The translations under genes were made by a program, and so were the position numbers. A stretch of DNA of 64,000 nt from positions 1 through 64,000 of the forward strand of contig CALVEB010000009.1 in assembly GCA_944326465.1 (NCBI GenBank), written 5' to 3'. Below the pieces are notes generated by a model, which was not told the DNA's origin, did no database searches, and saw only the letters and a list, made by a program, of their open reading frames with translations. The stretch is from Candidatus Gastranaerophilales bacterium. GTDB taxonomy: Bacteria; Cyanobacteriota; Vampirovibrionia; Gastranaerophilales; Gastranaerophilaceae. Positions 1-64,000 of the stretch are shown piece by piece; positions within the stretch are counted from its first letter, which is position 1, and each line of letters starts with the position of its first letter.

Positions 1-16
1 TTTTATAATTATATTT

Positions 17-140
17 GAGATACCGCAAGGTGTCAATTAACGTGAACCGCACACATTCCCGCTGCGGTATGACGGAACAGGGCATGTTGGATTGCAACGG
101 GCAGCCAGTGTATAAAAGTGGACTGTGTCCACCTTCGTCC
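17..140. repeat. Interspersed intergenic repeat, copy A
   Basis: This segment is nearly collinear with 12818-12938. Both copies start with the block GAGATACCGCAAGG, share GCTGCGGTATGACGGAA and GGGCATGTTGGATT, and end near CCAGTGTATAA. Within the copy, ATACCGCA (20-27) and TGCGGTAT (63-70) form an 8-bp inverted repeat, so the element can fold. Short open frames cross both copies but have no ribosome binding site and diverge outside the core, so I read it as a non-coding repeat. The remaining bases up to 300 are AT-rich and show nothing firm beyond a weak TTGACT box near 240. Confidence 0.7.
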
Positions 141-314
141 GCCGGACTATGTACACGAGAGCGACTCCTCCAATCGTATGATTTTTCACAATATACATAT
201 ATTTTTGGCTTATTGTGACGTATAATTTGTATAGTTATGTTGACTTTTTAAAATACATAATTAAATAGATACATGTAGTAGATATTAAATTATATATATC
301 AGGAGAATTTGCTT

Positions 315-1583
315 ATGGGTATGGCAGCTTCACAGGCCAGATATCTGGCTCTAACAGCAAGAAAAACAAACGTTGAATATGAAGGACAACAGGTAAACCA
401 GGCACGTACTGCGCTTGCAAACCAGAGTGCCAATACTTTTAATGATTTGCTGGCTTTAGAAGTCCCGACTGCGCCTAGTACTAATGATTATACAACTGTT
501 CAATACTCTTATGAAGACGGCACTGTCGGAGAAACTATCACAGAAATGACCCCGCTTAACGATGACCCTAATTATAATTACATGGTTACACACTATCATT
601 ACTCAGATGTGTTTACAGGCGTTCAGTCAATGAAAACCAACCCGCAGGTTGTAATGGAAATTGAACCTGTAGAAAATAACGTAGATCGTGCGAATATTAC
701 GCAGGATCCTACAACCAATGAATATTTGATTAATGGCCAGCCTGTTCAGGATTACAATGCACTGGATAACGAGCAAAGTGATGCCCTAAATCAGATCTTT
801 GAAAAATATCCTGAATTTGAAGAAGATGTTGATCCTGCTAATATCGGTTATTATTTAGATGCTGACAACAACATGCATTTCTTTGATAAAACTCAATTAA
901 CAGGTACTGATAATCTTACTGATTATTATATTAATCAAGGTACACCGACTTATGTCGGCAACTGCGAACTTCAATCTTATGAAGATCTAATCAATGATCC
1001 TGATGTAAATTATGAGGATTTAAAAGAAGCAGTAGCGCAGATAAAAGAAGATTGGCCGGATACAAATTTTGCTCTTGCTGAAGATGAAGATATTTATACA
1101 TGGGAATATCAAGGTAAACGGTATTTTGCATGCCGTGAAGATTTATACGCAAGCGCAATATCAGGCCCTGATGCAACTTTACCTACCGAAAATCAGGATA
1201 AGTTGACTTATTACAATGCGCAGGATGTAAAAACAAAAATTGAACGTACTGAAAAAGCATTCATTGACTTTGACGATCAAGGCCGCGCAGAAAGCATAAG
1301 ATTTGAAAATTCATCATTAACTTATGCACTCAAAACAGAAACAATAACTGATGAAGCAGCATATCAGGATGCAATGAATCAGTACAACTATGAACGCGAC
1401 GTTTATGAAAAAGAGATAGAAGATATTAACGCAAAAACCAAAAAAATTCAGGAACAGGACAGAACTCTTGAGTTGCGTTTAAGACAGCTTGATACAGAAC
1501 AGGATGCATTGCAAACTGAAATGGAAGCAGTTGCGAAAGTTATTGAAAAGAATATCGAATCTACCTTCAAGACATTCGAATAA
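315..1583 (+). CDS. MGMAASQAR-family protein of unknown function
   Basis: I do not recognise a named domain in this 422-residue protein. The start is the ATG at 315, which has AGGAG nine bases upstream and gives the N-terminus MGMAASQARYLALTARK. That matches the 31512 protein (MGLAASQARFLAITARK) and, more loosely, the 2938 protein. The middle is acidic and rich in Asn, Asp and Tyr. The last 80 residues form a charged coiled coil ending in KNIESTFKTF, also shared with the other two. There is no signal peptide or membrane segment. Conserved N- and C-terminal helices around a variable middle recall flagellin-like or hook-associated proteins, but that is only an architectural analogy. Confidence 0.85.
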   Translation: MGMAASQARYLALTARKTNVEYEGQQVNQARTALANQSANTFNDLLALEVPTAPSTNDYTTVQYSYEDGTVGETITEMTPLNDDPNYNYMVTHYHYSDVFTGVQSMKTNPQVVMEIEPVENNVDRANITQDPTTNEYLINGQPVQDYNALDNEQSDALNQIFEKYPEFEEDVDPANIGYYLDADNNMHFFDKTQLTGTDNLTDYYINQGTPTYVGNCELQSYEDLINDPDVNYEDLKEAVAQIKEDWPDTNFALAEDEDIYTWEYQGKRYFACREDLYASAISGPDATLPTENQDKLTYYNAQDVKTKIERTEKAFIDFDDQGRAESIRFENSSLTYALKTETITDEAAYQDAMNQYNYERDVYEKEIEDINAKTKKIQEQDRTLELRLRQLDTEQDALQTEMEAVAKVIEKNIESTFKTFE

Positions 1584-1605
1584 AGTTTACACATAAGAGG
1601 TACGT

Positions 1606-2424
1606 ATGGCTTACAAAAATGACAGTTATCTGGTAATAGCGAATAAATTCGGGTCAGCAAGCGGTGATGCAAAAGCTATGCTTTTTGAGACCTATGACAA
1701 ATTGCGGGATTTAACAGTATCCGGCAGCGGTCAGGGAACAGGTTTTGAAGCAACCGGCGGATTTTTATACAGCCTTGCCAGTATGTTAGCTCCATCTTCA
1801 TTTGCTACCGTGTTTGGCGGTTCTGATTCTATGAACATACCGGGAACATCATATAATTCAAGCTTTTCCGGCAGTACATCATTCGGTATTGACTCGTTGT
1901 ATAACTATTCCGGATTCCCTGGCGGCGCAGCGCCAATAAGCTGGGGGTTAGGAAGCGGAACAGCAACCGGCGGAGCCGCAAATATTCTGGGCTGGGGCTC
2001 TGATACAGGTGTAGCAACAGGTTATGCATCAAATATGGGAGGTATAGCAGATATTGCCAGTGCAGCTGCTTACGGCGTTGGTGCTGCAAACGGTTACGGC
2101 TTTTTCGCTAAAAACATTGTTCTGCCTGTAGCAGGTGTTATTTCCGGATGGGGCGGCATTATGCAGGCCGCTGCACCTTATCTTGGTGAATACGGTTTGC
2201 CGGCTCTTGTTATGGGTAACTTGATGCAGGGTACAACATCTTCAGCGCTCGCTGCTTATCAGCGTGTAACCGGTAATATTACAGCTAACGCAGATACAAT
2301 CCTTTCTAACAAGGTAAGAAATATTGAAACTGTCTGCAAAATGCTTGATACTCAAGGCGATGTTGTTAAAAAGATGCTTAAAGAATCTATTGATGGTGAT
2401 AGTAAAGCCATTCAAAACTTGTAA
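1606..2424 (+). CDS. Gly/Ala/Ser-rich protein of unknown function
   Basis: This 272-residue protein starts 22 bases after the preceding gene, with AAGAGG upstream of its ATG, so the two are probably co-transcribed. Residues 40-200 are rich in Gly, Ala and Ser with hydrophobic stretches (around FFAKNIVLPVAGVISGWGG), which may insert into or lie on a membrane. The C-terminal 50 residues are helical and charged. No signal peptide is evident and I recognise no family. Its partnership with an MGMAASQAR protein suggests a shared structure or secreted assembly, which is inference. A hairpin terminator follows at 2462. Confidence 0.8.
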   Translation: MAYKNDSYLVIANKFGSASGDAKAMLFETYDKLRDLTVSGSGQGTGFEATGGFLYSLASMLAPSSFATVFGGSDSMNIPGTSYNSSFSGSTSFGIDSLYNYSGFPGGAAPISWGLGSGTATGGAANILGWGSDTGVATGYASNMGGIADIASAAAYGVGAANGYGFFAKNIVLPVAGVISGWGGIMQAAAPYLGEYGLPALVMGNLMQGTTSSALAAYQRVTGNITANADTILSNKVRNIETVCKMLDTQGDVVKKMLKESIDGDSKAIQNL

Positions 2425-2461
2425 TATATTGTGTAAAAATATATTACAAAAATCTTTAGAG

Positions 2462-2496
2462 TTGGCTTATTCGTTAAAGTTTAAGCCAATTTTTTC
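2462..2496 (+). terminator. Rho-independent terminator after the 1606 gene
   Basis: TTGGCTTA (2462-2469) pairs with TAAGCCAA (2482-2489) and is followed by a run of T residues. It ends the 315-2424 transcription unit. Confidence 0.75.
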
Positions 2497-2543
2497 GTAA
2501 TATAAAATAAAGTAATGTAGTATAAATCCCTAATCGGAGATAA

Positions 2544-2637
2544 TTTAGACCTGAAACATGATTAAGACATGTTAAGAAGAAAAAGTTAAATCTGGCAATA
2601 AATCTTGAATAACTGTTTTATTATATGTAGGTCTAAA
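2544..2637 (+). promoter_or_regulatory. Structured 5' leader candidate
   Basis: TTTAGACCT (2544-2552) and AGGTCTAAA (2629-2637) form a 9-bp inverted repeat separated by 76 bases. Inside lies a smaller hairpin, AACATG/CATGTT. The 3' arm ends only a few bases before the AAGGAG that serves the gene at 2654. I do not recognise a known riboswitch consensus. Confidence 0.4.
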
Positions 2638-2653
2638 GTTGTAAAGGAGAAAA

Positions 2654-2926
2654 ATGCTTCGTGAAACTTTAGAGATGAATATAAAAAGGTTGATAGACTT
2701 TTTAATATATTCGAGAAACTTCATAATAAGAAAAAATCCGATAAAAGCTATGATTAACTCTATAACAGATAGCTTGAAAGATTTTCTTACGATGAAGAAA
2801 AAGTTAAAGATGGCACAATACAGGCTAAATTATCACCGTCATCAGTTCCATAAAATGGAGCAGCTGATAGCAGAAAATAACCAGCATAGTTTCCTGAAAG
2901 GCAGTCATCTTAACGAAACCAGATAA
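2654..2926 (+). CDS. Small basic protein of unknown function
   Basis: This is a 90-residue basic protein with an excellent ribosome binding site (AAGGAG four bases before the ATG). It is mostly predicted helix, with a Lys/Arg/His-rich C-terminal half (MKKKLKMAQYRLNYHRHQF). There is no signal peptide or recognised domain. It is followed after 11 bases by a short MGxx-family protein, so the two are probably one operon behind the structured leader at 2544. Confidence 0.7.
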   Translation: MLRETLEMNIKRLIDFLIYSRNFIIRKNPIKAMINSITDSLKDFLTMKKKLKMAQYRLNYHRHQFHKMEQLIAENNQHSFLKGSHLNETR

Positions 2927-2937
2927 AGGGAAAAATT

Positions 2938-3261
2938 ATGGGAATACTCGTTGCGACATTACGATTGCAATATCTTATCCAGTCCAAATCAAATTTGGAA
3001 TATAAGATACAGTTGATTACGCAATCCAAATTAGGATTGATGCAATCAACCAATGAGTTAATGGCTGTAGGCAACGATTATGATCCGGATTCACCTATAG
3101 TAAAAACATTACAACAGCGACAGGCCAAGTTGAAGGTATTGGAAGCACAACTGGATGCGCAGATGCAGCAATATCAGAACCAGTTGAAAGCTGTTGAAAC
3201 TGAAATAGAATCAGCAAGAGGCATAATAGAAAAGAATATTGAACACTCATTCAAATACTAA
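2938..3261 (+). CDS. Short MGxxA-family coiled-coil protein
   Basis: This 107-residue protein looks like a minimal version of the 315 and 31512 proteins. Its N-terminus (MGILVATLRLQYLIQSKSNL) aligns with their MG(M/L)AASQAR segment. Its C-terminus is a Gln/Glu-rich coiled coil ending in EKNIEHSFKY, matching KNIESTFKTF and KNVEKIFTMF. The variable middle domain is absent, so the N- and C-terminal helices are almost fused. The function is unknown. The simplest guess is a helical-bundle subunit of the same assembly. Confidence 0.75.
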   Translation: MGILVATLRLQYLIQSKSNLEYKIQLITQSKLGLMQSTNELMAVGNDYDPDSPIVKTLQQRQAKLKVLEAQLDAQMQQYQNQLKAVETEIESARGIIEKNIEHSFKY

Positions 3262-3353
3262 AGCAATTAATGCTTGAGTATTTGATGAGAATTAATGCAT
3301 TAAGCGGTTAAAATATGCTGATTTTTGAGAGTGTTCATTAATCCTTTATATTC

Positions 3354-3557
3354 TTACTCCTTACATTTATGCTTGCCGTCCCAGGATAACCCGTCACAAT
3401 GGAGATAATCCATATTTTCTATTTCAAGTATCCATGCTGTACATGCTAATCCGTTTTCAAAATCTCCGCCGCCATAGCATTTACAAAATCGCAAGGTAAT
3501 TTTAAAGAATATATCAGAAATAGCCTCAAAAGTTGATGATGACAGGCTGAAAACATT
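3354..3557 (-). pseudogene. C-terminal remnant of a prepilin-like gene
   Basis: Read on the minus strand, this frame encodes about 66 residues ending ...ENMDYLHCDGLSWDGKHKCKE and a stop. The intact prepilin at 3932-4765 ends MNYLHCDDLSWSGKKKCD, and the upstream GLACTAWILEIE matches its GCAGWVIYQG. An in-frame stop at 3558-3560 and the absence of any start, leader or FTLAE motif mark it as a truncated fragment. It explains most of the apparent gap 3262-3608. Confidence 0.7.
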
Positions 3558-3608
3558 TTACAGGGTAATACTGAGTTTTTATAATTAGTACTGAATACAA
3601 TTTTTAAT

Positions 3609-3818
3609 TTATGCCTTATCCGGATGGTACTCCACAAGCTCAGAAAGCTCGCATTTAAAAAATTCGCATAGTTTGTTAATGGTGCTTAGCTTAACATCAA
3701 TATTTTCACCCTGCATAAGCTTGGATATGGTTGCAGTGCTTAATCCTGTTGCTTCTGCAATTTGATATCCACGCACTTTATGCCGCCAAACTAAATCGTA
3801 TAATTTTATAATAATCAT
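3609..3818 (-). CDS. XRE-family HTH regulator, divergent from a prepilin gene
   Basis: This 69-residue protein is almost entirely a Cro/C1-type helix-turn-helix: YQIAEATGLSTATISKLMQG is the HTH core, followed by the two closing helices. I start it at the ATG at 3816-3818 (MIIIKLYDLVW), because residues further upstream in the same frame are AT-rich promoter DNA. No ligand or dimerisation domain is present. It faces the prepilin gene at 3932, and an 11-bp inverted repeat lies between them, so it probably represses itself and the prepilin. Confidence 0.85.
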   Translation of the reverse strand: MIIIKLYDLVWRHKVRGYQIAEATGLSTATISKLMQGENIDVKLSTINKLCEFFKCELSELVEYHPDKA

Positions 3819-3829
3819 TTCTAAATTAT

Positions 3830-3875
3830 AATTGAATATTGTATTATATTGACAAATATTCAATTGTACTATAAT
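3830..3875 (+). promoter_or_regulatory. Prepilin promoter with operator-like inverted repeat
   Basis: TTGACA (3849-3854) and TATAAT (3870-3875) are spaced by 15 bases. AATTGAATATT (3830-3840) and AATATTCAATT (3855-3865) are perfect 11-bp inverted arms, one inside the -35/-10 spacer. This is a plausible operator for the adjacent XRE protein. Confidence 0.6.
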
Positions 3876-3931
3876 ATATTTAAGTATACCAAAATATTTT
3901 TAACAAAAATTTATATCAGGAGGTAAAACTA

Positions 3932-4765
3932 ATGCAAATTTGTCACAACTGCAAAAAACCTTTTTCTCTGTTTAAAAGTCCGGTCTACTCTCGTACTTCC
4001 AAAGCTGTTAAACCGGCATTTACACTGGCTGAAGTATTAATCACACTTGCTATCATCGGTGTAGTTGCCGCACTTACACTGCCGTCAGTTATTCAAAATT
4101 TTAAGGAACGACAATATGTTTCACAACTAAAAAAGACATATTCAGTACTTCAAAATGCTTTCCAGATGGCAATTGCAGAACATGGAACACTTGATCAATG
4201 GGGATTGACAAATACAGTTATTGGTGTAGACGAAGAGGGGAATTCAATAATAGATGCCGCTCCGGGGCAATTAATTTTTTCTTATATTGAACCGTATTTA
4301 AATATTGTTACAAATGACTATCTGTACTCAAGCGACAAATTATACTCCTTAGACGGACGTTACAGAGAAACAACGCCTGCTGTACCGTCAGAAGACAACA
4401 AAGAACTGCCTCTAGGTGGAACACTGGCAGACGGCTCATTTTTTCAAATAGGCTGGATTAATTCGGGCGGCTGTAGCGCACCAGCGGGTAAATGCGGTGA
4501 TTTTTGGATATATTTGCCTGATAAAAAACAACAATTGGGAGTAACAATGTTTAATTTCTGGCTCACAAAAAATGGACTGCTGCCAAGAGGGTATTCAGGC
4601 GATACCGGCTACCCTTTTGAACGTGATTGTGATATAAAAAACAAGGAAGGACGCCCGAGTGACGTCCAGGGCAGAGGCTGCGCAGGCTGGGTAATATATC
4701 AGGGGAATATGAACTATTTGCATTGTGATGACCTGTCATGGTCGGGTAAGAAAAAGTGTGATTAA
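3932..4765 (+). CDS. Type II/IV prepilin-like protein
   Basis: The 277-residue protein has a 29-residue leader containing a CHNC pair, then the prepilin motif A|FTLAEVLITLAIIGVVAALT at residues 29-49. The mature Glu5 and hydrophobic alpha-1 helix are both present. The -1 residue is Ala rather than the usual Gly, as in the other two prepilins here. The C-terminal half contains several Cys residues (GGCSAPAGKCGDFWIY; YLHCDDLSWSGKKKCD) likely to form disulphides outside the inner membrane. AGGAGG precedes the ATG. No pilus assembly genes are nearby, so whether it builds a pilus or a type II-like pseudopilus is unknown. Confidence 0.85.
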   Translation: MQICHNCKKPFSLFKSPVYSRTSKAVKPAFTLAEVLITLAIIGVVAALTLPSVIQNFKERQYVSQLKKTYSVLQNAFQMAIAEHGTLDQWGLTNTVIGVDEEGNSIIDAAPGQLIFSYIEPYLNIVTNDYLYSSDKLYSLDGRYRETTPAVPSEDNKELPLGGTLADGSFFQIGWINSGGCSAPAGKCGDFWIYLPDKKQQLGVTMFNFWLTKNGLLPRGYSGDTGYPFERDCDIKNKEGRPSDVQGRGCAGWVIYQGNMNYLHCDDLSWSGKKKCD

Positions 4766-4767
4766 GC

Positions 4768-4798
4768 AAAGTCCGGTTATCAACCGGACTTTTATTTT
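4768..4798 (+). terminator. Terminator after prepilin
   Basis: AAAGTCCGGTT (4768-4778) pairs perfectly with AACCGGACTTT (4782-4792) around a 3-base loop, followed by TATTTT. Confidence 0.85.
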
Positions 4799-4827
4799 GC
4801 AATTAGCTGAACCTTGCGTATAATCAT

Positions 4828-4851
4828 AAAAAAAAGGGAGCTTGCGCTCCC
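4828..4851 (-). terminator. Minus-strand terminator-like hairpin
   Basis: GGGAGC/GCTCCC (4836-4841, 4846-4851) with a tetraloop is followed, on the minus strand, by eight T residues. No minus-strand gene is visible immediately upstream, so it may terminate antisense transcription. The remaining 4852-5112 is AT-rich with no recognisable feature. Confidence 0.55.
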
Positions 4852-5112
4852 GTTGGAATTAAGAATAGCTGGAAGTATGAAAAAGATTTACTTATATTTA
4901 ACGGAATTAGTGTCAATTTTACAATTACTCACCATGACTATTGTTTAATTTCATCAGGATAATATATTTTTGTCCCGTATTACCCATGCCGGCATATTTT
5001 TATATCACGGCAAAATATAACCACTAAAGAATAAGTGTAAAATTACCACTTATACTATAAATAGCCTATTTATAAACATTTCGGCCTGCTTAACAAAACT
5101 TCATAAGAGGGG

Positions 5113-5174
5113 TTGACAAAATAAAATTTATATTCTATAGTAAAAGTGTTAGATGAAGTGTTAAAAAAACACTT
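5113..5174 (+). promoter_or_regulatory. Strong sigma70-type promoter and leader hairpin
   Basis: TTGACA (5113-5118), a 17-base spacer and TATAGT (5136-5141) make a near-consensus promoter. The leader carries AAGTGTT/AACACTT (5156-5162, 5168-5174), a 7-bp hairpin with an A-only loop, before the ribosome binding site GAAGGAGGG. Confidence 0.7.
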
Positions 5175-5203
5175 AATAACAAAACCCGAAGGAGGGACAA
5201 AAA

Positions 5204-5488
5204 ATGATAAACGTTAGTTCAGTAAAATTAAATACAACAAAACCGATATATTTCGGTGCAGATAATAATAACAACCCTATGACAGCAGGTCAGGCTATCC
5301 TTGCTTTACAAAATGATAGCGCGAAAGTTAACTTCGAAAAAGACTTTCAAAGAACTTACAAAGCTGACGCGGTTCAATCAAACCCTGTAACCGCTCTGGC
5401 TTACAAATTCGGTAAGACTTTAGATATACTTAGAGGCGCTTCTAATAAAAGCGCTCAACCCCAAAAACATATCTCTTTCACGGCGTAA
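5204..5488 (+). CDS. Small protein of unknown function with strong expression signals
   Basis: This 94-residue protein has a near-consensus promoter and a very strong ribosome binding site (GAAGGAGGG), so it is probably abundant. It has no signal peptide, membrane span or family that I recognise. Short aromatic motifs near both ends (IYFGA at the start, ISFTA at the end) bracket an Asn/Lys-rich, probably helical middle. It stands alone, with no operon partner. Confidence 0.75.
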   Translation: MINVSSVKLNTTKPIYFGADNNNNPMTAGQAILALQNDSAKVNFEKDFQRTYKADAVQSNPVTALAYKFGKTLDILRGASNKSAQPQKHISFTA

Positions 5489-5625
5489 AGAGATTAAATT
5501 CCTCAACTTGATATTAAATAATTCAAACTCCTAAATATTCATTATACATTTACCCCAAATTTATCTTTTTACCGAAAATTATACTATAAAATACCCTGAT
5601 TAAGTATATTAAATTTTTACAGAAT

Positions 5626-5660
5626 AAATTATCCTTTTCTTTGACAGGAAAGGATAATTT
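5626..5660 (+). promoter_or_regulatory. Hairpin sequestering the rhodanese ribosome binding site
   Basis: A 14-bp stem (5626-5639 with 5647-5660, one G-T pair) and a 7-base loop sit directly upstream of the ATG at 5664. The Shine-Dalgarno-like GGAAAGG (5647-5653) lies in the 3' arm, so folding would hide it. Confidence 0.55.
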
Positions 5661-5663
5661 GTT

Positions 5664-6047
5664 ATGAATTTACATATAAAAGAATTGCGTTTTACCCCGC
5701 AGAAAGCGCAGGAATATTTTTCCGGCATCTTAGCATATACTTTAGGGCCTGCTGAATTACAGAGAATGCTGGAAGGGAATAAGGTCATCCTTTTAGATGT
5801 CCGCCGAAAAGAAGATTATGACATGGGGCATATAAAAGACGCGATTTCCATTCCTTATGAATTATTAGATGAAAATTTAACGCTGCTTTCTAAAGAAAAG
5901 GTGACTGTTGTTTATTGTTACAACCAGCAGTGCAGGCTCGGCGCAAAAGCATGTTTAACGCTTGCAGAATACGGGTATCCGGTAATGCTTCTGGAAGGCG
6001 GTTTTAAAGTCTGGGCACAAGAATTTAATTTTGAAGTGGTCAAGTAA
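5664..6047 (+). CDS. Rhodanese-domain sulfurtransferase
   Basis: This is a single-domain rhodanese of 127 residues. VILLDVRRKEDYDMGHIKDAISIP is the characteristic first half. VVYCYNQQCRLGAKA carries the candidate catalytic Cys that would take a persulfide, and MLLEGGFKVW is the closing motif. There is no signal peptide, so it is probably cytosolic and moves sulfur to an acceptor that cannot be read from the context. The first 25 residues are extra to the domain. A hairpin overlaps its ribosome binding site and a strong terminator follows, so it is monocistronic. Confidence 0.9.
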   Translation: MNLHIKELRFTPQKAQEYFSGILAYTLGPAELQRMLEGNKVILLDVRRKEDYDMGHIKDAISIPYELLDENLTLLSKEKVTVVYCYNQQCRLGAKACLTLAEYGYPVMLLEGGFKVWAQEFNFEVVK

Positions 6048-6073
6048 AAATAAATCTGGTTGTCATAGTTTTT

Positions 6074-6101
6074 CGGAAAGCTGCTTGCTTTCCGTTTTTT
6101 T
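6074..6101 (+). terminator. Terminator after rhodanese
   Basis: CGGAAAGC (6074-6081) and GCTTTCCG (6087-6094) form a perfect stem followed by seven T residues. Confidence 0.9.
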
Positions 6102-6103
6102 AG

Positions 6104-6343
6104 CTATATTTTTTTACGCAATATAATTTCGTAATTAAGAATTTCAGCAATTTCTGAAAGCTCAGACACGCGCAGTGTTTTGTTTTTAATCTTGTTATAC
6201 AAATTTCTCACGCTGTCTTGTTTGTCAAATACCGCATTGACCATGTATTTAAGACCGGTCATATTCAGACCTTCTTTAGCGGCGAGATATTTTATTTGTG
6301 AACAGATATTTTCTGTATCCAGTTTGTATTCATTTTCTTCCAT
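6104..6343 (-). CDS. Small HTH-like protein
   Basis: This 79-residue protein consists of a helical region (IKYLAAKEGLNMTGLKYMVNA) and then a second helical segment (LRVSELSEIAEILNYEIILRKK). The order and spacing resemble small Cro-like helix-turn-helix proteins sometimes annotated DUF6471, but I cannot confirm the family. It lies 59 bases downstream of the Y-family polymerase on the same strand and could share its transcript. Confidence 0.7.
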   Translation of the reverse strand: MEENEYKLDTENICSQIKYLAAKEGLNMTGLKYMVNAVFDKQDSVRNLYNKIKNKTLRVSELSEIAEILNYEIILRKKI

Positions 6344-6402
6344 AGGAGTATTATTTCACGTTATAACAGGCATGTCAATATTGCATATCAAGTATTTTCA
6401 CG

Positions 6403-7623
6403 TTAATCCAGTGTAAATCCTGTACGAATTATATCTTTTCCGAACCGGCTTTCCAGTTTGTCAAAACATTTTGCCAGCCGTGCTTTTTTGTCATCATCAG
6501 AATCACTAAACAAAAACAATTGAGCCTCGCTGTTATACGTAATTCCGTCCAGTATAACCCCTGTACTTCTATACAAAATATTGGGATTATAAAGTTTATC
6601 GAGCAGTTCAAAAATCACTTTTGATATCTCAAACTCGTAATCTGTAGGTTTGGCGAGAACTCTTTTTTCATAAAATGATTTAAAATCTTTTGTCTTTAGC
6701 ATCAGCGTAATTCCGGTGCATTTAGCATCCAGCTTTCTGAGTTTTGCGCAGGAGCGGTGAATATGATAATTCAGGGAATTTTTCAAAAAATTTATATCTG
6801 AACTGAATTTTGACAACATGCTTGTTTTTTGAATGGATTTTGGCAGCTTTACAGCAGTATCAACAGGTGACACCATTTCTCCGAGAAGTTCATGTTTCAT
6901 TTCTAATCCTCGGATGCCAATTTTTTGATTAAGCCAGCCGTCAGTTTGGGATACAAGTTCATAAGCATTTAAAATACCGTTTTTGTGAAACATGAGTGTA
7001 AGATTTTTTCCTATTCCCCAGATTTCACCGATATCGGTTTTTTCTAAAACTTCTATAATCTCGTGTTTATGAATATGATAAACTCCGTCTGACATTGATT
7101 TTGCCTTGTCTGATGCGAGTTTGGCAAGTGTTTTGGAGGAACTTATTCCGATAGAAACCGGTATATCAACGCGTTTCATCACCTCTTCACGCAAAAATTC
7201 ACCTATTTCTGTATAATTCTTTTTATACAGCCTTTCAAGCCCCGTTAATTCTACAAAAGCCTCGTCTATGGAATACACCTCAACTTTCGGACTAAATTCC
7301 TTCAAAACAGCCATAACTTCTTTTGATATATCACCGTACAAATCATGCCGGCCGGAAAGATATATTGCTTTTGGGAAATCTTTCTTTGCCATAAAATACG
7401 GCAGCCCCATTCTTATCCCCATTTTTTTGGCTTCTCGTGACCTTGAAATTACGCACCCGTCACGGTTTGAAAGCACACAAACAGGTTTCCCCTTTAATTC
7501 AGGATTAACTTTTTGTTCGCAGGAGACAAAAAACGAGTCACAATCAACCAGTGCTATAACATTTTTCTTACTCATAGCAATAGTATCAATTTGTTTTTGA
7601 ATTTCGTCAAATCCTGAACGCAT
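6403..7623 (-). CDS. Y-family DNA polymerase (UmuC/DinB-like)
   Basis: This 406-residue translesion polymerase has the hallmark motifs in order: LVDCDSFFVSCEQ (catalytic Asp, near residue 26), VYSIDEAFVEL (second catalytic acidic pair), SIGISSSKTLAKLASDKAK (finger/palm) and WGIGKN (helix-hairpin-helix). The C-terminal little-finger domain is present, so the length is normal for the family. The Phe-rich DSFF motif fits UmuC rather than DinB. The start codon overlaps the stop of rqcH in the form TAATG, so translation is probably coupled. No umuD is visible nearby. Confidence 0.9.
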   Translation of the reverse strand: MRSGFDEIQKQIDTIAMSKKNVIALVDCDSFFVSCEQKVNPELKGKPVCVLSNRDGCVISRSREAKKMGIRMGLPYFMAKKDFPKAIYLSGRHDLYGDISKEVMAVLKEFSPKVEVYSIDEAFVELTGLERLYKKNYTEIGEFLREEVMKRVDIPVSIGISSSKTLAKLASDKAKSMSDGVYHIHKHEIIEVLEKTDIGEIWGIGKNLTLMFHKNGILNAYELVSQTDGWLNQKIGIRGLEMKHELLGEMVSPVDTAVKLPKSIQKTSMLSKFSSDINFLKNSLNYHIHRSCAKLRKLDAKCTGITLMLKTKDFKSFYEKRVLAKPTDYEFEISKVIFELLDKLYNPNILYRSTGVILDGITYNSEAQLFLFSDSDDDKKARLAKCFDKLESRFGKDIIRTGFTLD

Positions 7624-9224
7624 TATACGACAATCTCTTTTTCACATCTGTAAGTAACATAGCCCAGATTAGCTTTAGGCGGCTTTTTTAAAAATTTTCT
7701 TCTTGTATAAATAATACCTGCTTTAGAAGAAAGTTTTGCGGATGAATATTCTTTAGCGAGTTTTGCACATTCAAAAATCAACCTGTCAGATGGCTGTTCG
7801 CACCGCAAAAGTACATGAGAACCCGCACAATCTTTTGTATGGAACCAGTAATCTTCATCTCTTGAAAGTTTTGATACAATATAATCATTCTGGCGGTTAT
7901 TACGTCCAACCCAGACTTTACAACCATCAATCTCCGTTTCTAACGGAAGATTAAAAGTCTGTTTTTTATCTTTCTTTTCAACTTCAGGTATAATTTCTTG
8001 TTTAATTTCCAGCAAATCAGTGACACTGTCTGCTATTGAAATCGAATAATTTACCTGCTGTAAATAGTCAATCTCTATGAGTAAATTTTCTGACAATTCC
8101 GTAAGTTTTTCACGTGAAGTTTTTGATTTTGTATATAACTTATAGAATTTATTGGCATTATCTTTCAGAGTTTTGGTTTCATCCAACTCAATTTTTATAT
8201 TCCGGTTATTTTCATAATCAAAAACTTCAACCTCAGCACTAAAATCTTTAAGGTGATAAATATTGGCAAGTAATAAATCACCGTAAAGCCTGAAACGGTC
8301 TGCCCCTTCTTCCTTTTGCAGTTGTTCCTGCATTTTTGCAAGAGATGTGCGGCATTTTTTCAAATTTTGGTTTACAACTGTAGTTAAATGCGTTTTTAAG
8401 GTCTGAAACTTATCTTTTTCAATATAATAAGCATAATAATTGTCCAGCATTTCATTAACGGAATTTTGCGGCACTGCATCCGGCAAAAGTTCCGCAAACA
8501 GGCTGTATTGGCTGTAATCGGCTGATATAGCCGGAGAAAGCCCTTTTAATTGCACATAATCCCGCAATTTGTCAATTCCAATGCCGCAAACCTGAGCTGC
8601 AAAGGATTTTGAAAACCAGTAAAAGTCACTGTTCAATCTGTTATAATCTATTTCTCCGTTATAATCCAGTATATCAATCTTATTTTGTTTAGGCGGATAA
8701 ACGTATGGTAATGTTCCGGCCATTTCACGCTCGCGGCTTTTTTCCGCCCCGACATTATGTGCACATCCGATAATAACATTTGTATCATCATTATAAAGCA
8801 CAACATTTGAATGTTTACCCATTAATTCAACAGCGAGACAGAGGTGAATTTTTTCCGAAAGTTCGTTAAACGTTTCAACATACAACTCTAAAATCCTTTC
8901 ATAAGGCGGTTGATTAACCTTGCATATTTTTGCATTCTCAAGGTATTTTCGCAAAAGCATACAGAACATCGGCGGCTTTTGCGGGATTTCAATAAGCCGT
9001 TTTTGTTCGTTTTCTTTACTCATAAAACAAACATGGTGATATTGTGGATTGATATTTACATAAAGTTTTTTTGCCGCTGACTTACCTGTATTATCAAACC
9101 CTCTTATCGTAAAAACAAAATCCCGCCTTGTCGGCTGCTGAATCCGCTGTATTCTCGCACCCGTCAAAAAATCCCTGTTTTCTTCTACAAATGCTTTAAG
9201 AGTTAAACTGTCGAATGTTATCAT
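7623..9224 (-). CDS. rqcH: RqcH/NFACT-family ribosome quality control protein
   Basis: This 533-residue NFACT protein has an N-terminal NFACT-N domain (MITFDSLTLKAFVEEN onward, including MLLRKYLENAKI), a coiled-coil middle (about 270-400) and the C-terminal NFACT-R domain with DYWFHTKDCAGSHVLLR. In characterised RqcH, this protein binds stalled 50S subunits with peptidyl-tRNA and adds Ala tails to mark nascent chains for degradation. The size fits a bacterial RqcH. Its overlap with the polymerase gene suggests co-transcription, with no obvious functional link. Confidence 0.9.
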   Translation of the reverse strand: MITFDSLTLKAFVEENRDFLTGARIQRIQQPTRRDFVFTIRGFDNTGKSAAKKLYVNINPQYHHVCFMSKENEQKRLIEIPQKPPMFCMLLRKYLENAKICKVNQPPYERILELYVETFNELSEKIHLCLAVELMGKHSNVVLYNDDTNVIIGCAHNVGAEKSREREMAGTLPYVYPPKQNKIDILDYNGEIDYNRLNSDFYWFSKSFAAQVCGIGIDKLRDYVQLKGLSPAISADYSQYSLFAELLPDAVPQNSVNEMLDNYYAYYIEKDKFQTLKTHLTTVVNQNLKKCRTSLAKMQEQLQKEEGADRFRLYGDLLLANIYHLKDFSAEVEVFDYENNRNIKIELDETKTLKDNANKFYKLYTKSKTSREKLTELSENLLIEIDYLQQVNYSISIADSVTDLLEIKQEIIPEVEKKDKKQTFNLPLETEIDGCKVWVGRNNRQNDYIVSKLSRDEDYWFHTKDCAGSHVLLRCEQPSDRLIFECAKLAKEYSSAKLSSKAGIIYTRRKFLKKPPKANLGYVTYRCEKEIVV

Positions 9225-9308
9225 ACTAAAATCTTACACCAAATATAATTTTATTGACGGAATATGATTTATCTGCTAATATAAAAAACATAAAAAAGGA
9301 GAGATTAT

Positions 9309-9734
9309 ATGTTATTCTGGGAAATTTTTGCAATTGCAGGTGTTGTATTCCTGATCTTGGAAATACTTGTTCCGTCAGTATTCTTTTTAAACTTTGCGGT
9401 TGCAGGCTTTTTAACAGCAATACTATCACTTGTCGTGCCGGATATGGTTACACTAATCCTTGCCTTTGTGGTATTTTCGCTGCTTTCAATTCTGCTTATC
9501 AGACCGATGATACTCAAGAATAAGAAAAAAGACGATATGCAGACAGGCATTGAAGGTAAATACATTGGCAAAATCGCACGTGTTATAGAACCTGTAAACA
9601 AATACAAAGGGGCAATAACAATTTATGACGAGCGCTGGGATGCACGTTATGACGGTGATGAAGAAATACCGGTTGGCGCAGAAATTCGCATTGTCCGTAA
9701 TGAAAGTCTGGTTATGTACGTAGAAAAAATATAA
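9309..9734 (+). CDS. NfeD-family membrane protein
   Basis: The 141-residue protein has membrane helices spanning roughly residues 1-70 (MLFWEIFAIAGVVFLILEIL, then LTLILAFVVFSLL-like segments). A soluble OB-fold domain follows (GIEGKYIGKIARVIEPV ... EIRIVRNESLVMYVEKI). This is the short NfeD form without the protease domain. It is followed 14 bases later by an SPFH protein, the classic NfeD-stomatin pairing that organises membrane microdomains. AAGGAGA precedes the start. Confidence 0.9.
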   Translation: MLFWEIFAIAGVVFLILEILVPSVFFLNFAVAGFLTAILSLVVPDMVTLILAFVVFSLLSILLIRPMILKNKKKDDMQTGIEGKYIGKIARVIEPVNKYKGAITIYDERWDARYDGDEEIPVGAEIRIVRNESLVMYVEKI

Positions 9735-9748
9735 AAAAGGAGAAAAAA

Positions 9749-10720
9749 ATGAGTTTATTTTTACTAATTCTGGTAATTTTACTTTTCATCTATGTATTCA
9801 AAGGTATAATTATCGTACAACAGCAGGAAGAAGTTATTATCGAACGTCTTGGCCGCTATGAAAAGACATTAAAGGCCGGCCCTAACTTTATCTTCCCTAT
9901 ACTGGATGCTCCGCGCGGTATAGCAAAAAAAGTTACGCAAAGAACTCTGGACGGACAGTCATATTCATACCTCAAAGAAACTTCCAAAATTGATTTGAGA
10001 GAAACCGTATATGATTTTCCTCGTCAGAACGTAATTACAAAAGATAACGTATCAATTACAATTAACGCTCTGTTATATTTTCAGATAATAGACGCAAAAA
10101 GTGCAGTGTATGAAATTGCCAACCTTCCGGAAGCAATAGAAAAATTAACCCAAACAACACTAAGAAACCTTGTCGGCCAGCTGGAATTACAGGAAACACT
10201 TGTTTCAAGAGATAAAATCAACGGCGAATTACGTGCAATACTAGACGAAGCAACTAATAAATGGGGTGTAAAAGTCAACCGTGTAGAACTTCAGGACATT
10301 ATTCCGCCGGCAGATATTCAGGCCGCAATGGACAAGCAAATGAAAGCTGAGCGTGAAAAACGCGCAATGATATACGAAGCAGAAGGCGAAAAACAGGCCG
10401 CAATTTTAACCGCAGAAGGTCAAAAAGAAGCCGCAATAAGAGAAGCAGAAGGGCAGAAACAGGCGGCCATCCTGAAAGCAGAAGGTGTTGCGCAGGCGCG
10501 TGTAGTTGAAGCTGATGCAGAAAAAGAAGCTATTGCCAGAATTATCAATGCTCTTGCTGACAAAGGCCAGCCGGATAAATATTTGATTGCAATGAAATAT
10601 CTTGAAACCTTGAGTGCAATCACAGCAGGCGAAAATAATAAGGTTGTCTATATGCCTTACGAAGCAACCGGCATATTGAGTTCTGTTGACGGCATAAAAC
10701 AGATGTTTGATAAAAAATAA
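9749..10720 (+). CDS. SPFH/band 7 family protein (stomatin/QmcA-like)
   Basis: This 323-residue protein has one N-terminal membrane helix (LFLLILVILLFIYVFKGI), then the SPFH domain (VQQQEEVIIERLGRYEKTL ... VNRVELQDIIPPADIQ). A long C-terminal coiled coil is built from repeats of the AEGxKxAAI type (residues about 210-250). It matches prokaryotic stomatin/slipin and QmcA proteins, which oligomerise into membrane cages and pair with NfeD, its upstream neighbour. Its transcript ends at a strong terminator at 10745. Confidence 0.92.
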   Translation: MSLFLLILVILLFIYVFKGIIIVQQQEEVIIERLGRYEKTLKAGPNFIFPILDAPRGIAKKVTQRTLDGQSYSYLKETSKIDLRETVYDFPRQNVITKDNVSITINALLYFQIIDAKSAVYEIANLPEAIEKLTQTTLRNLVGQLELQETLVSRDKINGELRAILDEATNKWGVKVNRVELQDIIPPADIQAAMDKQMKAEREKRAMIYEAEGEKQAAILTAEGQKEAAIREAEGQKQAAILKAEGVAQARVVEADAEKEAIARIINALADKGQPDKYLIAMKYLETLSAITAGENNKVVYMPYEATGILSSVDGIKQMFDKK

Positions 10721-10744
10721 ATTTTCGTTATTTGTTGGTATTTC

Positions 10745-10775
10745 AAAGGCAATGCATTTAGCATTGCCTTTTTTA
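10745..10775 (+). terminator. Terminator after NfeD-SPFH operon
   Basis: AAAGGCAATGC (10745-10755) and GCATTGCCTTT (10761-10771) pair perfectly and run into more T residues. It can also serve the convergent XRE gene. Confidence 0.9.
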
Positions 10776-10994
10776 TCCAAAGTAAAATATTTTTTCAATA
10801 CTAATATCAAGTGAATTGGCGAGTGAGACTATTTTTTTGACTGTCAAATTTTGTTCGCCGCGTTCAACCTTGCCGATATAATTTGTATGGACGTTAGCTA
10901 TTTCGGCAAACTTTTCTTGGGATAAAGCTTTTCGCATTCGCTCAGCCCGAAAATTTAAACCAATTTTTTTCAAGACATCCTCATAAATAATCAT
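10773..10994 (-). CDS. XRE-family HTH regulator, divergent from a prepilin gene
   Basis: This 73-residue protein is a stand-alone Cro/C1-type HTH (LSQEKFAEIANVHTNYIGKVERGEQN as helices 2-3, then IVSLANSLDISIEKIF). I start it at the ATG at 10992-10994, since codons upstream are promoter DNA. It lies head-to-head with the prepilin at 11085, as at 3609/3932 and 15936/15869. The palindrome ACTATTATAATAGT over the prepilin -10 box is a likely binding site. Confidence 0.87.
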   Translation of the reverse strand: MIIYEDVLKKIGLNFRAERMRKALSQEKFAEIANVHTNYIGKVERGEQNLTVKKIVSLANSLDISIEKIFYFG

Positions 10995-11011
10995 TTTTAA
11001 ATGATATACTA

Positions 11012-11044
11012 TTGACAATGTATATTCTATACTATTATAATAGT
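11012..11044 (+). promoter_or_regulatory. Prepilin promoter with palindromic operator
   Basis: TTGACA (11012-11017), an 18-base spacer and TATAAT (11036-11041). The 14-bp perfect palindrome ACTATTATAATAGT (11031-11044) covers the -10 box and is a candidate operator for the divergent XRE protein. Confidence 0.7.
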
Positions 11045-11084
11045 GCAATAAGACAAAATATTGTCATACCAATAGGAGAAAAGT

Positions 11085-12257
11085 ATGAAGAAAAAGAAAG
11101 TTGAAGCGAGCGAATGCGAAGCAATCCAGCCAATTGAAAAAGACGTTAATCGTCACAAAAGCACAGGCACTAATTCCTGTAACCACTTAATCACTCAATC
11201 ACTTAGTCACTTAATCACTTCTAAAGCGGCCGCCTTTACGTTAGCAGAGGTCCTCATTACGTTGGCGGTTATCGGCATCGTTGCCGCGTTAACCCTTCCG
11301 GGTCTCATCCAGAACCACAATGAAAAAGCATGGTCTACTGCAAAAGACCTCTGGGAAAAGAAATTAACTGAAACAGTTCGCCGCATGAATGTAGACGGTG
11401 TAATGACAGGTCACGATTCTACAGAGGATTTCATGAATACTTTCAAAAATTACATGAAAGTAATCAAAACCTGTGACAAGGATGACATCAACAAATGTTA
11501 TTCACCTAAAATCGTTACAACAGGTAAAGACGATGCACTGGAAGAAATCGAAACTAACGGTCTCACTTCAGCATCAAGCATGGGCTTAAAGGAATGGCAG
11601 ACCAATACAAATACCATGAGCTTTGTTGTAGCAGACGGAACAACGGTAATTATGGCATACCAACCGGAATGCCCTTATGCTGATCCTATAGAAGATACAG
11701 GCTCTCAAGTATCCTGCATGGCATATATGGTAGATGTAAACGGTAAGAAGGGGCCTAATAGAGTTGGAAAGGATATTGAATTATCATCAGGCGTAGCGTT
11801 CTCTACTTGCGATAACCCGATAGGAGACATGTGCTGGTCTACAGATTTTGCTGCCAATAGAGCAATAGATACCTGCGCTGGCAGCGAATATGAAGATATG
11901 GAAGAACAACATGGAAGCAACTGCACTACAAACTATTGGGCAGGTGCAAAATTAAGTTGTCAAGAGAAAGGCATGGAACTTCCAACAAAAGCACAGATAG
12001 CACAACTAGCAAGCAATCTATATGTTGATAGCAACGGAAACGCAGTAACAATAGGAGAAAGCGAAGACAGAGAAAACCTCAAAGTAAAGGATGAATACAA
12101 AGATAATCCTCCAATCTCTCTTGGTTACTACTACTGGTTCAATGATGAGGATCATGGAGATCGCGCGTTCGGACGGAGCTTCAACACTTCCAGCAGTGAC
12201 TGGGAGAACTACGGCAAGGCCTACAGCTACTTCCGCGCCGTATGTATTTCGAACTAA
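11085..12257 (+). CDS. Prepilin-like protein with candidate DGR-variable C-terminus
   Basis: This 390-residue protein starts after AGGAGAAAAGT. Its unusually long 50-residue leader, including HLITQSLSHLITS encoded by short DNA repeats, ends at A50|FTLAEVLITLAVIGIVAALT, a prepilin cleavage site and alpha-1 helix. The soluble part has many Cys residues. It closes with WFNDEDHGDRAFGRSF and YFRAVCIS, resembling the C-type-lectin/FGE-like fold seen in many DGR targets. The last 30 codons are GC-rich and mostly NNC, unlike the rest of the gene, and a perfect hairpin begins at the stop. It is homologous to the 14652 prepilin. The function is probably surface or secreted binding, which is inference. 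Confidence 0.87.
   Translation: MKKKKVEASECEAIQPIEKDVNRHKSTGTNSCNHLITQSLSHLITSKAAAFTLAEVLITLAVIGIVAALTLPGLIQNHNEKAWSTAKDLWEKKLTETVRRMNVDGVMTGHDSTEDFMNTFKNYMKVIKTCDKDDINKCYSPKIVTTGKDDALEEIETNGLTSASSMGLKEWQTNTNTMSFVVADGTTVIMAYQPECPYADPIEDTGSQVSCMAYMVDVNGKKGPNRVGKDIELSSGVAFSTCDNPIGDMCWSTDFAANRAIDTCAGSEYEDMEEQHGSNCTTNYWAGAKLSCQEKGMELPTKAQIAQLASNLYVDSNGNAVTIGESEDRENLKVKDEYKDNPPISLGYYYWFNDEDHGDRAFGRSFNTSSSDWENYGKAYSYFRAVCISN
12162..12248 (+). other. Candidate DGR variable region (VR) in a prepilin C-terminus
   Basis: About 18 of 29 codons here are of the form NNC (CGC, TTC, AGC, GAC, TAC, GGC, GCC, AAC), the set expected when AAC codons of a template are randomised at both adenines. The stretch is visibly GC-richer than its surroundings. 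It ends in a conserved-looking GC-rich tail before the hairpin at 12252. I could not find a matching template repeat in the window, so this is a candidate only. Confidence 0.55.
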
Positions 12258-12274
12258 GGGCATAGCCCTTAGTT
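12252..12274 (+). other. Perfect hairpin/cruciform overlapping the stop codon
   Basis: AACTAAGGGC (12252-12261) and GCCCTTAGTT (12265-12274) are a perfect 10-bp inverted repeat with a 3-base loop. The stop codon lies inside the left arm. No T-tract follows, and a proper terminator comes 50 bases later, so termination does not explain it. DGR targets characteristically carry such a hairpin just after the variable region. Confidence 0.75.
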
Positions 12275-12326
12275 GGAAGGGAATAAGGGAATGAGGAATT
12301 AAGGGAATAAGTTCGTTAATAGAATC

Positions 12327-12362
12327 AGGCAATGCATAAATCTTGCGTTGCCTCTTTTTATT
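12327..12362 (+). terminator. Terminator after prepilin
   Basis: AGGCAATGC (12327-12335) pairs with GCGTTGCCT (12345-12353), with one G-T pair, followed by CTTTTTATT. Confidence 0.8.
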
Positions 12363-12370
12363 AACTGTAA

Positions 12371-12600
12371 TCCTGAACTTGTTTCAGGATCTAGCCACTG
12401 CTGAAATTCGTGGGTCCCAGAAAACATCCCCCCTAAAGCCGTAACATGGGCTAGACCCCGAAATAAATTGTATCGGATTATTCGGGCTTGCACAGCCAAA
12501 GTACTCCGCTTTATTTTGCTTTCGCAAAATAGTCGCGTCGTTTGGCTGTTTGCTCTTACGGGCTGGGTTCGCTTCGCTCACGCGGCGCCCTTCCGAAAAT
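12371..12600. repeat. Composite non-coding repeat region
   Basis: This GC-richer stretch holds several hairpins: TCCTGAA/TTCAGGA (12371-12389), TATTTTGC/GCAAAATA (about 12508-12528) and a GC-rich segment near 12550-12590. Open frames across it are short, overlap on both strands and lack ribosome binding sites. It looks like layered intergenic repeats, not a gene. Confidence 0.55.
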
Positions 12601-12727
12601 CCTCCAGGGTGACATGAAGAGTCATGTGGGATTTTCCATGTTGCCTTATTTTTTGTAACTCCTTAGTGCCTTAGCCCCACTGAAAATAACTGGTGCAATA
12701 AATTGCACCCTACATTTCTTCCACGTC

Positions 12728-12778
12728 ATCCCGCAACGGTAAAGAGTGCGTCAAGCGGGCATTGTTACCTTGCGGGAT
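12728..12778. repeat. Long imperfect hairpin repeat
   Basis: ATCCCGCAACGGTAA (12728-12742) pairs with TTACCTTGCGGGAT (12765-12778) with a single bulged C. It belongs to the same repeat-rich gap and shares the CCGCAAGG-type core with the neighbouring element. Confidence 0.6.
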
Positions 12779-12817
12779 CTCAAACGAAAACCTGATGCAT
12801 TCAACGGTGCCTCAATA

Positions 12818-12938
12818 GAGATACCGCAAGGCAACGGCACACGCAAGACGCAGCGAAACCGCTGCGGTATGACGGAAAGGGGCATGTTGGATTACAACGG
12901 GTATCCAGTGTATAAGAGCAGACTACGTCTGCCCGCTA
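12818..12938. repeat. Interspersed intergenic repeat, copy B
   Basis: The second copy of the element at 17-140, collinear over about 110 bases with the same ATACCGCA/TGCGGTAT inverted repeat (12820-12827, 12863-12870). Its distal part (AAGAGCAGACTACGTCTGCC) resembles DNA inside the leader of the prepilin at 14652-15869. Confidence 0.7.
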
Positions 12939-12942
12939 CAAA

Positions 12943-13428
12943 TTAATATCCAATAAGCCAGTTAAACGGAGCGGATTTTGCAGGCTGTTTTTCAACGCTC
13001 TCAACAGATTTAACCGCCGGTACTTCCATGACCTTTTCCGCTTTTTGAAGCAAGTTTTGTTGAATCATTTTGGTATCAACATTGTTGAATGATTTTAATC
13101 GGTCTAAATTATTTTGTAATTCAGCGTTTTCATCGTTTAAAGTCGTGATTTGACGTGAAAGTGTGTTCAAAGTTAATTCGCAGTTCATTGCAAAATAATA
13201 ACTTACAAATGCCGTCACGACAAGTATACCTAACAAACCGCATAAAGTTTTATTGACTTTTCTTATTGCCATAGCTTTAACCAAATCTTCTTGTTGAAAA
13301 TATCCTTCAATAACAGACGCTCTTTGCTGTACAGGATTATTGCTGTATTGCTGTTTATATCTGTAAGCATAAGCTTCTTCTGTTCTTACTCTTGCTGCGT
13401 TCAAAATTCCTACCCCAATTTTGTTCAA
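12943..13428 (-). CDS. ftsL: FtsL-like cell division protein
   Basis: This 161-residue protein has a cytoplasmic N-terminus, one membrane helix (LCGLLGILVVTAFVSYYFA, about residues 62-80) and a periplasmic leucine-zipper-type coiled coil (about 85-120), the FtsL/DivIC architecture. Sequence identity is weak in this family. The main support is position: it lies directly downstream of rsmH on the same strand, where ftsL sits in dcw clusters. The start appears to be TTG at 13428 with no clear ribosome binding site; a TTG seven codons later is possible. The murein genes that usually follow are absent here. Confidence 0.7.
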   Translation of the reverse strand: MNKIGVGILNAARVRTEEAYAYRYKQQYSNNPVQQRASVIEGYFQQEDLVKAMAIRKVNKTLCGLLGILVVTAFVSYYFAMNCELTLNTLSRQITTLNDENAELQNNLDRLKSFNNVDTKMIQQNLLQKAEKVMEVPAVKSVESVEKQPAKSAPFNWLIGY

Positions 13429-13449
13429 AAGTTTACTATTAAGTTGTTT

Positions 13450-14385
13450 TTACCGTCTTATACACCTTGCGGTTCTCAGCTTAGCGCTTCTTGAAGGCGG
13501 ATTTTCTTTTATCTCCTCATCACTTGCAATAATTGGTTTTTTGTTGATTAATTCCAATATTGGCGGCGGACAGTGACAAATCATTTCATTTTTGCCACAG
13601 TGGCATTTTTGCGAGTGATATTTGAATAAGTGTTTCACCAACCTATCCTCAAGAGAGTGAAAACTTATCACACTTATTATAGCACCAAAGTCTAATAAAT
13701 CCAAGACATCATTCAAGGTATTTTTAACATTTGTTAACTCGTGATTAACTTCTATTCTTATGGCTTGAAACACCCGTGTGGCGGGGTGTATAGAAGATTT
13801 TATGTGCGGGGTAGAATGGATTATTAAATCTGCCAGTTCGCCTGTTGTTTCAAGTTTTTTCAGCTTTCTTGCTTCAACAATAGCTTTTGCAATTCTTTTG
13901 GAAAATCTTTCTTCACCGTATTCAGAAAATATCCGTACCAGTTCAGATTCAGGATAATCATTTACTACATCATAAGCCGAAAAATCAGCATCCTGATTAA
14001 AGCGCATATCAAGCGGCGCGTCTTTAGAAAAGGAAAACCCGCGCTCTGCTTTGTCAAACTGATGATACGATGCACCTAAATCAAATAGCACTCCGCCCGT
14101 TATTTTTTCTATACCTAAATTTTGTAAAACTTTCTTAATATTCGTATAGGAGTCCTGTACAATTGTTAAGTTTTTGTAATCTTTTAATCTTTCTGATGCG
14201 GCGCTTATTGCGTCCTGATCAACATCAAACGCGATAAGCCTTCCATCCGGCTGAATCCTACTTAATATAAGCCCGCTGTGGCCTCCGCCGCCGAGGGTGC
14301 AGTCAACATAAATCTTGCCGTCACTGCATTCAAGCGCGTCAACAGCTTCATTCTTCATCACCGTGTAATGCTTAAATTCTTCCAT
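13450..14385 (-). CDS. rsmH: 16S rRNA (cytosine1402-N4)-methyltransferase RsmH
   Basis: This 311-residue protein begins HYTVMKNEAVDAL and has the SAM-binding loop YVDCTLGGGGHSGLIL (about 26-41) followed by AFDVDQDAI. Other RsmH signatures are GVLFDLGASYHQFD, PLDMRF, RVFQAIRIEVN and SVISFHSLEDRLVK. It methylates N4 of C1402 in the ribosomal P site. The length is standard. Its start lacks an obvious ribosome binding site. It heads a two-gene unit with the FtsL-like gene. Confidence 0.95.
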   Translation of the reverse strand: MEEFKHYTVMKNEAVDALECSDGKIYVDCTLGGGGHSGLILSRIQPDGRLIAFDVDQDAISAASERLKDYKNLTIVQDSYTNIKKVLQNLGIEKITGGVLFDLGASYHQFDKAERGFSFSKDAPLDMRFNQDADFSAYDVVNDYPESELVRIFSEYGEERFSKRIAKAIVEARKLKKLETTGELADLIIHSTPHIKSSIHPATRVFQAIRIEVNHELTNVKNTLNDVLDLLDFGAIISVISFHSLEDRLVKHLFKYHSQKCHCGKNEMICHCPPPILELINKKPIIASDEEIKENPPSRSAKLRTARCIRR

Positions 14386-14497
14386 AACAATAATTTAGCA
14401 TAAAAAGATGTTTAGACAAAGCTGTTATCAGCACTTTGTTTTCACACCCCAGCTCAAATCATCACATTTTAAATTGGAGTATTCCTCAAAAAGTTGA

Positions 14498-14537
14498 TGT
14501 ATAAGTCAACGAGAAAATAATCTCATTGACTTATACA
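14498..14537. other. Long intergenic hairpin
   Basis: TGTATAAGTCAA (14498-14509) pairs perfectly with TTGACTTATACA (14526-14537), and GAGA/TCTC pair inside the loop. No T-run follows on either strand. Its role is unknown. It lies between rsmH and the 3' end of a prepilin gene. Confidence 0.6.
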
Positions 14538-14621
14538 TATAACAACTTAGTCTCAATTGTATTACCTAAGTAACTTTTGGACAATACAAATGCTTAGCTT
14601 GCGTTTTTTGATAGCACCAAA

Positions 14622-14641
14622 ACATTGCGTTAGGGCAATGT
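14622..14641 (-). terminator. Probable terminator of the minus-strand prepilin
   Basis: ACATTGC/GCAATGT (14622-14628, 14635-14641) with a short T-run on the minus strand, 10 bases after the prepilin stop. Confidence 0.5.
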
Positions 14642-14651
14642 ATAGCCTGTG

Positions 14652-15869
14652 CTAATTTTGTGTTACACATATAGCCATATATGATGATGTATTTCGTTCA
14701 TAGTTCAGATTGCTAGAATACCCATAGGTTCCTTTAAAGCTGTAATATCTTTGATACGCCTCCTCTTTATTGATTTCTTCATTAGACCAGATAAAAAAGT
14801 CACCTGTGCCAAAAGGAGCAACTCTTTCAGGATCTTTGCTTAATCCGCTGCCTATATTTGTTCCTGCCCCAATTTCTCTATCTGTATTATAAATGTACAT
14901 AGCCAATTTACCTAGTTGCTCTCGAGTCGGCATATTATTTACTCCTTCGCATGCAATGACGGCTCCTGCCCAATAATCATTTTGGTAGCCCCATCTGCTG
15001 TCAAAACAATATTGCATACCATATTTATTTAAAATGTCATCATTACAATCGTTTTTATTAAGTGGATTATATTGATAAGCAGGTAATATGCGAGTAATAC
15101 ACATTATATCAGCTAATTCAGGTATCATACAACCGGTTGTGCCTGCTAATTCTGTTACGTTGATGTGATTAATATCTTTGCCATTCGTATTAGGGTTCTT
15201 GTTGCCAGATACATCGTAAAGAATCGCCATGCTGTTTGAAGTTGCGTTAAACTGATTATTATACGGATCCTGTGTAGCATTAGGATTATATGCAATAACC
15301 GCGTTTACTCCATTTGCAAACTGTACCGCTACTGTATCGCTTTCCCAGTCAAGTCCAAAGTTTTGCGCATTCTTGATTGCAGACATGTCAACAGGTTCAT
15401 CACCTTCGTTCCAGATTACTTGTTTATTGAAACACTTTGTAATCTCGTTATTGTCGCACACTCTGGTGATTTTGATGTATTTCTTTAGTTCGTTTACAAA
15501 ATCCATGGTGTTGTCGTAACCTGCAAGTTTTTCTTCTGTATTCATCTGACGTGTTGCGACTTCTAAACGCTTAGTGAATACATCTTGTGCGGTTGACCAT
15601 GCCTTCTCGTTGTGGTTCTTTATTAAACCGGGGATTGTCAGAACAGCCACCACGCCAATTACTGCGAGGGTGATTAATACTTCAGCCAAAGTGAAAGCGG
15701 CGCGCATTCCTCTCCCGCAAGGGGCGAGGGTATGTTCAAATGTTGACCGTACTTCTTTAGCGGTCTCCATGTAAGAGCGGACTTGTCCGCCAGACTTCGT
15801 CTGCCAGGCTTGCCTGCCCTCGGTGAGAGTAAACGCTTTACCTGATAAATAGTTTTTAAAATCTTTCAT
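14652..15869 (-). CDS. Prepilin-like protein with expanded leader
   Basis: I start this 405-residue protein at the ATG at 15869, five bases after AAGGAG. The leader is 58 residues long and ends at A58|FTLAEVLITLAVIGVVAVLT. An earlier KAFTLTEG at residues 11-18 looks like a duplicated version of the cleavage region. The 46 residues between them derive from repeat-like DNA, including a CCTCTCCCGCAAGGGGCGAGG hairpin. The mature protein aligns with the 11085 prepilin (IPGLIKNHNEKAWSTAQD) through to the same C-terminal lectin-like ending (YMAICVTQN). Here the C-terminal codons are AT-rich and show no variable-region signature. Confidence 0.87.
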   Translation of the reverse strand: MKDFKNYLSGKAFTLTEGRQAWQTKSGGQVRSYMETAKEVRSTFEHTLAPCGRGMRAAFTLAEVLITLAVIGVVAVLTIPGLIKNHNEKAWSTAQDVFTKRLEVATRQMNTEEKLAGYDNTMDFVNELKKYIKITRVCDNNEITKCFNKQVIWNEGDEPVDMSAIKNAQNFGLDWESDTVAVQFANGVNAVIAYNPNATQDPYNNQFNATSNSMAILYDVSGNKNPNTNGKDINHINVTELAGTTGCMIPELADIMCITRILPAYQYNPLNKNDCNDDILNKYGMQYCFDSRWGYQNDYWAGAVIACEGVNNMPTREQLGKLAMYIYNTDREIGAGTNIGSGLSKDPERVAPFGTGDFFIWSNEEINKEEAYQRYYSFKGTYGYSSNLNYERNTSSYMAICVTQN

Positions 15870-15886
15870 AAAATTCTCCTTCACTG

Positions 15887-15941
15887 TTCTATGTATAGAA
15901 ACCTCTAACAGAATTATATACTACTATTTCTATATATGCAA
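15887..15941 (-). promoter_or_regulatory. Divergent prepilin/XRE promoter region
   Basis: On the minus strand, TTGCAT (15941-15936) and TATAAT (15918-15913) with a 17-base spacer drive the prepilin. The -35 box overlaps the start codon of the XRE gene. TTCTATGTATAGAA (15887-15900) is a near-perfect palindrome downstream of the -10 and a second half-site TTTCTATATA lies nearby; both are operator candidates. Confidence 0.6.
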
Positions 15942-16211
15942 CACGCAAATACTAAAAAATCAGAAATAATATTCACCATACTGGCGCAACAATTGAAACA
16001 AGAAAGAGAAAGCCAAAAAAAATCCATACGTTTGCTTGCAGATGAATTTGATATTCAAAAATCACTGATAAGCCGGCTGGAAAATGGTATAAATGAGCCT
16101 AAATTGATATCACTATGGACAGTATGCGAAGCCTTAAACATAAAGCCATCAGAATTGCTAAAAAGAGTTGAACAAAATTTGCCGTCTGAATTCTCACTAA
16201 TAGAGCATTAA
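15936..16211 (+). CDS. XRE-family HTH regulator, divergent from a prepilin gene
   Basis: This 91-residue protein has a Cro/C1-type HTH (SIRLLADEFDIQKSLISRLENGINEPKL as the core, about residues 30-57) and a short tail. The ATG has no ribosome binding site, and TATACT (15917-15922) lies only 14 bases upstream, so the mRNA may be leaderless or nearly so. It is the third XRE gene placed head-to-head with a prepilin gene in this window. Confidence 0.85.
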   Translation: MQHANTKKSEIIFTILAQQLKQERESQKKSIRLLADEFDIQKSLISRLENGINEPKLISLWTVCEALNIKPSELLKRVEQNLPSEFSLIEH

Positions 16212-16235
16212 CCAGCTTCAAAAAGTTTTTAAAAC

Positions 16236-16481
16236 TTATTTTACCAACCCCTCAAAACCTTTATGATCCAATATTTCTATGAACTTTTGGCAGCTGTAAA
16301 GTCCTTCTATTGCATTATTTGCAGAATCAATAACCCGTACGATTTCGTTAAGTTCTTCCATACGTGTATTAGAAATTCTTTGCAGTATTGTCTCCCAGTC
16401 CTCATCTGTCTTTTGAAACTTTACTGAACTGTCATCAATACATTGCATGAGTATTAATAGTATATTTTTTCTAAATTCCAT
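16236..16481 (-). CDS. Small acidic protein of unknown function
   Basis: This 81-residue protein is mostly predicted helix (ILLILMQCIDDSSVKFQ, then WETILQRISNTRMEELNEIVRVI). It has no signal peptide and I recognise no family. It lies convergent to the XRE gene at 15936, 24 bases away, and upstream of no close partner. Codon use looks like a real gene, but evidence is limited to an open frame of moderate length. Confidence 0.55.
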   Translation of the reverse strand: MEFRKNILLILMQCIDDSSVKFQKTDEDWETILQRISNTRMEELNEIVRVIDSANNAIEGLYSCQKFIEILDHKGFEGLVK

Positions 16482-16542
16482 TTTCCTAATATCCTAAAAA
16501 AACCAATAGAGTGAAGTCTTTTACTGATTTAAATAACGGCAA

Positions 16543-16573
16543 AAGTCCGAAATTCTTAAATAATTCCGGACTT
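16543..16573 (-). terminator. Terminator after gltX region
   Basis: AAGTCCGAAATT (16543-16554) pairs with AATTCCGGACTT (16562-16573) apart from one G-T, and the minus-strand exit is TTTTGCC. It lies 26 bases beyond the gltX stop. Confidence 0.75.
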
Positions 16574-16598
16574 CTGTTACAAAATTGTTACATTCAAT

Positions 16599-18062
16599 TT
16601 ATTTCATTGCCATTTTTACACGTTTCATGACTCTGTCTTTACCTAAAATAGCAAGTATTGCTGTCATATCTGCCCCGCAGGTTCTGCCGGTTACGGCAAC
16701 TCTTATTGCCCACATTGTAATTTTAGGTTTAATTCCGAGTTCTTTAAACTGTGCACGGAATGCTTCCAGTTTTGTATGAAGTGTTTCTTCATCAAAGCTC
16801 CAGCCCTCAGCCTGTTTTACAAATTCTTTTAATACATTTTGTGAAACTTCTGTATCAAGGACTTCTGTTTGCGCTTTCGGATCTATTTCGACTGTTTCGC
16901 CGAAGAAATACGGAACTGCATCAGTTATATCAGAAAGTATTGTCAATGGTTCACGTGTAACTTCAACCATTCTTGTATATTGAGCATCTGTCATTTCGCT
17001 CAAATCATATTTTGTCAAATACGGTTTAAGTCTTTCTTTCAAGTCTTCAATATCAAGCATTTTGATATAATGACCGTTCATCCAGTTTAATTTATCATAT
17101 TCAAAAATTGAATTTGAGGATGAAACATCACCGATTCTGAAATCTTGAGCAATTTCATCAACAGTTTTAATTTCCTGACCGTCAGAAGGTGACCAGCCGA
17201 GTAGTGCAACAAAGTTAATCAAAGCTTCTGTCAAATAGCCTTTTTCAACGAATTCAGAAACAGCAGTTGCGCCGTGGCGTTTAGAAAGCTTACTTCTATC
17301 CGGTGCCAGAATCATGCCTAAGTGTCCGAAACGCGGAACTTCTGCTCCCAGAGCTTCATATATAAGTATTTGTTTAAATGTATTGGAAATATGGTCTTCA
17401 CCGCGGATGATATGTGAAATTTTCATCAGCATGTCATCAATTACAACCGCAAAATTGTAAGTCGGAGTACCATTGGATTTCATTATAACAAAATCGCCCA
17501 GCAAAGATGTATCCATATGTAATTCACCCTTAACAAGGTCGTCAAACTTCAAAATTGAAGTATCATGGAAAGCTTTTTGTGCTTTAGAAATATTAAATCT
17601 TATTGCAGGTTTTCTGCCTTCTGCACGCAATTTAGCTTTTTGTTCTTCTGTTAAATTTTCGCATTTTTTAGTATATACATAAGGTTTTTTGTTTTTAGTA
17701 GCTTCTTCTTTTTCAGCTTCCAGTTCTTCAGGAGTACAGAAACACTCGTAAGCATAACCGCTTTCCAGAAGTTTTTGTGCGTATTTCGGATAAATATCAA
17801 ATCTTTCAGACTGTGTGTAAGGGCCGTAAGCGCCGCCTACATCAGGGCCTTCATCCCAATTTAAACCCAATGCTTTCAAACTGTCAAAAATATTATCAAT
17901 GTATTCCTGACTTGTGCGTTCAGCATCAGTGTCTTCTATTCTCAAAACGAATTTGCCGTTATTTTTTTTAGCGAACAGGTAGTTGAAAAGCGCTGTTCTT
18001 GCTGTACCGATGTGTAAATTACCGCTTGGTGACGGTGCTATTCTAACTCTAACTTCTGACAT
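16599..18062 (-). CDS. gltX: Glutamate-tRNA ligase
   Basis: This 487-residue class I synthetase charges tRNA-Glu. I start it at MSEVRVRIAPSPSG, with AAGGA upstream, rather than at a longer frame. The HIGH motif appears as NLHIGTARTALF (about residue 15), the KMSKS loop as SKLSKRHGATAV, and the conserved GEDHISNTFKQ and LGWSPSDGQE blocks are in place. The C-terminal anticodon-binding domain ends MTAILAILGKDRVMKR. It has the length of a discriminating or non-discriminating GluRS, which cannot be told apart here. Confidence 0.97.
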   Translation of the reverse strand: MSEVRVRIAPSPSGNLHIGTARTALFNYLFAKKNNGKFVLRIEDTDAERTSQEYIDNIFDSLKALGLNWDEGPDVGGAYGPYTQSERFDIYPKYAQKLLESGYAYECFCTPEELEAEKEEATKNKKPYVYTKKCENLTEEQKAKLRAEGRKPAIRFNISKAQKAFHDTSILKFDDLVKGELHMDTSLLGDFVIMKSNGTPTYNFAVVIDDMLMKISHIIRGEDHISNTFKQILIYEALGAEVPRFGHLGMILAPDRSKLSKRHGATAVSEFVEKGYLTEALINFVALLGWSPSDGQEIKTVDEIAQDFRIGDVSSSNSIFEYDKLNWMNGHYIKMLDIEDLKERLKPYLTKYDLSEMTDAQYTRMVEVTREPLTILSDITDAVPYFFGETVEIDPKAQTEVLDTEVSQNVLKEFVKQAEGWSFDEETLHTKLEAFRAQFKELGIKPKITMWAIRVAVTGRTCGADMTAILAILGKDRVMKRVKMAMK

Positions 18063-18151
18063 AAATTTCCTTCTTTCTTTATATGGCAATAGTGCATAAA
18101 AAGAATATCACGGGCATGGATTAAATTCAAGGAGTTTGTAAATTTCATAAA

Positions 18152-18175
18152 CAAAAGCGGGCTTAAAAAACCCGC
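18152..18175 (-). terminator. Terminator of the 18207 gene
   Basis: GCGGG/CCCGC (18157-18161, 18171-18175) form a stem, and on the minus strand it exits into TTTTGTTT. It lies between the 18207 gene and gltX, so the two are separate units. Confidence 0.7.
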
Positions 18176-18206
18176 CTGTGTTTAATTACTTATTTTATCT
18201 TCAGCC

Positions 18207-18899
18207 TTAGTTACCTGTCTGAATAAAAAGACTGATAATATCATTCAGGGCAGCAGATTGTCTTGTGTATTTTTGAACCTGATTTTCTAAAAGAACTATT
18301 TGTCTTTTATATTCCATAATATTAGCCTGACAGTCACGGGAAGATGTATTTATGCTTTCCTGTACCTGTTGTGCTTCCTGCAGAACACTTTTCATAGAAA
18401 TACCAAGTGCTTCCATTGTCTGCCTTATGATTTGAGCACCTGTTTGTTTTGTAACACCTGTAGGCAGTTGTGAAATTAATTGTTTCAGAACTGCGACATT
18501 GGTTGGTACTTCAAAATCGTCAAGATCTTTTGCAAAGTTTTGCGCCGGATTAACTGCAACATTATTTACAGGTATATTAATTTGCGGTTTTGCAAAACTG
18601 TTAGGTTTTGGTTCTTCAAAAGCAGGGGCTGTATAAGCCTGCTGCGGCTGAGGTTCCTGCGTAAAATGCTGTTCATAAACCGGTCTGTCATAAACAGGTT
18701 CTTCAACTATAGCATTTTCTTCATCAAAACTCATATCAAAGGCTTCTTGCTCCAGTGTATTTACAGGAGTCTGTGCATCTTCAAATTCGTTTATCTCAGG
18801 GGTATTTTCACTTACCGGGATAATTTCAATGTCATTTTGTTTTTTTAGCGCTTCTACAATTTTCTTGCCTACGCCTTCGTTTAGTCTGTTATTAATCAT
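18207..18899 (-). CDS. Unknown protein with disordered middle and C-terminal coiled coil
   Basis: This 230-residue protein has three parts: a short helical N-terminus (LNEGVGKKIVEALKKQ), an acidic Pro/Gln/Glu-rich disordered linker (about 30-115) and a conserved-looking helical C-terminus (LKQLISQLPTGVTKQTGAQI followed by a coiled coil to the end). There is no signal peptide or membrane segment. The layout resembles cytoskeletal or division-associated adaptor proteins, but I cannot name a family. It is monocistronic. Confidence 0.7.
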   Translation of the reverse strand: MINNRLNEGVGKKIVEALKKQNDIEIIPVSENTPEINEFEDAQTPVNTLEQEAFDMSFDEENAIVEEPVYDRPVYEQHFTQEPQPQQAYTAPAFEEPKPNSFAKPQINIPVNNVAVNPAQNFAKDLDDFEVPTNVAVLKQLISQLPTGVTKQTGAQIIRQTMEALGISMKSVLQEAQQVQESINTSSRDCQANIMEYKRQIVLLENQVQKYTRQSAALNDIISLFIQTGN

Positions 18900-19058
18900 T
18901 GGTCCTCTTCTTACAAATTAATTTATATTTCGCATATTTGTATTATAAATTAGTAAAAAAATTATTTCAACATAATAGTTACAAATTGATACGTATAAAA
19001 TTGCGAATATAAAATTTTTATGATAAAGTTACAAATAATAAAGTGGGATTAGGGTAAA

Positions 19059-20018
19059 ATGACAGAATTTGATTATCAGGAAAATAAAAGAATATATGAA
19101 TTTAACCATGTCAGATGTTTAAATTTCGGTGAAAATCCGCATCAGAATGCCAGCTTATATAAAAGAGAAAAAAATGCGGATTACGAAGTGCTGGCAGGCG
19201 CAGAATTAACTTATTTGAATATAGTTAACCTTGCTGAAGCCTTAAATATTGCATCAGAATTTTTTGATGTAAATGCAGCAGCGATAGTTAAAAATGCAGC
19301 ACCGTGCGGTGTTGCACTCGGGAAAACGATTTATGATGCTTACACAAAGGCGTTTGATTGCGACCCTGTCAGTGCCTTTTACGGAACAATAGCATTCACT
19401 CAAAAAGTTGATAAAGAAACTGCCGGACATATTAGTTCAATGGCTGTAGAAGCTGTTATTGCACCTGATTACGATCAGGATGCACTGGAAATTCTGGCAG
19501 GCACCAATTATACAAAAGTAATTAAATTGAATACTCCGATATCTGATTACAAAAAATTGCTTTGTGAAGAAATTAAAATTACACCTCTGGGAACACTTAT
19601 TCAGGATGTAAACAGAAGTGAACTCGATAAAGATTTGTTTAAAGTTGTAACTAAAACCAAACCTACTGCAGAACAAATTGAAGATGCTATTTTTGCGTGG
19701 AAGGTTGCAAAATATGCACGGAGCAGCAGTGTTGTAATTGCTGTTGATTTTAAAACTGTTGCTATAGGTCAGGGACATGTTAATTCGGTCACTGTGTTAG
19801 AACAGGCGCTCAAATTTGCATGTGATGCCTCAAAATCAGCTATTGCGGCATTTGATGAGCCTATACCGACAGCCGAATGCATTTATGCGGCTGCTCAAAG
19901 CAGAATCGGTCTGATTATACAACCAGGCGGAGCTATTAAAGATAAAGAAATTATAGCTCTTGCTGATAAATACAATATTGTCATGATTACAACAGGTATT
20001 AAAAACCTGCGTGTTTAA
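19059..20018 (+). CDS. Divergent AICAR-transformylase-domain protein (PurH C-domain-like)
   Basis: This 319-residue protein corresponds to the AICAR formyltransferase domain of PurH without the IMP cyclohydrolase domain. The landmark LNFGENPHQNASLY (residues 21-34) and IIQPGGAIKDKEII near the end are clear. The active-site block that normally reads KHxNPCG is here K78-N-A-A-P-C-G84, so the catalytic His is Asn and the following Asn is Ala. The C-terminal TGxRHF motif has become TGIKNL. It may therefore bind a related nucleotide without transformylase activity, or do other chemistry. It heads a plus-strand run with a dCMP deaminase. Confidence 0.8.
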   Translation: MTEFDYQENKRIYEFNHVRCLNFGENPHQNASLYKREKNADYEVLAGAELTYLNIVNLAEALNIASEFFDVNAAAIVKNAAPCGVALGKTIYDAYTKAFDCDPVSAFYGTIAFTQKVDKETAGHISSMAVEAVIAPDYDQDALEILAGTNYTKVIKLNTPISDYKKLLCEEIKITPLGTLIQDVNRSELDKDLFKVVTKTKPTAEQIEDAIFAWKVAKYARSSSVVIAVDFKTVAIGQGHVNSVTVLEQALKFACDASKSAIAAFDEPIPTAECIYAAAQSRIGLIIQPGGAIKDKEIIALADKYNIVMITTGIKNLRV

Positions 20019-20034
20019 AAGAATAGAGGAAAAT

Positions 20035-20478
20035 ATGGAAATAAAATCCTGGGAAGATTATTTTCTAGATCTGGCTAAAACCTGTGCAAGCCGTTCAAAC
20101 TGTCTGCGGGCTCAGGTTGGGGCTGTAATTGTCGGTGAAGATAAGAAAATAAAGGCAACCGGTTATAACGGAACACCTTCAAAAGTTGAATCGTGTTTTG
20201 AGCGCGGCGAATGTTACCGAATAAAAAACAATATCCCGTCAGGCACCTGTTATGAAACCTGCCGTTCAATCCATGCTGAACAAAATGCAATTATTCAGGC
20301 CGGACAGGACAGATGTCAGAATGCAACCATGTATATCTGGGGACATAATTTCATCTGCATATTATGCAAAAGATTTATTGTGCAATCAGGTATAAAAAAT
20401 GTTGTCCTGCGTAAAGACGAAAATTCTCCTGTTCTACATGTTACGGTCGACGATATACGTAACGAATTGAATAAATAA
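20035..20478 (+). CDS. dCMP deaminase family protein
   Basis: This 147-residue zinc deaminase starts at the ATG at 20035 (AGAGGA upstream). The zinc site is visible: HAEQNAI supplies His and the catalytic Glu, and CILC supplies two Cys (the usual PCxxC has Ile in place of Pro). CASRSNCLRAQVGAVIV and YNGTPS match deoxycytidylate deaminase/ComEB proteins, which make dUMP for dTMP synthesis. It follows the PurH-like gene by 16 bases, so a nucleotide-metabolism operon is plausible. Confidence 0.88.
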   Translation: MEIKSWEDYFLDLAKTCASRSNCLRAQVGAVIVGEDKKIKATGYNGTPSKVESCFERGECYRIKNNIPSGTCYETCRSIHAEQNAIIQAGQDRCQNATMYIWGHNFICILCKRFIVQSGIKNVVLRKDENSPVLHVTVDDIRNELNK

Positions 20479-20533
20479 TACAAACAAGGATTTTTTCAGA
20501 TTTTTTGTGATAATATATTTGCGGAGGTTTACA

Positions 20534-21331
20534 ATGGAATTACCGCAAAATTTTGGAATAGCAATGACAATGACTCTGCTTGCCGGACTAACAACGGCTG
20601 TGGGAGCCGGTATTGCTTTTGTTGTAAAAAAAGATAATTTAAAAGCCCTGTCTGTAGGTTTAGGCTTTTCGGCAGGCGTAATGATTTTCCTTTCATTTAC
20701 GGATATTATACCGGAAGCAGGAGCAATGCTTTCTGCTCATTTTCCGCAAATACATGAATGGCTTGTAATGTTAGGATTTGTACTCGGCGTCGGTATTGCG
20801 ATGCTGATAGATTATTTCCTTCCTGACCATATAGATCCGGATGAACTGTTAAATCCGGAAGAACCGGGACTACACAGACGCCAGATAAAACGGGCAGGTC
20901 TTTTTACTGCTATAGCAATATGTGTACACAATTTTCCTGAAGGTATGGCAACATTCCTTACAGCAACACAGAATTTAACTCTCGGATTGTCTGTCGCAGT
21001 TGCAATTGCCATCCATAATATTCCTGAAGGTATTGCCGTTGCCCTGCCTATTTATCATGTAACAGGCAAAAAACGATACGCAATGTTATATGCCGCATTA
21101 TCAGGTATAACAGAACCAATCGGGGCTTTAATCGGGATGCTGCTTTTCGGTTTGTTTTTACCTCAGATTATGGTCGGAATGCTATTGGCAGCGGTTGCAG
21201 GAATTATGATTTATCTGTCTTTTGATACTCTGCTGCCGCTTGCACGTGAATACGGAAACTGGCACCTCGCTATGGTAGGGATTTTTGCCGGCATGCTCTT
21301 TATATGGGTAAGTTTAATTTTGATTGGATAA
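20534..21331 (+). CDS. zupT: ZIP-family metal transporter (ZupT-like)
   Basis: This 265-residue inner-membrane protein has about eight membrane helices. I start it at MELPQNFGIAMTM, nine bases after GGAGG. The metal-binding motifs HNFPEGMATF (helix 4) and HNIPEGIAVALPIY (helix 5) are the ZIP signature. A central acidic loop (DHIDPDELLNPEEPG) may bind metal in the cytoplasm. ZupT-type proteins import zinc, with iron or manganese also possible. It overlaps none of its neighbours but is within the same run of plus-strand genes. Confidence 0.93.
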   Translation: MELPQNFGIAMTMTLLAGLTTAVGAGIAFVVKKDNLKALSVGLGFSAGVMIFLSFTDIIPEAGAMLSAHFPQIHEWLVMLGFVLGVGIAMLIDYFLPDHIDPDELLNPEEPGLHRRQIKRAGLFTAIAICVHNFPEGMATFLTATQNLTLGLSVAVAIAIHNIPEGIAVALPIYHVTGKKRYAMLYAALSGITEPIGALIGMLLFGLFLPQIMVGMLLAAVAGIMIYLSFDTLLPLAREYGNWHLAMVGIFAGMLFIWVSLILIG

Positions 21332-21338
21332 TGTTATT

Positions 21339-22358
21339 ATGAAAAGCCTATTAAAAAAATTGATGGCAAAGGAAGATTTAACCTTTGATGAAATAAAATT
21401 TGCAGTAGACAGTATTGCGCATAGAGAAGCGTCAGAAGCGCAGATAGCCGCTTTTTTGACTGCTTTTACAGCCAAAGGAATAAATAAAGATGAATTTTAT
21501 GCTCTCGCATCAAATATGCGCAATTACGCAAGACGGGTTGTTACAGACAGGTATGTCGTAGATAGCTGCGGAACCGGGGCTGATATGTCAAAAACAATAA
21601 ACATATCAACATCTGCCTCAATCGTTGCACGGGCTGCCGGCGTAAATGTTATTAAGCAGACGAATTCGTCAATTACCAGCGCAAGCGGTAGCACTGATTT
21701 TTTAAGCGCTCTTGGTATTAATATTGCTAAAACACCGCAAGACGCTCTTGAAATTTTTAATCAACATGGCATAACATTTGTTCATTCACCATACTTCAAT
21801 GATTTTGCCGGAGTAAACAATCCTGTACGACAGCAAATCGGAATTAAAACAATATTTAATTTTCTTGGCCCGCTTATTAATCCTGCATTTCCGGATGCAC
21901 AATTACTTGGCGTGTCATCAAATAAGATGTGTGACAACATTGCTTATGCGCTAAAAAAAATCGGCACTGACAGGGCGCTTGTTGTTAACGGTTTAGAACC
22001 TAATCTTGACGAAATAAGCATTTGTTCCGAAACAAGAGTTTTAGAACTTAAAAACGGTGAGATAGAAGAATATCTTATTAAACCGGAAGATTTCGGGTTT
22101 AAACGTGCCAAACTTTCAGAAATTCAAGGGGGTAACGGGCCTGAAAATGCGCAGATTATAACAGAAATTTTTGAGAATAAACGTACAGGGGCAATGCTTG
22201 ATGTTATCTTGCTGAATGCAGGAGCTATGATATATCTGGCAGGCCGTTCAAGAACAATGGCAGACGGGATTAAACTTGCTTATTCTAATATTGAAAACGG
22301 AAAAGCATTAGAGGTATTGAAAGGGTTGAAAAATGAAAAATTTATCAAATCTGTTTGA
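21339..22358 (+). CDS. TrpD-like phosphoribosyltransferase family protein
   Basis: This 339-residue protein has the fold of anthranilate phosphoribosyltransferase: DSCGTGADMSKTINIST (PRPP loop), TIFNFLGPLINPAFP and VVNGLEPNLDEIS. Residues that contact anthranilate differ from true TrpD. KHGNRSVSS is KQTNSSITS, and the FHPAMK block is FNDFAG. No other trp genes are nearby. It is probably a paralogue acting on another aromatic or nucleobase-like substrate. The next gene starts inside its last 26 bases, so the radical SAM protein is a likely functional partner. Confidence 0.8.
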   Translation: MKSLLKKLMAKEDLTFDEIKFAVDSIAHREASEAQIAAFLTAFTAKGINKDEFYALASNMRNYARRVVTDRYVVDSCGTGADMSKTINISTSASIVARAAGVNVIKQTNSSITSASGSTDFLSALGINIAKTPQDALEIFNQHGITFVHSPYFNDFAGVNNPVRQQIGIKTIFNFLGPLINPAFPDAQLLGVSSNKMCDNIAYALKKIGTDRALVVNGLEPNLDEISICSETRVLELKNGEIEEYLIKPEDFGFKRAKLSEIQGGNGPENAQIITEIFENKRTGAMLDVILLNAGAMIYLAGRSRTMADGIKLAYSNIENGKALEVLKGLKNEKFIKSV

Positions 22359-23403
22359 TATAGGCAGAAATTTATACGCAATGCCTTCTTATCTGTCTAA
22401 TTCCGGCAGAGCTTTAATGCCTCTCAGGTATTTTTTTGAACTGACTTATCGTTGTAATTTGCAGTGTCCGTATTGCTATGTCGGAAATGCCCGTGATAAA
22501 GATGAGTTAACTACAGAAGAATGGTTTAAAATTATTGACCAGATACCGTGGTATTCTTTTGTTACGCTTGTCGGCGGAGAACCCTTAATACGCAAGGATT
22601 TTATAGATATCCTAATGCGGACGGCAAAAAAAACTTTCGGAAAACTAAACGTAGTCTCAAACGGTATTTTAATTAATGACGAAATTATAGATGCTTTTAT
22701 AAAATCAAAAATGATGCTTTTGTCGGTATCACTTGACGGGTACGGCGAGAACCACGACAAAAACAGGGCAAAAGCGGGTATTTTTGACAAAATAATGTCA
22801 AATTTTGAAAAGATGAATTCCCGCAATAAGCGCCCTATGATTGATATCAAGACCATTGTGCTTGAAAACAATCTTGATGATCTGGTTAAACTTTACAAAA
22901 TGTGCGACGAAATGAAGTTTAATTTTTTATCAATTTCATTTCTGCGTAACAATAATTTGAAACAAAATTCAATACTGTTTGATAGTTTTGTGCCTGAATT
23001 TAACGGTCAGTATCCTATAGAAAAATATTTTGATATGGAACACTTTAAAGAAGTTTACCGTGAATTAGAGTCCTTAAAAAAGCATTCAAAAGTGCAGATC
23101 CGGTATTCGCCAAAGTTTGAATATGCAAAAGATCCACTGGCGAAAATTGAAGAGTTTTTTAACACACCTGCAGATAAACCTGTTAACGAAATATACAAAC
23201 CCTGTATGTATCCGTATTCCAATATGATGATTAATCCGTGCGGAGATATTTACCCGTGTCTTTCACAAAAAATAGGCAATGTGAAAGGGATGCCCCTGAA
23301 GGATGCCTTCAATCTCCCTCATTACAGGTGTTTCCGGAAAAATTTAAAGGCTGCGAAAGTATTCGGAGCATGCCAGATGTGCTGCGAATTATCTGTAAAA
23401 TAA
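22333..23403 (+). CDS. Radical SAM/SPASM-domain protein
   Basis: This 356-residue protein has the radical SAM cluster motif CNLQCPYCYVG (Cys residues at about 37, 41 and 44), the GGEPL SAM-binding motif, and a C-terminal Cys-rich SPASM/twitch region (CMYPYSNMMINPCGDIYPCL ... CQMCCEL) for auxiliary Fe-S clusters. Such enzymes modify peptides or proteins, or make cofactors. No precursor peptide is visible. It overlaps the TrpD-like gene by 26 bases, suggesting coupled translation and a joint pathway. Confidence 0.88.
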   Translation: MKNLSNLFDIGRNLYAMPSYLSNSGRALMPLRYFFELTYRCNLQCPYCYVGNARDKDELTTEEWFKIIDQIPWYSFVTLVGGEPLIRKDFIDILMRTAKKTFGKLNVVSNGILINDEIIDAFIKSKMMLLSVSLDGYGENHDKNRAKAGIFDKIMSNFEKMNSRNKRPMIDIKTIVLENNLDDLVKLYKMCDEMKFNFLSISFLRNNNLKQNSILFDSFVPEFNGQYPIEKYFDMEHFKEVYRELESLKKHSKVQIRYSPKFEYAKDPLAKIEEFFNTPADKPVNEIYKPCMYPYSNMMINPCGDIYPCLSQKIGNVKGMPLKDAFNLPHYRCFRKNLKAAKVFGACQMCCELSVK

Positions 23404-23495
23404 TTTTCAAAAAAATAGCAAAAAACAGTCAAAATTCTGCAAAAATTGAAGTGGCTGAAACCCTTGTGCCGCAACGAAAGGGCCAGTTGGCTATC

Positions 23496-23521
23496 CATGA
23501 AAACACCTACATGTTTTCATG
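23496..23521. other. Hairpin in the gap before the phage-like block
   Basis: CATGAAAACA (23496-23505) and TGTTTTCATG (23512-23521) are perfect 10-bp arms, and a second partial right arm, CATGTTTTCGTG, follows at once. The gap 23404-23691 also holds GCGGG/CCCGC near 23593-23613. These may be terminators or phage regulatory sites; I see no gene in the gap. Confidence 0.55.
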
Positions 23522-23691
23522 TACATGTTTTCGTGGACTTTTATTTTTAAAAATATACGTTATACTGAATATGTAAGTTAAGGCTCAAGCCCGCGGGAAC
23601 AAAAACCCGCCTTAGTAGATGGTAAAGTTGTTTGCTTACTGCTCGTGGAGTTACTGTGCAGATTTATATATCTGTGCATGAGGAGATCTCA

Positions 23692-24099
23692 ATGGGATAT
23701 ATTCATTGCTGTGGCGCCTTGCATAAGACAAGGACGTTCAAACTCGTGCCGCAACAAGGTTATTTACTATGCGAAGTTGATGTGTTGACAAAGTGTCCAA
23801 CCTGCGGTCACAAAGTCATCCAACTGACAAGGATTACCTCAGGCGGTGACGTAGTTACTGTTCGTAAAAAGAATAAAAAAGCTGAGAATTTCTTTAAAAG
23901 AATTAAAAATAGCATTCTTTACGAAATCAGGCATATTAATTACACCAATTACGGCACCTTTTATCTCAATTACAACGAATACGGCGTGATAAAAAGATGT
24001 TATTCAAATCTAAGCAATATGAGGCTCGGACGTGATGAAAATATTGATAGAAAATCCTTAGGTGTTATAAAAATGAATCCATATAACAATCCAATATAA
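23692..24099 (+). CDS. Small zinc-ribbon-containing protein, probably phage-derived
   Basis: This 135-residue protein starts at the ATG at 23692, preceded by GAGGAG. A Cys pair (CPTCGH, about residues 35-40) and an earlier CC suggest a small metal-binding ribbon. The rest is basic and Asn/Tyr-rich. I recognise no family. It lies at the edge of the phage-like block but has its own strong terminator, so it may be a separate regulatory gene. Confidence 0.65.
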   Translation: MGYIHCCGALHKTRTFKLVPQQGYLLCEVDVLTKCPTCGHKVIQLTRITSGGDVVTVRKKNKKAENFFKRIKNSILYEIRHINYTNYGTFYLNYNEYGVIKRCYSNLSNMRLGRDENIDRKSLGVIKMNPYNNPI

Positions 24100-24127
24100 G
24101 ATCCTTTTAAATTATCTTACTCTTAAC

Positions 24128-24154
24128 GGGAGGAATTACTCCTCCCATTTTTTT
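24128..24154 (+). terminator. Strong terminator
   Basis: GGGAGGA (24128-24134) and TCCTCCC (24140-24146) with a 5-base loop, then ATTTTTTT. Confidence 0.9.
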
Positions 24155-24240
24155 AGATAGGAATTATTTTTAAGCAAAACATACATTTTTTTATGTAAGC
24201 TTATAATAAAGCGATACTATATAATTACGAAGGAATTAAG

Positions 24241-24471
24241 ATGGAACTGTCACCAAAGGAGCAAGAAGTGTTAGCTTTGGTTGCCTTAGGCTATTCTGAT
24301 AAGGAAATAGGTATTAAATTAAAAATAAAATACGGAACAGTAAGAACACATGTGGACAGAATTGTACTAAAATTACACGCAAAGAACAGGGGCCACGCTG
24401 TTATCGCCTATATCCTTAAGGATCCGAAATGGGTAACTAACTTCAATAAAAAATATAAAAAATATATTTAA
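24241..24471 (+). CDS. Stand-alone LuxR-type HTH protein
   Basis: This 76-residue protein is only a LuxR/GerE DNA-binding domain: LSPKEQEVLALVALGYSDKEIG followed by the recognition helix KYGTVRTHVDRIV. No receiver or autoinducer domain is attached. It has GAAGGA upstream and lies nine bases before the amidase gene, so it probably regulates the lysis or morphogenesis genes of the phage-like block. Confidence 0.88.
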   Translation: MELSPKEQEVLALVALGYSDKEIGIKLKIKYGTVRTHVDRIVLKLHAKNRGHAVIAYILKDPKWVTNFNKKYKKYI

Positions 24472-24479
24472 GGAATTTT

Positions 24480-24968
24480 ATGAAACGAATTATATTACAT
24501 TGGACAGCCGGTGTATATCATCCAAATGAACATGAACTGGAATGTTATCATTTTCTGGTAGACAAGGATGGGAACATTCATAACGGGAAATTCAAACCTG
24601 AGAGTAATGAGATATGTAAACCCGGTCAATATGCAGCGCATACAGGAGGCGGCAATACAGGTTCTATAGGAGCAGCCCTTTGTGCAATGGCAGGCTTTAA
24701 AAGCAGAAGCGAGTGCGGAAATTATCCAATCACAGCCAAACAATTTGAAGCAGCCATGAAATTATGCGCTGAACTGGCAAAAAAATACAACATTAAAATT
24801 ACTCCGAATACATTGATGACCCATTATGAATTCGGACTGAAAAATCCTAATACCAGCAGTGCCGGTAAAATAGACATTGTATATATACCACCTTATCCCT
24901 GGGTCGCTCAGAATGATGTCGGCGCGTTTATACGCTCGAAAGTTAAATGGTATATGCTGCGGGGATAG
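24480..24968 (+). CDS. N-acetylmuramoyl-L-alanine amidase (phage endolysin type)
   Basis: This 162-residue Amidase_2/PGRP-fold enzyme cuts the bond between muramic acid and the stem peptide. Visible landmarks are IILHWTAG (first zinc His, residue 8), YHFLVDKDGNIH, YAAHTGGGNTGSIGAAL, and THYEFG, a His in place of the usual second metal-ligand segment. It has no signal peptide, as expected for a T7-type amidase of similar size that needs a holin. No holin is seen nearby. Confidence 0.88.
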   Translation: MKRIILHWTAGVYHPNEHELECYHFLVDKDGNIHNGKFKPESNEICKPGQYAAHTGGGNTGSIGAALCAMAGFKSRSECGNYPITAKQFEAAMKLCAELAKKYNIKITPNTLMTHYEFGLKNPNTSSAGKIDIVYIPPYPWVAQNDVGAFIRSKVKWYMLRG

Positions 24969-24989
24969 GCCAATTATTTAAAATACGGG

Positions 24990-25015
24990 TGTATATGGTG
25001 TATTCACTATATACA
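24990..25015 (+). other. Hairpin before the coat gene
   Basis: TGTATATGGTG (24990-25000) pairs with CACTATATACA (25005-25015) with one G-T pair. It lies between the amidase and coat genes and could be an attenuator or an RNA processing site. Confidence 0.5.
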
Positions 25016-25056
25016 ACCATGGTGTGACACTTAAAAAAATGAAAGGGAAAATCAAA

Positions 25057-25947
25057 ATGACAGAATCTTCAACTGGTGAAACAACACAACAAACAACAGC
25101 TTCACAAAAAGGTTACGATGTATTTGTGCCTGAGATATGGAGCCAAAAACTTAATGCATTACTCGAAAAAGAATGTGTTATGCTGCAATGCGTCAATAGA
25201 AATTATGAAGGCGAAATTGCTAATCAAGGCGATACAGTAAAAATCATTACGCCGGCAAAAGTTACAATTTCTACACTGGGCTCATCAAGCATTACATACG
25301 ATGAATTAGAACCGGAATCACAGGATCTGGTAATTGATCAGAAGAAATTCTTTGCCTTTAAAATCAATGATATTGCGCATGTACAGGCAAATACAGATAT
25401 CATGATTGCGCATCTTGCTAATGCTAAAAAAGCTATTGAAGAAGTACAGGATACTTACCTGCTTTCTATGCACAGCAACGTAGAAAAAGCAAATACTGTC
25501 GGCAGCGATGAGTCTCCTATTGCATTGAGCAAAACCACAATCTATGAACAATTTGTAAAACTTGCATTATGTTTGAAAAATTCTGATGCAGTACATGCAG
25601 GTATTCGTCCTTGGGTAGTCATTAATCCAACTATAGAATCTTACCTGCTTCAAAGCTCTGAATTTATCAGTGCACACAACGTTGCTGATAAAACCTTGAG
25701 AGAAGGTGCAATAGGCAGAATTGCAGGCATGGATGTTCTGGTATCTACAAATCTGACAGCAACAGACAATAAATACTATGTTATGGCCGGAACAAATGAA
25801 GCAATAACATTTGCCTCACAGCTTGCAAGAATTGAAACTCTTAGAGATAAAGACAGTTTTTCTGATCTGGTCAGAGGCTTGTATTTATACGGAGCAAAAA
25901 CAGTACAACCGAAAGCATTGGCTAAAGCAGTATTTAATGCAATCTAA
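25057..25947 (+). CDS. Phage major coat protein (HK97-fold, P22/podovirus-like)
   Basis: This 296-residue protein is the best capsid candidate. I start it at MTESSTGETTQ, preceded by AAAGGG; longer forms have no ribosome binding site. An extended N-arm leads into DVFVPEIWSQKLNALLEKECV, the usual opening of the coat family, and GDTVKIITPAKVTI is the E-loop-like region. The central spine and A-domain include RPWVVINPTIESYLLQ and GRIAGMDVLVSTNL. A probable scaffold gene and a terminator follow, consistent with a high-level structural gene. Confidence 0.85.
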   Translation: MTESSTGETTQQTTASQKGYDVFVPEIWSQKLNALLEKECVMLQCVNRNYEGEIANQGDTVKIITPAKVTISTLGSSSITYDELEPESQDLVIDQKKFFAFKINDIAHVQANTDIMIAHLANAKKAIEEVQDTYLLSMHSNVEKANTVGSDESPIALSKTTIYEQFVKLALCLKNSDAVHAGIRPWVVINPTIESYLLQSSEFISAHNVADKTLREGAIGRIAGMDVLVSTNLTATDNKYYVMAGTNEAITFASQLARIETLRDKDSFSDLVRGLYLYGAKTVQPKALAKAVFNAI

Positions 25948-25961
25948 CCCTGAAAATCACT

Positions 25962-25986
25962 GCGGGTGTGAAAAACACCCGCTTTT
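25962..25986 (+). terminator. Terminator after coat gene
   Basis: GCGGGTGT (25962-25969) and ACACCCGC (25975-25982), loop GAAAA, then TTTT. Confidence 0.9.
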
Positions 25987-26023
25987 CCTAATTAGTACAA
26001 ATGAAATTTAAAAAGGAGAATTT

Positions 26024-26629
26024 ATGTCAGATACAAATGAACAAAATAAAGATAAAATATCACAGTCTAATAATCAGCACAAAAGCTCACAAGATATGTT
26101 CGGCGATATGGAAAAAATCATATCACTGATAAAATCCGGTACAATGCCGCAAGAACAAGGGCTGGCTTTATTACAAAGATTTACCGGCGGTTCACAATCA
26201 AAAGAAAACTCTACATCTCAACAGACCGCTCAGAACAGTGATAATAAAAATCAGGAAACAGACAGAGAACAAATATCTAATAACAATAATTACAATTCAA
26301 ATAGCAGTTACAACGAAATTTTTGATTATTTAAACAAAGTAAGTCCGTCTTTAAACCAAGATGATTATGATAGAATTTCCGGCATGATTGGTAATCTTGA
26401 GAACAAAGCGGTTGAAAAGTACACAAAACAGATGGATTATGAAAAAAATCTAAGAAATCAAAATGACTCAGATAAACGCCGCATGACATCCAATGCGCAA
26501 GGTTATGGCTATGACGGGAATAAAAACAGGAAATTTACACGTGCAGAAATCGGCAAAATGTCTACAAAAGAATTTCTGGAAAATGAGGCTGCTATTTATG
26601 AACAGCTTAGAAAAGGTGATATTCGTTAA
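26024..26629 (+). CDS. Probable phage scaffolding protein
   Basis: This 201-residue, very hydrophilic, Gln/Asn/Ser-rich protein has predicted helices at both ends and a disordered middle (about 60-100). That composition and its place next to the coat gene fit an assembly scaffold. MEKIISLIKSGTMPQEQGLALLQRF resembles small oligomerisation helices. There is no recognisable sequence signature, so the function is inferred from context. AAAGGAG precedes the start. Confidence 0.6.
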   Translation: MSDTNEQNKDKISQSNNQHKSSQDMFGDMEKIISLIKSGTMPQEQGLALLQRFTGGSQSKENSTSQQTAQNSDNKNQETDREQISNNNNYNSNSSYNEIFDYLNKVSPSLNQDDYDRISGMIGNLENKAVEKYTKQMDYEKNLRNQNDSDKRRMTSNAQGYGYDGNKNRKFTRAEIGKMSTKEFLENEAAIYEQLRKGDIR

Positions 26630-26636
26630 AAAATAA

Positions 26637-26662
26637 CGGGGACAAATTGTCCCCGATTATTT
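26637..26662 (+). terminator. Terminator-like hairpin after scaffold gene
   Basis: CGGGGACA (26637-26644) and TGTCCCCG (26648-26655), followed by ATTATTT. The T-run is broken, so read-through is likely. Confidence 0.65.
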
Positions 26663-26676
26663 AAAGGAGATTAAAT

Positions 26677-27315
26677 ATGAACTATCTGGATATAATAAAT
26701 AAATGTTTGTCAGAATTAAACTTTCGTCAGGTGAATGATTTTTCTGAACTGATAAAGCCCGAACATCAGCGCATTAAAAATTACATAAATCTTGTTGCGC
26801 AAGATGTATGCACTTCAATGAACTGGAATTTTTTACTAAGACAAAAAGAATTATCGCTTCCAGCCGAAACAAGGCAGGTACAAAATAATATTTACGGACG
26901 GATACTTGCAGTATATATTGACGGGATAAAATACAATTTTTGTGAAGATTTTCAGGTATTTTTAACCTGCAGTAATAAAGCAAAAGTCTTTAGCGTATTC
27001 AATGATAAACTTTTATTTCCTGAATTTGAAGACGACAAGCTTATAAATATCATTTACTATACCCGAAATCTTGCAATTTCTGCCGGCAATCAGGAAAAAA
27101 GCTATCTGGAAGCGCCTGATGATAAACCGCTTATTCCGGAGCCTTTTGTCGAACAAATTCTTGTTTACGGAACATGCCTGCGGCTTAAAGGTGAACCAGA
27201 ACATATAAAATTCAGTTACTGGCAGGATATGTATAATTCAGCACTTGCAAATATGCGTTCTAAAATCGCTATTGATGCTGATTATACACCATTTGTAAGG
27301 TTGTTTAGAAGATAA
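26677..27315 (+). CDS. Phage head-tail adaptor (T7 gp11/tail tubular A-like)
   Basis: This 212-residue protein has the layout of podovirus tail tubular protein A/adaptors: an N-terminal helical bundle (YLDIINKCLSELNFRQVNDF ... AQDVCTSMNWNFLLRQKELSL) and a beta-rich middle. A helical C-terminus follows, with the typical PEPFVEQILVYGTCLRLKGEPE. The adaptor attaches below the portal ring. It sits between scaffold and terminase genes. AAAGGAG precedes the start. Confidence 0.75.
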   Translation: MNYLDIINKCLSELNFRQVNDFSELIKPEHQRIKNYINLVAQDVCTSMNWNFLLRQKELSLPAETRQVQNNIYGRILAVYIDGIKYNFCEDFQVFLTCSNKAKVFSVFNDKLLFPEFEDDKLINIIYYTRNLAISAGNQEKSYLEAPDDKPLIPEPFVEQILVYGTCLRLKGEPEHIKFSYWQDMYNSALANMRSKIAIDADYTPFVRLFRR

Positions 27316-27466
27316 AAATGCTGTGAAAATTAAGGCAAAAAAAACAGGAAGTAAAATTCATTGCCCCCTGTTAAGATTTACACTAGCCGAAATATAAATA
27401 GCATGCTTATTATACAATTTTTTTCATAAAAACACAAATTATATTGAGAAATGTAAACTTTTAACG

Positions 27467-27898
27467 ATGAAAAAATTAACAAATCAACAGAAAAAATTTG
27501 TGTCAGAATACATAAAATCTTTAGATGGCGAGCTTTCGGCCAAACGTGCCGGTTATAAATCTAAAGATTTGAAAGAAGTCGCCGAAAGATTACTTTCTGA
27601 CAAAGTCGTAATAAATGAAATAAAACTTCAAATACAAAATCAAATATCTTCACTATGCGTACACAAGGGCTATGTTATACAAAAATTGTTACAGATAGCA
27701 GAATTCTCATTAACTGAAGAAGATATTCTTGATAAGGAAGGCTGTATAACAGGAAAACGAAAACTCCGTGATACTTCGGCCGGATTAAAAGCACTGGAAA
27801 ATCTTTGCAAATACCTCGGCTTTAATGAACCGGAAACCGAAGATTACAAACCGGCCAAAATTATTACTATTTCTAACCTTGATGATGAAAAAATTTAA
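27467..27898 (+). CDS. Phage terminase small subunit
   Basis: This 143-residue protein begins LTNQQKKFVSEYIKSLDGELSAKRAGYKSKDLKEVAERLLSD-type helices, the terminase_2/HTH_Tnp-like DNA-binding domain that recognises the packaging start. The C-terminal half continues with RDTSAGLKALENLCKYLGF, typical for oligomerisation and TerL contact. It lies upstream of portal and TerL. A 151-base gap precedes it, with no clear feature except a weak AACAGG/CCTGTT pairing. Confidence 0.83.
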   Translation: MKKLTNQQKKFVSEYIKSLDGELSAKRAGYKSKDLKEVAERLLSDKVVINEIKLQIQNQISSLCVHKGYVIQKLLQIAEFSLTEEDILDKEGCITGKRKLRDTSAGLKALENLCKYLGFNEPETEDYKPAKIITISNLDDEKI

Positions 27899-27921
27899 CA
27901 GTTAACCAAAGGAGATTTAAC

Positions 27922-28284
27922 ATGAAAAATCAAGATAATAATGTTGAACAAATACTTTTATCAAACGCTACAATAGATGATTTGATAAAGAAAAAAATAG
28001 AAAATGAATATATAGCTGCAATAGAAAAGGCAAAAGCAGTTAAAAAAGTAATACGAGAAACAGATATCTCCAGAGTTCCGAAGGAACTAATCTTTTCTAA
28101 CAAATCAGTTTTTAGAGTGTATAACAAAAAATCACAAACCGAAACCTGTATAAACGGCATACAGGCCGAGGCATTAATCGGGCTTCAAAATACTGTTCGG
28201 GAAAAGATAGCAAAAGGTGAAATGGCTTCTTTTGCTGCCGGAGATATGTTTGTTAAATTTGAACATGCAGAATATTTTGAATAA
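27922..28284 (+). CDS. Phage-associated protein of unknown function
   Basis: This 120-residue protein lies between small terminase and portal genes with AAAGGAG upstream. The N-terminal half is charged helix (IDDLIKKKIENEYIAAIEKAKAVKKVI) and the C-terminal half has small beta-like segments (VFRVYNKKSQTETCINGIQ). I recognise no family. Its position suggests a packaging or head-assembly accessory role. Confidence 0.7.
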   Translation: MKNQDNNVEQILLSNATIDDLIKKKIENEYIAAIEKAKAVKKVIRETDISRVPKELIFSNKSVFRVYNKKSQTETCINGIQAEALIGLQNTVREKIAKGEMASFAAGDMFVKFEHAEYFE

Positions 28285-28313
28285 TTGGTTACAAAATGAG
28301 GGATTAATAAATT

Positions 28314-30020
28314 ATGGAAATACAAAAAGACGATTTAACCAGAGGACTGTCCGTCGGAGAAGAAGTTAATCTGGTAAATACAATTTGTAAAAAATTTGAC
28401 GATTTTGAGAACCGCCGCAGTTCTCAATTAAGCGATATTAAGATGATAAAAAATGCTATTTATGATTTTGAATATCCGCGTATAAATTCATGGGATACAA
28501 GAATGTCGCTGCCGGATATCTACGAATTGGCGCAAACCTTGAAATCACATCTTAGTCAAAATTTATACTCACATTCTGATGCAATGTTTGATGTATCAGG
28601 TACAACACCGCAGACACAGATGTATGCCAACAGGCAAAAAGCCATGCTTGTTAATACTTTTGAGCGGATGAATATAGAAAACATACTGGATAAAATAATA
28701 GATAGCATTGTAGAAACAGGCGAAAGCACATTATTCATCGGCTGGGAAACCAAAATTAAACAAATCAGACGCGCTTTAACTCTGGAAGAACAGCTTCAAG
28801 GTAATTTTGAAAGCGGGTTTGTTATTGAAGATAAAATAATTTACGATAATGCAAAAATCAAACATATAAAACCCGAAGATTTTGTTTTCGACAAATTCAA
28901 TGCCGATAACTGGGATGCATGTGCAAAAATTTACAGAACATACAGCAGCCTAGATGAAATAATTTCAAATAAAGCAAATAACATGCTGACAGACGTTAAA
29001 AAGGAAATATTGAGAGGAGTGGTGGCTAAAAAACGGAGAACAGAAAATGACAGATCCGTAAATGACAATAAATTAGAAATATTAGAATACTGGGGAGATA
29101 TAGAGCTTTCCAACGGCGAAGTATTGAAAAACAGAATAGTCGTAGTGGCAGGACGCCGCGAAATTATACGTTTTGAAGCAAATCCGTTTGTTATAAATCC
29201 GTTCATTTATGCAAATATAATAGAAGATCCTGCAACCGGACGCGGCATTTCACCGCTCAGAGTTGCACTTGTTTTAAACAGCATATCATCAACGATTCTA
29301 AACAAACAATTAGATGCCCTTGCACTTATGATGAACCCGCCGTATCTTGCGCCAAAAGGATGTTTTAAAGGCCGTCAGGATGTGCATCCGGGTAAAATCA
29401 TTGAATATGACGCAGCCTTAATGCCGCAGCCTCCAACACCACTGGAATTTGACAAGGCAATGGTAGGCTGGGATTTTCTAAATTACTTCAAAAGTACTAT
29501 AGAAAGTGCAACAGGTATTTTCAAAAATATGGCCGGCGATATTCAGCCTGTTAACAGAACAGCAACAGAACTGAATTATTCCGCAAACGGGCAGGAAGCC
29601 AGATTGAATATGATGCTTGATGCAATAAATCGCAAAATTATTATACCAATGGTAGAAAAAACCGCCGAAATTATTGCTAATTTTAAACTGGGCAAAGAAA
29701 TTATAGCGGTTAACGACAGAGGTAATACGAAATTTCTGGAAATTGATGATAATATCAGAAATTCAAATTATATCTATCGTTACGGTGACCGTAAGGCAAC
29801 TTTTGAACGGAAAAATCGTATCAAAGAACTGTTTGAAGTCCTGAAAGCGCTATCAGAATTGCCTGATGTTAAAGAAAGCGTTAACTGGCTTGAATGTTTT
29901 AAATTTGCATTAGAACAATACGGAATTGAAAATGCAAATAATTTTCTTACGGATAAAAAATTAACGGAAACAGAAGAGCAAAACGCAGTAAACAGGAATA
30001 CAGGGGAATCGCGTATATAG
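28314..30020 (+). CDS. Phage portal (head-tail connector) protein
   Basis: This 568-residue protein matches podovirus portals in size and layout. Landmarks are the N-terminal clip/wing region (INSWDTRMSLPDIYELAQTL), the conserved IVETGESTLFIGWETK segment and LEILEYWGD. The helical crown follows (STIESATGIFKNMAGDIQPV ... TATELNYSANGQEARLNMML). The portal forms the dodecameric ring through which DNA is pumped. TerL follows after a hairpin, giving the order TerS, unknown, portal, TerL. Confidence 0.85.
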   Translation: MEIQKDDLTRGLSVGEEVNLVNTICKKFDDFENRRSSQLSDIKMIKNAIYDFEYPRINSWDTRMSLPDIYELAQTLKSHLSQNLYSHSDAMFDVSGTTPQTQMYANRQKAMLVNTFERMNIENILDKIIDSIVETGESTLFIGWETKIKQIRRALTLEEQLQGNFESGFVIEDKIIYDNAKIKHIKPEDFVFDKFNADNWDACAKIYRTYSSLDEIISNKANNMLTDVKKEILRGVVAKKRRTENDRSVNDNKLEILEYWGDIELSNGEVLKNRIVVVAGRREIIRFEANPFVINPFIYANIIEDPATGRGISPLRVALVLNSISSTILNKQLDALALMMNPPYLAPKGCFKGRQDVHPGKIIEYDAALMPQPPTPLEFDKAMVGWDFLNYFKSTIESATGIFKNMAGDIQPVNRTATELNYSANGQEARLNMMLDAINRKIIIPMVEKTAEIIANFKLGKEIIAVNDRGNTKFLEIDDNIRNSNYIYRYGDRKATFERKNRIKELFEVLKALSELPDVKESVNWLECFKFALEQYGIENANNFLTDKKLTETEEQNAVNRNTGESRI

Positions 30021-30029
30021 GCCTTTTTT

Positions 30030-30071
30030 GTGCCGCCTTACACCTCTTTATCATAAACAGGCGGCACTTTT
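30030..30071 (+). terminator. Hairpin between portal and large terminase
   Basis: GTGCCGCCT (30030-30038) and AGGCGGCAC (30059-30067) are perfect 9-bp arms around a 20-base loop, followed by TTTTCTTATT. Confidence 0.75.
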
Positions 30072-30097
30072 CTTATTAACAAAAAGGAATTAGAATT

Positions 30098-31387
30098 ATG
30101 GAATACAGGTTATTGAAAGCACAGCGCGAATTTTTGGAGATACCTCATAATCATAAGCTTGATGTAGCAGTATATCAGGGCGGATACGGGTCAGGCAAAA
30201 CCTTTTCCGGTTCTCTCTTAGGAATTCTTTTATGTCATAAGTTTCCGGGAATAAGAGGGCTGGTCGGAGCGCAGACTTACACCCTTGTCAGAGACACTAC
30301 TCTGCAAACTTATTTTGAACATCTTGATAACATGGGATTTATGGAGGGAAAAGACTATGAATGGTCTGCATCACAGCAAAAACTCACATTCAAAAACGGG
30401 TCAGAAATTTTGTTCCGCCACTTTGATGAACCTAATAAATTAAAATCCTTAAACTTAGGGTTTGTAGAAATCGAAGAAATGTCAGATATCCCTTATGACA
30501 CATTTTTAATGCTTTTAAGCCGCATGCGTCAAAAAATAAAGAAAAACTGGATAAACTTTAAATACAGAATTTTCGGTCACACAAACCCAGAAATGTCACG
30601 CGGCTGGATTTACAAAACTTTTGTGGTAAAACCCGCTGAAAACTACAGGCTTATCACAGCTCCTACAACAGAAAATATCTATCTTCCGGAAGGTTATTGC
30701 GAAGAATTAAAAAAACTTTATGATGAACAGTATTACAAAATTTTTGTGCTTGCCCAAAATGCGGAATATAACAACGGGCTTGTTATAAAGGATTTTACAG
30801 ACGAAAATATAAAAGAAATATTTTATCAACCGGAATTTGATTTACATATAAGCTGTGACTTTAACGTGGATCCTATGGCATGGGTGCTTGCGCACAAGAC
30901 AGAAGATAAGGTTTTCTATTTTGATGAAATAGTCTTGGAAAATACAACAACATCAAAAGCCTGTGAAGAATTCTGCAGGCGCTATCCAAACCATAAAGGC
31001 AAAATTATTATAAACGGCGACGCCTCAGGTGATAATCGAAGTTGTACAAGTGAATACACGAATTATGTAATAATAAAAAAAATGCTGCTTAAATACGGCT
31101 ATGATGTTGATATAAAAATAAAACCATATAATCCGCCTATCAGAAACAGAATAATGGCATTTAATGCTAAAGTTCGTTCGGCTGACGGAGAAGTATGCCT
31201 TTATGTGGATAAAAAATGCGAAAAGCTTTTATACAATATCTATAATTTGAGATATAAGGAAGGCACATCGCAAATTGATATTCCTACATACCAGCAGATA
31301 AAGCAATCCAAACAGCTAAAATTCTTATCACATCCGTTTGATGCAGCATCGTATCTAGTGGATTTTTACTGGCCGATAACATTATAA
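30098..31387 (+). CDS. Phage terminase large subunit
   Basis: This 429-residue packaging motor has the Walker A GGYGSGKT at residues 28-35 and a Walker B-like FVEIEEMSD. The C-terminal RNase H-fold nuclease has candidate metal-binding acids in ISCDFNVDPMAWV, INGDASGDNR and HPFDAASYLVDF. All domains are intact, so the protein could be active. It closes the phage-like block; the next gene, 125 bases on, is of a host-lineage type. Confidence 0.9.
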   Translation: MEYRLLKAQREFLEIPHNHKLDVAVYQGGYGSGKTFSGSLLGILLCHKFPGIRGLVGAQTYTLVRDTTLQTYFEHLDNMGFMEGKDYEWSASQQKLTFKNGSEILFRHFDEPNKLKSLNLGFVEIEEMSDIPYDTFLMLLSRMRQKIKKNWINFKYRIFGHTNPEMSRGWIYKTFVVKPAENYRLITAPTTENIYLPEGYCEELKKLYDEQYYKIFVLAQNAEYNNGLVIKDFTDENIKEIFYQPEFDLHISCDFNVDPMAWVLAHKTEDKVFYFDEIVLENTTTSKACEEFCRRYPNHKGKIIINGDASGDNRSCTSEYTNYVIIKKMLLKYGYDVDIKIKPYNPPIRNRIMAFNAKVRSADGEVCLYVDKKCEKLLYNIYNLRYKEGTSQIDIPTYQQIKQSKQLKFLSHPFDAASYLVDFYWPITL

Positions 31388-31511
31388 ATAAATGTAAATA
31401 TTTGTTACATAAAACCTCAATTGTTTTAAAGTTTAGACTAAAAATAACCGTAAACATGAATAAAAGAAGCATCATGTGTTACTAAGTAAAACAGAAAGGA
31501 ACGAGTCAAAT

Positions 31512-33137
31512 ATGGGATTGGCGGCTTCACAAGCAAGATTTTTAGCCATAACAGCCAGAAAATCTGACTGTGAACAGCGTTCTATGGCAATTGCTCAAGA
31601 AAAGCTGTCAATTACACGTGAACTTTCAAGAATAAGTGATGAATATCAACGAGCACTGGATGCAACCAAACTCATCTGGGATGGAGAAACAGAAGACGGT
31701 ACTGTTTATGATTTAAGTTATGATGTTATGATGAATCCGTCAGAATTAAACGGTTACAGTCCGTTCCTGGTTACAAACAGAACTGGTCAGATTGTTTTGG
31801 ATGATCAGCTTGCAAATGCCTGCGAAGCAGCAGGGTTGGATCAAATTTCATCCTCAGGAAGTCTTGCCGGACGTAACAATTTTGTCAGACAACTGGCTAA
31901 AGTCGGTTATATTTCAAGTGCTGTAGCGGATGTTATTACAGGTGATGGCGGAGATGCAACCATTGAATGGAGTGACAAAGCAGGTTTCGGCGGTCAAATG
32001 CTTGATAAGAGTGTTGCACAGGCTATGACTATTACAACAATGGTCAATTACTTTGAAAATGTATTAGATCCGGCATTTATTAATCAACTTGATCCTAACT
32101 CTGTACAGTATCAAAAATATCAAGATTTAGCGACTAAATTAACATTCACAAATGACGGTACAACATACGGCACAGTTTACAGAAACGGCTCTAAATTAAC
32201 TGAGGATTTCACGATTGTAGATCTATTGACAAGTAATGTTACAATCAATTTTGACATGAGTGAAGAAGATTTTGTTGATGCTCTTACCGATCTTGTAAAA
32301 GACAGAAGCGCTACAGAGGGCGCAATAGACGGAAGCAACCCTGCAATGTCTGCTTTGGCCGATATCGTAACTCTGTTCAGAGCAGTATTGCCGGCCGATG
32401 TCCAAACTGAAGAAACTCAAGCCTTTGAATTTGCATTAAACGAAACTATCCAGCAGTTAGCAGATAACACTGACAGTTATGGTAATCCATTCAATACAGC
32501 AACAGAAGATCTTTTAACAGCAGCAAATAACCAGAACGGTGGTATATATAATAAACGTAAAGGTATGTTTGTCAGCCTGTCTAACATGGTTGAAATGTTC
32601 CTGACAAACTATGCCATTGCATTAGGCGGTTACGAATCTGGATATTACAACTCTATAAAAGCATCAGATTCCAACTTCGTAACAAATGACTATAACTATA
32701 TGTATGTTATGAATCAGCCGGAATCAGTTTACGAAGAAAAAGATATGATGGTCGCAGACTTCATCAACGTATTATATAACAATATTTGTAACCACGGTTG
32801 GACACGTAACGAGAATGTTAACGATAACGACTTCTTACAAAATGCATTGAAAAACGGTCAATATTTTATATCCTCATTAAATACCGATTTATACTATTAT
32901 CAAGATCATTACACTGCTAACGGATGTGTTGGTGAAGTAACTGATGACGAAGCTGTAACTCTTGCTGAAGCTGAATATACTAATCAGAAAAATAAATTGA
33001 ACTACAAAGAAGAAACTCTCGAAATTGAGATGAAAAATCTTGACCTTGAAATATCGGCCTTAACAACAGAATACGATACGGTCAAGAGTATGATAAGCAA
33101 AAACGTAGAAAAAATATTTACGATGTTTAATTCATAA
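31512..33137 (+). CDS. Large MGLAASQAR-family protein
   Basis: I start this 541-residue protein at the ATG at 31512, giving MGLAASQARFLAITARKSDC, which matches the N-terminus of the 315 protein. The long acidic middle (about 60-480) is Asn/Asp/Thr-rich and differs from its paralogue. The C-terminal 50 residues form a coiled coil ending KNVEKIFTMFNS, again shared. There is no signal peptide or membrane span. The conserved ends and divergent middle suggest a polymerising protein with exposed central domains, which is inference. Confidence 0.85.
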   Translation: MGLAASQARFLAITARKSDCEQRSMAIAQEKLSITRELSRISDEYQRALDATKLIWDGETEDGTVYDLSYDVMMNPSELNGYSPFLVTNRTGQIVLDDQLANACEAAGLDQISSSGSLAGRNNFVRQLAKVGYISSAVADVITGDGGDATIEWSDKAGFGGQMLDKSVAQAMTITTMVNYFENVLDPAFINQLDPNSVQYQKYQDLATKLTFTNDGTTYGTVYRNGSKLTEDFTIVDLLTSNVTINFDMSEEDFVDALTDLVKDRSATEGAIDGSNPAMSALADIVTLFRAVLPADVQTEETQAFEFALNETIQQLADNTDSYGNPFNTATEDLLTAANNQNGGIYNKRKGMFVSLSNMVEMFLTNYAIALGGYESGYYNSIKASDSNFVTNDYNYMYVMNQPESVYEEKDMMVADFINVLYNNICNHGWTRNENVNDNDFLQNALKNGQYFISSLNTDLYYYQDHYTANGCVGEVTDDEAVTLAEAEYTNQKNKLNYKEETLEIEMKNLDLEISALTTEYDTVKSMISKNVEKIFTMFNS

Positions 33138-33167
33138 AAATCCTGATTAAAACAATCAGGATTTTTT
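33137..33167 (+). terminator. Terminator before secA
   Basis: AAAATCCTGATT (33137-33148) and AATCAGGATTTT (33154-33165) with a 5-base loop, then more T residues. Confidence 0.9.
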
Positions 33168-33259
33168 TATTTGAATAATAAATTTTTCCTTAAGAAGTTT
33201 ATATTTCGTTATATCTGTGATACCATAAAACTACAGATACTTATTGGAGAGGAAAATTA

Positions 33260-35887
33260 ATGATAAGCTTATTATTAAAATTATTAGGAGACCCGAACGA
33301 AAGAAAAGTTAAAAATATAATGGGTATAATTGACCATATAAACGCTTTAGAGCCGCAGTTTGCAGCAATGACAGATGCAGAACTCCGCGCAAAAACCGAT
33401 GAATTCAAAGAGATTCTGGCGAAACGCCCGACATCACCGGATTTTAAAACCGACAGAAAATTGGAAAAAGAAGCTCTTGATAAAATTTTACCCGAAGCTT
33501 TTGCAACAGTCAGAGAAGCCGGAAAAAGAGTTTTACAGATGCGTCACTTCGATGTACAGCTTATAGGAGGCTACTTCCTTCATAACGGTCATATTGCAGA
33601 AATGAGAACAGGTGAAGGTAAAACCCTTGTTGCAACACTTCCGGCATATCTTAACGCATTGACAGGAAAAGGCGTTCACGTAATTACGGTTAACGATTAT
33701 CTTGCAAAACGTGACAGCGAGTGGATGGGCAAAATATATAAATTTTTAGGGTTAAGTGTTGGCGTAATACTGTCAGGCGGACGCAGTGCTGAAGATTTTG
33801 CCGCTAAAAAGGCTGCTTATGATTGTGATATTACTTACGGAACAAATAACGAATTCGGCTTTGACTACTTGCGTGACAACATGGCCGGCAGCATGGATAT
33901 GCTTGTTCAAAGACCTTACAACTACGCAATAATAGACGAAGTCGACAGTATTCTTATAGACGAAGCCAGAACACCGCTTATTATCAGCGGACGTGTTGAA
34001 AAATCTGCCGAAACCTATCAGTTAATGGCAAAAATAGCACCGCAACTGGAAAAAATAAAAGATTACGAAGTTGATGAAAAAAATAAAAATATTATCTTAA
34101 CAGAAGAAGGTATAGATCACGCACAAGAGCTTTTAGGCGTCAAAGATTTGTTTGATATTTCAACACAATATGCTCACCATCTTTTACAGGCCCTTAAAGC
34201 AAAAGAATTATTTGTTAAAGATACAGACTACGTAATTAAGAACAATGAAGTAATGATTGTTGATGAATTTACCGGACGTCTTATGGAAGGCCGCCGCTGG
34301 TCTGACGGTCTGCATCAGGCAATAGAGGCCAAAGAAGGTGTAAAAATCCAAGATGAAACTCAAACCCTTGCCAGCATTACTTTCCAGAACCTCTTCCGCC
34401 TTTATCCGAAATTGTCAGGTATGACAGGTACAGCAATGACAGAAGAAGCTGAATTCGGAAAAATTTATAACCTTGAAGTTACTTCAATACCTACCAACAA
34501 GCCGGATATCAGAATTAATTATCCTGATGTAATTTACAAAAATGAACGTGCAAAATTCAATGCGGTTGTACAAGACATCATTGAACAGCATAAAAAAGGT
34601 CGTCCGGTACTTGTCGGTACAATCAGTATTGAAAAATCAGAATATGTATCTTCATTACTGAAAAAACTCGGCATCAAGCATAATGTTTTAAACGCGAAAC
34701 ACCACATGAAAGAAGCATATATCATTGCGCAGGCAGGACGTGTAGGCGCTGTAACTATTGCAACGAACATGGCCGGCCGCGGTACTGATATTCTGCTTGG
34801 AGGTAATGCCGAATATCTTGCTAAAGAAGAACTGGATGCATTACATCTGGATGAAAATTCTCCGGAATACGAAGCCAAGAAAAATGAATTACTTGCCAAA
34901 GCGCGTGCACTAACAGAAAAAGAACACAAACAGGTTGTAGAAGCAGGCGGACTCCATGTTATAGGTACAGAACGCCATGAATCAAGACGTATTGACAACC
35001 AGTTAAGAGGTCGTGCCGCACGTCAGGGAGATCCGGGCTCCACAAGATTTTTCTTATCACTTGAAGATAATTTGATGAGAATTTTTGGCGGCGACAAAAT
35101 CACAACACTGATGAATGCGCTTAATGTTGATGAAAATATGGCCATAGAATCACCGCTTATCACCCGTCAAATCCAATCAGCGCAAAAGAAAGTTGAAACT
35201 TATCACTTTGATATCCGCAAAAGCGTACTTGAATATGATGATGTCATGAATATTCAACGTGAAAAATTCTACGCGCAGCGCCGGAGAGTTTTACGCGGAG
35301 ATGACCTGAGTCAGGATATCTACTATATGATTGAGCGCGAAATAGAAAGAATTATCAAAAGTTACATTGCTCCGGGGCAAAACCCTGATGAATATATCTA
35401 TGAAGACCTTGTAACTATGATAAAAGAATTACACTCGGTTGTGCCTCAATTATCTGCAATAAAAGTAACAGATATCCAGAATTTGAGATACGAAGCCGTA
35501 TACGAAAAGCTGAAAGACTTTGCGATAAAAGCATACCGTGACCACGAAGAAGAAGTCATCAATTTCTATAACGAAATTCTCACAAAATACAATGAAAATC
35601 CTGAATTACAGGAGCCTTTTACGCCGAACAATGTCATAAGAAATCTGGAAAAAGATATTCTTTTGCGTGTTGTTGACAACAAATGGATTGACCATCTGCA
35701 TAATATAGATATGCTGCGTGAAGGTATCGGTTTACGAGCATACGGCCAAAAAGACCCGCTTATTGAATACAAACGTGAAGCGTATGATTTGTTTAACAAA
35801 ATGATGTACGAAATTCAGGGCGATACTGTAAAACACCTTTTCCGTGCAAAATTCGGAGTACAGGTCATAGGACCGGATGTGGCGTAA
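33260..35887 (+). CDS. secA: Preprotein translocase ATPase SecA
   Basis: This 875-residue SecA drives proteins through SecYEG. Motifs in order: [17 protein letters not shown] (Walker A), [21 protein letters not shown] (DEAD box), [25 protein letters not shown], and [20 protein letters not shown] (arginine finger region). The helical scaffold/wing region follows and the protein ends at [15 protein letters not shown]. It lacks the C-terminal Cys-rich zinc domain found in E. coli SecA, which suggests no SecB-type docking. GGAGAGG precedes the start and the gene stands alone. Confidence 0.98.
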
Positions 35888-35904
35888 TATCGCAAAATTA
35901 TTAT

Positions 35905-35931
35905 AAAAAGACAGGTTAGCCTGTCTTTTTT
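35905..35931 (+). terminator. Terminator after secA
   Basis: AAAAAGACAGG (35905-35915) and CCTGTCTTTTT (35920-35930) around TTAG. Confidence 0.92.
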
Positions 35932-35952
35932 GTTATAAATATTCATAAACAC

Positions 35953-35981
35953 TTGACAAATGATAGCAAATATGCTATCAT
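35953..35981 (+). promoter_or_regulatory. hicAB promoter with overlapping operator
   Basis: TTGACA (35953-35958), 17-base spacer, TATCAT (35976-35981). ATGATAGCA (35960-35968) and TGCTATCAT (35973-35981) are perfect 9-bp inverted arms filling the spacer and -10, a likely HicB operator. The expected start of transcription coincides with the hicA ATG, so the mRNA is probably leaderless. Confidence 0.75.
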
Positions 35982-35987
35982 AATAAT

Positions 35988-36230
35988 ATGAGTAAACGTG
36001 ACAAGCTTATTCAAAAAATTTTAACTGGAAAGTCTAATATTACACCTGCAGAGGCACAAAAAATTCTTGAATCACTGGGGTATCTCGCAGAAGGTCCTTC
36101 CGGCGGGAGTTCACATCTAACATTTAGAAAACAAGGTAAGCAATCTGTCACAATTGTTTTAACTCAAAACCCTCTTAAACCTTATATGGTAGCCAAGTTA
36201 CAACTCACACTGAAAAATGAAGGATATTGA
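35988..36230 (+). CDS. hicA: HicA-type toxin (mRNA interferase)
   Basis: This 80-residue protein has the HicA double-stranded-RNA-binding-like fold. AEAQKILESLGYLAEGPSGGSSHLTFRK contains the conserved Gly-rich turn and catalytic-type His, and VTIVLTQNPLKPYMVAKLQ is the closing strand and helix. HicA cleaves mRNA and is neutralised by HicB. There is no ribosome binding site between the -10 box and the ATG. It overlaps the reading region of hicB's leader, giving toxin-first order. Confidence 0.9.
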   Translation: MSKRDKLIQKILTGKSNITPAEAQKILESLGYLAEGPSGGSSHLTFRKQGKQSVTIVLTQNPLKPYMVAKLQLTLKNEGY

Positions 36231-36232
36231 TT

Positions 36233-36595
36233 ATGGAAAAAAATGTTGATTATTATTTAAAATTGCCTTACAGCTATATTGTTGAATGGAGCGATGAAGA
36301 TCAATGTTACCTTGGCAGTATTGTAGAACTTGAAAAGCATATGACCTGTGGTGATACTCCCGAAGATGTTATTATTAATCTTAAAGATGCTCTTAAAGCT
36401 TATGTAATGACAAGCTTAGCTAATAACATGGAAATAGCTGAACCATTAAAAATGGCTGATTTTAAAGGGAATATTACATATAGAACAACCGGTGAAAAAC
36501 ATTATCATTTAGCTAAAGCCGCCAAAATGCTTGATGTTAGTATTAATTCACTTATTGATTCCGCTGTTGATGCCAAATTAAAAGAAATTGCATAA
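36233..36595 (+). CDS. hicB: HicB-type antitoxin
   Basis: This 120-residue protein has the N-terminal partial RNase H fold of HicB (YIVEWSDEDQCYLGSIVEL ... THGDTPEDVIINLKDAL-like region) and a C-terminal DNA-binding segment (HYHLAKAAKMLDVSINSLIDSAV) of the ribbon-helix-helix or HTH type. I start it at the ATG at 36233, two bases past the hicA stop, with AAGGA inside hicA. It should bind HicA and autorepress at the inverted repeat upstream. Confidence 0.9.
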   Translation: MEKNVDYYLKLPYSYIVEWSDEDQCYLGSIVELEKHMTCGDTPEDVIINLKDALKAYVMTSLANNMEIAEPLKMADFKGNITYRTTGEKHYHLAKAAKMLDVSINSLIDSAVDAKLKEIA

Positions 36596-36602
36596 TTAAT
36601 TT

Positions 36603-36917
36603 TTACACAATAATAGCTTTAACAATTCTGTAAAATTCCGGAATTTTTTCAGGATGTTCTTTTAACAGTTTATTAATTTCTTCAAGCATTTTTTCATTAC
36701 TCTTAAAATGTCCGAAGTTAAACAATTCCAGAGGCTCAATGTCTAAAGCATCAGCTATTTTTTCAAGCGTCTCAGCCGTAAAAAAATTGTCACCTGTTTC
36801 TATATTACTCAGAGAATTTTGCGCTATATCCGCAAGTTCAGACAACTTTTCCTGTGATAATCTTTTACTTTTTCGTAGTTCTTTTATTCGCTTACCGATT
36901 TTCTGTTTTATATCCAT
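36603..36917 (-). CDS. XRE-family HTH regulator
   Basis: This 104-residue protein starts at the ATG at 36917 with AGGAG upstream; a longer frame runs back into promoter DNA. Its Cro/C1-type HTH is KRLSQEKLSELADIAQNSLSNIETGDNFF, followed by ALDIEPLELFNFGH and a Lys/Glu-rich C-terminal helix (about 75-104). It is divergent from the unknown gene at 37047 and convergent with hicB. Confidence 0.88.
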   Translation of the reverse strand: MDIKQKIGKRIKELRKSKRLSQEKLSELADIAQNSLSNIETGDNFFTAETLEKIADALDIEPLELFNFGHFKSNEKMLEEINKLLKEHPEKIPEFYRIVKAIIV

Positions 36918-36973
36918 AACAGCTCCTGTTAAAAGTTTATATTTTATTATAGTTAAATGTAATCCACGGTTAG

Positions 36974-37013
36974 CGATAAAATACTTGACAATTATCGTTT
37001 TAAATGATATACA
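36974..37013 (+). promoter_or_regulatory. Promoter of the 37047 gene with inverted repeat
   Basis: TTGACA (36985-36990), 17-base spacer, TATACA (37008-37013). CGATAA (36974-36979) and TTATCG (36992-36997) flank the -35 box and may be an operator for the divergent XRE protein. Confidence 0.55.
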
Positions 37014-37046
37014 TGTTCTAACTGGATTCATTTAACTTTAGGAAGT

Positions 37047-37676
37047 ATGGAAAATTTCACTAATAACAGTACAGTTGCGCAAGATTGCCTGACTGAGTAT
37101 TTTAAAGCTAACGCTAAGAGCAGATTTAGCACTGAAATAAAAAAATATATCTGGTTTAAGTGCGGAAAGTTTTTAAATCCGACAATGAAAAACAGATATA
37201 TTAATGAATTTATACAACAAGAAAGCGAAAACTTCATTAATAAGGGAGAAATAAATATTCCTTTTCTTGAGTTTAGACTTTCAATCCCGCATACTTATAA
37301 GTGCCTGAGCTGTAATGTATATAAACCTGCTTTTAATACAGCCAATCTGATACAAATAAACTTTAATCAATTTAAGATGCAGTTTGATGAAATTTGCAAT
37401 TCAGTAACCTCAATACGCAATCTTATTTTCATAAATCCAATTAGGAATACTGATTTTCCTCAAATTTTAGAATACACTGCAAGAAATCCAAAAGTTCATT
37501 TGATAAAAATTACACCATCAGAATTGACGAATCTTTCTGAGGCACTTATTGACGTACTTAAAAAATACAATCAAAAAGTTTATTTCCATATTAATGAAAA
37601 TGATTTACTTGCAGAAGAATTTAAAATTTCTCTAAAAGCTAATAATATAAAATATCAGATAGGAGTAATTGTGTAG
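37047..37676 (+). CDS. Unknown protein divergent from an XRE regulator
   Basis: This 209-residue protein has a Cys pair (YKCLSCNVYK, about residues 88-97) and otherwise alternating helix and strand character, including FRLSIPHTY and IRNLIFINPIRNTDFPQIL. It has no signal peptide and I recognise no family. TAGGAAG precedes the start and the promoter at 36985 drives it. The divergent XRE gene suggests a controlled pair, possibly of mobile origin. Confidence 0.7.
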   Translation: MENFTNNSTVAQDCLTEYFKANAKSRFSTEIKKYIWFKCGKFLNPTMKNRYINEFIQQESENFINKGEINIPFLEFRLSIPHTYKCLSCNVYKPAFNTANLIQINFNQFKMQFDEICNSVTSIRNLIFINPIRNTDFPQILEYTARNPKVHLIKITPSELTNLSEALIDVLKKYNQKVYFHINENDLLAEEFKISLKANNIKYQIGVIV

Positions 37677-37741
37677 TGAGCCGATAGAATTTTTGTGTTA
37701 TACTCTAAATATCGTGATAACATAAATAAGGAATTATATAA

Positions 37742-38839
37742 ATGCTGAGAACAGGTATAGTCGGCTTGCCGAATGTGGGAAAATCTACTCTTTTTAATGC
37801 TCTTACAAGCGCAAAAAATGCACAGAGTGCAAATTATCCGTTTTGTACGATAGAGCCAAATGTCGGAGTTGTAAACGTACCGGATGAAAGACTTGATATA
37901 CTCGCGAAACTTTGTAAAACAGAAGTTATAATACCAACTGCAATTGAGTTTGTGGATATTGCAGGGCTTGTTAAAGGTGCAAGTAAGGGTGAAGGTTTAG
38001 GCAACCAGTTTTTGCATAACATAAGAGAAGTAGATGCAATAATTCAGGTAGTACGTTGTTTTGACGACCCTAATACTATTCACGTGGCCGGCAAAGTAAA
38101 TCCGCTTGATGATATTGAAGTTATAAATACAGAACTTGCACTTGCGGACATGGCCTCTGTTGAAAAAAGGCAGGCACGTATATCTAAACAGGCAAAAGGC
38201 GGCGACAAAGCAGCTGTTCTTGAAGATAAAGTTCTGACAAAACTTATGGAACTCTTGTCAGAAGGTACATTTATTAATCTAAAAGATTATTTTAATGAAG
38301 ATGAAATAGCTGTTGCAAAACAACTAAATCTTATGTCGACAAAACCTGTAATTTATGCAGCAAATGTTTCAGAATACGATCTGAAAGACGGAAATGATTA
38401 TACAAAACAGGTCAAAGAATATGCAGCAAAACATAATGCGGAAGTAGTTCTCATTTCAGCTAAAATCGAGGAAGAACTGGCTGAATTAGGCACAGAAGAG
38501 GCAAAAGAGTATCTTGCAGAACTTGGTATTGAGGACAGCGGCATTGACAGAATGATAAAATCTGTATATCATCTTTTGAATCTGCGTACATTTATAACAG
38601 CAGGCGAAAAAGAAGTACATGCCTGGACAATTCCTGCCGGCGCCAAAGCTCCTCAAGCAGCCGGTGTAATCCATACGGATTTTGAAAAAGGTTTTATCAG
38701 GGCTGAAGTCACATCTTATAAAGATTTTGTGGAATGCGGTTCTTACGCAGCCTGCAAGGATAAAGGTGTTACACGCCTAGAGGGTAAAGATTACGAAGTT
38801 CAGGACGGCGATATTGTACACTTTAGATTTGCCGTATAA
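37742..38839 (+). CDS. ychF: YchF/OLA1-family ATPase
   Basis: This 365-residue Obg-related protein binds ribosomes. Visible are the P-loop GLPNVGKSTLFNALT (residues 7-21), FVDIAGLVKGASKGEGLGNQFL (switch II), and the altered G4 motif NVSE, which favours ATP over GTP. The coiled coil is followed by a C-terminal TGS domain (TFITAGEKEVHAWTIPAGA ... GDIVHFRFAV). The length is standard and AAGGA precedes the start. Confidence 0.97.
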   Translation: MLRTGIVGLPNVGKSTLFNALTSAKNAQSANYPFCTIEPNVGVVNVPDERLDILAKLCKTEVIIPTAIEFVDIAGLVKGASKGEGLGNQFLHNIREVDAIIQVVRCFDDPNTIHVAGKVNPLDDIEVINTELALADMASVEKRQARISKQAKGGDKAAVLEDKVLTKLMELLSEGTFINLKDYFNEDEIAVAKQLNLMSTKPVIYAANVSEYDLKDGNDYTKQVKEYAAKHNAEVVLISAKIEEELAELGTEEAKEYLAELGIEDSGIDRMIKSVYHLLNLRTFITAGEKEVHAWTIPAGAKAPQAAGVIHTDFEKGFIRAEVTSYKDFVECGSYAACKDKGVTRLEGKDYEVQDGDIVHFRFAV

Positions 38840-38857
38840 ATGCCGGGAAATCAGACG

Positions 38858-39559
38858 CTATATGCCGACACTTAAACCGGCGCAAATATTTATACCCTGA
38901 CCGGTTATTCCTTTTGCCGCGTCAGAGATTAAATATTTACAAAGTTGCGCGACTTCTTCGGGTTTTACAAAACGTCTTTGCGGAATACATTCTATAATTT
39001 CGTCTTTTGTAAATTCACTATCTTCAATAGAGGCATTTCCTAGTTCAGTATCAACCCAGCCCGGATTTATTGTATTTACCGTAATATTATATTCTGCAAG
39101 CTCCAGCGCAAGAGCCTTTGTTAACCCTAAAAGGCCTGCTTTGCTGGCAGAATAAAGGCTTGCATTTGCTTCTCCCATTACACCTGATATAGAGCCTATA
39201 TTGATTATACGCCCCCAGTTTTGAGATTTCATATATTTTACAGCTTTGCTTATCAGATATGTCGGCGCAATAAGATTTGTCTGATAAATTTTTTGAATAT
39301 CTTCAACTGATGCAGAATCTATATTTTTATATAAGTACTCTCCGGCATTATTTATTAATACATCAATCTGTTTTTCCTCAATAAATTTTGCCAGATTGTT
39401 TATATCTTTTGATAAATCACATACACAAAACCCTTTTGCATTACAGGCAATTAATGTATTCTCATTGCGGCCTGTAACATATAAATTGCCTTCATTTTTC
39501 AGTTCTTCGGCTATTACTTTGCCTATACCTCTTGAGGCACCTGTTACCAGTATATTCAT
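38858..39559 (-). CDS. Short-chain dehydrogenase/reductase
   Basis: This 233-residue SDR has the NAD(P)-binding TGASRGIGKVIAEEL at residues 6-20, the NNAG motif, and the catalytic triad of Ser (NIGSISGVMGE) and Tyr-x-x-x-Lys (LYSASKAGLL). It ends with a typical ITGQGINICAGLSVG segment. It resembles FabG-type 3-ketoacyl reductases, but there are no fatty-acid genes nearby, so the substrate is open. Its start directly follows the tcdA stop. Confidence 0.9.
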   Translation of the reverse strand: MNILVTGASRGIGKVIAEELKNEGNLYVTGRNENTLIACNAKGFCVCDLSKDINNLAKFIEEKQIDVLINNAGEYLYKNIDSASVEDIQKIYQTNLIAPTYLISKAVKYMKSQNWGRIINIGSISGVMGEANASLYSASKAGLLGLTKALALELAEYNITVNTINPGWVDTELGNASIEDSEFTKDEIIECIPQRRFVKPEEVAQLCKYLISDAAKGITGQGINICAGLSVGI

Positions 39560-40318
39560 TTATTCATCCTCAGTTATTAATTCTTTTACAATATAGTATG
39601 CCATAAAAATTCCGGCGCAGCTTGCGACAAACGGTGTGGACGCAGGAGTTATTTTAGTGAATAGTATTTCTTCACCGGATTTTGTATGTATTTTTTCATC
39701 ACAACTTATTTTTTCCTGACAAAAAGGTTTTTCCGTGCTTGCAACAACCGTTATTCCAGTTTCTATACCGCGTTTTTTTAGTTGGTAAATAATATTGGAT
39801 ACAAAAGGTGCATTCTTGTTTTTTATATCTTTAATATCGCAAATATACAGTTGTGTCGGATCAAGCCTGTTTCCTGCTCCCATTGAACTTATCACAGGAA
39901 TATTATGTTTAATACAGGCTTCTAAAAGAGCGATTTTTGAGCGCATTGTATCAATTGCATCGGCTACAAAATCTATATTCTCCGGCAACTTCATATCAAC
40001 TGTATAAAAATCATCAATCACATTTATTTTTATATCTGGATTAATATCAGACAATCTCGCACGCCAAACATCAGCTTTATTCTTACCAACAGTTGAATGA
40101 AGTGCAATAGTTTGACGGTTTATATTTGTGGAAGAGATTTTATCAAAATCAATTATAGTTAATTCACCGACGCCGGCGCGGGCAAGCGCCTCAACACAAA
40201 AACCGCCGACTCCACCAAGCCCGTATACAGCTATATGTTTGCCGGCAAGTAATTTTTGTTTATCTTTTCCCCAGAAAAGTTCGTTGCGGGAAAATATATC
40301 ATTAAAAGAACTTTTCAC
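39560..40318 (-). CDS. tcdA: tRNA threonylcarbamoyladenosine dehydratase (TcdA/CsdL)
   Basis: This 252-residue ThiF/E1-like enzyme turns t6A37 of tRNA into cyclic t6A using ATP. The opening FSRNELFWGKDKQKLLAGKHIAVYGLGGVGGF carries the adenylate-binding GLGGVG, then IDFDKISSTNINRQ and DAIDTMRSKIALL match the family. The C-terminal membrane-association region is reduced. It is followed without a gap by an SDR gene and preceded by secG. Confidence 0.9.
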   Translation of the reverse strand: MKSSFNDIFSRNELFWGKDKQKLLAGKHIAVYGLGGVGGFCVEALARAGVGELTIIDFDKISSTNINRQTIALHSTVGKNKADVWRARLSDINPDIKINVIDDFYTVDMKLPENIDFVADAIDTMRSKIALLEACIKHNIPVISSMGAGNRLDPTQLYICDIKDIKNKNAPFVSNIIYQLKKRGIETGITVVASTEKPFCQEKISCDEKIHTKSGEEILFTKITPASTPFVASCAGIFMAYYIVKELITEDE

Positions 40319-40327
40319 AAGTTCTCC

Positions 40328-40552
40328 TTATTTTATAATTCCATATCCTAAAAGGAATGTACATACAAGAAATATTGCAGCAATAATTCCTGTTAATTTA
40401 TTCAAACCTTTTTCAGCACTTTTTTGTGACGCAAATACGTGTGATGCGCCGCCCATGCCTGCAATTCCGTCCCCTTTTGGTGAATGCAGCAATATAAGTA
40501 CTATAAGCAATATTGCAGATATTATTTGTATTGTCCAGATAAATGTAACCAT
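40328..40552 (-). CDS. secG: Preprotein translocase subunit SecG
   Basis: This 74-residue inner-membrane protein has two helices (IWTIQIISAILLIVLILLH and LTGIIAAIFLVCTFLLGYGI) joined by the conserved loop SPKGDGIAGMGGASHVF. It is the small auxiliary subunit of SecYEG. It lies four bases after the NrtR-like gene and nine before tcdA. Confidence 0.93.
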   Translation of the reverse strand: MVTFIWTIQIISAILLIVLILLHSPKGDGIAGMGGASHVFASQKSAEKGLNKLTGIIAAIFLVCTFLLGYGIIK

Positions 40553-40555
40553 TGT

Positions 40556-41242
40556 TTATTTTTTCTCCTTGTTTTTAGAAATGAAATGAGCGCGCTTTGA
40601 ATTAAGCGTTATATTTTCGAAAGTATAAAGCCTTGCCGGACGCTTTGATGAAGATTTTGTAAATTCGTTTAATTCAATCAGACCGTCTGTAGCAAGTGCT
40701 TTTTTCCTAAAATTACGCTTATCAAGTTTTTTACCCATAATAAGCTCATAAGATTTTTGCATTTCAGTCAGTGTAAATTTTTCGTTCAAGAGCTGATAAG
40801 CCACAGGACAAATTTCTAATCTTTCGCGTGTCCTTTTCAGCGAGTATTCAATAATTTCTTTGTGGTCGAAAGCCAGAGGCGGCAGGTCTGAGACCTTATG
40901 CCAGCCAATTTCTGGAGATGTGTTAATTTTGATATCTTCTGCTCTAACTAACGCAAAATATGCACAGGTTATAACCCTTGAATTAGGGTGGCGGAGCGGA
41001 TCTCCGAATGTATACAATTGTTCAAGATAAATGTTATCAACGTCAGTACGTTCTTTTAATACGCGTAACGCCGCCTGATCAAGATTTTCGGATAATCTCA
41101 CGTATCCGCCGGGTATTGCCCATTTATCTTTAAACGGTTCATTCATACGTTTAACAAGCAATACATGTAAGGCGTTATTTTTCAGCGTTAAAATAACTAC
41201 GTCGACTGTGATTTCGTGTGTTTTTGTCTCATTAAATATCAT
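40556..41242 (-). CDS. NrtR-like Nudix-domain protein with winged helix
   Basis: This 228-residue protein has an N-terminal Nudix domain (ITVDVVILTLKNNALHVLLVKR ... WAIPGGYVRL) and a C-terminal winged HTH (LNEKFTLTEMQKSYELIMGKKLDKRNFRKKAL). This is the layout of NrtR regulators of NAD metabolism that sense ADP-ribose. The Nudix box reads LRVLKERTDV where active hydrolases have REL-EE-, so hydrolysis may be lost and only ligand sensing kept. No NAD genes are adjacent. Confidence 0.87.
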   Translation of the reverse strand: MIFNETKTHEITVDVVILTLKNNALHVLLVKRMNEPFKDKWAIPGGYVRLSENLDQAALRVLKERTDVDNIYLEQLYTFGDPLRHPNSRVITCAYFALVRAEDIKINTSPEIGWHKVSDLPPLAFDHKEIIEYSLKRTRERLEICPVAYQLLNEKFTLTEMQKSYELIMGKKLDKRNFRKKALATDGLIELNEFTKSSSKRPARLYTFENITLNSKRAHFISKNKEKK

Positions 41243-41399
41243 AATCTTCTACCCTGAAACTATCATATAATAAACAAAATAAAATTTCTTTACAAGAGTT
41301 TAACAATCTTTAACATAAATTTACACAAAAATAAAAAAATGGCAATTCTTATATAACAAATTACTTTATATAAATACGGGGAATATAAAGGGGAAATAT

Positions 41400-42356
41400 A
41401 TGTGCTCAATATCAACAAATAGTTCTGTTAATAAAATGTCATTTATTAATGCTTATCTGGACGCACAGTTGGAACGATACAGACAAACCTATCAAACGCC
41501 TGTAATAAAACCGTTTCCGAATTACCCTGTTTCGCAGATCAGAAGCATAAGCGATTTGCCGGTATGGAATTATAAACCGGAGTATCCGCCTATACAAAGT
41601 ATCAATGATTTACCTGTATGGAATTATCAGCCAGGAACATCGCATATGACATTATATTCCGCAAATCAAGGAAAAGCTTCTGGTAAAACCTCTACCCAAA
41701 AGCCAACTTCGCTTACTGATCTGGCAACAAATTGGTCGGTCAATCTTCAGTCTGCACAACTTGCTCCGGTAAGCAAACAAGGACAACCTAAAATATCTGA
41801 AAAACAACGACTCAAAAAAGTGTCAATACCTACATATAATGGTAAAAAAACAACTAAAACATTGACAAAAGATTTTGTAGATAAAGTAAAAGATATTGCA
41901 AAGAAAGTAAATTGTGATTATCGCGATTTATTAGGTGTAATGAATAGCGAATCCGGTCTTGATCCAACAGCAAGAAACAGGCACAGCGGTGCGATAGGTT
42001 TGCTGCAATTTACCGGTATTGCGATAAAAGACTTAAATCAGGTTTATGGTATGAATTTAACCAAAGACAAGATTGCGAACATGTCAGCAATGGAACAGCT
42101 TGATCTTGTTGAAAAATATCTGCTTCGCAGTAAGAGTTTCAAATTTAATTCAGGAGAAAAATTAGACAGCGCTGATTTGTATGCAATTGTCTACAGACCT
42201 GCTTTTGCCGGAAAAAACGTCATCGCGACCAAAAATGACGGCAAAACATATTCCCAAAACCGAGGGCTTGATTTAGACAAAGACGGTATGATAACACGTC
42301 AGGATCTGGCTATGGCTGTGCAGCGCAAACATATCAATATAAATATGGTTGCATAA
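41400..42356 (+). CDS. Lytic transglycosylase-like protein without signal peptide
   Basis: This 318-residue protein has an N-terminal region with two copies of an I-(R/Q)-S-I-(S/N)-DLPVWNY motif (about residues 43-78), a Ser/Thr/Lys-rich linker, and a C-terminal SLT-like domain (VMNSESGLDPTARNRHSGAIGLLQF). The Glu in NSESG is the likely catalytic acid. There is no Sec signal, so export may go through another system or lysis. AAGGGGAAA precedes the start. Confidence 0.8.
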   Translation: MCSISTNSSVNKMSFINAYLDAQLERYRQTYQTPVIKPFPNYPVSQIRSISDLPVWNYKPEYPPIQSINDLPVWNYQPGTSHMTLYSANQGKASGKTSTQKPTSLTDLATNWSVNLQSAQLAPVSKQGQPKISEKQRLKKVSIPTYNGKKTTKTLTKDFVDKVKDIAKKVNCDYRDLLGVMNSESGLDPTARNRHSGAIGLLQFTGIAIKDLNQVYGMNLTKDKIANMSAMEQLDLVEKYLLRSKSFKFNSGEKLDSADLYAIVYRPAFAGKNVIATKNDGKTYSQNRGLDLDKDGMITRQDLAMAVQRKHININMVA

Positions 42357-42360
42357 ATTT

Positions 42361-42723
42361 CTAACGGAATTTGCTTTCAGGTTTTTGCGTTTTTTTATCT
42401 TTTGCTCTCTGAATTTTTTCAGTAGACATCCAGGTCTCTCTAAGTTTTTGCAGCGTCAGACCTTTTTCCAGCCATTTTAAAACATAGCGTTCAACAGGCC
42501 CCATTCCGCCCGTGATTTTTTTACCGGTCTCAATACTAAATGTAGCCTCCGATATACCCATTGACACAATAATATGCGGCATACTTTCTCTGTCTGGATC
42601 CATTGACACATCCAGTGCATTAAACTCGTAACGTTTTACCTTTACTTTAGAACGTGGATCATTCAGCGTATCCAAGATAAAATCTTTTAATTCAATAGTT
42701 AATTCATTCAGCGTTTTAGCCAA
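42361..42723 (-). CDS. Small protein of unknown function
   Basis: This 120-residue protein follows the PFL-family gene by 14 bases on the same strand. It has a helical N-terminus (LNELTIELKDFILDTLND), a central beta-rich segment (PHIIVSMGISEATFSIETG) and a basic tail with KDKKTQKPESK. I recognise no family. Its position suggests co-transcription with the PFL gene. Confidence 0.7.
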   Translation of the reverse strand: MAKTLNELTIELKDFILDTLNDPRSKVKVKRYEFNALDVSMDPDRESMPHIIVSMGISEATFSIETGKKITGGMGPVERYVLKWLEKGLTLQKLRETWMSTEKIQRAKDKKTQKPESKFR

Positions 42724-42737
42724 ACTGTATTCCTTTC

Positions 42738-44099
42738 TTAGTTGTTGAGACTGTGGATAGGAGCAGGAATTCGCCCGCCGCGTCTTACGAATTTCGTTGA
42801 TGACAAGGTATTTACCGGCATAACCGGAGCTTCGCCAAGCAAGCCGCCGTAATAGATTTTGTCGCCGACATCTTTACCTATAACCGGTATAACTCTAACG
42901 GCAGTCGTTTTTTTGTTAATCATACCAATCGCCATTTCATCAGCAATAATACCCGCGATAGTGTCAACAGGTGTCTTACCGGGTATTGCTATCATATCAA
43001 GTCCAACTGAACACACAGATGTCATTGCTTCAAGTTTATCAAATGTCAAACATCCTTTTGTCGCAGCATCTATCATGCCTGCATCTTCTGATACAGGAAT
43101 AAACGCGCCGGAAAGTCCTCCGACATGTGAACTTGCCATAATACCGCCTTTTTTTACAGCATCATTAAGCATAGCAAGTGCGGCTGTTGTCCCGTGTGCT
43201 CCGGCATGTTCCAGCCCCATTGCCTGAAAAATTCCTGCTACACTGTCACCTTCTGCAGGTGTTGGTGCCAGCGACAAATCTATTACACCAAACGGGATAT
43301 CCAGACGTTTAGCAAGTTTACGTCCTACAAGTTCTCCGGTTGTTGTTATTTTATATGCAATTTGTTTTATTTTATTTGCCAGAGTGCTCATATCAGCGTC
43401 CTGCGGCAAATCCTCAATCGCTGCTCTTACAACTCCAGGGCCTGAAACTCCAACATTCAAAGCGCATTCAGGTTCTCCATATCCGCAAAATGCTCCTGCC
43501 ATAAACGGATTGTCGCCGGCAGAATTGCAGAATACCACAAGTTTTGCCGCGCCAATACAGTCTCTGTCTTTTGTAAGTTCAGCGGATTGTTTAATTATTT
43601 CCGCCATTTTTAAAACAGCGTCCATATTTATTCCGGCTTTAGATGAGGCCAGATTGACAGAAGAACAGAGGCGTTCTGTTTGCGCAAGTGCTTCCGGTAT
43701 GCTCTCTATCAAAAGCTCATCACCACGGGTTAATCCTTTTTCTACAAGTGCAGAAAAACCGCCGACAAAGTTCACGCCTACATCCAAGGCCGCTTTATCA
43801 AGTGTTTTGGCAATCTTTACATAATCCGGATTTTTACAGGATTCTCCGACGATTGAAACCGGCGTTACTGCAATTCTTTTATTTATAATAGGAATGGAAT
43901 AATCATTTTCCAATTCATTTGCATATTCAACCAGATTTCCTGCATATTTTGTTATTTTATTATATATTTTTTCACAAACTTCGTCACAATCTTCAGCCGC
44001 GCAGTCACGAAGGCTTATTGCCATCGTTGTTGTCCTGATGTCAAGATTATGAAGTTTTATCATATTGATAGTTTCTAATATATTATCCTGATTTATCAT
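42738..44099 (-). CDS. PFL family protein (UPF0210/DUF711)
   Basis: This 453-residue protein has the features of the UPF0210 family, a relative of pyruvate formate-lyase folds of unknown reaction: [14 protein letters not shown] at the start, [32 protein letters not shown], and [18 protein letters not shown]. Members often lie beside an ACT-domain gene, which is not seen here. It overlaps no gene and lies four bases after the MotB-like gene. Confidence 0.9.
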
Positions 44100-44102
44100 C
44101 TG

Positions 44103-44786
44103 TTAAAATCCCAGCATATTTTTGATGTCCCACGTATTTACTTTCAATTTCAATTCAACACGGCGGCTCTTTGCGTAATCTTCTTTTCCGTTTACCATAA
44201 TCGGTTCTGTAAAACTCTTACCTTCCACAACAAGCTTTTGACGTAAATCTTCACTATGTTTTTTGTCAAAATTAGTTTTAAACATATATTCGGCAACCGA
44301 ATTGGCACGTTTAAGGCTTAATTCCATATTACGGACAAACTGTTCATCCTTAGTTGACAATCCTGCAAAAGATTGGGAATCTGTATGTCCCTGCACAACA
44401 ATATTAGCAATATTCTCGTCTAATTCCGGTTTCGTAAAAATTGTGTTTACATAAATAGGGACTAATTTATCTAAATATTCCTGTCCACGTTTGGAAAGAG
44501 TCCAGCTGTTAACATCAAACAACTCAAGGTCAGAAATTTTAATATCGCCTGTCATTTTGTCAACTTCCGCATTAATATCAGCATCTTTCAGTTTATCTGC
44601 CAATTCTTCAACTGCCTCCATCTGTTGTTGTTTTTGATGAACAGAGGTTTGTGTAAACCCTGTCATGGCAAGTACGAACAGCGTCATAAATACGCAGGCC
44701 AGACCGAGCATCAAGTCAGACATCGTTACCCAGAAGATATTTTCTTCTTCTCCGCCTTCGCCACCTTTTTTTGCCATCATTGCCAT
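44103..44786 (-). CDS. MotB/ZorB-like OmpA-domain protein
   Basis: This 227-residue protein has a short cytoplasmic N-terminus, one membrane helix with a conserved acidic residue just before it (NIFWVTMSDLMLGLACVFMTLFV; the Asp is the likely ion-binding site), and a periplasmic OmpA-like peptidoglycan-binding domain (IVVQGHTDSQSF ... AKSRRVELKL). It partners the upstream MotA-like gene (22-base gap). SDLM fits stators of flagella as well as Zorya-type ZorB; no flagellar or other Zorya genes are present here. AGAGGA precedes the start. Confidence 0.87.
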   Translation of the reverse strand: MAMMAKKGGEGGEEENIFWVTMSDLMLGLACVFMTLFVLAMTGFTQTSVHQKQQQMEAVEELADKLKDADINAEVDKMTGDIKISDLELFDVNSWTLSKRGQEYLDKLVPIYVNTIFTKPELDENIANIVVQGHTDSQSFAGLSTKDEQFVRNMELSLKRANSVAEYMFKTNFDKKHSEDLRQKLVVEGKSFTEPIMVNGKEDYAKSRRVELKLKVNTWDIKNMLGF

Positions 44787-44808
44787 AACTTAATTCCTCT
44801 TACCTTAC

Positions 44809-45720
44809 TTAAAACAAATCATCCACATCATCAGATTTTCCGGCAGCTTTTGCGGTTTCTTTCATCTGTTTATTCAACTGGTTAACACCGTAAATCAGGT
44901 TTTCCAGATACGGAACAAGGTTGCTTGCAATACCGGAATTCAACGCTATTTTAAAGTTATCCGGCAATACTCCGATTAAATTTGATACGGCATTATTCTG
45001 AATTTTCGTTTCTTTCAATAATTCCAGTAAGAATTTTTCTGATGAAATGTTATCAAACAATTTTGCCATTTTATCCTGACACATTTCCATTGTTTTCTGA
45101 CAGAATTTGTTATACAGAATTTTTTCAAATGACATAAATATCAAGGATGATGCTACCGCGAATACAGATACAAGCGCCGCAACCTGCATGGAACTCATCA
45201 ATTCCGCAACTGATGAAATCGTTCTTTCCTGTGATGAAAAGTCGATTTTACCGAACGCAACCGCGATGTTCATAAATGTAAACAACGGACCAAAACCTGT
45301 CAAAATTGTCGGTACACTTTGTAAAAACTTAAAGTTAAATTTTGAGGTTATCAAACTTTCTGAGTTAAAGAAGTATAACGGATCAACTGTCGTTTGTATA
45401 TTCTGTACAGTAGAGGATACCTCTTTATATGTCAGGTCATTATCTTTAGTCTTTAATGCCACCGATTCCGAAAACACAAGTGTATTCTTAAATTCAAGCC
45501 AGCTTGCCGAAACATAAGGATTGTTGCACATCCACTCATCTATTTCTTTAAATCTGAAATTCAAATCACTCTTCTTGAAATCTTTTATAAAGTTATAGAA
45601 ATGAAGCAGTTCTTTTTTTACATAGCTATATTTACGCGCACAAAATATAGTTGAAAAAATGAATGTAAAAATAACTATTAATATAGGCGGGTCTTTTACA
45701 ACGTGCATTAATATATTCAT
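44809..45720 (-). CDS. MotA/ExbB/ZorA-like stator protein
   Basis: This 303-residue protein begins at the ATG at 45720, after GGAGAAA. It has an N-terminal membrane helix (ILIVIFTFIFSTIFCA), a large cytoplasmic loop (about 30-150), and a pair of further helices (LTGFGPLFTFMNIAVAF and VAALVSVFAVASSLIFMSF). A long helical tail of about 100 residues follows. The tail recalls ZorA more than MotA. Together with the MotB-like partner it likely forms an ion-driven 5:2 rotary or force-generating complex. Confidence 0.82.
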   Translation of the reverse strand: MNILMHVVKDPPILIVIFTFIFSTIFCARKYSYVKKELLHFYNFIKDFKKSDLNFRFKEIDEWMCNNPYVSASWLEFKNTLVFSESVALKTKDNDLTYKEVSSTVQNIQTTVDPLYFFNSESLITSKFNFKFLQSVPTILTGFGPLFTFMNIAVAFGKIDFSSQERTISSVAELMSSMQVAALVSVFAVASSLIFMSFEKILYNKFCQKTMEMCQDKMAKLFDNISSEKFLLELLKETKIQNNAVSNLIGVLPDNFKIALNSGIASNLVPYLENLIYGVNQLNKQMKETAKAAGKSDDVDDLF

Positions 45721-45847
45721 GATAATTTCTCCGATTCTATGTCTGATAAAATCATAACATAATATTATCGACAATGCAAAGTATTAATTTTTAAAATATT
45801 TAAATTGCCGGATGTGCTTATATTAATTTATACCTGAAGGGGATTAT

Positions 45848-45886
45848 TTGCGCTGTAAAAACATTTACAATTTGTGTATAGCGCAA
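45848..45886 (+). promoter_or_regulatory. Nested hairpins in a leader
   Basis: TTGCGCT (45848-45854) pairs with AGCGCAA (45880-45886), and TGTAAA/TTTACA (45854-45859, 45864-45869) pair inside. It lies upstream of the GGAG serving the gene at 45904. Confidence 0.4.
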
Positions 45887-45903
45887 TGTTTGGAGTATTT
45901 GAC

Positions 45904-46203
45904 ATGTTAATTGGAAACACAGATTGTAAATACAGTCGTATGGAGATTAAAAACGTTAATAAAAATATAGTATCCTGGCTTGAAGATATTGTAGAAGAAA
46001 ATAACAGCAGGGTTGAAAAAAAAGAATGGAAAAGTAAATATAACAGTTATGTTGTTTATGATTACGAACCATTTTGCACAGACGGATTTGAAATTAACCT
46101 TGTCATAACTTCTCATGATCCGGCCTATCTGAATTTTATTAAATATCTTTACGATGAAAAAATAAATATGATTGAATATTTAAATAGCTGCATTAGTGCA
46201 TAA
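45904..46203 (+). CDS. Small protein of unknown function
   Basis: This 99-residue protein starts at the ATG at 45904, with GGAG eight bases upstream, rather than at an earlier GTG. It has an alpha/beta character (NIVSWLEDIVEENNSRVE ... YVVYDYEPFCTDGFEINLVI) and no signal peptide. I recognise no family. A perfect bidirectional terminator follows. Confidence 0.65.
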   Translation: MLIGNTDCKYSRMEIKNVNKNIVSWLEDIVEENNSRVEKKEWKSKYNSYVVYDYEPFCTDGFEINLVITSHDPAYLNFIKYLYDEKINMIEYLNSCISA

Positions 46204-46238
46204 AAATTCCGGAACTTAATGTTCCGGAATTTTTATTT
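46202..46238. terminator. Bidirectional terminator
   Basis: AAAAATTCCGGAAC (46202-46215) and GTTCCGGAATTTTT (46221-46234) are a perfect 14-bp stem with A- and T-runs on both sides, serving both convergent genes. Confidence 0.92.
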
Positions 46239-46252
46239 CGGATTAATTAAGT

Positions 46253-46528
46253 TTATTGAGCATTTTCTTTTGTAAAGCAATCTTTGCAATAGACTTCTTT
46301 TCCCGGAATAGGTTTAAATGGTACCTGAGTTTGCGCGCCGCATTTTGAACAAACCGCATCATACATTTTTCTTCGTTTTCTGTTGTTTTGTCTGCGTAAT
46401 TTTCTGCAATTTGCGCAGCGTTTTGGCTTGTTAACCAGCCCTTTTTCTGCGTAGAATTCCTGTTCTCCGGCAGAAAAAATAAACTCGCTGCCACAATCTT
46501 CACATACCAGTTTTTCGTCTTCGTACAT
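46253..46528 (-). CDS. Small zinc-ribbon protein
   Basis: This 91-residue protein starts at the ATG at 46528 (AGGAG upstream). It has three Cys-x-x-Cys pairs (CEDC, CANC, CSKC) plus CKDC, giving two zinc ribbons. Between them lies a very basic stretch (RKLRRQNNRKRRK). It resembles the widespread zf-trcl/DUF zinc-binding family of unknown role. It is separated from the U32 gene by a structured gap. Confidence 0.83.
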   Translation of the reverse strand: MYEDEKLVCEDCGSEFIFSAGEQEFYAEKGLVNKPKRCANCRKLRRQNNRKRRKMYDAVCSKCGAQTQVPFKPIPGKEVYCKDCFTKENAQ

Positions 46529-46674
46529 TGTTCTTTCTCCTAGGTTGTACATTTTTAAAGAAATCCATTACAAAATTCCTTTATTTGATTAAGTATATCA
46601 TACGTTTCGGAATTATGCAAGAAAAAATTTAAAATCGTTGAGAGAAGTTAATTTTACCTGTTGAATTTAAATGA

Positions 46675-46749
46675 CAACACCCATGGGAACATATCCATGG
46701 GATGTTGGTCTATTTCAGCCCCCCGTTAGGTAATGCATTTACTGCATTA
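46675..46749 (-). other. Structured intergenic region
   Basis: In the gap 46529-46841, CAACA+CCCATGG (46675-46686) pairs with CCATGGG+TGTTG (46695-46707) with one bulge, and TAATGCA/TGCATTA (46731-46737, 46743-46749) forms a second hairpin. A run of six C residues lies between. No reading frame fits. It may be a small RNA or a 5' leader of the zinc-ribbon gene; I do not recognise a known RNA family. Confidence 0.4.
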
Positions 46750-46841
46750 ATAATGATACTATAGTCGTTAAATGTCTTATAAATACAATATACGTCGTAC
46801 AACTTCTATTGTCAAGAGGAAAAATTAATTTCTTTGAATTA

Positions 46842-48494
46842 TTATTGATTATCTCTGTTAAAGAATTTTTCCAACAATACAGGAATAAATTTAGCGTTCA
46901 GCGCGCAAAAATCAAATACAAACTCATTAACTCCGGCCTTTGCAAGTTCTTCAACTCCGGAAAAGTCATCAAGAATACAGTCCTCAAACATGTGCATTCT
47001 GCAAAATCCGTCGCAAGTAAACGGATAGATTTTATCAAGAGAAGGATCGTGGAGCGCATATCCGCCTCTGTGGCAAGGAGCAGCGCAGGAAAGCCTTGAT
47101 ATAATCGCGCTGTCATTATTTAGCGGGCATAACCCCAATGTTGGCACCCTGATATTCCCCGCAATTGTATACTTTCTGTTCGGAATTATATTTTTAACTT
47201 TTTTAATTGTTTTAATAGCACTTTCTCTGTCTTTAAATGACGTAAAATCAACAGTTGTCAGCGGAGTAAGGTTATTAAGACATTTTATAGATAAGCTGTT
47301 TAAAAGATTTATGCCCTGTCCTATTTCAAGCGGAATATCATCCATATCAGTATCATTCAGCAGCATCCAGAAATACCCTATATTATTGATAATCAATGAT
47401 GAAGGGGTAGGTTCAGAAAGTATAATTTGTTTTACATATTCATAAACCCTGTCAAAATCGCGTTCTATTAAAATTCTTGGAGTTGACAACTGGAATTCTA
47501 TACCATATTTAGCACAAAATTTCTTTACCTTCATAACCAATTCATTAAAACTGCTTGTTGCAAGATCATTTGTGGCAAGTATTTCACCGTATTCAATGGA
47601 ATAAACAGGGCATTTCCCGACTTTTTTAATATATTTTTCCAACTCTTTTACCTGCGCAAATTCAGATAAACGCAGATTAATCCTGTATTTATTTTTGCGT
47701 GCAGCCTCAAAGTCCGATTTAATACGCGGAATTTTAATATCCCAGTCAAAATTCTTTATGTTCCTGCTAAAGTCAAAATCCTTACCTTCTGCACTCACAA
47801 CTTCGCCCAGAAAATGGTTTGTCTGATATATACTCTTTCTTACATGTTTAAACGGCAATTTTTGATTTTTAAACATCTTAGGATTTGCAAGAATTTTTTC
47901 TACAAGTTCAATACCTTCAAGTATCTCGTCAGAATTTGCGAATTTTCCTTTTATAACAACACTGTCAATAGCCCCGAGTTTTTTTATATCTTCCGCGCAC
48001 CACGGCAGATTATCGGAATCTATTGCCAGCGGAAGTTTGGTATATTTTTTTATCTTCGCTATATTTTTCATGTAAATTTCTTCTGTAATAATGACTTCGT
48101 CTACTTTGTGGAAATTGTTAATAAAATCAATTCCTGCAATATTGTGTATGTCAAAATAGCTGTCAACAATTACTTTGAAAGGCAGGTTGAAAACTTTTAT
48201 TGCCTCAAGAATAGCAAAACTGTTGATAAAAATCCCGTTAATGCCGGCAGTCTTTAAAAATTTCAGCATCCGTTTTATCTCGGCCAGATTTTCTTCTGTT
48301 ATATCGTGTTTGAAATTTATATATATATTACTATTATTTTTTTGTGCAGCCTCTACAAATTCATTAACATATTCAAAATTGTTGTTTAAAAATTTTTTAT
48401 AGTATACATAATAGTCGCGGCACTTTGTTTTTTTTGCAAAAATTGCGATATCTTCAGGCTTTTTTACAGGTGATATAATTTTAATCTCTTTCAT
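46842..48494 (-). CDS. Peptidase U32-like family protein
   Basis: This 550-residue protein has two TIM-barrel-like halves. The C-terminal one carries the Cys cluster typical of U32/UbiU-type iron-sulfur proteins: GLCPLNND, SCAAPCHRGGYAL, FTCDGFCRMHMFEDC. U32 family members include the tRNA and rRNA hydroxylation factors TrhP and RlhA and the ubiquinone factors UbiU/UbiV. I cannot say which role applies. The N-terminal half (MKEIKIISPVKKPEDIAIF) is less conserved. Confidence 0.8.
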   Translation of the reverse strand: MKEIKIISPVKKPEDIAIFAKKTKCRDYYVYYKKFLNNNFEYVNEFVEAAQKNNSNIYINFKHDITEENLAEIKRMLKFLKTAGINGIFINSFAILEAIKVFNLPFKVIVDSYFDIHNIAGIDFINNFHKVDEVIITEEIYMKNIAKIKKYTKLPLAIDSDNLPWCAEDIKKLGAIDSVVIKGKFANSDEILEGIELVEKILANPKMFKNQKLPFKHVRKSIYQTNHFLGEVVSAEGKDFDFSRNIKNFDWDIKIPRIKSDFEAARKNKYRINLRLSEFAQVKELEKYIKKVGKCPVYSIEYGEILATNDLATSSFNELVMKVKKFCAKYGIEFQLSTPRILIERDFDRVYEYVKQIILSEPTPSSLIINNIGYFWMLLNDTDMDDIPLEIGQGINLLNSLSIKCLNNLTPLTTVDFTSFKDRESAIKTIKKVKNIIPNRKYTIAGNIRVPTLGLCPLNNDSAIISRLSCAAPCHRGGYALHDPSLDKIYPFTCDGFCRMHMFEDCILDDFSGVEELAKAGVNEFVFDFCALNAKFIPVLLEKFFNRDNQ

Positions 48495-48665
48495 AAAAAC
48501 ATTATATCATTCATATAATCGTTAAATGTAAACAATTGTAAATAAATCATGTGAGAAAAAGGCAATTTTCAGGGAAAGAAATACTTAGTATATACATAAG
48601 GAATATTTTTGATAATATTTTCTCACTCTAATCAATAGGAACACGAATACTTGGGAGGACACACT

Positions 48666-48902
48666 ATGGCAATAGGTGCTGAGGATTACATTGATCAATT
48701 GCTGGTTAAGAAATACGCGGATGAAAAAGTTGACAATCACGACAACATGGAATCTATGGTAGACCCGAATAAAATGATGGGTGCAATGAATGATTATGCC
48801 AGCATGTATCGCAATATGATGGTGCTTAAACAACGTCTGAATATTGCATGTTATGCTATAAATGCCCGCACGGCAAGATATAATAAGACATCAAGGTACT
48901 AA
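48666..48902 (+). CDS. Small protein of unknown function
   Basis: This 78-residue protein has a strong GGGAGG ribosome binding site before the ATG at 48666. It is helical, with a Met-rich middle (PNKMMGAMNDYASMYRNMMVL) and a basic C-terminus. I recognise no family. It resembles in size and charge the small proteins that accompany the MGxAASQAR genes, but similarity is too weak to claim. Confidence 0.65.
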   Translation: MAIGAEDYIDQLLVKKYADEKVDNHDNMESMVDPNKMMGAMNDYASMYRNMMVLKQRLNIACYAINARTARYNKTSRY

Positions 48903-48973
48903 TACAGTTCCCGTAAAAAGTTTTTAAATTCAGCTTTTTTTGATATGATTATCAAAGAAAGAGGGATTGAGAA

Positions 48974-49540
48974 ATGGGAAAAATTATCCTGGCGTCTTCA
49001 TCTCCCAGAAGAGCCGATATTCTAAAAGAAAGTGGATACAGTTATGAAATTATACCGTCACCGTATGAAGAGCAACATACGCGGACGGTTTTTTCTTATG
49101 ATTATATAGAAAATCTGGCATACAGCAAAGCAAAAGCTGTTATTCCTTTATTAAAGGAAGCGGAAATTATTGTAGGTGCTGATACAATGGTTGTGATTGA
49201 TAATGATATTCTGGAAAAACCCCATAATGAGAGCGAAGCCTTTAAAATGCTTAAAAGATTATCGGGCAAAAAGCACAAAGTTGTTACGGCCATTGCTGTT
49301 ATTAAGAGCGATACCGGTAAGGTAATGAAAAAATCAGTAACAAGCGAAGTTGAATTTTATCCGCTGACTGATGAACAGATAAAAAATTATGTGACACAGT
49401 TCCACCCGCTTGATAAAGCAGGAGCCTACGGCATTCAAGAATTACCTGAAGGATTTGTCAAATCTTATACAGGGAGTTTAAAAAATATAATCGGACTTTG
49501 TCCGGATGCACTCAGCGAAATGTTACGACAAATAGCTTAA
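48974..49540 (+). CDS. maf: Maf-family nucleotide pyrophosphatase
   Basis: This 188-residue protein hydrolyses dTTP/UTP or modified nucleoside triphosphates. It shows ASSSPRRADILKESGY at the start, VGADTMVVIDNDILEKP, and DKAGAYGIQE, all family signatures. AGAGGGATT precedes the start. Its stop codon overlaps the stop of the convergent reverse transcriptase gene within a shared TTAA. Confidence 0.93.
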   Translation: MGKIILASSSPRRADILKESGYSYEIIPSPYEEQHTRTVFSYDYIENLAYSKAKAVIPLLKEAEIIVGADTMVVIDNDILEKPHNESEAFKMLKRLSGKKHKVVTAIAVIKSDTGKVMKKSVTSEVEFYPLTDEQIKNYVTQFHPLDKAGAYGIQELPEGFVKSYTGSLKNIIGLCPDALSEMLRQIA

Positions 49541-50670
49541 AGAATTTTTATTACCGTTCTGGTAAAATCTTTGTCGCATCCGACAAAAAGATTCCGGCAT
49601 TCAAGACAAATTTCCTTTCGCAGGTTAAAACAGGATACGGCTCTTAACATTCCGAGATAACTATTCATTGACGCCCGAAAAGTCAACAAATCCTCTTTTT
49701 CAAACCACGTATTTGATTGACGGTAGTTTTTTGCGAGTTTAAATACTCGTTTTAATGTCCTCTGGCGCGGCTGTATCCGCCCGTGTTTTATTATGAATCC
49801 AACAAAATCAATGCCGCGTTCTACTTTATTTATTTCTTTTTTATTCTGATGCAAGTCTAATTTTAACCGTTCTTTAAGAAATACTGTCAAATCTCTGTGC
49901 CATTCATTTAATTGTTTAGGATCAGTACTCATCATTACAAAATCATCTACATACCGGCAGTAGTATCTGCATTTTAGATGATGTTTTACATATTGATCAA
50001 GAACATTAAGGTAAACGTTACTAAAAAACTGGCTTGTGAGATTTCCGATAGGCAGGCCTTTTGATGAATCACAATACCAGAGACTTTTATAAGTCGGAAG
50101 AAGATCAAACTTCCATTTATTAGAGCGTATTTCAACATTAGTCCGCGGATCGTGGTATATAATCTGACGCAATAGTTTCAAAATCCATTCTTCTTGAACA
50201 TATCTTTCAAGTTCCTGCATCAAGATATCTTTATCAATACTGACAAAAAAATTTTTCAAATCTGCTTTCATATAATAAGCATCTCTTGTATAGTCCCTTG
50301 TAATGGATTTAGCGTATTTTGCGGTTTTGCGGCAGGCATTGAGCGTTCCGCGTTCAGGTATACAACTAAATGTATCGGAAATAAAACGATTATAAAATCT
50401 GTCTTTTATAGCATTATAAACAAGGTGATGGACAACCCTGTCTCTAAAACTTGCAGCCCAGACTTCACGCGGTTTCGGATGTAAAACCATAAAGCAGATG
50501 CTTTTTCCGATTTGATAATTCCCTGTTTTTAACTCATTGTATAAATCTAACAGATTTTCTTCCAGATTAAACTCAAATTCCAGTGCATTTAAAGTGTTTC
50601 TTTTATGCTTTCTGCATTCTTTATATGCAGTTGTCAAATCCTCGAACGTGAAATCATTTTTCAAATCCAT
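49537..50670 (-). CDS. DGR-type reverse transcriptase
   Basis: This 377-residue protein has the reverse transcriptase motifs in order: HPKPREVWAASFRDRVVHHL, FSCIPERGT, ADLKNFFVSID (136-146), GLPIGNLTSQFF (206-216) and RYVDDFVMM (239-247, catalytic YVDD). The IGNLTSQ form of motif 4 is typical of diversity-generating retroelement enzymes; group II intron enzymes have QGxxxSP. No maturase, endonuclease or retron RNA is seen. A DGR should also have a template repeat and often an avd gene; neither is visible nearby. The ribosome binding site is GGGGGG. Confidence 0.85.
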   Translation of the reverse strand: MDLKNDFTFEDLTTAYKECRKHKRNTLNALEFEFNLEENLLDLYNELKTGNYQIGKSICFMVLHPKPREVWAASFRDRVVHHLVYNAIKDRFYNRFISDTFSCIPERGTLNACRKTAKYAKSITRDYTRDAYYMKADLKNFFVSIDKDILMQELERYVQEEWILKLLRQIIYHDPRTNVEIRSNKWKFDLLPTYKSLWYCDSSKGLPIGNLTSQFFSNVYLNVLDQYVKHHLKCRYYCRYVDDFVMMSTDPKQLNEWHRDLTVFLKERLKLDLHQNKKEINKVERGIDFVGFIIKHGRIQPRQRTLKRVFKLAKNYRQSNTWFEKEDLLTFRASMNSYLGMLRAVSCFNLRKEICLECRNLFVGCDKDFTRTVIKIL

Positions 50671-50679
50671 AAGCCCCCC

Positions 50680-50735
50680 GATTCAAAATCATTTTAAACT
50701 TCACTTTTGAATCAGGTCAATTACCCTCAGGGTAA
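50680..50735. other. Two hairpins upstream of the reverse transcriptase
   Basis: GATTCAAAA (50680-50688) pairs with TTTTGAATC (50705-50713), and TTACCC/GGGTAA (50721-50726, 50730-50735) form a second small hairpin. They occupy the 101-base gap upstream of the reverse transcriptase and could end the 50772 transcript or control the RT. Confidence 0.5.
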
Positions 50736-50771
50736 AAATTAATAATAATTCATAAAAAATTAGCCTTATGG

Positions 50772-51890
50772 CTAATCCATGTGAGATGTCACTCCAATGG
50801 AAGTATTTTTGTCAATTTCTATAGTATGACGTATTATTGTATGAGCCATCAGTAAAAGGTACGGGTTAATTTCATTTGTGTTGGACATATTGATTTTTGC
50901 CTGCGGTTTATCAGTGGTTGATTTTTTTTCTTCGACAGTTGAAAAATTTACTTTTGATTGAACTGAATAGTGTTTTTCTTCACCTTCAATCCGAAGGAGC
51001 AGTTCTTCTTTCGGAAACTTTTGAGCGCATTCTATATTTATATGGACAGAATTTTTACTTTCAAGTATTAATACAGCAGTTACGATACCGTAATTTATGG
51101 TACTTATTGTGATAGTTAAAATACTTTCATCAGCCTCTGACCCCTCTGCGGTTTCAATATCAAGATCAAACCCGACGCCTTCCTGCAGCGGCAGCCACGG
51201 CAGATATAATAATAAAAGTGTTTTTAGAGTTTGCGTATTATCACCTTGAGAAGCCAGAGCTATGCTTGCATTTATGAGTTTTGCAGTATCTTTAAGCTGG
51301 CTTAAATCCGATACGCCCTGTTTTGCAGCCCCAGCCATTGCCATAATCAATTTTGTGACAGCATCTTTACCATTTGCCTGTATAAGTGCTGATATATCTG
51401 AAAGGTTAATCATTCCGTTTGCCATAATCGGTAAATTTTTCAACGAAGAAGAAAGTTGATTTAATAAAGCCTGATTAGTTTGAGCAGAAGCAGAACCGGG
51501 CAGAGTAAGCCCTTGCAATTGAGCGAGGATTTGTGCCTGAGTTTGAGAAAGCAAATTTCTGTGAGCTGCAAGTTGTTGATTAAAGCGCTGTTGCAACTGG
51601 GCATTAGAGATATTTTGCTGTAATATAAAAATCAATTCATTAAGATTTCGCGGCAATTTCATCAAATCTTTTATATAAACAGACCTGTCAGACCCACCGA
51701 GATTTGCCATCTGCGCCTCTGCAGCAGTTGTTTTTGCAGCCTGTGATGCAGTTTGGGCAGCAGTTTGAGCGACATTATTGTTAAATTGTGTTTGCTGCTG
51801 CGCGGCAGTGTTTTGAGCGGCTCTGTTTATGTTCAGCGCCTGATAGTTTACAAATTTAGATATTAAATGTCCCAGGTTAAAGTCGCTCAT
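50772..51890 (-). CDS. Unknown protein, weakly FliK-like layout
   Basis: This 372-residue protein has an Ala/Gln-rich, low-complexity N-terminal half (AAQQQTQFNNNVAQTAAQTA and similar) and a compact C-terminal domain with LLLYLPWLPLQEGVGFDLDI and INYGIVTAVLILESKNSVHI. Hook-length control proteins of the FliK type have this pattern, a Gln/Ala-rich ruler and a globular C-domain. There is no clear sequence match and no flagellar genes are in the window. It has no signal peptide. Confidence 0.75.
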   Translation of the reverse strand: MSDFNLGHLISKFVNYQALNINRAAQNTAAQQQTQFNNNVAQTAAQTASQAAKTTAAEAQMANLGGSDRSVYIKDLMKLPRNLNELIFILQQNISNAQLQQRFNQQLAAHRNLLSQTQAQILAQLQGLTLPGSASAQTNQALLNQLSSSLKNLPIMANGMINLSDISALIQANGKDAVTKLIMAMAGAAKQGVSDLSQLKDTAKLINASIALASQGDNTQTLKTLLLLYLPWLPLQEGVGFDLDIETAEGSEADESILTITISTINYGIVTAVLILESKNSVHINIECAQKFPKEELLLRIEGEEKHYSVQSKVNFSTVEEKKSTTDKPQAKINMSNTNEINPYLLLMAHTIIRHTIEIDKNTSIGVTSHMD

Positions 51891-51933
51891 ATTATATTTA
51901 TTATAACGATTTTTCGCAAAATGTCCAGAGGGG

Positions 51934-52923
51934 TTATTTACGTATCGGTAAATATGATTGAGGATAATTGTAATCTTCTTTAAAACCTAAGTGACGATAC
52001 ATTTTGAGAGCCTGAAAATTGTTTGTCTCTGTACATGTATTTACTTCGGTAATAGGGCGGTTTTCGTAATCAACCAGCTGCAAAACTTTTTGCAGCGAGT
52101 TTTTAAGCATGTGTTTTGAAAGCCCTCTGCCCTGATGATCTTTTTTTATTGCAACAATTGGAATATTCACTATCTTTCCGCCTGTTAAATTCATAAAACA
52201 GAAACCTACCGGAATATTGTTACAAAGCAGCACGCTTGTTGCTTCAGGTAAAAATTCCGCATAAATATTGTTCACTATTTTAGATAAAATATCATTTGTT
52301 CCGTCCAGAGACTTGAACCGCGGATCAAAAAGTGCATCTGCGCTGTCTTCAAAAGCTTCCTGAACAATAGGTACAGCTTCCTGAAAATATTCGTTTGACC
52401 ATTCAACTATTTTGTAACATGTATCCATTTCATTAAGTCTTGAAAGGTTTAATATATCGCGGGAATTTGTACCGTGCATTAAAAATCTTAGAACCGCAAT
52501 GCCTACAAAACGAAATCCGTATCGTGCAAGTTCGCTGATGATTGTTTTTTGTTCTCCGAGCATAGGATAACAGACTATTTTATCTTCGCGTTCTTTTTTG
52601 GTTTGTTCCAGAAACTCCTGAACAAGATAACGGCTTCTTTCAAGCAGATTTTCCATATTAAGACAATGGATTATGTTTAACTCAATAGCTTCGGAAATTG
52701 CTGTTGTGTACACACAAAATGCAACGGCTATAGAATTTTCATACATAACCAGACAATTTATTAAGCCTTTCTCATAAGATTCAATAAAATCGTCAAACCC
52801 GAGCGGGGCAAGTTCAAATTTATATTCGGAAACAGCCCTGTTTACAAAATCTTCATAAACAGTTTCAAAGCTCACATAATCTTTTGGTTCAAGTTTTTTT
52901 ACTACTATATTTTCTTCTGCCAT
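51934..52923 (-). CDS. GNAT-family N-acetyltransferase
   Basis: This 329-residue protein has two GNAT-like halves. The C-terminal one carries the acetyl-CoA-binding motif AIKKDHQGRGLSKHML and the closing ETNNFQALKMYRHLGFKE. The N-terminal half looks degenerate. The substrate cannot be inferred. It follows ribBA by 32 bases on the same strand, so it may be at the end of the riboflavin operon. Confidence 0.85.
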   Translation of the reverse strand: MAEENIVVKKLEPKDYVSFETVYEDFVNRAVSEYKFELAPLGFDDFIESYEKGLINCLVMYENSIAVAFCVYTTAISEAIELNIIHCLNMENLLERSRYLVQEFLEQTKKEREDKIVCYPMLGEQKTIISELARYGFRFVGIAVLRFLMHGTNSRDILNLSRLNEMDTCYKIVEWSNEYFQEAVPIVQEAFEDSADALFDPRFKSLDGTNDILSKIVNNIYAEFLPEATSVLLCNNIPVGFCFMNLTGGKIVNIPIVAIKKDHQGRGLSKHMLKNSLQKVLQLVDYENRPITEVNTCTETNNFQALKMYRHLGFKEDYNYPQSYLPIRK

Positions 52924-52955
52924 TGTCTTAATCCTTAATTGTGACCAGATGAAAG

Positions 52956-54164
52956 TTAATTAAACATGTGGTGCATTTTTTCTTTTTTTGTATTCATATA
53001 CCGCTCATTATACTCGTTAATAAAAGGCGGTATTTTAACTATATCATGAATTTTTAATCCGTAACCCTTTAAACCGATGATTTTTTTGGGGTTATTTGTG
53101 ATGAGATTAAAATTATTAAACCCCAGATCAAGAATTATTTGTGCTCCGACGCCGTAATCACGCAAATCAGGCTGGAAACCGAGTGAAATATTAGCCTCAA
53201 CAGTATCCTGCCCGCATTCCTGCAGATGATAGGCTTTGATTTTATTTACAAGCCCTATACCGCGGCCCTCATGCCCGCGAAGATAAATCAAAGCTCCCTT
53301 ACCGTATTCGCTAATCATCTTGAGCGCACTGTGCAGTTGATAATTACAGTCACATTTCAGACTGTGGAAAATATCACCGGTCAAACACTCGCTGTGAACA
53401 CGTATAAGCGGGATTTTATCGGATCCGTCGTCTTTTACAAGCGCAACATGTTCCTGATTGGTGAGTGTGTTTCGGTATCCGTATATTTCAAATTCACCAA
53501 ACTGAGTCGGCAGGTGTGCTTCTGCTTCTCTTGATACAATTCTTTCTGAGCGCAGGCGGTATGCAATCAAATCCGCGACAGTAATAAATTTCAAATTGTG
53601 CTTGTGAGCAAATTCAAAAAGTTCTTCTCTGTGAGCCATGTGTCCGTCTTTAGCCATAATCTCACACATTGCGCCAGCCGGCACATGACCGGCCAATCTT
53701 GCCATATCCACAACAGCCTCAGTGTGGCCTGTTCTTTGCAACACACCGCCACGTCGTGCAACACAAGGGAACAGATGACCCGGACGACGCAAATCTGATG
53801 GTCTGGCATCAGGTGCAAGCGCAACTTCTATAGTCTTTGCGCGATCAAAAGCTGAAATACCTGTTGTTACTCCGTACTTTTCTGCGGCATCAATACTTAT
53901 GGTGAACGCTGTTTTCATACTTTCGGTATTTTGTTCAACCATTTGCGGCAACTCAAGTTTTTCCGCAATTTCAGGTGTTATAGCAAGGCATATCAAACCC
54001 TTACATTCATTTGCCATAAAATGAATTATATCAGGTGTAACCATTTGCCCGGAGCATATTAAATCACCTTCATTTTCACGGTCCTCGTCATCAGCGACAA
54101 TTATTGGTTTTCCGGCTTTAAAATCTTCCAGCGCTTCTTCAATTGTGTTAAACTTATATTCCAT
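52956..54164 (-). CDS. ribBA: Bifunctional DHBP synthase/GTP cyclohydrolase II
   Basis: This 402-residue fusion carries out two steps of riboflavin synthesis. The N-terminal RibB domain has DEDRENEGDLI (metal-binding acids), TGISAFDRAKTIE and RTGHTEAVVDMARLAG. The C-terminal RibA domain has the zinc Cys residues in SECLTGDIFHSLKCDC and RGHEGRGIGL. Both active sites look intact. The start overlaps the ribE stop. ribD and ribH are not in the window. Confidence 0.96.
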   Translation of the reverse strand: MEYKFNTIEEALEDFKAGKPIIVADDEDRENEGDLICSGQMVTPDIIHFMANECKGLICLAITPEIAEKLELPQMVEQNTESMKTAFTISIDAAEKYGVTTGISAFDRAKTIEVALAPDARPSDLRRPGHLFPCVARRGGVLQRTGHTEAVVDMARLAGHVPAGAMCEIMAKDGHMAHREELFEFAHKHNLKFITVADLIAYRLRSERIVSREAEAHLPTQFGEFEIYGYRNTLTNQEHVALVKDDGSDKIPLIRVHSECLTGDIFHSLKCDCNYQLHSALKMISEYGKGALIYLRGHEGRGIGLVNKIKAYHLQECGQDTVEANISLGFQPDLRDYGVGAQIILDLGFNNFNLITNNPKKIIGLKGYGLKIHDIVKIPPFINEYNERYMNTKKEKMHHMFN

Positions 54165-54805
54165 TATAAAAATCCATTCTCCTGTAAAAAGTTTTGAGTA
54201 ATCTTACTTACATTATTGTTCGGGGACAAGAATTTTTCAACATATCTGCCTAAAATATCTGTTTCAATATTAACATTGTCACCTGTTTTCAGTTCTGACA
54301 GAGTTGTGTTGTTAAAAGTATGCGGGATAATTGCGGTTTTAAAGGTATTACCTTTAATTTCCGCCACGGTTAAGCTTACACCGTCTATTGCAACAGATCC
54401 TTTATGTACAACATACTTACATTCTGTTTCCGGAAGTTCAAAATACAGTTCATAAAACTCATCAAAATCAACTTTTCTCACAAATTTTCCAATGCAATCC
54501 ACATGTCCCTGTACAATATGCCCGCCCATACGACTCAACGGGGTAAGTGCGCGCTCAAGATTAACCTTACTGCCTGCTTTAAACTTTTTAAATGTTGTAA
54601 CATTAAGGGTTTCTTTACTAACCTGAACGGTAAATGAAGTATCGTCGAATTTAACAACTGTTTGACAACAGCCGTTAATCGCGATACTATCACCGATACT
54701 TATATCATCAAGAATCTTTTGACAGCGAACAACAAGACGGGCACCGCCATATTCCGGCGTAAAAGCTTTTATATCTCCTGTTTCTTCTATAATCCCTGTG
54801 AACAT
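54164..54805 (-). CDS. ribE: Riboflavin synthase alpha chain
   Basis: This 213-residue enzyme joins two lumazine molecules to make riboflavin. It has the two lumazine-binding repeats (MFTGIIEETGDIKAF at the start, GHIVQGHVDCIGKF in the middle) and the conserved SIAINGCCQTVV and GSVAIDGVSLTVAE. The length is standard. No FMN riboswitch is visible upstream. It is translated just before ribBA. Confidence 0.95.
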   Translation of the reverse strand: MFTGIIEETGDIKAFTPEYGGARLVVRCQKILDDISIGDSIAINGCCQTVVKFDDTSFTVQVSKETLNVTTFKKFKAGSKVNLERALTPLSRMGGHIVQGHVDCIGKFVRKVDFDEFYELYFELPETECKYVVHKGSVAIDGVSLTVAEIKGNTFKTAIIPHTFNNTTLSELKTGDNVNIETDILGRYVEKFLSPNNNVSKITQNFLQENGFL

Positions 54806-55223
54806 AATTATATTATATCATAAAAATTATACCGCACCTTTTCCATTTATATATTTTTGGGGGAAACTTTTATATTTTAATGAAAAGTATAGGATCTGGT
54901 AAAACATAAATTGCAATAATTGCAAATCTAAAGAATTGTTTTGTATTTTTAAAGACATTTCTTAGTAATTCAATGTTATCAATAAATAAGTTTTTCTATT
55001 GTATTAAACAATAATTAAATGCAGATAACTGTTCTGAATAAAAAGCACGTCTGTAATTCATTTCCCTATTTTATTACAAACATTTTTGTTGGGGTAGAAA
55101 CAACCTACAACTACAACTTGTCGCGTTAATCGTGGTGCCGTATAAATGATGGCTTGATTTAGTTTATGCTGGTTGGGCTTTCAGACCAACTATAAAACTT
55201 TTTCTTTTTACCCAAAAAGTAAC
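54806..55223. other. Intergenic region between ribE and tRNA-Met
   Basis: This AT-rich gap has no reading frame with a ribosome binding site. GTTGG/CCAAC near 55166-55188 can pair. I see neither an FMN riboswitch nor a second tRNA. Confidence 0.5.
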
Positions 55224-55284
<61 letters not shown>

Positions 55285-55295
<11 letters not shown>

Positions 55296-55660
55296 AGAGT
55301 ATAAGCTGGATTTTCGGGATTAATTGTGGCGGCGGTAGCGGCGCTACCTAGCCTCTCTCAAAAATAATCCACTGGATTATTTTTGTTCGGCAGAGTGCCA
55401 CAGTCCCAGAGTATAAGCTGGATTTTCGGGATTAATTGTGGCGGCGGTAGCGGCGCTACCTAGCCTCTCTCAAAAATAATCCACTGGATTATTTTTGTTC
55501 GGCAGAGTGCCACAGTCCCAGATATTAAATTGTAAATTGGGTGTTCTTGTGGCCAAAGTAGCCGATGCTACTTTTCCTCTCACTTAAACAATCGCACCGG
55601 ATTATTTTTGTTTGACAGAGTGCCACAAACCCAGATATTTAATTATCACTTCCCGAACCT
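55285..55660. repeat. Tandem array of ~112-bp units containing the tRNA 5' end
   Basis: GCCACAGTCCCAG recurs at 55285, 55397 and 55509, and a variant at 55622, a period of 112, 112 and 113 bases. Units 1 and 2 are identical to the eye, unit 3 has drifted and unit 4 is partial. Each full unit carries GGTAGC/GCTACC and a perfect AAAAATAATCC/GGATTATTTTT hairpin. Unit 3 keeps a GTAGC/GCTAC pairing in different sequence. Confidence 0.85.
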
Positions 55661-55758
55661 ATCGCCGGCACAGGATTTGTACAACATATTTATTATTTAA
55701 TCTGAAAAACAGAAAAAAATCAACCCCTTATTTAAAAATCATGTTATAATATAATCAA

Positions 55759-57432
55759 ATGAATGAGCAGCTTAAACAAACTCTTAAACTTCTGCCGTCG
55801 CTTCCGGGGTGTTATATATATTATAACAAGGAAGGCGAAGTTATCTATGTCGGAAAGGCCAAAATCCTTAAACGACGCGTCTTGAGTTATTTCAACCGCA
55901 AGCACCATGACAGTGTTAAAGTTCAGGTTCTGGTTTCTCAAATTGAAAAACTCGAATATATAATCACCAACACAGAAGTTGAAGCACTTATTCTTGAAAG
56001 TCATTTAATAAAAAAACACAAACCCCGTTATAATATTCTATTGAAAGATGACAAAAAATACCCGTATTTTCTCATTACAGATGAAGATTTTCCACGCATT
56101 TCAATTGTCCGCAAAAAAAATCTAAACCCCGAAAAAGGCCGCTATTACGGGCCTTATACAGATATACGCGCAATGCATGCCACATTAGATTTTCTCAAAA
56201 AAGTTTTTCCGCTCAAGCAATGCAAATCCCCTAAATTCCGCGACAGACCTTGTCTTTATTACCATATCGGCCGCTGTCTTGCCCCATGCCAGCAGATGGT
56301 GTCCAGTGAAGAATACAAGGCGCTCGTTCATCAGGCTGAACTCTTTCTCGCCGGAAAGCAATCCGAATTAATGAAACAGCTGCAAGAGCAGATGCAAAAA
56401 TACGCGGATTCTGAACAGTTTGAAAAAGCCGCCAAGCTTCGCGACAGCTATATGGACTTGAAAAAAACTCTCGAAAAACAAAAAGTCGTTTATGAAAATA
56501 CCAAACTCAATGAGGACGTAATCTCTCTTCTTGCAGATGACGGTATTTTCGCAATAGTAATTCTCATGATTAGAGAAGGACGACTCATTGATAAAAAAGA
56601 CTTTGTTTATGAGGTCGAAGAAGACGACAGAACAGAATTTTTCGCAACTTTCTTCAAAGAATACTACAGCACGCTTACGCTTGGATATCCCGACAGAATT
56701 GTATCAAATGAACTGGAAGCTATAGGCGAAAAGGCACTTTATGAAGAGTGGCTGCAAATCCTTGCTCAGAAAAAAGTTAAAATTTCATACGGAAAATCCG
56801 CTCAAGGTAAAGAACTTCAGGCGCTCGCTGATAAAAATGCAAAAGTCGTTCTTGATAATGCAAAACTTTCAAAAATGTCCAAAATTAGAGACGATTTCAA
56901 TGAAATAGGTTCCTATCTGGCTGAAAAACTTTGCCTTAAAAACTTCCCGCACAGAATTGAATGTTATGATATTTCGCATATTCAGGGCACAAACACAGTT
57001 GCATCTATGGTCACTTTCATAAACGGCTTAAGTAAAAAATCCGAATATAAAAAGTTCAAAATAAAATCAACAGAAGGTAAGCCGGATGACTTTCTTTCTA
57101 TGAAGGAGGTCTTGACCCGCCGGTTATGTCATCTCGGCGAAAAAAACTGGGACAAACCTGATTTAATGATAATAGACGGCGGCAAAGGCCAGCTTTCCAG
57201 TGTTATGGAAATAATCAAAGAATTAGGCGTTGAAGGTATTGATGTTGTTTCTCTTGCAAAACGCAATGAAGAAGTATTTTTGCCTGAACAGTCTGAGCCG
57301 GTGCTTTTACCACGAAATTCAAGTGCTTTATTCCTGTTCCAGCGCATCCGTGATGAAGCACACAGATTCGCAATTACATATCACAGAAAATTACGTTCAA
57401 AATCCATGACTAAAAAAGCTGATACTAATTAA
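55759..57432 (+). CDS. uvrC: Excinuclease ABC subunit C, short form
   Basis: This 557-residue nuclease makes both incisions in nucleotide excision repair. It has the GIY-YIG domain (PGCYIYYNKEGEVIYVGKA), GRYYGPYTD, the CLAPC Cys pair, a UVR motif (FEKAAKLRDSYMDLKK) and the RNase H-like domain (ECYDISHIQGTNTVASMV, DLMIIDGGKGQL). It stops just after RDEAHRFAITYHRKLRSKSM, so the usual C-terminal helix-hairpin-helix pair is missing. TATAAT (55745-55750) lies nine bases before the ATG, with no ribosome binding site, so the mRNA may be leaderless. Confidence 0.92.
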   Translation: MNEQLKQTLKLLPSLPGCYIYYNKEGEVIYVGKAKILKRRVLSYFNRKHHDSVKVQVLVSQIEKLEYIITNTEVEALILESHLIKKHKPRYNILLKDDKKYPYFLITDEDFPRISIVRKKNLNPEKGRYYGPYTDIRAMHATLDFLKKVFPLKQCKSPKFRDRPCLYYHIGRCLAPCQQMVSSEEYKALVHQAELFLAGKQSELMKQLQEQMQKYADSEQFEKAAKLRDSYMDLKKTLEKQKVVYENTKLNEDVISLLADDGIFAIVILMIREGRLIDKKDFVYEVEEDDRTEFFATFFKEYYSTLTLGYPDRIVSNELEAIGEKALYEEWLQILAQKKVKISYGKSAQGKELQALADKNAKVVLDNAKLSKMSKIRDDFNEIGSYLAEKLCLKNFPHRIECYDISHIQGTNTVASMVTFINGLSKKSEYKKFKIKSTEGKPDDFLSMKEVLTRRLCHLGEKNWDKPDLMIIDGGKGQLSSVMEIIKELGVEGIDVVSLAKRNEEVFLPEQSEPVLLPRNSSALFLFQRIRDEAHRFAITYHRKLRSKSMTKKADTN

Positions 57433-58459
57433 TCATATTAGCAAGTTTGAATAAGTAGTCATCTTTTGTGCTTGATTGAAATCCACGCGGAATAAAGTTT
57501 TCTTTAAATTTTTCAACCGCATATCTGTCTGTCATGCCGGAAATATAATCTGTTACAATTCTTTCGATTTTACTTTCATCACAGTATGGTTTAAGCATAT
57601 CAACATATAACGCAAAAAGTTCTTTTATAACCCTGCGCGCCTTTTTTTCTTCAAGCTTGGCCGGAGAATCAACATATACATTTTCAAACATCCATTCGCG
57701 GAGTTTTGTTGTGTAATACCAGCCTTCTTCACTCATCGCAACTTTAGGCATATCAAGCGAATTAAACACAACTTCGTTTATCATTTTGTCTAATCGTTTG
57801 CTCTGAATAGATGAAAAATACTGAATACAATCTTTGGGCAAATCGCTTTCGGATATTATGCCTGCACGGATTGAATCTTCAATATCATGATTGATATACG
57901 CTATTTTATCAGCAAGCTGTACTACCTGCGCCTCGGGTGTTTTAGGAACATATCCCCAGGTATGTGTTAAAATACCGTCAATTGTTTCGCGGCAAAGGTT
58001 TAAATCTTCAAGCACTTCAACAACTCTGACACTCTGGATATTATGGTGAAACCCGCCTTTTACAAGTTCATCCAGAACACCTTCTCCGCAATGTCCGAAA
58101 GGCGTGTGTCCCAGATCATGTCCCAGTGCAATAGCTTCTGTTAAATCTTCATTCAAGGCAAGCGAACGCGAAATTGTTCTTGCAATTTGTGAAACTTCAA
58201 GCGTATGCGTTAAACGCGTTCTAAAATGGTCATCAAAAGGTGATAAAAACACCTGTGTTTTGTGTTTTAAACGTCTAAAGGCTTTTGAATGTAATATTCT
58301 ATCCCTGTCACGCTGAAAACACGTTCTTAAATTACATTCATCTTCAAGTTTTTTGCGTCCTTTGGAATTCACGCTTTTGGTCGCGAAATCACTTAATATT
58401 TCAAGTTCTCTTTGTTCCAGATGTTTACGTATAATATTTTTTTCTTCGGTTGATGACAT
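57425..58459 (-). CDS. dgt: Deoxyguanosinetriphosphate triphosphohydrolase-like protein
   Basis: This 344-residue HD-domain enzyme cleaves dNTPs, releasing triphosphate. I start it at MSSTEEKNII, with AAAGGA upstream. The HD motif residues are in RLTHTLEVSQIARTI and ALGHDLGHTPFGH, and QVVQLADKIAYINHDIEDSI supplies the last Asp. The length fits the type 2 Dgt family. Its end overlaps uvrC by eight bases on the opposite strand. Confidence 0.92.
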   Translation of the reverse strand: MSSTEEKNIIRKHLEQRELEILSDFATKSVNSKGRKKLEDECNLRTCFQRDRDRILHSKAFRRLKHKTQVFLSPFDDHFRTRLTHTLEVSQIARTISRSLALNEDLTEAIALGHDLGHTPFGHCGEGVLDELVKGGFHHNIQSVRVVEVLEDLNLCRETIDGILTHTWGYVPKTPEAQVVQLADKIAYINHDIEDSIRAGIISESDLPKDCIQYFSSIQSKRLDKMINEVVFNSLDMPKVAMSEEGWYYTTKLREWMFENVYVDSPAKLEEKKARRVIKELFALYVDMLKPYCDESKIERIVTDYISGMTDRYAVEKFKENFIPRGFQSSTKDDYLFKLANMIN

Positions 58460-58503
58460 ACAATATCCTTTCAAAAGGATTATAACAGAAAAATATTTAT
58501 GTC

Positions 58504-59865
58504 CTATACGGCTTTTGTATTAGATTTTTGAGCCAGATGTTTTTGTCTGTACTCATCAACTTTAGTACCGACTTTGTTCATCAACATACCGGAAAGAGTA
58601 CTCAAAATAAGAGCACTGCCGCCTGAAACAAGTGTTGCCCCCAGATATAATGATGTTGCAATCGCACTGAGTGCCGGAATTCCGTATTTTAAAGAAACAG
58701 AAATCCGCTCATCATTATCTTCTGCTTTTGTAAGACCTGCTCCGACAGTTGCAAGACCGACAACCATGGACAAAAAGTCTGTAGGGGCTGAACCAAGCTG
58801 CAAATCACGGAGTTTATCAAAGAATTTGTCTGTCTCCAACTGAACCGCCCTATCCAGTTTATTGCGTGCTGCCATAGCAGTTTGCTGCATTTTTTGAAAA
58901 TCTTCGGGTGAAAGTAATTCTTTATAGATCTTCATTATTTCATCCAGATGACCGTCTCTTTCTGCGCTGCCTGTAATTATATCTCTATACCAGTTAACTT
59001 TTTTCTGCAAGAACGATTTATCATTTTGCAATATTGCTTCTGGCAGGAATGTATCGTAGAGTTCTTTATTTTTATAATTTTCTTTGACATTGCCGAAACT
59101 CAGATCCCAAACTTTTTCCTCCAGATTTAACATAGCTTCTTTAGCATTTTTGTAACGGCCCTGAACAGCGTTTTTGCCAAAGTATCCGTTGAAGGTTTGC
59201 GCCATATTTAATTTTTTATCATTAATGACCATAAGCCATTCTTTTGCCGTCAAAGTTTTTCCGTCGATTGTAACGACTTTTTTAGGATTGGCAGCTATGA
59301 TTTTATTATCTGCCGCGCCAAAAACTTCATACAAACGGTTAAATCGGTTACGGGCATTTTCATAACCGTTGAGTACTGTTTTGCGGCTAAATCTTTCAAA
59401 CACACCCGTGATTTTTTGGGCAATTTTTCGGGTCGCCTTTGTCTTATTCATTAATTTTGCAAATAATATATCTTTAAAAGCTGACGCGTTATTTATACTG
59501 TTAAAATATTCGGCAGCTTTTTCGGTTTTGTTCAAAGAATACCGGTAAAATCCGGCCATTCTGGACGTTTTAGCTTCTTCGGATAATTTATCCAAACGTT
59601 TTTCCAATACGCCTTTTAATTTTTCCAGCTTCTTTGTAAAACCTTTTGGCATCCCTTTCATCAGAGCGAGAACGCCGAAACCGAGCAATACAGCAGAGGT
59701 AGCTATTGTAATACCAAGTTTATGACTATGTTTTTCTTTCTCTTCACTATCAGCGGTAGTTGTTGACGATGGCACAGTAAGATATGGTGCATTACTGGTT
59801 AAAGTAAAATTGCTGAATGCATCCGGTTTATTATAAAATGTATTTGCACTAACCGTATTAATCAT
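58504..59865 (-). CDS. Membrane protein of unknown function
   Basis: This 453-residue protein starts with an Asn/Ser/Thr-rich segment, one membrane helix (LGITIATSAVLLGFGVLAL, about 50-68), a large basic helical region (70-370), and two or three hydrophobic segments near the end (FLSMVVGLATVGAGL, ATSLYLGATLVSGGSALIL). I recognise no family. It follows lpxB by 73 bases on the same strand, but its N-terminal MINTVSANTF style is shared with other proteins unique to this lineage. Confidence 0.75.
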   Translation of the reverse strand: MINTVSANTFYNKPDAFSNFTLTSNAPYLTVPSSTTTADSEEKEKHSHKLGITIATSAVLLGFGVLALMKGMPKGFTKKLEKLKGVLEKRLDKLSEEAKTSRMAGFYRYSLNKTEKAAEYFNSINNASAFKDILFAKLMNKTKATRKIAQKITGVFERFSRKTVLNGYENARNRFNRLYEVFGAADNKIIAANPKKVVTIDGKTLTAKEWLMVINDKKLNMAQTFNGYFGKNAVQGRYKNAKEAMLNLEEKVWDLSFGNVKENYKNKELYDTFLPEAILQNDKSFLQKKVNWYRDIITGSAERDGHLDEIMKIYKELLSPEDFQKMQQTAMAARNKLDRAVQLETDKFFDKLRDLQLGSAPTDFLSMVVGLATVGAGLTKAEDNDERISVSLKYGIPALSAIATSLYLGATLVSGGSALILSTLSGMLMNKVGTKVDEYRQKHLAQKSNTKAV

Positions 59866-59938
59866 ATAACTACCTGCTATAATAAAAACACAAAAATCAG
59901 GAATATTGCTTGTGTCAGGCAGTTTTTGTAACCAAATA

Positions 59939-61063
59939 TTACAATGTTAGTATTGAATTTATCTCTTTTGCTGTTTCTACAGCAGAATTTTTGTCAGATA
60001 GACAGGATTTTACTTCGCCTAACAGTTGTATATATTTTTCTCTATAAACAGAATCATATAATATCTTTTCAATTTCATAAGATATGTTTTGAGCATTAAC
60101 CTGTCCCTGAATAATCTCCGGCACAATATCTTTACCGGTAATTATGTTAGGCAGCGAAACTTTATTTATACATCTCACAATAAGATAAATAAGATAAAAC
60201 AGCCATGGTCCTCTATAGGCAATAATCATAGGGGTTTGATAAAGAGCCGCCTCAAGTGCAACAGTGCCGGAAGCCAGAATTAAAGCGTCGGCAACGCTTA
60301 AAAGCGCCTGATTTTCGCCTTTAATAACTTTGATATCTGCATTTTTCAAATATTTTTTATAAGTTTTGTCAGAAAGGTTGGGCGCTTGAGATATACAGAA
60401 TTGCAAGTCCGGATGTTTTTTTTGTAGTTTTTTTACTGTTTTTAAAAATACCCCCATAAGCTGATTTAATTCAAACACTCTTGAACCCGGGAAAACCGCG
60501 ACAAGTTTTTTATCCGGATTAAGCCCGTGAGATTCAAAAAAAGTTTTTCGGTTAGCTTTTTCAGGAAGCTGTTGAACTAGCGGATGACCGACATAAAGTG
60601 TTTTTATTCCGTAACTTTCGTACATTTCTTTTTCAAACGGAAAAATACACAAAACTTCGTCTATATTTTTTTTAATTGTATTTATACGCCATTTACGACT
60701 TGCCCAGACTTGCGGCGGGATATAATAACAAACCTTTATTCCGGTATTTTTAAGATGTTTGGAAATATTCAGGTTAAAAGCGCCGTAATCTATTAAAAGT
60801 ACTAAATCAGGCTTATAGATATTTTTCAAATAGTCTATAGTACGCTTACCCAGTAAAATATGATCAATAATAATTTTAGGTGAAAGTCCGACAGCCCCCA
60901 TTTTCTTCTGGTCAGACAAAAGTTTAACCCCTTGCGCTTTGAGATTTTCGCCGCCAATGCCTTCTATAATTATATCAGGATTTAGTGTTTTTAAAGCTTT
61001 TGCGACTTTTGAGGCATGGATATCGCCTGAATAGTCACCGGTAATTATAAAAATCTTTTTCAT
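59939..61063 (-). CDS. lpxB: Lipid-A-disaccharide synthase
   Basis: This 374-residue glycosyltransferase (GT19) joins UDP-2,3-diacylglucosamine and lipid X. It starts ITGDYSGDIHASKVAKAL, has GGENLKAQG, the YYIPPQVWASRKWR motif, FPGSRVFELNQ and ILASGTVALEAALYQTPMI. Length and motifs are normal. The start is two bases after the lpxI stop, so the two are translationally coupled. Confidence 0.95.
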   Translation of the reverse strand: MKKIFIITGDYSGDIHASKVAKALKTLNPDIIIEGIGGENLKAQGVKLLSDQKKMGAVGLSPKIIIDHILLGKRTIDYLKNIYKPDLVLLIDYGAFNLNISKHLKNTGIKVCYYIPPQVWASRKWRINTIKKNIDEVLCIFPFEKEMYESYGIKTLYVGHPLVQQLPEKANRKTFFESHGLNPDKKLVAVFPGSRVFELNQLMGVFLKTVKKLQKKHPDLQFCISQAPNLSDKTYKKYLKNADIKVIKGENQALLSVADALILASGTVALEAALYQTPMIIAYRGPWLFYLIYLIVRCINKVSLPNIITGKDIVPEIIQGQVNAQNISYEIEKILYDSVYREKYIQLLGEVKSCLSDKNSAVETAKEINSILTL

Positions 61064-61065
61064 AC

Positions 61066-61881
61066 TTATACTGCCATTATTACAATATTATTATCATCAG
61101 CAAACTTAACAACTTTTTCTTGCTCAACAATAATTGTTTCATTAGCCTCTACTGCCAGCAAATGAGCTTTGTATTTTTTCATTGTTTTCAATGTTCTCAA
61201 TCCCACTGCAGGAATATCAAACCTTTTGTCCTGCGCCGGTTTTGATACTTTTACAACCACGGCGTTTTTCTTTGCAAGTTTTGCTCCGCGGCGAATACAG
61301 CAGTCAGTTCCTTCTATAGCTTCAACGGCCATTACCATTTTGTCTTTAATAACAACTGATTGTCCGACATCGACCTTACCCATTTCTTTTGCAAGCCAGA
61401 AACCATAATTAACATCTTCCATTTGCTCTTCTGTAGGTTTATGTTTTCCAAGAACGCCTGACGGCACCATTAAATTCTTGATAAAAATTGTTTGATCTAA
61501 TACGGCAATACCGGATTTTTCAAACTCTTTAACTATCAAAAGCATGACTTCATCATCATTCAGACGTTTGACTGTTTTTAATAATTCAATAGCGCGCTTA
61601 TCAAACTTGTGAAGCTGCAGCAGTACTCTTTTATGAACCTTGCCTAAAAATGTTGCCTGTTTAATTTCTTCATCCTGTAATATTTTTTCTATTCTGTTTA
61701 CTTCTCCCGGATGGCAGGAATAAACTTTTGAACAGTATTTTTTTAACTGATTAACATTATCGTTAGCAAGTGAAATACAAACGACTTCAAACCCGTTTTC
61801 CTTTGCATACTGCGCCATTCTGACCGGTAAACTTCCGTCACCTGCTATTAATCCCTGTTTATGTTCTAACATTATTGACAC
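61066..61881 (-). CDS. lpxI: UDP-2,3-diacylglucosamine pyrophosphatase LpxI
   Basis: This 271-residue DUF1009 protein makes lipid X from UDP-diacylglucosamine and replaces LpxH in many lineages. It shows GLIAGDGSLPVRMAQYAKENG, ATFLGKVHKRVLL and CIRRGAKLAKKNAVVVKVSKP. I start it at the GTG at 61881, eight bases after AGAGGG; an ATG three codons later is possible. It sits between the aldolase and lpxB genes. Confidence 0.93.
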   Translation of the reverse strand: MSIMLEHKQGLIAGDGSLPVRMAQYAKENGFEVVCISLANDNVNQLKKYCSKVYSCHPGEVNRIEKILQDEEIKQATFLGKVHKRVLLQLHKFDKRAIELLKTVKRLNDDEVMLLIVKEFEKSGIAVLDQTIFIKNLMVPSGVLGKHKPTEEQMEDVNYGFWLAKEMGKVDVGQSVVIKDKMVMAVEAIEGTDCCIRRGAKLAKKNAVVVKVSKPAQDKRFDIPAVGLRTLKTMKKYKAHLLAVEANETIIVEQEKVVKFADDNNIVIMAV

Positions 61882-61932
61882 TTTGATGTCCCTCTTTCTG
61901 CTTTTTGATAAAAAGATTATAACACAAGAATA

Positions 61933-62559
61933 TTATTTTCTTAATCCTAAAATTTCTTTTACCTGCTGCTCGTTGAAAATTTTAGCACCGCCAAGCAGCT
62001 TTGTATTAAAGACTACCTGAGCATAAGATTCTGCTAATTCAAGTTTTAAATAAGCATCCTTTATTGTCTTACCGCCGACAATAAAGCCATGGTTCGCCAT
62101 TAAAACCGCATCATATTCTTTAAAATATTTTGCAGTTTTCTCAACAAGATCCTGCGATGACGGCAAACCGTATTCTGCAAGCGGGATCTGACCGAAATAA
62201 AAAACATTTTCGGCCATAATCGGTTCATCCAATGCTATTCCGCATGAAGCAAAAGAACTCAAATACGGGGAGTGCACATGGATAATATAATTTATATCCT
62301 CTCGCATTCTGTAAAACTCCAGATGTAATGGGGTTTCACTTGAAGCTTTTTTATTACCCAGAATTAAATTTCCGCTAAAATCCACAACAGATAAATCATC
62401 TTCTTCCAGATAACCGTTTGCAGTACCGCTTGCCGTTATCAGAACGTTTTCACCGTATCTTGCTGATATATTACCGGAAACTCCCGGGGTAAAATTTTTT
62501 TCACCGGCAAGTTTGCCATATTTGATTATTTCTTGTTTTAATTCTGCTAAATCTTTCAT
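61933..62559 (-). CDS. Class II aldolase/adducin family protein
   Basis: This 208-residue zinc enzyme has the family motifs GVSGNISAR, TASGTANGYLEEDDLSVVD, and the zinc ligands HVHSPYLSSFA and NHGFIVGG. It resembles L-fuculose-phosphate aldolase and MtnB dehydratase. Its substrate is not clear. It overlaps the LptD-like gene by four bases and heads into lpxI-lpxB, which suggests a sugar-phosphate role in envelope synthesis, or only shared transcription. Confidence 0.88.
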   Translation of the reverse strand: MKDLAELKQEIIKYGKLAGEKNFTPGVSGNISARYGENVLITASGTANGYLEEDDLSVVDFSGNLILGNKKASSETPLHLEFYRMREDINYIIHVHSPYLSSFASCGIALDEPIMAENVFYFGQIPLAEYGLPSSQDLVEKTAKYFKEYDAVLMANHGFIVGGKTIKDAYLKLELAESYAQVVFNTKLLGGAKIFNEQQVKEILGLRK

Positions 62560-64000
62560 AGTTGTTCTCTATCAGGATCTTCTATATCTATTACTTCTGC
62601 ATACTGCAACTCTTTTGCTTTTGGTTTTTCTAATTTTGCTCTTTCAGCCTCTTCAAATGTAGGTATCAGTTTTTCCATTTTTGTATCACTTCTGGCAATT
62701 CTATCAGGATTTTTTATCTCCATTTTCTTAAATTCAACACTTGATCCTTTCATATCCATGCCTATTGCAAAAGCAAAATATGTTCTTTTACGGATGAAAT
62801 CATAGCCTAAGTTGACTTTAAAATCATCAGGACCGATTGATAGAATAAATGCATTTTCCTGAAATAATTTGTCGTTCGGCGCATCATTAGAAAGGTTTAT
62901 GTTTCCGGACCAACCCACACCTAAATATTTGTTAAGCCTGAAGGATTCTCTGATAACCAAACTTGAACGTCCGTATCTGTATGTATCAAATCTTGCCATC
63001 GGGGTATGATCATCAAATGCTGACAGGAAATATGTAATATCCTGCATCCAGCGTTTATATTGCGTATGAATACGCGGACCGACACGCCCGATGAATTGCG
63101 TATCGCCTGTACCGTATAATGCCGCGCTTCCTTGCATTACAAAAGATACATCAAACATTTTTAATTCTTCTTTGTTTTCACGCTTGAACAAAGACTGATT
63201 AACTTCTGCCATATATTTAAAACGGGTTGTGCCTATTTCTTTGTTAGGTATATCGCCAAAATATTTATTGTAATCAGTATTTTGATAATAACCAACACCG
63301 GCCTTTTGACGGAAAGTTAAATCAAGATTCGGAGCAATTGTATCTTTTACCTGCGTTGCATCTTTATAAAAAAGTTCTACAGCGTATTTTGCCATATTAC
63401 GTCCCATAAACCCTTCATCAAGATAAGAGTTTACGCCGTATTGCAAATACAATTTGTCATCTAAACGCTGCAAACCTTTAGCAACAAAAATATCTTCGGC
63501 AGAACCATAAGCCAGTTCTGTCATATTTGTACCGCTGCGGTATTTTAAAGCTCCGCCCACCCCGATTTCACTTTTATAGTTCAAAAACGGTATTACTTTT
63601 ACAACAGCACCGTTAGGAATATCAAACACAAATCCCGGCCCGATATAAGCACCCAACTGCGGACGTGAACCAAGTTCAGGATAGTTAGCCTCAAAATAGC
63701 TGTGATCCTTATCTGTATGTGCTGTAAATCTACGGAAATTCAAAAGCTTTTTATCACCATAGAAAATAGTACCTTTTTCAAGTGTGATAGTATCGTGGTC
63801 TTTTTTACCTTCAACTTTAATTTTATCAGCTTTGACTTTTACCGGCACCTGACCGACAGTTTCGGTCATATAAGATCTGTCTTCTTCATCAACAAGCATT
63901 CTTGAAAAGTCCTGACCTCCAACCATTCTGGTTTTCAAATCCAGCTTGTATGAACCGTCTGTCACCATATTACCTTCGGCAAAAGTTATTGTATCACTGT
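62556..64000 (-). CDS. LptD/OstA-like outer membrane LPS-assembly protein (partial)
   Basis: The frame runs open through the window edge, so the N-terminus is missing; at least 481 residues are seen. It begins in an OstA-type beta-jellyroll (ITFAEGNMVTDGSYKLDLKT) and continues as alternating beta strands with aromatic ends (YFEANYPELGSRPQLGAYIGPG ... TYFAFAIGMDMKGSSVEFKK), as in an outer membrane barrel. It ends in a charged tail. LptD inserts LPS into the outer membrane, fitting lpxI and lpxB downstream. The match is by context and style rather than strict motif. Confidence 0.75.
   Translation of the reverse strand, partial: SDTITFAEGNMVTDGSYKLDLKTRMVGGQDFSRMLVDEEDRSYMTETVGQVPVKVKADKIKVEGKKDHDTITLEKGTIFYGDKKLLNFRRFTAHTDKDHSYFEANYPELGSRPQLGAYIGPGFVFDIPNGAVVKVIPFLNYKSEIGVGGALKYRSGTNMTELAYGSAEDIFVAKGLQRLDDKLYLQYGVNSYLDEGFMGRNMAKYAVELFYKDATQVKDTIAPNLDLTFRQKAGVGYYQNTDYNKYFGDIPNKEIGTTRFKYMAEVNQSLFKRENKEELKMFDVSFVMQGSAALYGTGDTQFIGRVGPRIHTQYKRWMQDITYFLSAFDDHTPMARFDTYRYGRSSLVIRESFRLNKYLGVGWSGNINLSNDAPNDKLFQENAFILSIGPDDFKVNLGYDFIRKRTYFAFAIGMDMKGSSVEFKKMEIKNPDRIARSDTKMEKLIPTFEEAERAKLEKPKAKELQYAEVIDIEDPDREQL

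What the first reader, a model, noticed from the sequence alone, without database searches (positions are those of the whole stretch)
49537..50670. DGR-type reverse transcriptase without visible template repeat or avd
The RT has the IGNLTSQ form of motif 4 and a YVDD catalytic site, collinear with DGR enzymes. It is squeezed between maf (overlapping stops) and a short gap with two hairpins, so there is no room for a standard adjacent template. It may act in trans on remote targets such as the prepilin 37 kb away, or its template may be elsewhere.
Basis: partly seen in the sequence, partly recalled or inferred. Interest (0 to 1): 0.8.

Follow-up and report, generated by a model that had tools for sequence, protein, structure and literature searches.

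The report
Lone reverse transcriptase diversifying remote pilins
A gut relative of cyanobacteria carries a mutation-making reverse transcriptase that sits alone in the genome, while the RNA templates and helper genes it needs lie elsewhere and have apparently been used to rewrite the tips of some 35 pilin-like surface proteins, a split layout that standard searches would miss.

Summary
Window 49537-50670(-) encodes an intact 377-aa RT with IGNLTSQ and YVDD. By sequence, structure and tree it is a DGR reverse transcriptase, and there is no template repeat (TR) or avd beside it. The rest of the genome resolves the puzzle. This Gastranaerophilales genome (2.07 Mb, 99.7% complete) has two avd-TR cassettes on other contigs, both well inside their contigs and both without an RT. 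The only other RT found is a Drt2-like defence enzyme. The cassettes' TRs match 35 variable repeats (VRs) at the 3' ends of mostly type IV prepilin-like genes. Mismatches concentrate at TR adenines (about 43% of A sites versus 6% of others; ten VRs have no non-A mismatch). Two congeners have maf and the 372-aa gene adjacent, with no RT between them. Among 383 genomes of the order, the unlinked RTs fall in one supported clade with the window RT. A covarying hairpin precedes the TR in both cassettes and in relatives with a linked RT. Best reading: one RT serving remote templates in trans. Trans action is inferred from sequence, not shown.

The parts
49537..50670 (-). DGR-type reverse transcriptase, 377 aa, stand-alone
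   Evidence: ORF; RVT_1; 8ub7; trees; fold
50671..50771 (-). Leader between the 372-aa gene and the RT: three small inverted repeats in or overlapping it, promoter-like TTGACC-18-TAAAAT at 50720-50691; partly resembles the TR2-avd2 spacer on C12
   Evidence: the resemblance is weak (27.5 against a best shuffle of 27.0); the promoter-like site is at chance level
49541..50772 (-). Segment absent from the same place in congeners G002 and G003 (approximate limits)
48974..49540 (+). maf, convergent neighbour, stop overlaps the RT stop; not part of the system
   Evidence: PF02545
50772..51890 (-). 372-aa gene of unknown family, upstream neighbour; not part of the system
   Evidence: no Pfam, NCBIfam, PADLOC or PHROG match
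11085..12257 (+). Type IV prepilin-like gene, possible remote target
   Evidence: PF07963 above cut-off
12103..12257 (+). Eroded VR matching TR2 of contig C12
   Evidence: in the core 22/48 A and 14/79 non-A mismatches, p 7e-4

Best explanation
The RT is the single, stand-alone reverse transcriptase of a split diversity-generating retroelement. Two other places in the genome (contigs C12 and C19) carry an avd gene and a template repeat but no RT. The templates carry a conserved hairpin on their 5' side. The inferred steps are: the RT, with Avd, copies the TR RNA with errors at adenines, and the mutated cDNA replaces the matching VR at the 3' end of prepilin-like genes scattered over the genome (32 VRs for TR2, 3 for TR1). 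Shown here: the gene is a DGR-type RT; it has no template or avd in cis; no other DGR-type RT was found in the genome; the two cassettes and their A-specific VRs exist; the hairpin is conserved. Inferred: that this RT acts on both cassettes in trans, and that it is active now. TR2/avd2 is the likelier cognate: the closest relative of the window RT (G071, about 65% identical) lies about 1.5 kb from an avd 72% identical to avd2, next to tpiA, where the avd2 cassette also sits here. TR1/avd1 resembles another DGR lineage (the avd of congener G003, 64% identical), so use of TR1 by this RT is less certain.
For: DGR RT by sequence, fold and tree. Two avd genes over the Pfam bAvd cut-off on C19 and C12. 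TR/VR pairs beside or near them with 20/20 and 21/21 mismatches at TR adenines and no RT in the regions read. 35 VRs, 26 with p below 1e-4 for A-specificity and ten with no non-A mismatch; 51 of the 52 adenines of TR2 in codon positions 1 or 2, and 31 of 32 TR2 VRs distinct. The only other RT is Drt2-like. G189 has the same separation; G079 and G378 look similar; these RTs form one clade with the window RT, 99/93. Leader hairpin with covariation in both cassettes and 15 relatives, reached by 0 of 500 shuffles.
Against: No read data, expression or biochemistry: trans action and current activity are not shown. avd1/TR1 belongs to another DGR lineage and may have lost its own RT. VRs can persist without an RT, as in congener G001 (about 18 VR-like sites, no avd or RT). 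The genome is in 52 contigs, so an unassembled RT cannot be wholly excluded.
Confidence: 0.83

Rival explanations
1. The window RT serves only its lineage partner, the avd2/TR2 cassette. The avd1/TR1 cassette is the remnant of a second DGR that lost its own RT.
For: avd1 is 64% identical to the avd of congener G003, which has its RT in cis, while avd2 and the window RT are both closest to G071. TR1 has few VRs.
Against: avd1 is intact, and two TR1 VRs have at most one non-A mismatch, so they have not visibly decayed. Both cassettes carry the leader hairpin.
Confidence: 0.3
2. The system is dead or dying: the cassettes were diversified by RTs since lost, and the window RT is an unrelated or inactive survivor.
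For: Targets persist without RT and TR in G001 here and in some T. denticola isolates (PMC4891356). Several VRs are eroded.
Against: The RT is intact with the catalytic and invariant residues of its family. Ten VRs have no non-A mismatch. Unlinked RTs of the same clade are kept in other genera.
Confidence: 0.1
3. Assembly or binning artefact: a second DGR RT is missing from the assembly, or the RT contig comes from another organism.
For: 52 contigs, many breaking near VRs.
Against: Both cassettes are read with about 9 kb or more on either side, so no RT is adjacent. The RT contig also carries a TR2-type VR, and the genes flanking the RT are 81-97% identical and collinear in congener G002. Completeness 99.7%.
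Confidence: 0.04
4. The RT has another job, such as phage defence, and has nothing to do with the cassettes.
For: It stands alone next to housekeeping genes, and PADLOC's general RT models score on it.
Against: It reaches none of the NCBIfam defence-RT cut-offs. The nearest kin by tree, sequence and fold are DGR RTs, and avd and TR are present in the same genome.
Confidence: 0.03

Closest known systems
Bordetella phage BPP-1 DGR (avd-TR-brt operon, mtd target)
   Same: Homologous RT (32% identity over 88% to the BIP-1 copy), avd, A-specific TR/VR, VR at the end of the target gene
   Different: There avd, TR and RT form one operon (PMC12875486); here the RT is on another contig and the targets are dispersed
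Gastranaerophilales DGRs with the RT in cis (L026/G003, L020, L005 and others)
   Same: RT 55-60% identical, avd, prepilin-like targets, leader hairpin
   Different: target-avd-TR-RT in one locus; here no locus holds RT and TR together
Thiohalocapsa PB-PSB1 DGRs (PMC10907252)
   Same: Trans action inferred from VRs matching a remote TR; 15 targets with 21 VRs
   Different: Each class has one complete locus with RT, TR and accessory gene; here none is complete
Treponema denticola DGR (PMC4891356)
   Same: Remote paralogous targets, surface proteins
   Different: A core module of RT, TR and one target; two to seven targets per isolate in the text read
Cyanobacterial DGRs (PMC7517822)
   Same: Dispersed paralogous targets with a C-terminal CLec domain
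   Different: Remote targets assigned to DGRs that contain an RT; most targets predicted cytosolic, not prepilins

Membership tests
Diversity-generating retroelement | RT of the DGR clade with the (I/L/V)GxxxSQ motif | tested here: met
   IGNLTSQ; tree 96/95; fold
Diversity-generating retroelement | TR/VR pair with mismatches at TR adenines | tested here: met
   Not in cis; on C12 and C19, 21/21 and 20/20 at A; 35 VRs
Diversity-generating retroelement | Accessory avd gene | tested here: met
   Not in cis; two in the genome over the Pfam bAvd cut-off, though below the NCBIfam Avd cut-off
Diversity-generating retroelement | RT and TR in one locus (usual arrangement and survey criterion, within 1 kb in Roux 2021) | tested here: not met
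   No TR near the RT; no RT near either TR. It is a search criterion, not needed by the mechanism
Diversity-generating retroelement | Mutagenic retrohoming by this RT | not testable with these tools
   Needs reads or experiment
Diversity-generating retroelement | Target with C-type lectin fold | tested here: inconclusive
   Sub-threshold Lcl_C match in two relatives' targets; model of the window target pLDDT 45
Group II intron maturase | QGxxxSP motif and maturase score | tested here: not met
   IGNLTSQ; 109 bits against a cut-off of 300; outside their clade
Defence RTs (Drt2, Drt3a, Drt4) and St85 retron | NCBIfam score over the family cut-off | tested here: not met
   All far below cut-off

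The most novel reading that the evidence does not exclude
In one lineage of Gastranaerophilales the DGR reverse transcriptase has become an independent gene with its own leader. It recognises template RNAs in trans through a conserved hairpin, and RT-less avd-TR cassettes work as separate modules that together rewrite more than thirty prepilins. DGRs would then be modular: enzyme, template and targets inherited separately.
Probability: 0.5. Interest if true: 0.85.

Novelty: new variant of a known kind. Interest (0 to 1): 0.75.

Why it matters
DGR surveys look for a repeat next to an RT (Roux 2021: within 1 kb), so systems like this one escape that search. In the papers read here, experimentally characterised DGRs have all parts in one locus (stated in PMC10907252), and the trans-acting cases still keep RT and TR together. 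A lone RT with two RT-less templates makes a testable case for which part of the RNA the RT and Avd recognise, and for whether one enzyme can serve templates of different origin. The target set is large: 35 VRs on mostly prepilin-like proteins in a 2-Mb genome of a gut-associated lineage. That would give the cell a variable surface repertoire whose partner (host, phage or neighbour) is unknown.

Tried and rejected
A hidden TR near the RT or in the window: searched for A-biased repeats, for DNA similar to the RT region elsewhere, and for the TR leader; none found. The second RT of the genome as the DGR enzyme: it is Drt2-like. A recent phage source: one distant viral contig at 29% and phage DGR RTs at up to 48% identity, so no close one found. 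Structure of the window target: pLDDT 45, not used. My own first hand-drawn hairpin fitted worse (77% of cells paired) than the RNAalifold one (91%), which was used. A claim that 35 VRs is a record was rejected: Yan 2019 (PMC6642488) reports a Pseudomonas DGR with 91 VRs.

Full report
The gene. Window 49537-50670(-) is an intact ORF of 377 aa with GLPIGNLTSQ and RYVDD. It matches RVT_1 at 66 bits. Its closest solved relative is 8ub7, E 7e-40, and Foldseek with a good model (pLDDT 89.7) returns five states of the DGR ribonucleoprotein RT as the best hits. It scores far below the NCBIfam cut-offs for group II intron maturase, defence RTs and the St85 retron. In a maximum-likelihood tree it lies inside the DGR-type clade (96/95), with group II intron RTs outside.

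What is missing beside it. The RT stop overlaps the maf stop. Upstream lie 101 bp up to a 372-aa gene without a known family; three small inverted repeats lie in or overlap them, and a promoter-like site that is at chance expectation. My script found no A-biased repeat pair in the window. The RT region has no VR-like partner in the genome.

Where the rest is. The window is on contig C9 of a 52-contig genome of 2.07 Mb, 99.7% complete; its relatives are Gastranaerophilales. A search with the avd of congener G003 finds two intact avd genes, on C19 (64% identical) and C12 (44%). Both pass the Pfam bAvd cut-off but not the stricter NCBIfam one. Reading those regions shows a TR within about 220 bp of each avd and no RT within about 8 kb or more on either side. 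On C19 the order is target-avd-TR; the 128-bp TR differs from the VR of the adjacent target at 20 sites, all A in the TR. On C12 the order is TR-avd-tpiA; the 136-bp TR differs from a VR near the contig start at 21 sites, all A.

The targets. TR1 matches three VRs and TR2 thirty-two (places fetched; analysis). Nearly all end at or within a few bases of the stop codon of their ORF, and most ORFs not cut by a contig end or fetch limit carry the prepilin N-terminal motif. Summed over VRs, 42-44% of A sites differ and 6% of other sites. Twenty-six of 35 have p below 1e-4, and ten have no non-A mismatch. Of the 52 adenines of TR2, 51 are in codon positions 1 or 2; 31 of 32 TR2 VRs are distinct; and gene copies with 95% identical upstream sequence differ at 20-23 of 136 VR positions. 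The window prepilin 11085-12257 carries an eroded VR (22/48 A, 14/79 other).

Only one candidate enzyme. RVT_1 finds two proteins in the genome. The second is Drt2-like: 407 bits to PADLOC Drt2, and 360 bits against an NCBIfam cut-off of 390. So the window RT is the only DGR-type RT found.

Distribution. Among 383 genomes of the order, 40 have an avd match and 46 an RT match at the limits used. Comparing positions in those tables by eye, avd and RT lie within about 2 kb in nearly all genomes with both. The exceptions I read: G189 has an avd-TR-VR cassette on one contig (about 1.4 kb from its end), with its RT on another, about 0.7 kb from that contig's end but followed there by another gene. 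G079 has its RT inside one contig, and avd with a TR-like match near the end of another. G378 has a lone RT and an avd fragment at a contig end. G024, G133 and G083 have avd and no RT found. In the extended tree the window RT, G378, G189 and G079, plus G071 and G177 (RT about 1.5 kb from avd, with the target gene between them in G071), form one clade, 99/93. The separation therefore looks like an inherited trait of this RT lineage.

History at the locus. In G002 and G003 maf lies next to the 372-aa gene with no RT between them (in G003 the site lies across a contig break inside the 372-aa gene, but maf and that gene's end are on one contig). The segment specific to this genome is about 1.2 kb: the RT and its leader. 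Gain here or loss there cannot be told apart with two genomes. In G071 the closest RT lies near a prepilin target, an avd 72% identical to avd2, and tpiA; avd2 also sits beside tpiA here. This favours avd2/TR2 as the RT's original partner. The RT leader also resembles the TR2-avd2 spacer (27.5 against a best shuffle of 27.0), which is weak support.

RNA signal. Upstream of the TR in both cassettes, and near avd or TR in 15 relatives, linked or not, lies a hairpin: 10 pairs, 91% of cells paired, seven pairs with changes on both sides, covariation score 0.50 against a shuffled mean of 0.26, reached by 0 of 500 shuffles, and lower at every slid register. In several linked loci it overlaps the end of avd; at C12 it precedes the TR although no avd ends there. 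It is absent around the window RT. It is a candidate address for recognition in trans; recognition itself is untested. Relatedness of the sequences inflates such scores.

Limits. Activity is inferred from fixed differences. In T. denticola, targets persist in isolates without RT or TR (PMC4891356), and congener G001 shows the same here (about 18 VR-like sites, no avd or RT). The library holds open-licence papers only, so earlier reports of split DGRs may exist elsewhere. Within what I read, Roux 2021 requires a repeat within 1 kb of the RT, PB-PSB1 keeps one complete locus per class, and T. denticola keeps a core module.

Verdict. A DGR reverse transcriptase separated from its templates, most likely acting in trans on two RT-less cassettes and dozens of prepilin genes: a new variant of a known kind.

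Noticed in passing
G000 contig C49 (locus L002, 1135-2562 -): A second RT, Drt2-like (407 bits to PADLOC Drt2), a candidate defence enzyme.
   Followed up: partly
window 24480-31387: Phage-derived block: amidase (PF01510), SU10-type portal (PF23899) and terminase large subunit (PF04466) genes.
   Followed up: no
window 3932-4765 and 14652-15884: Two more prepilin-like genes; the second is a paralogue of 11085-12257 (36% identical). Neither gave a TR1 or TR2 match.
   Followed up: partly
   Followed up: no
genome G133 (L198): avd, TR and about 39 VR-like sites but no RT found.
   Followed up: no
L005 (JAMPIJ010000002.1): Record titled Fusobacterium sp. whose RT groups inside Gastranaerophilales and is identical to that of G142: probably mislabelled or misbinned.
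   Followed up: no
G000 contigs C7, C8, C10, C12, C17, C26, C32: Many VRs lie within a few hundred bases of contig ends, as expected if these repeats break the assembly.
   Followed up: no
window 50671-54805; L200 5664-8693; L011 588-7694: The RT lies near ribE-ribBA-GNAT in this genome, in G071 and in L011, in different arrangements; cause unknown.
   Followed up: no
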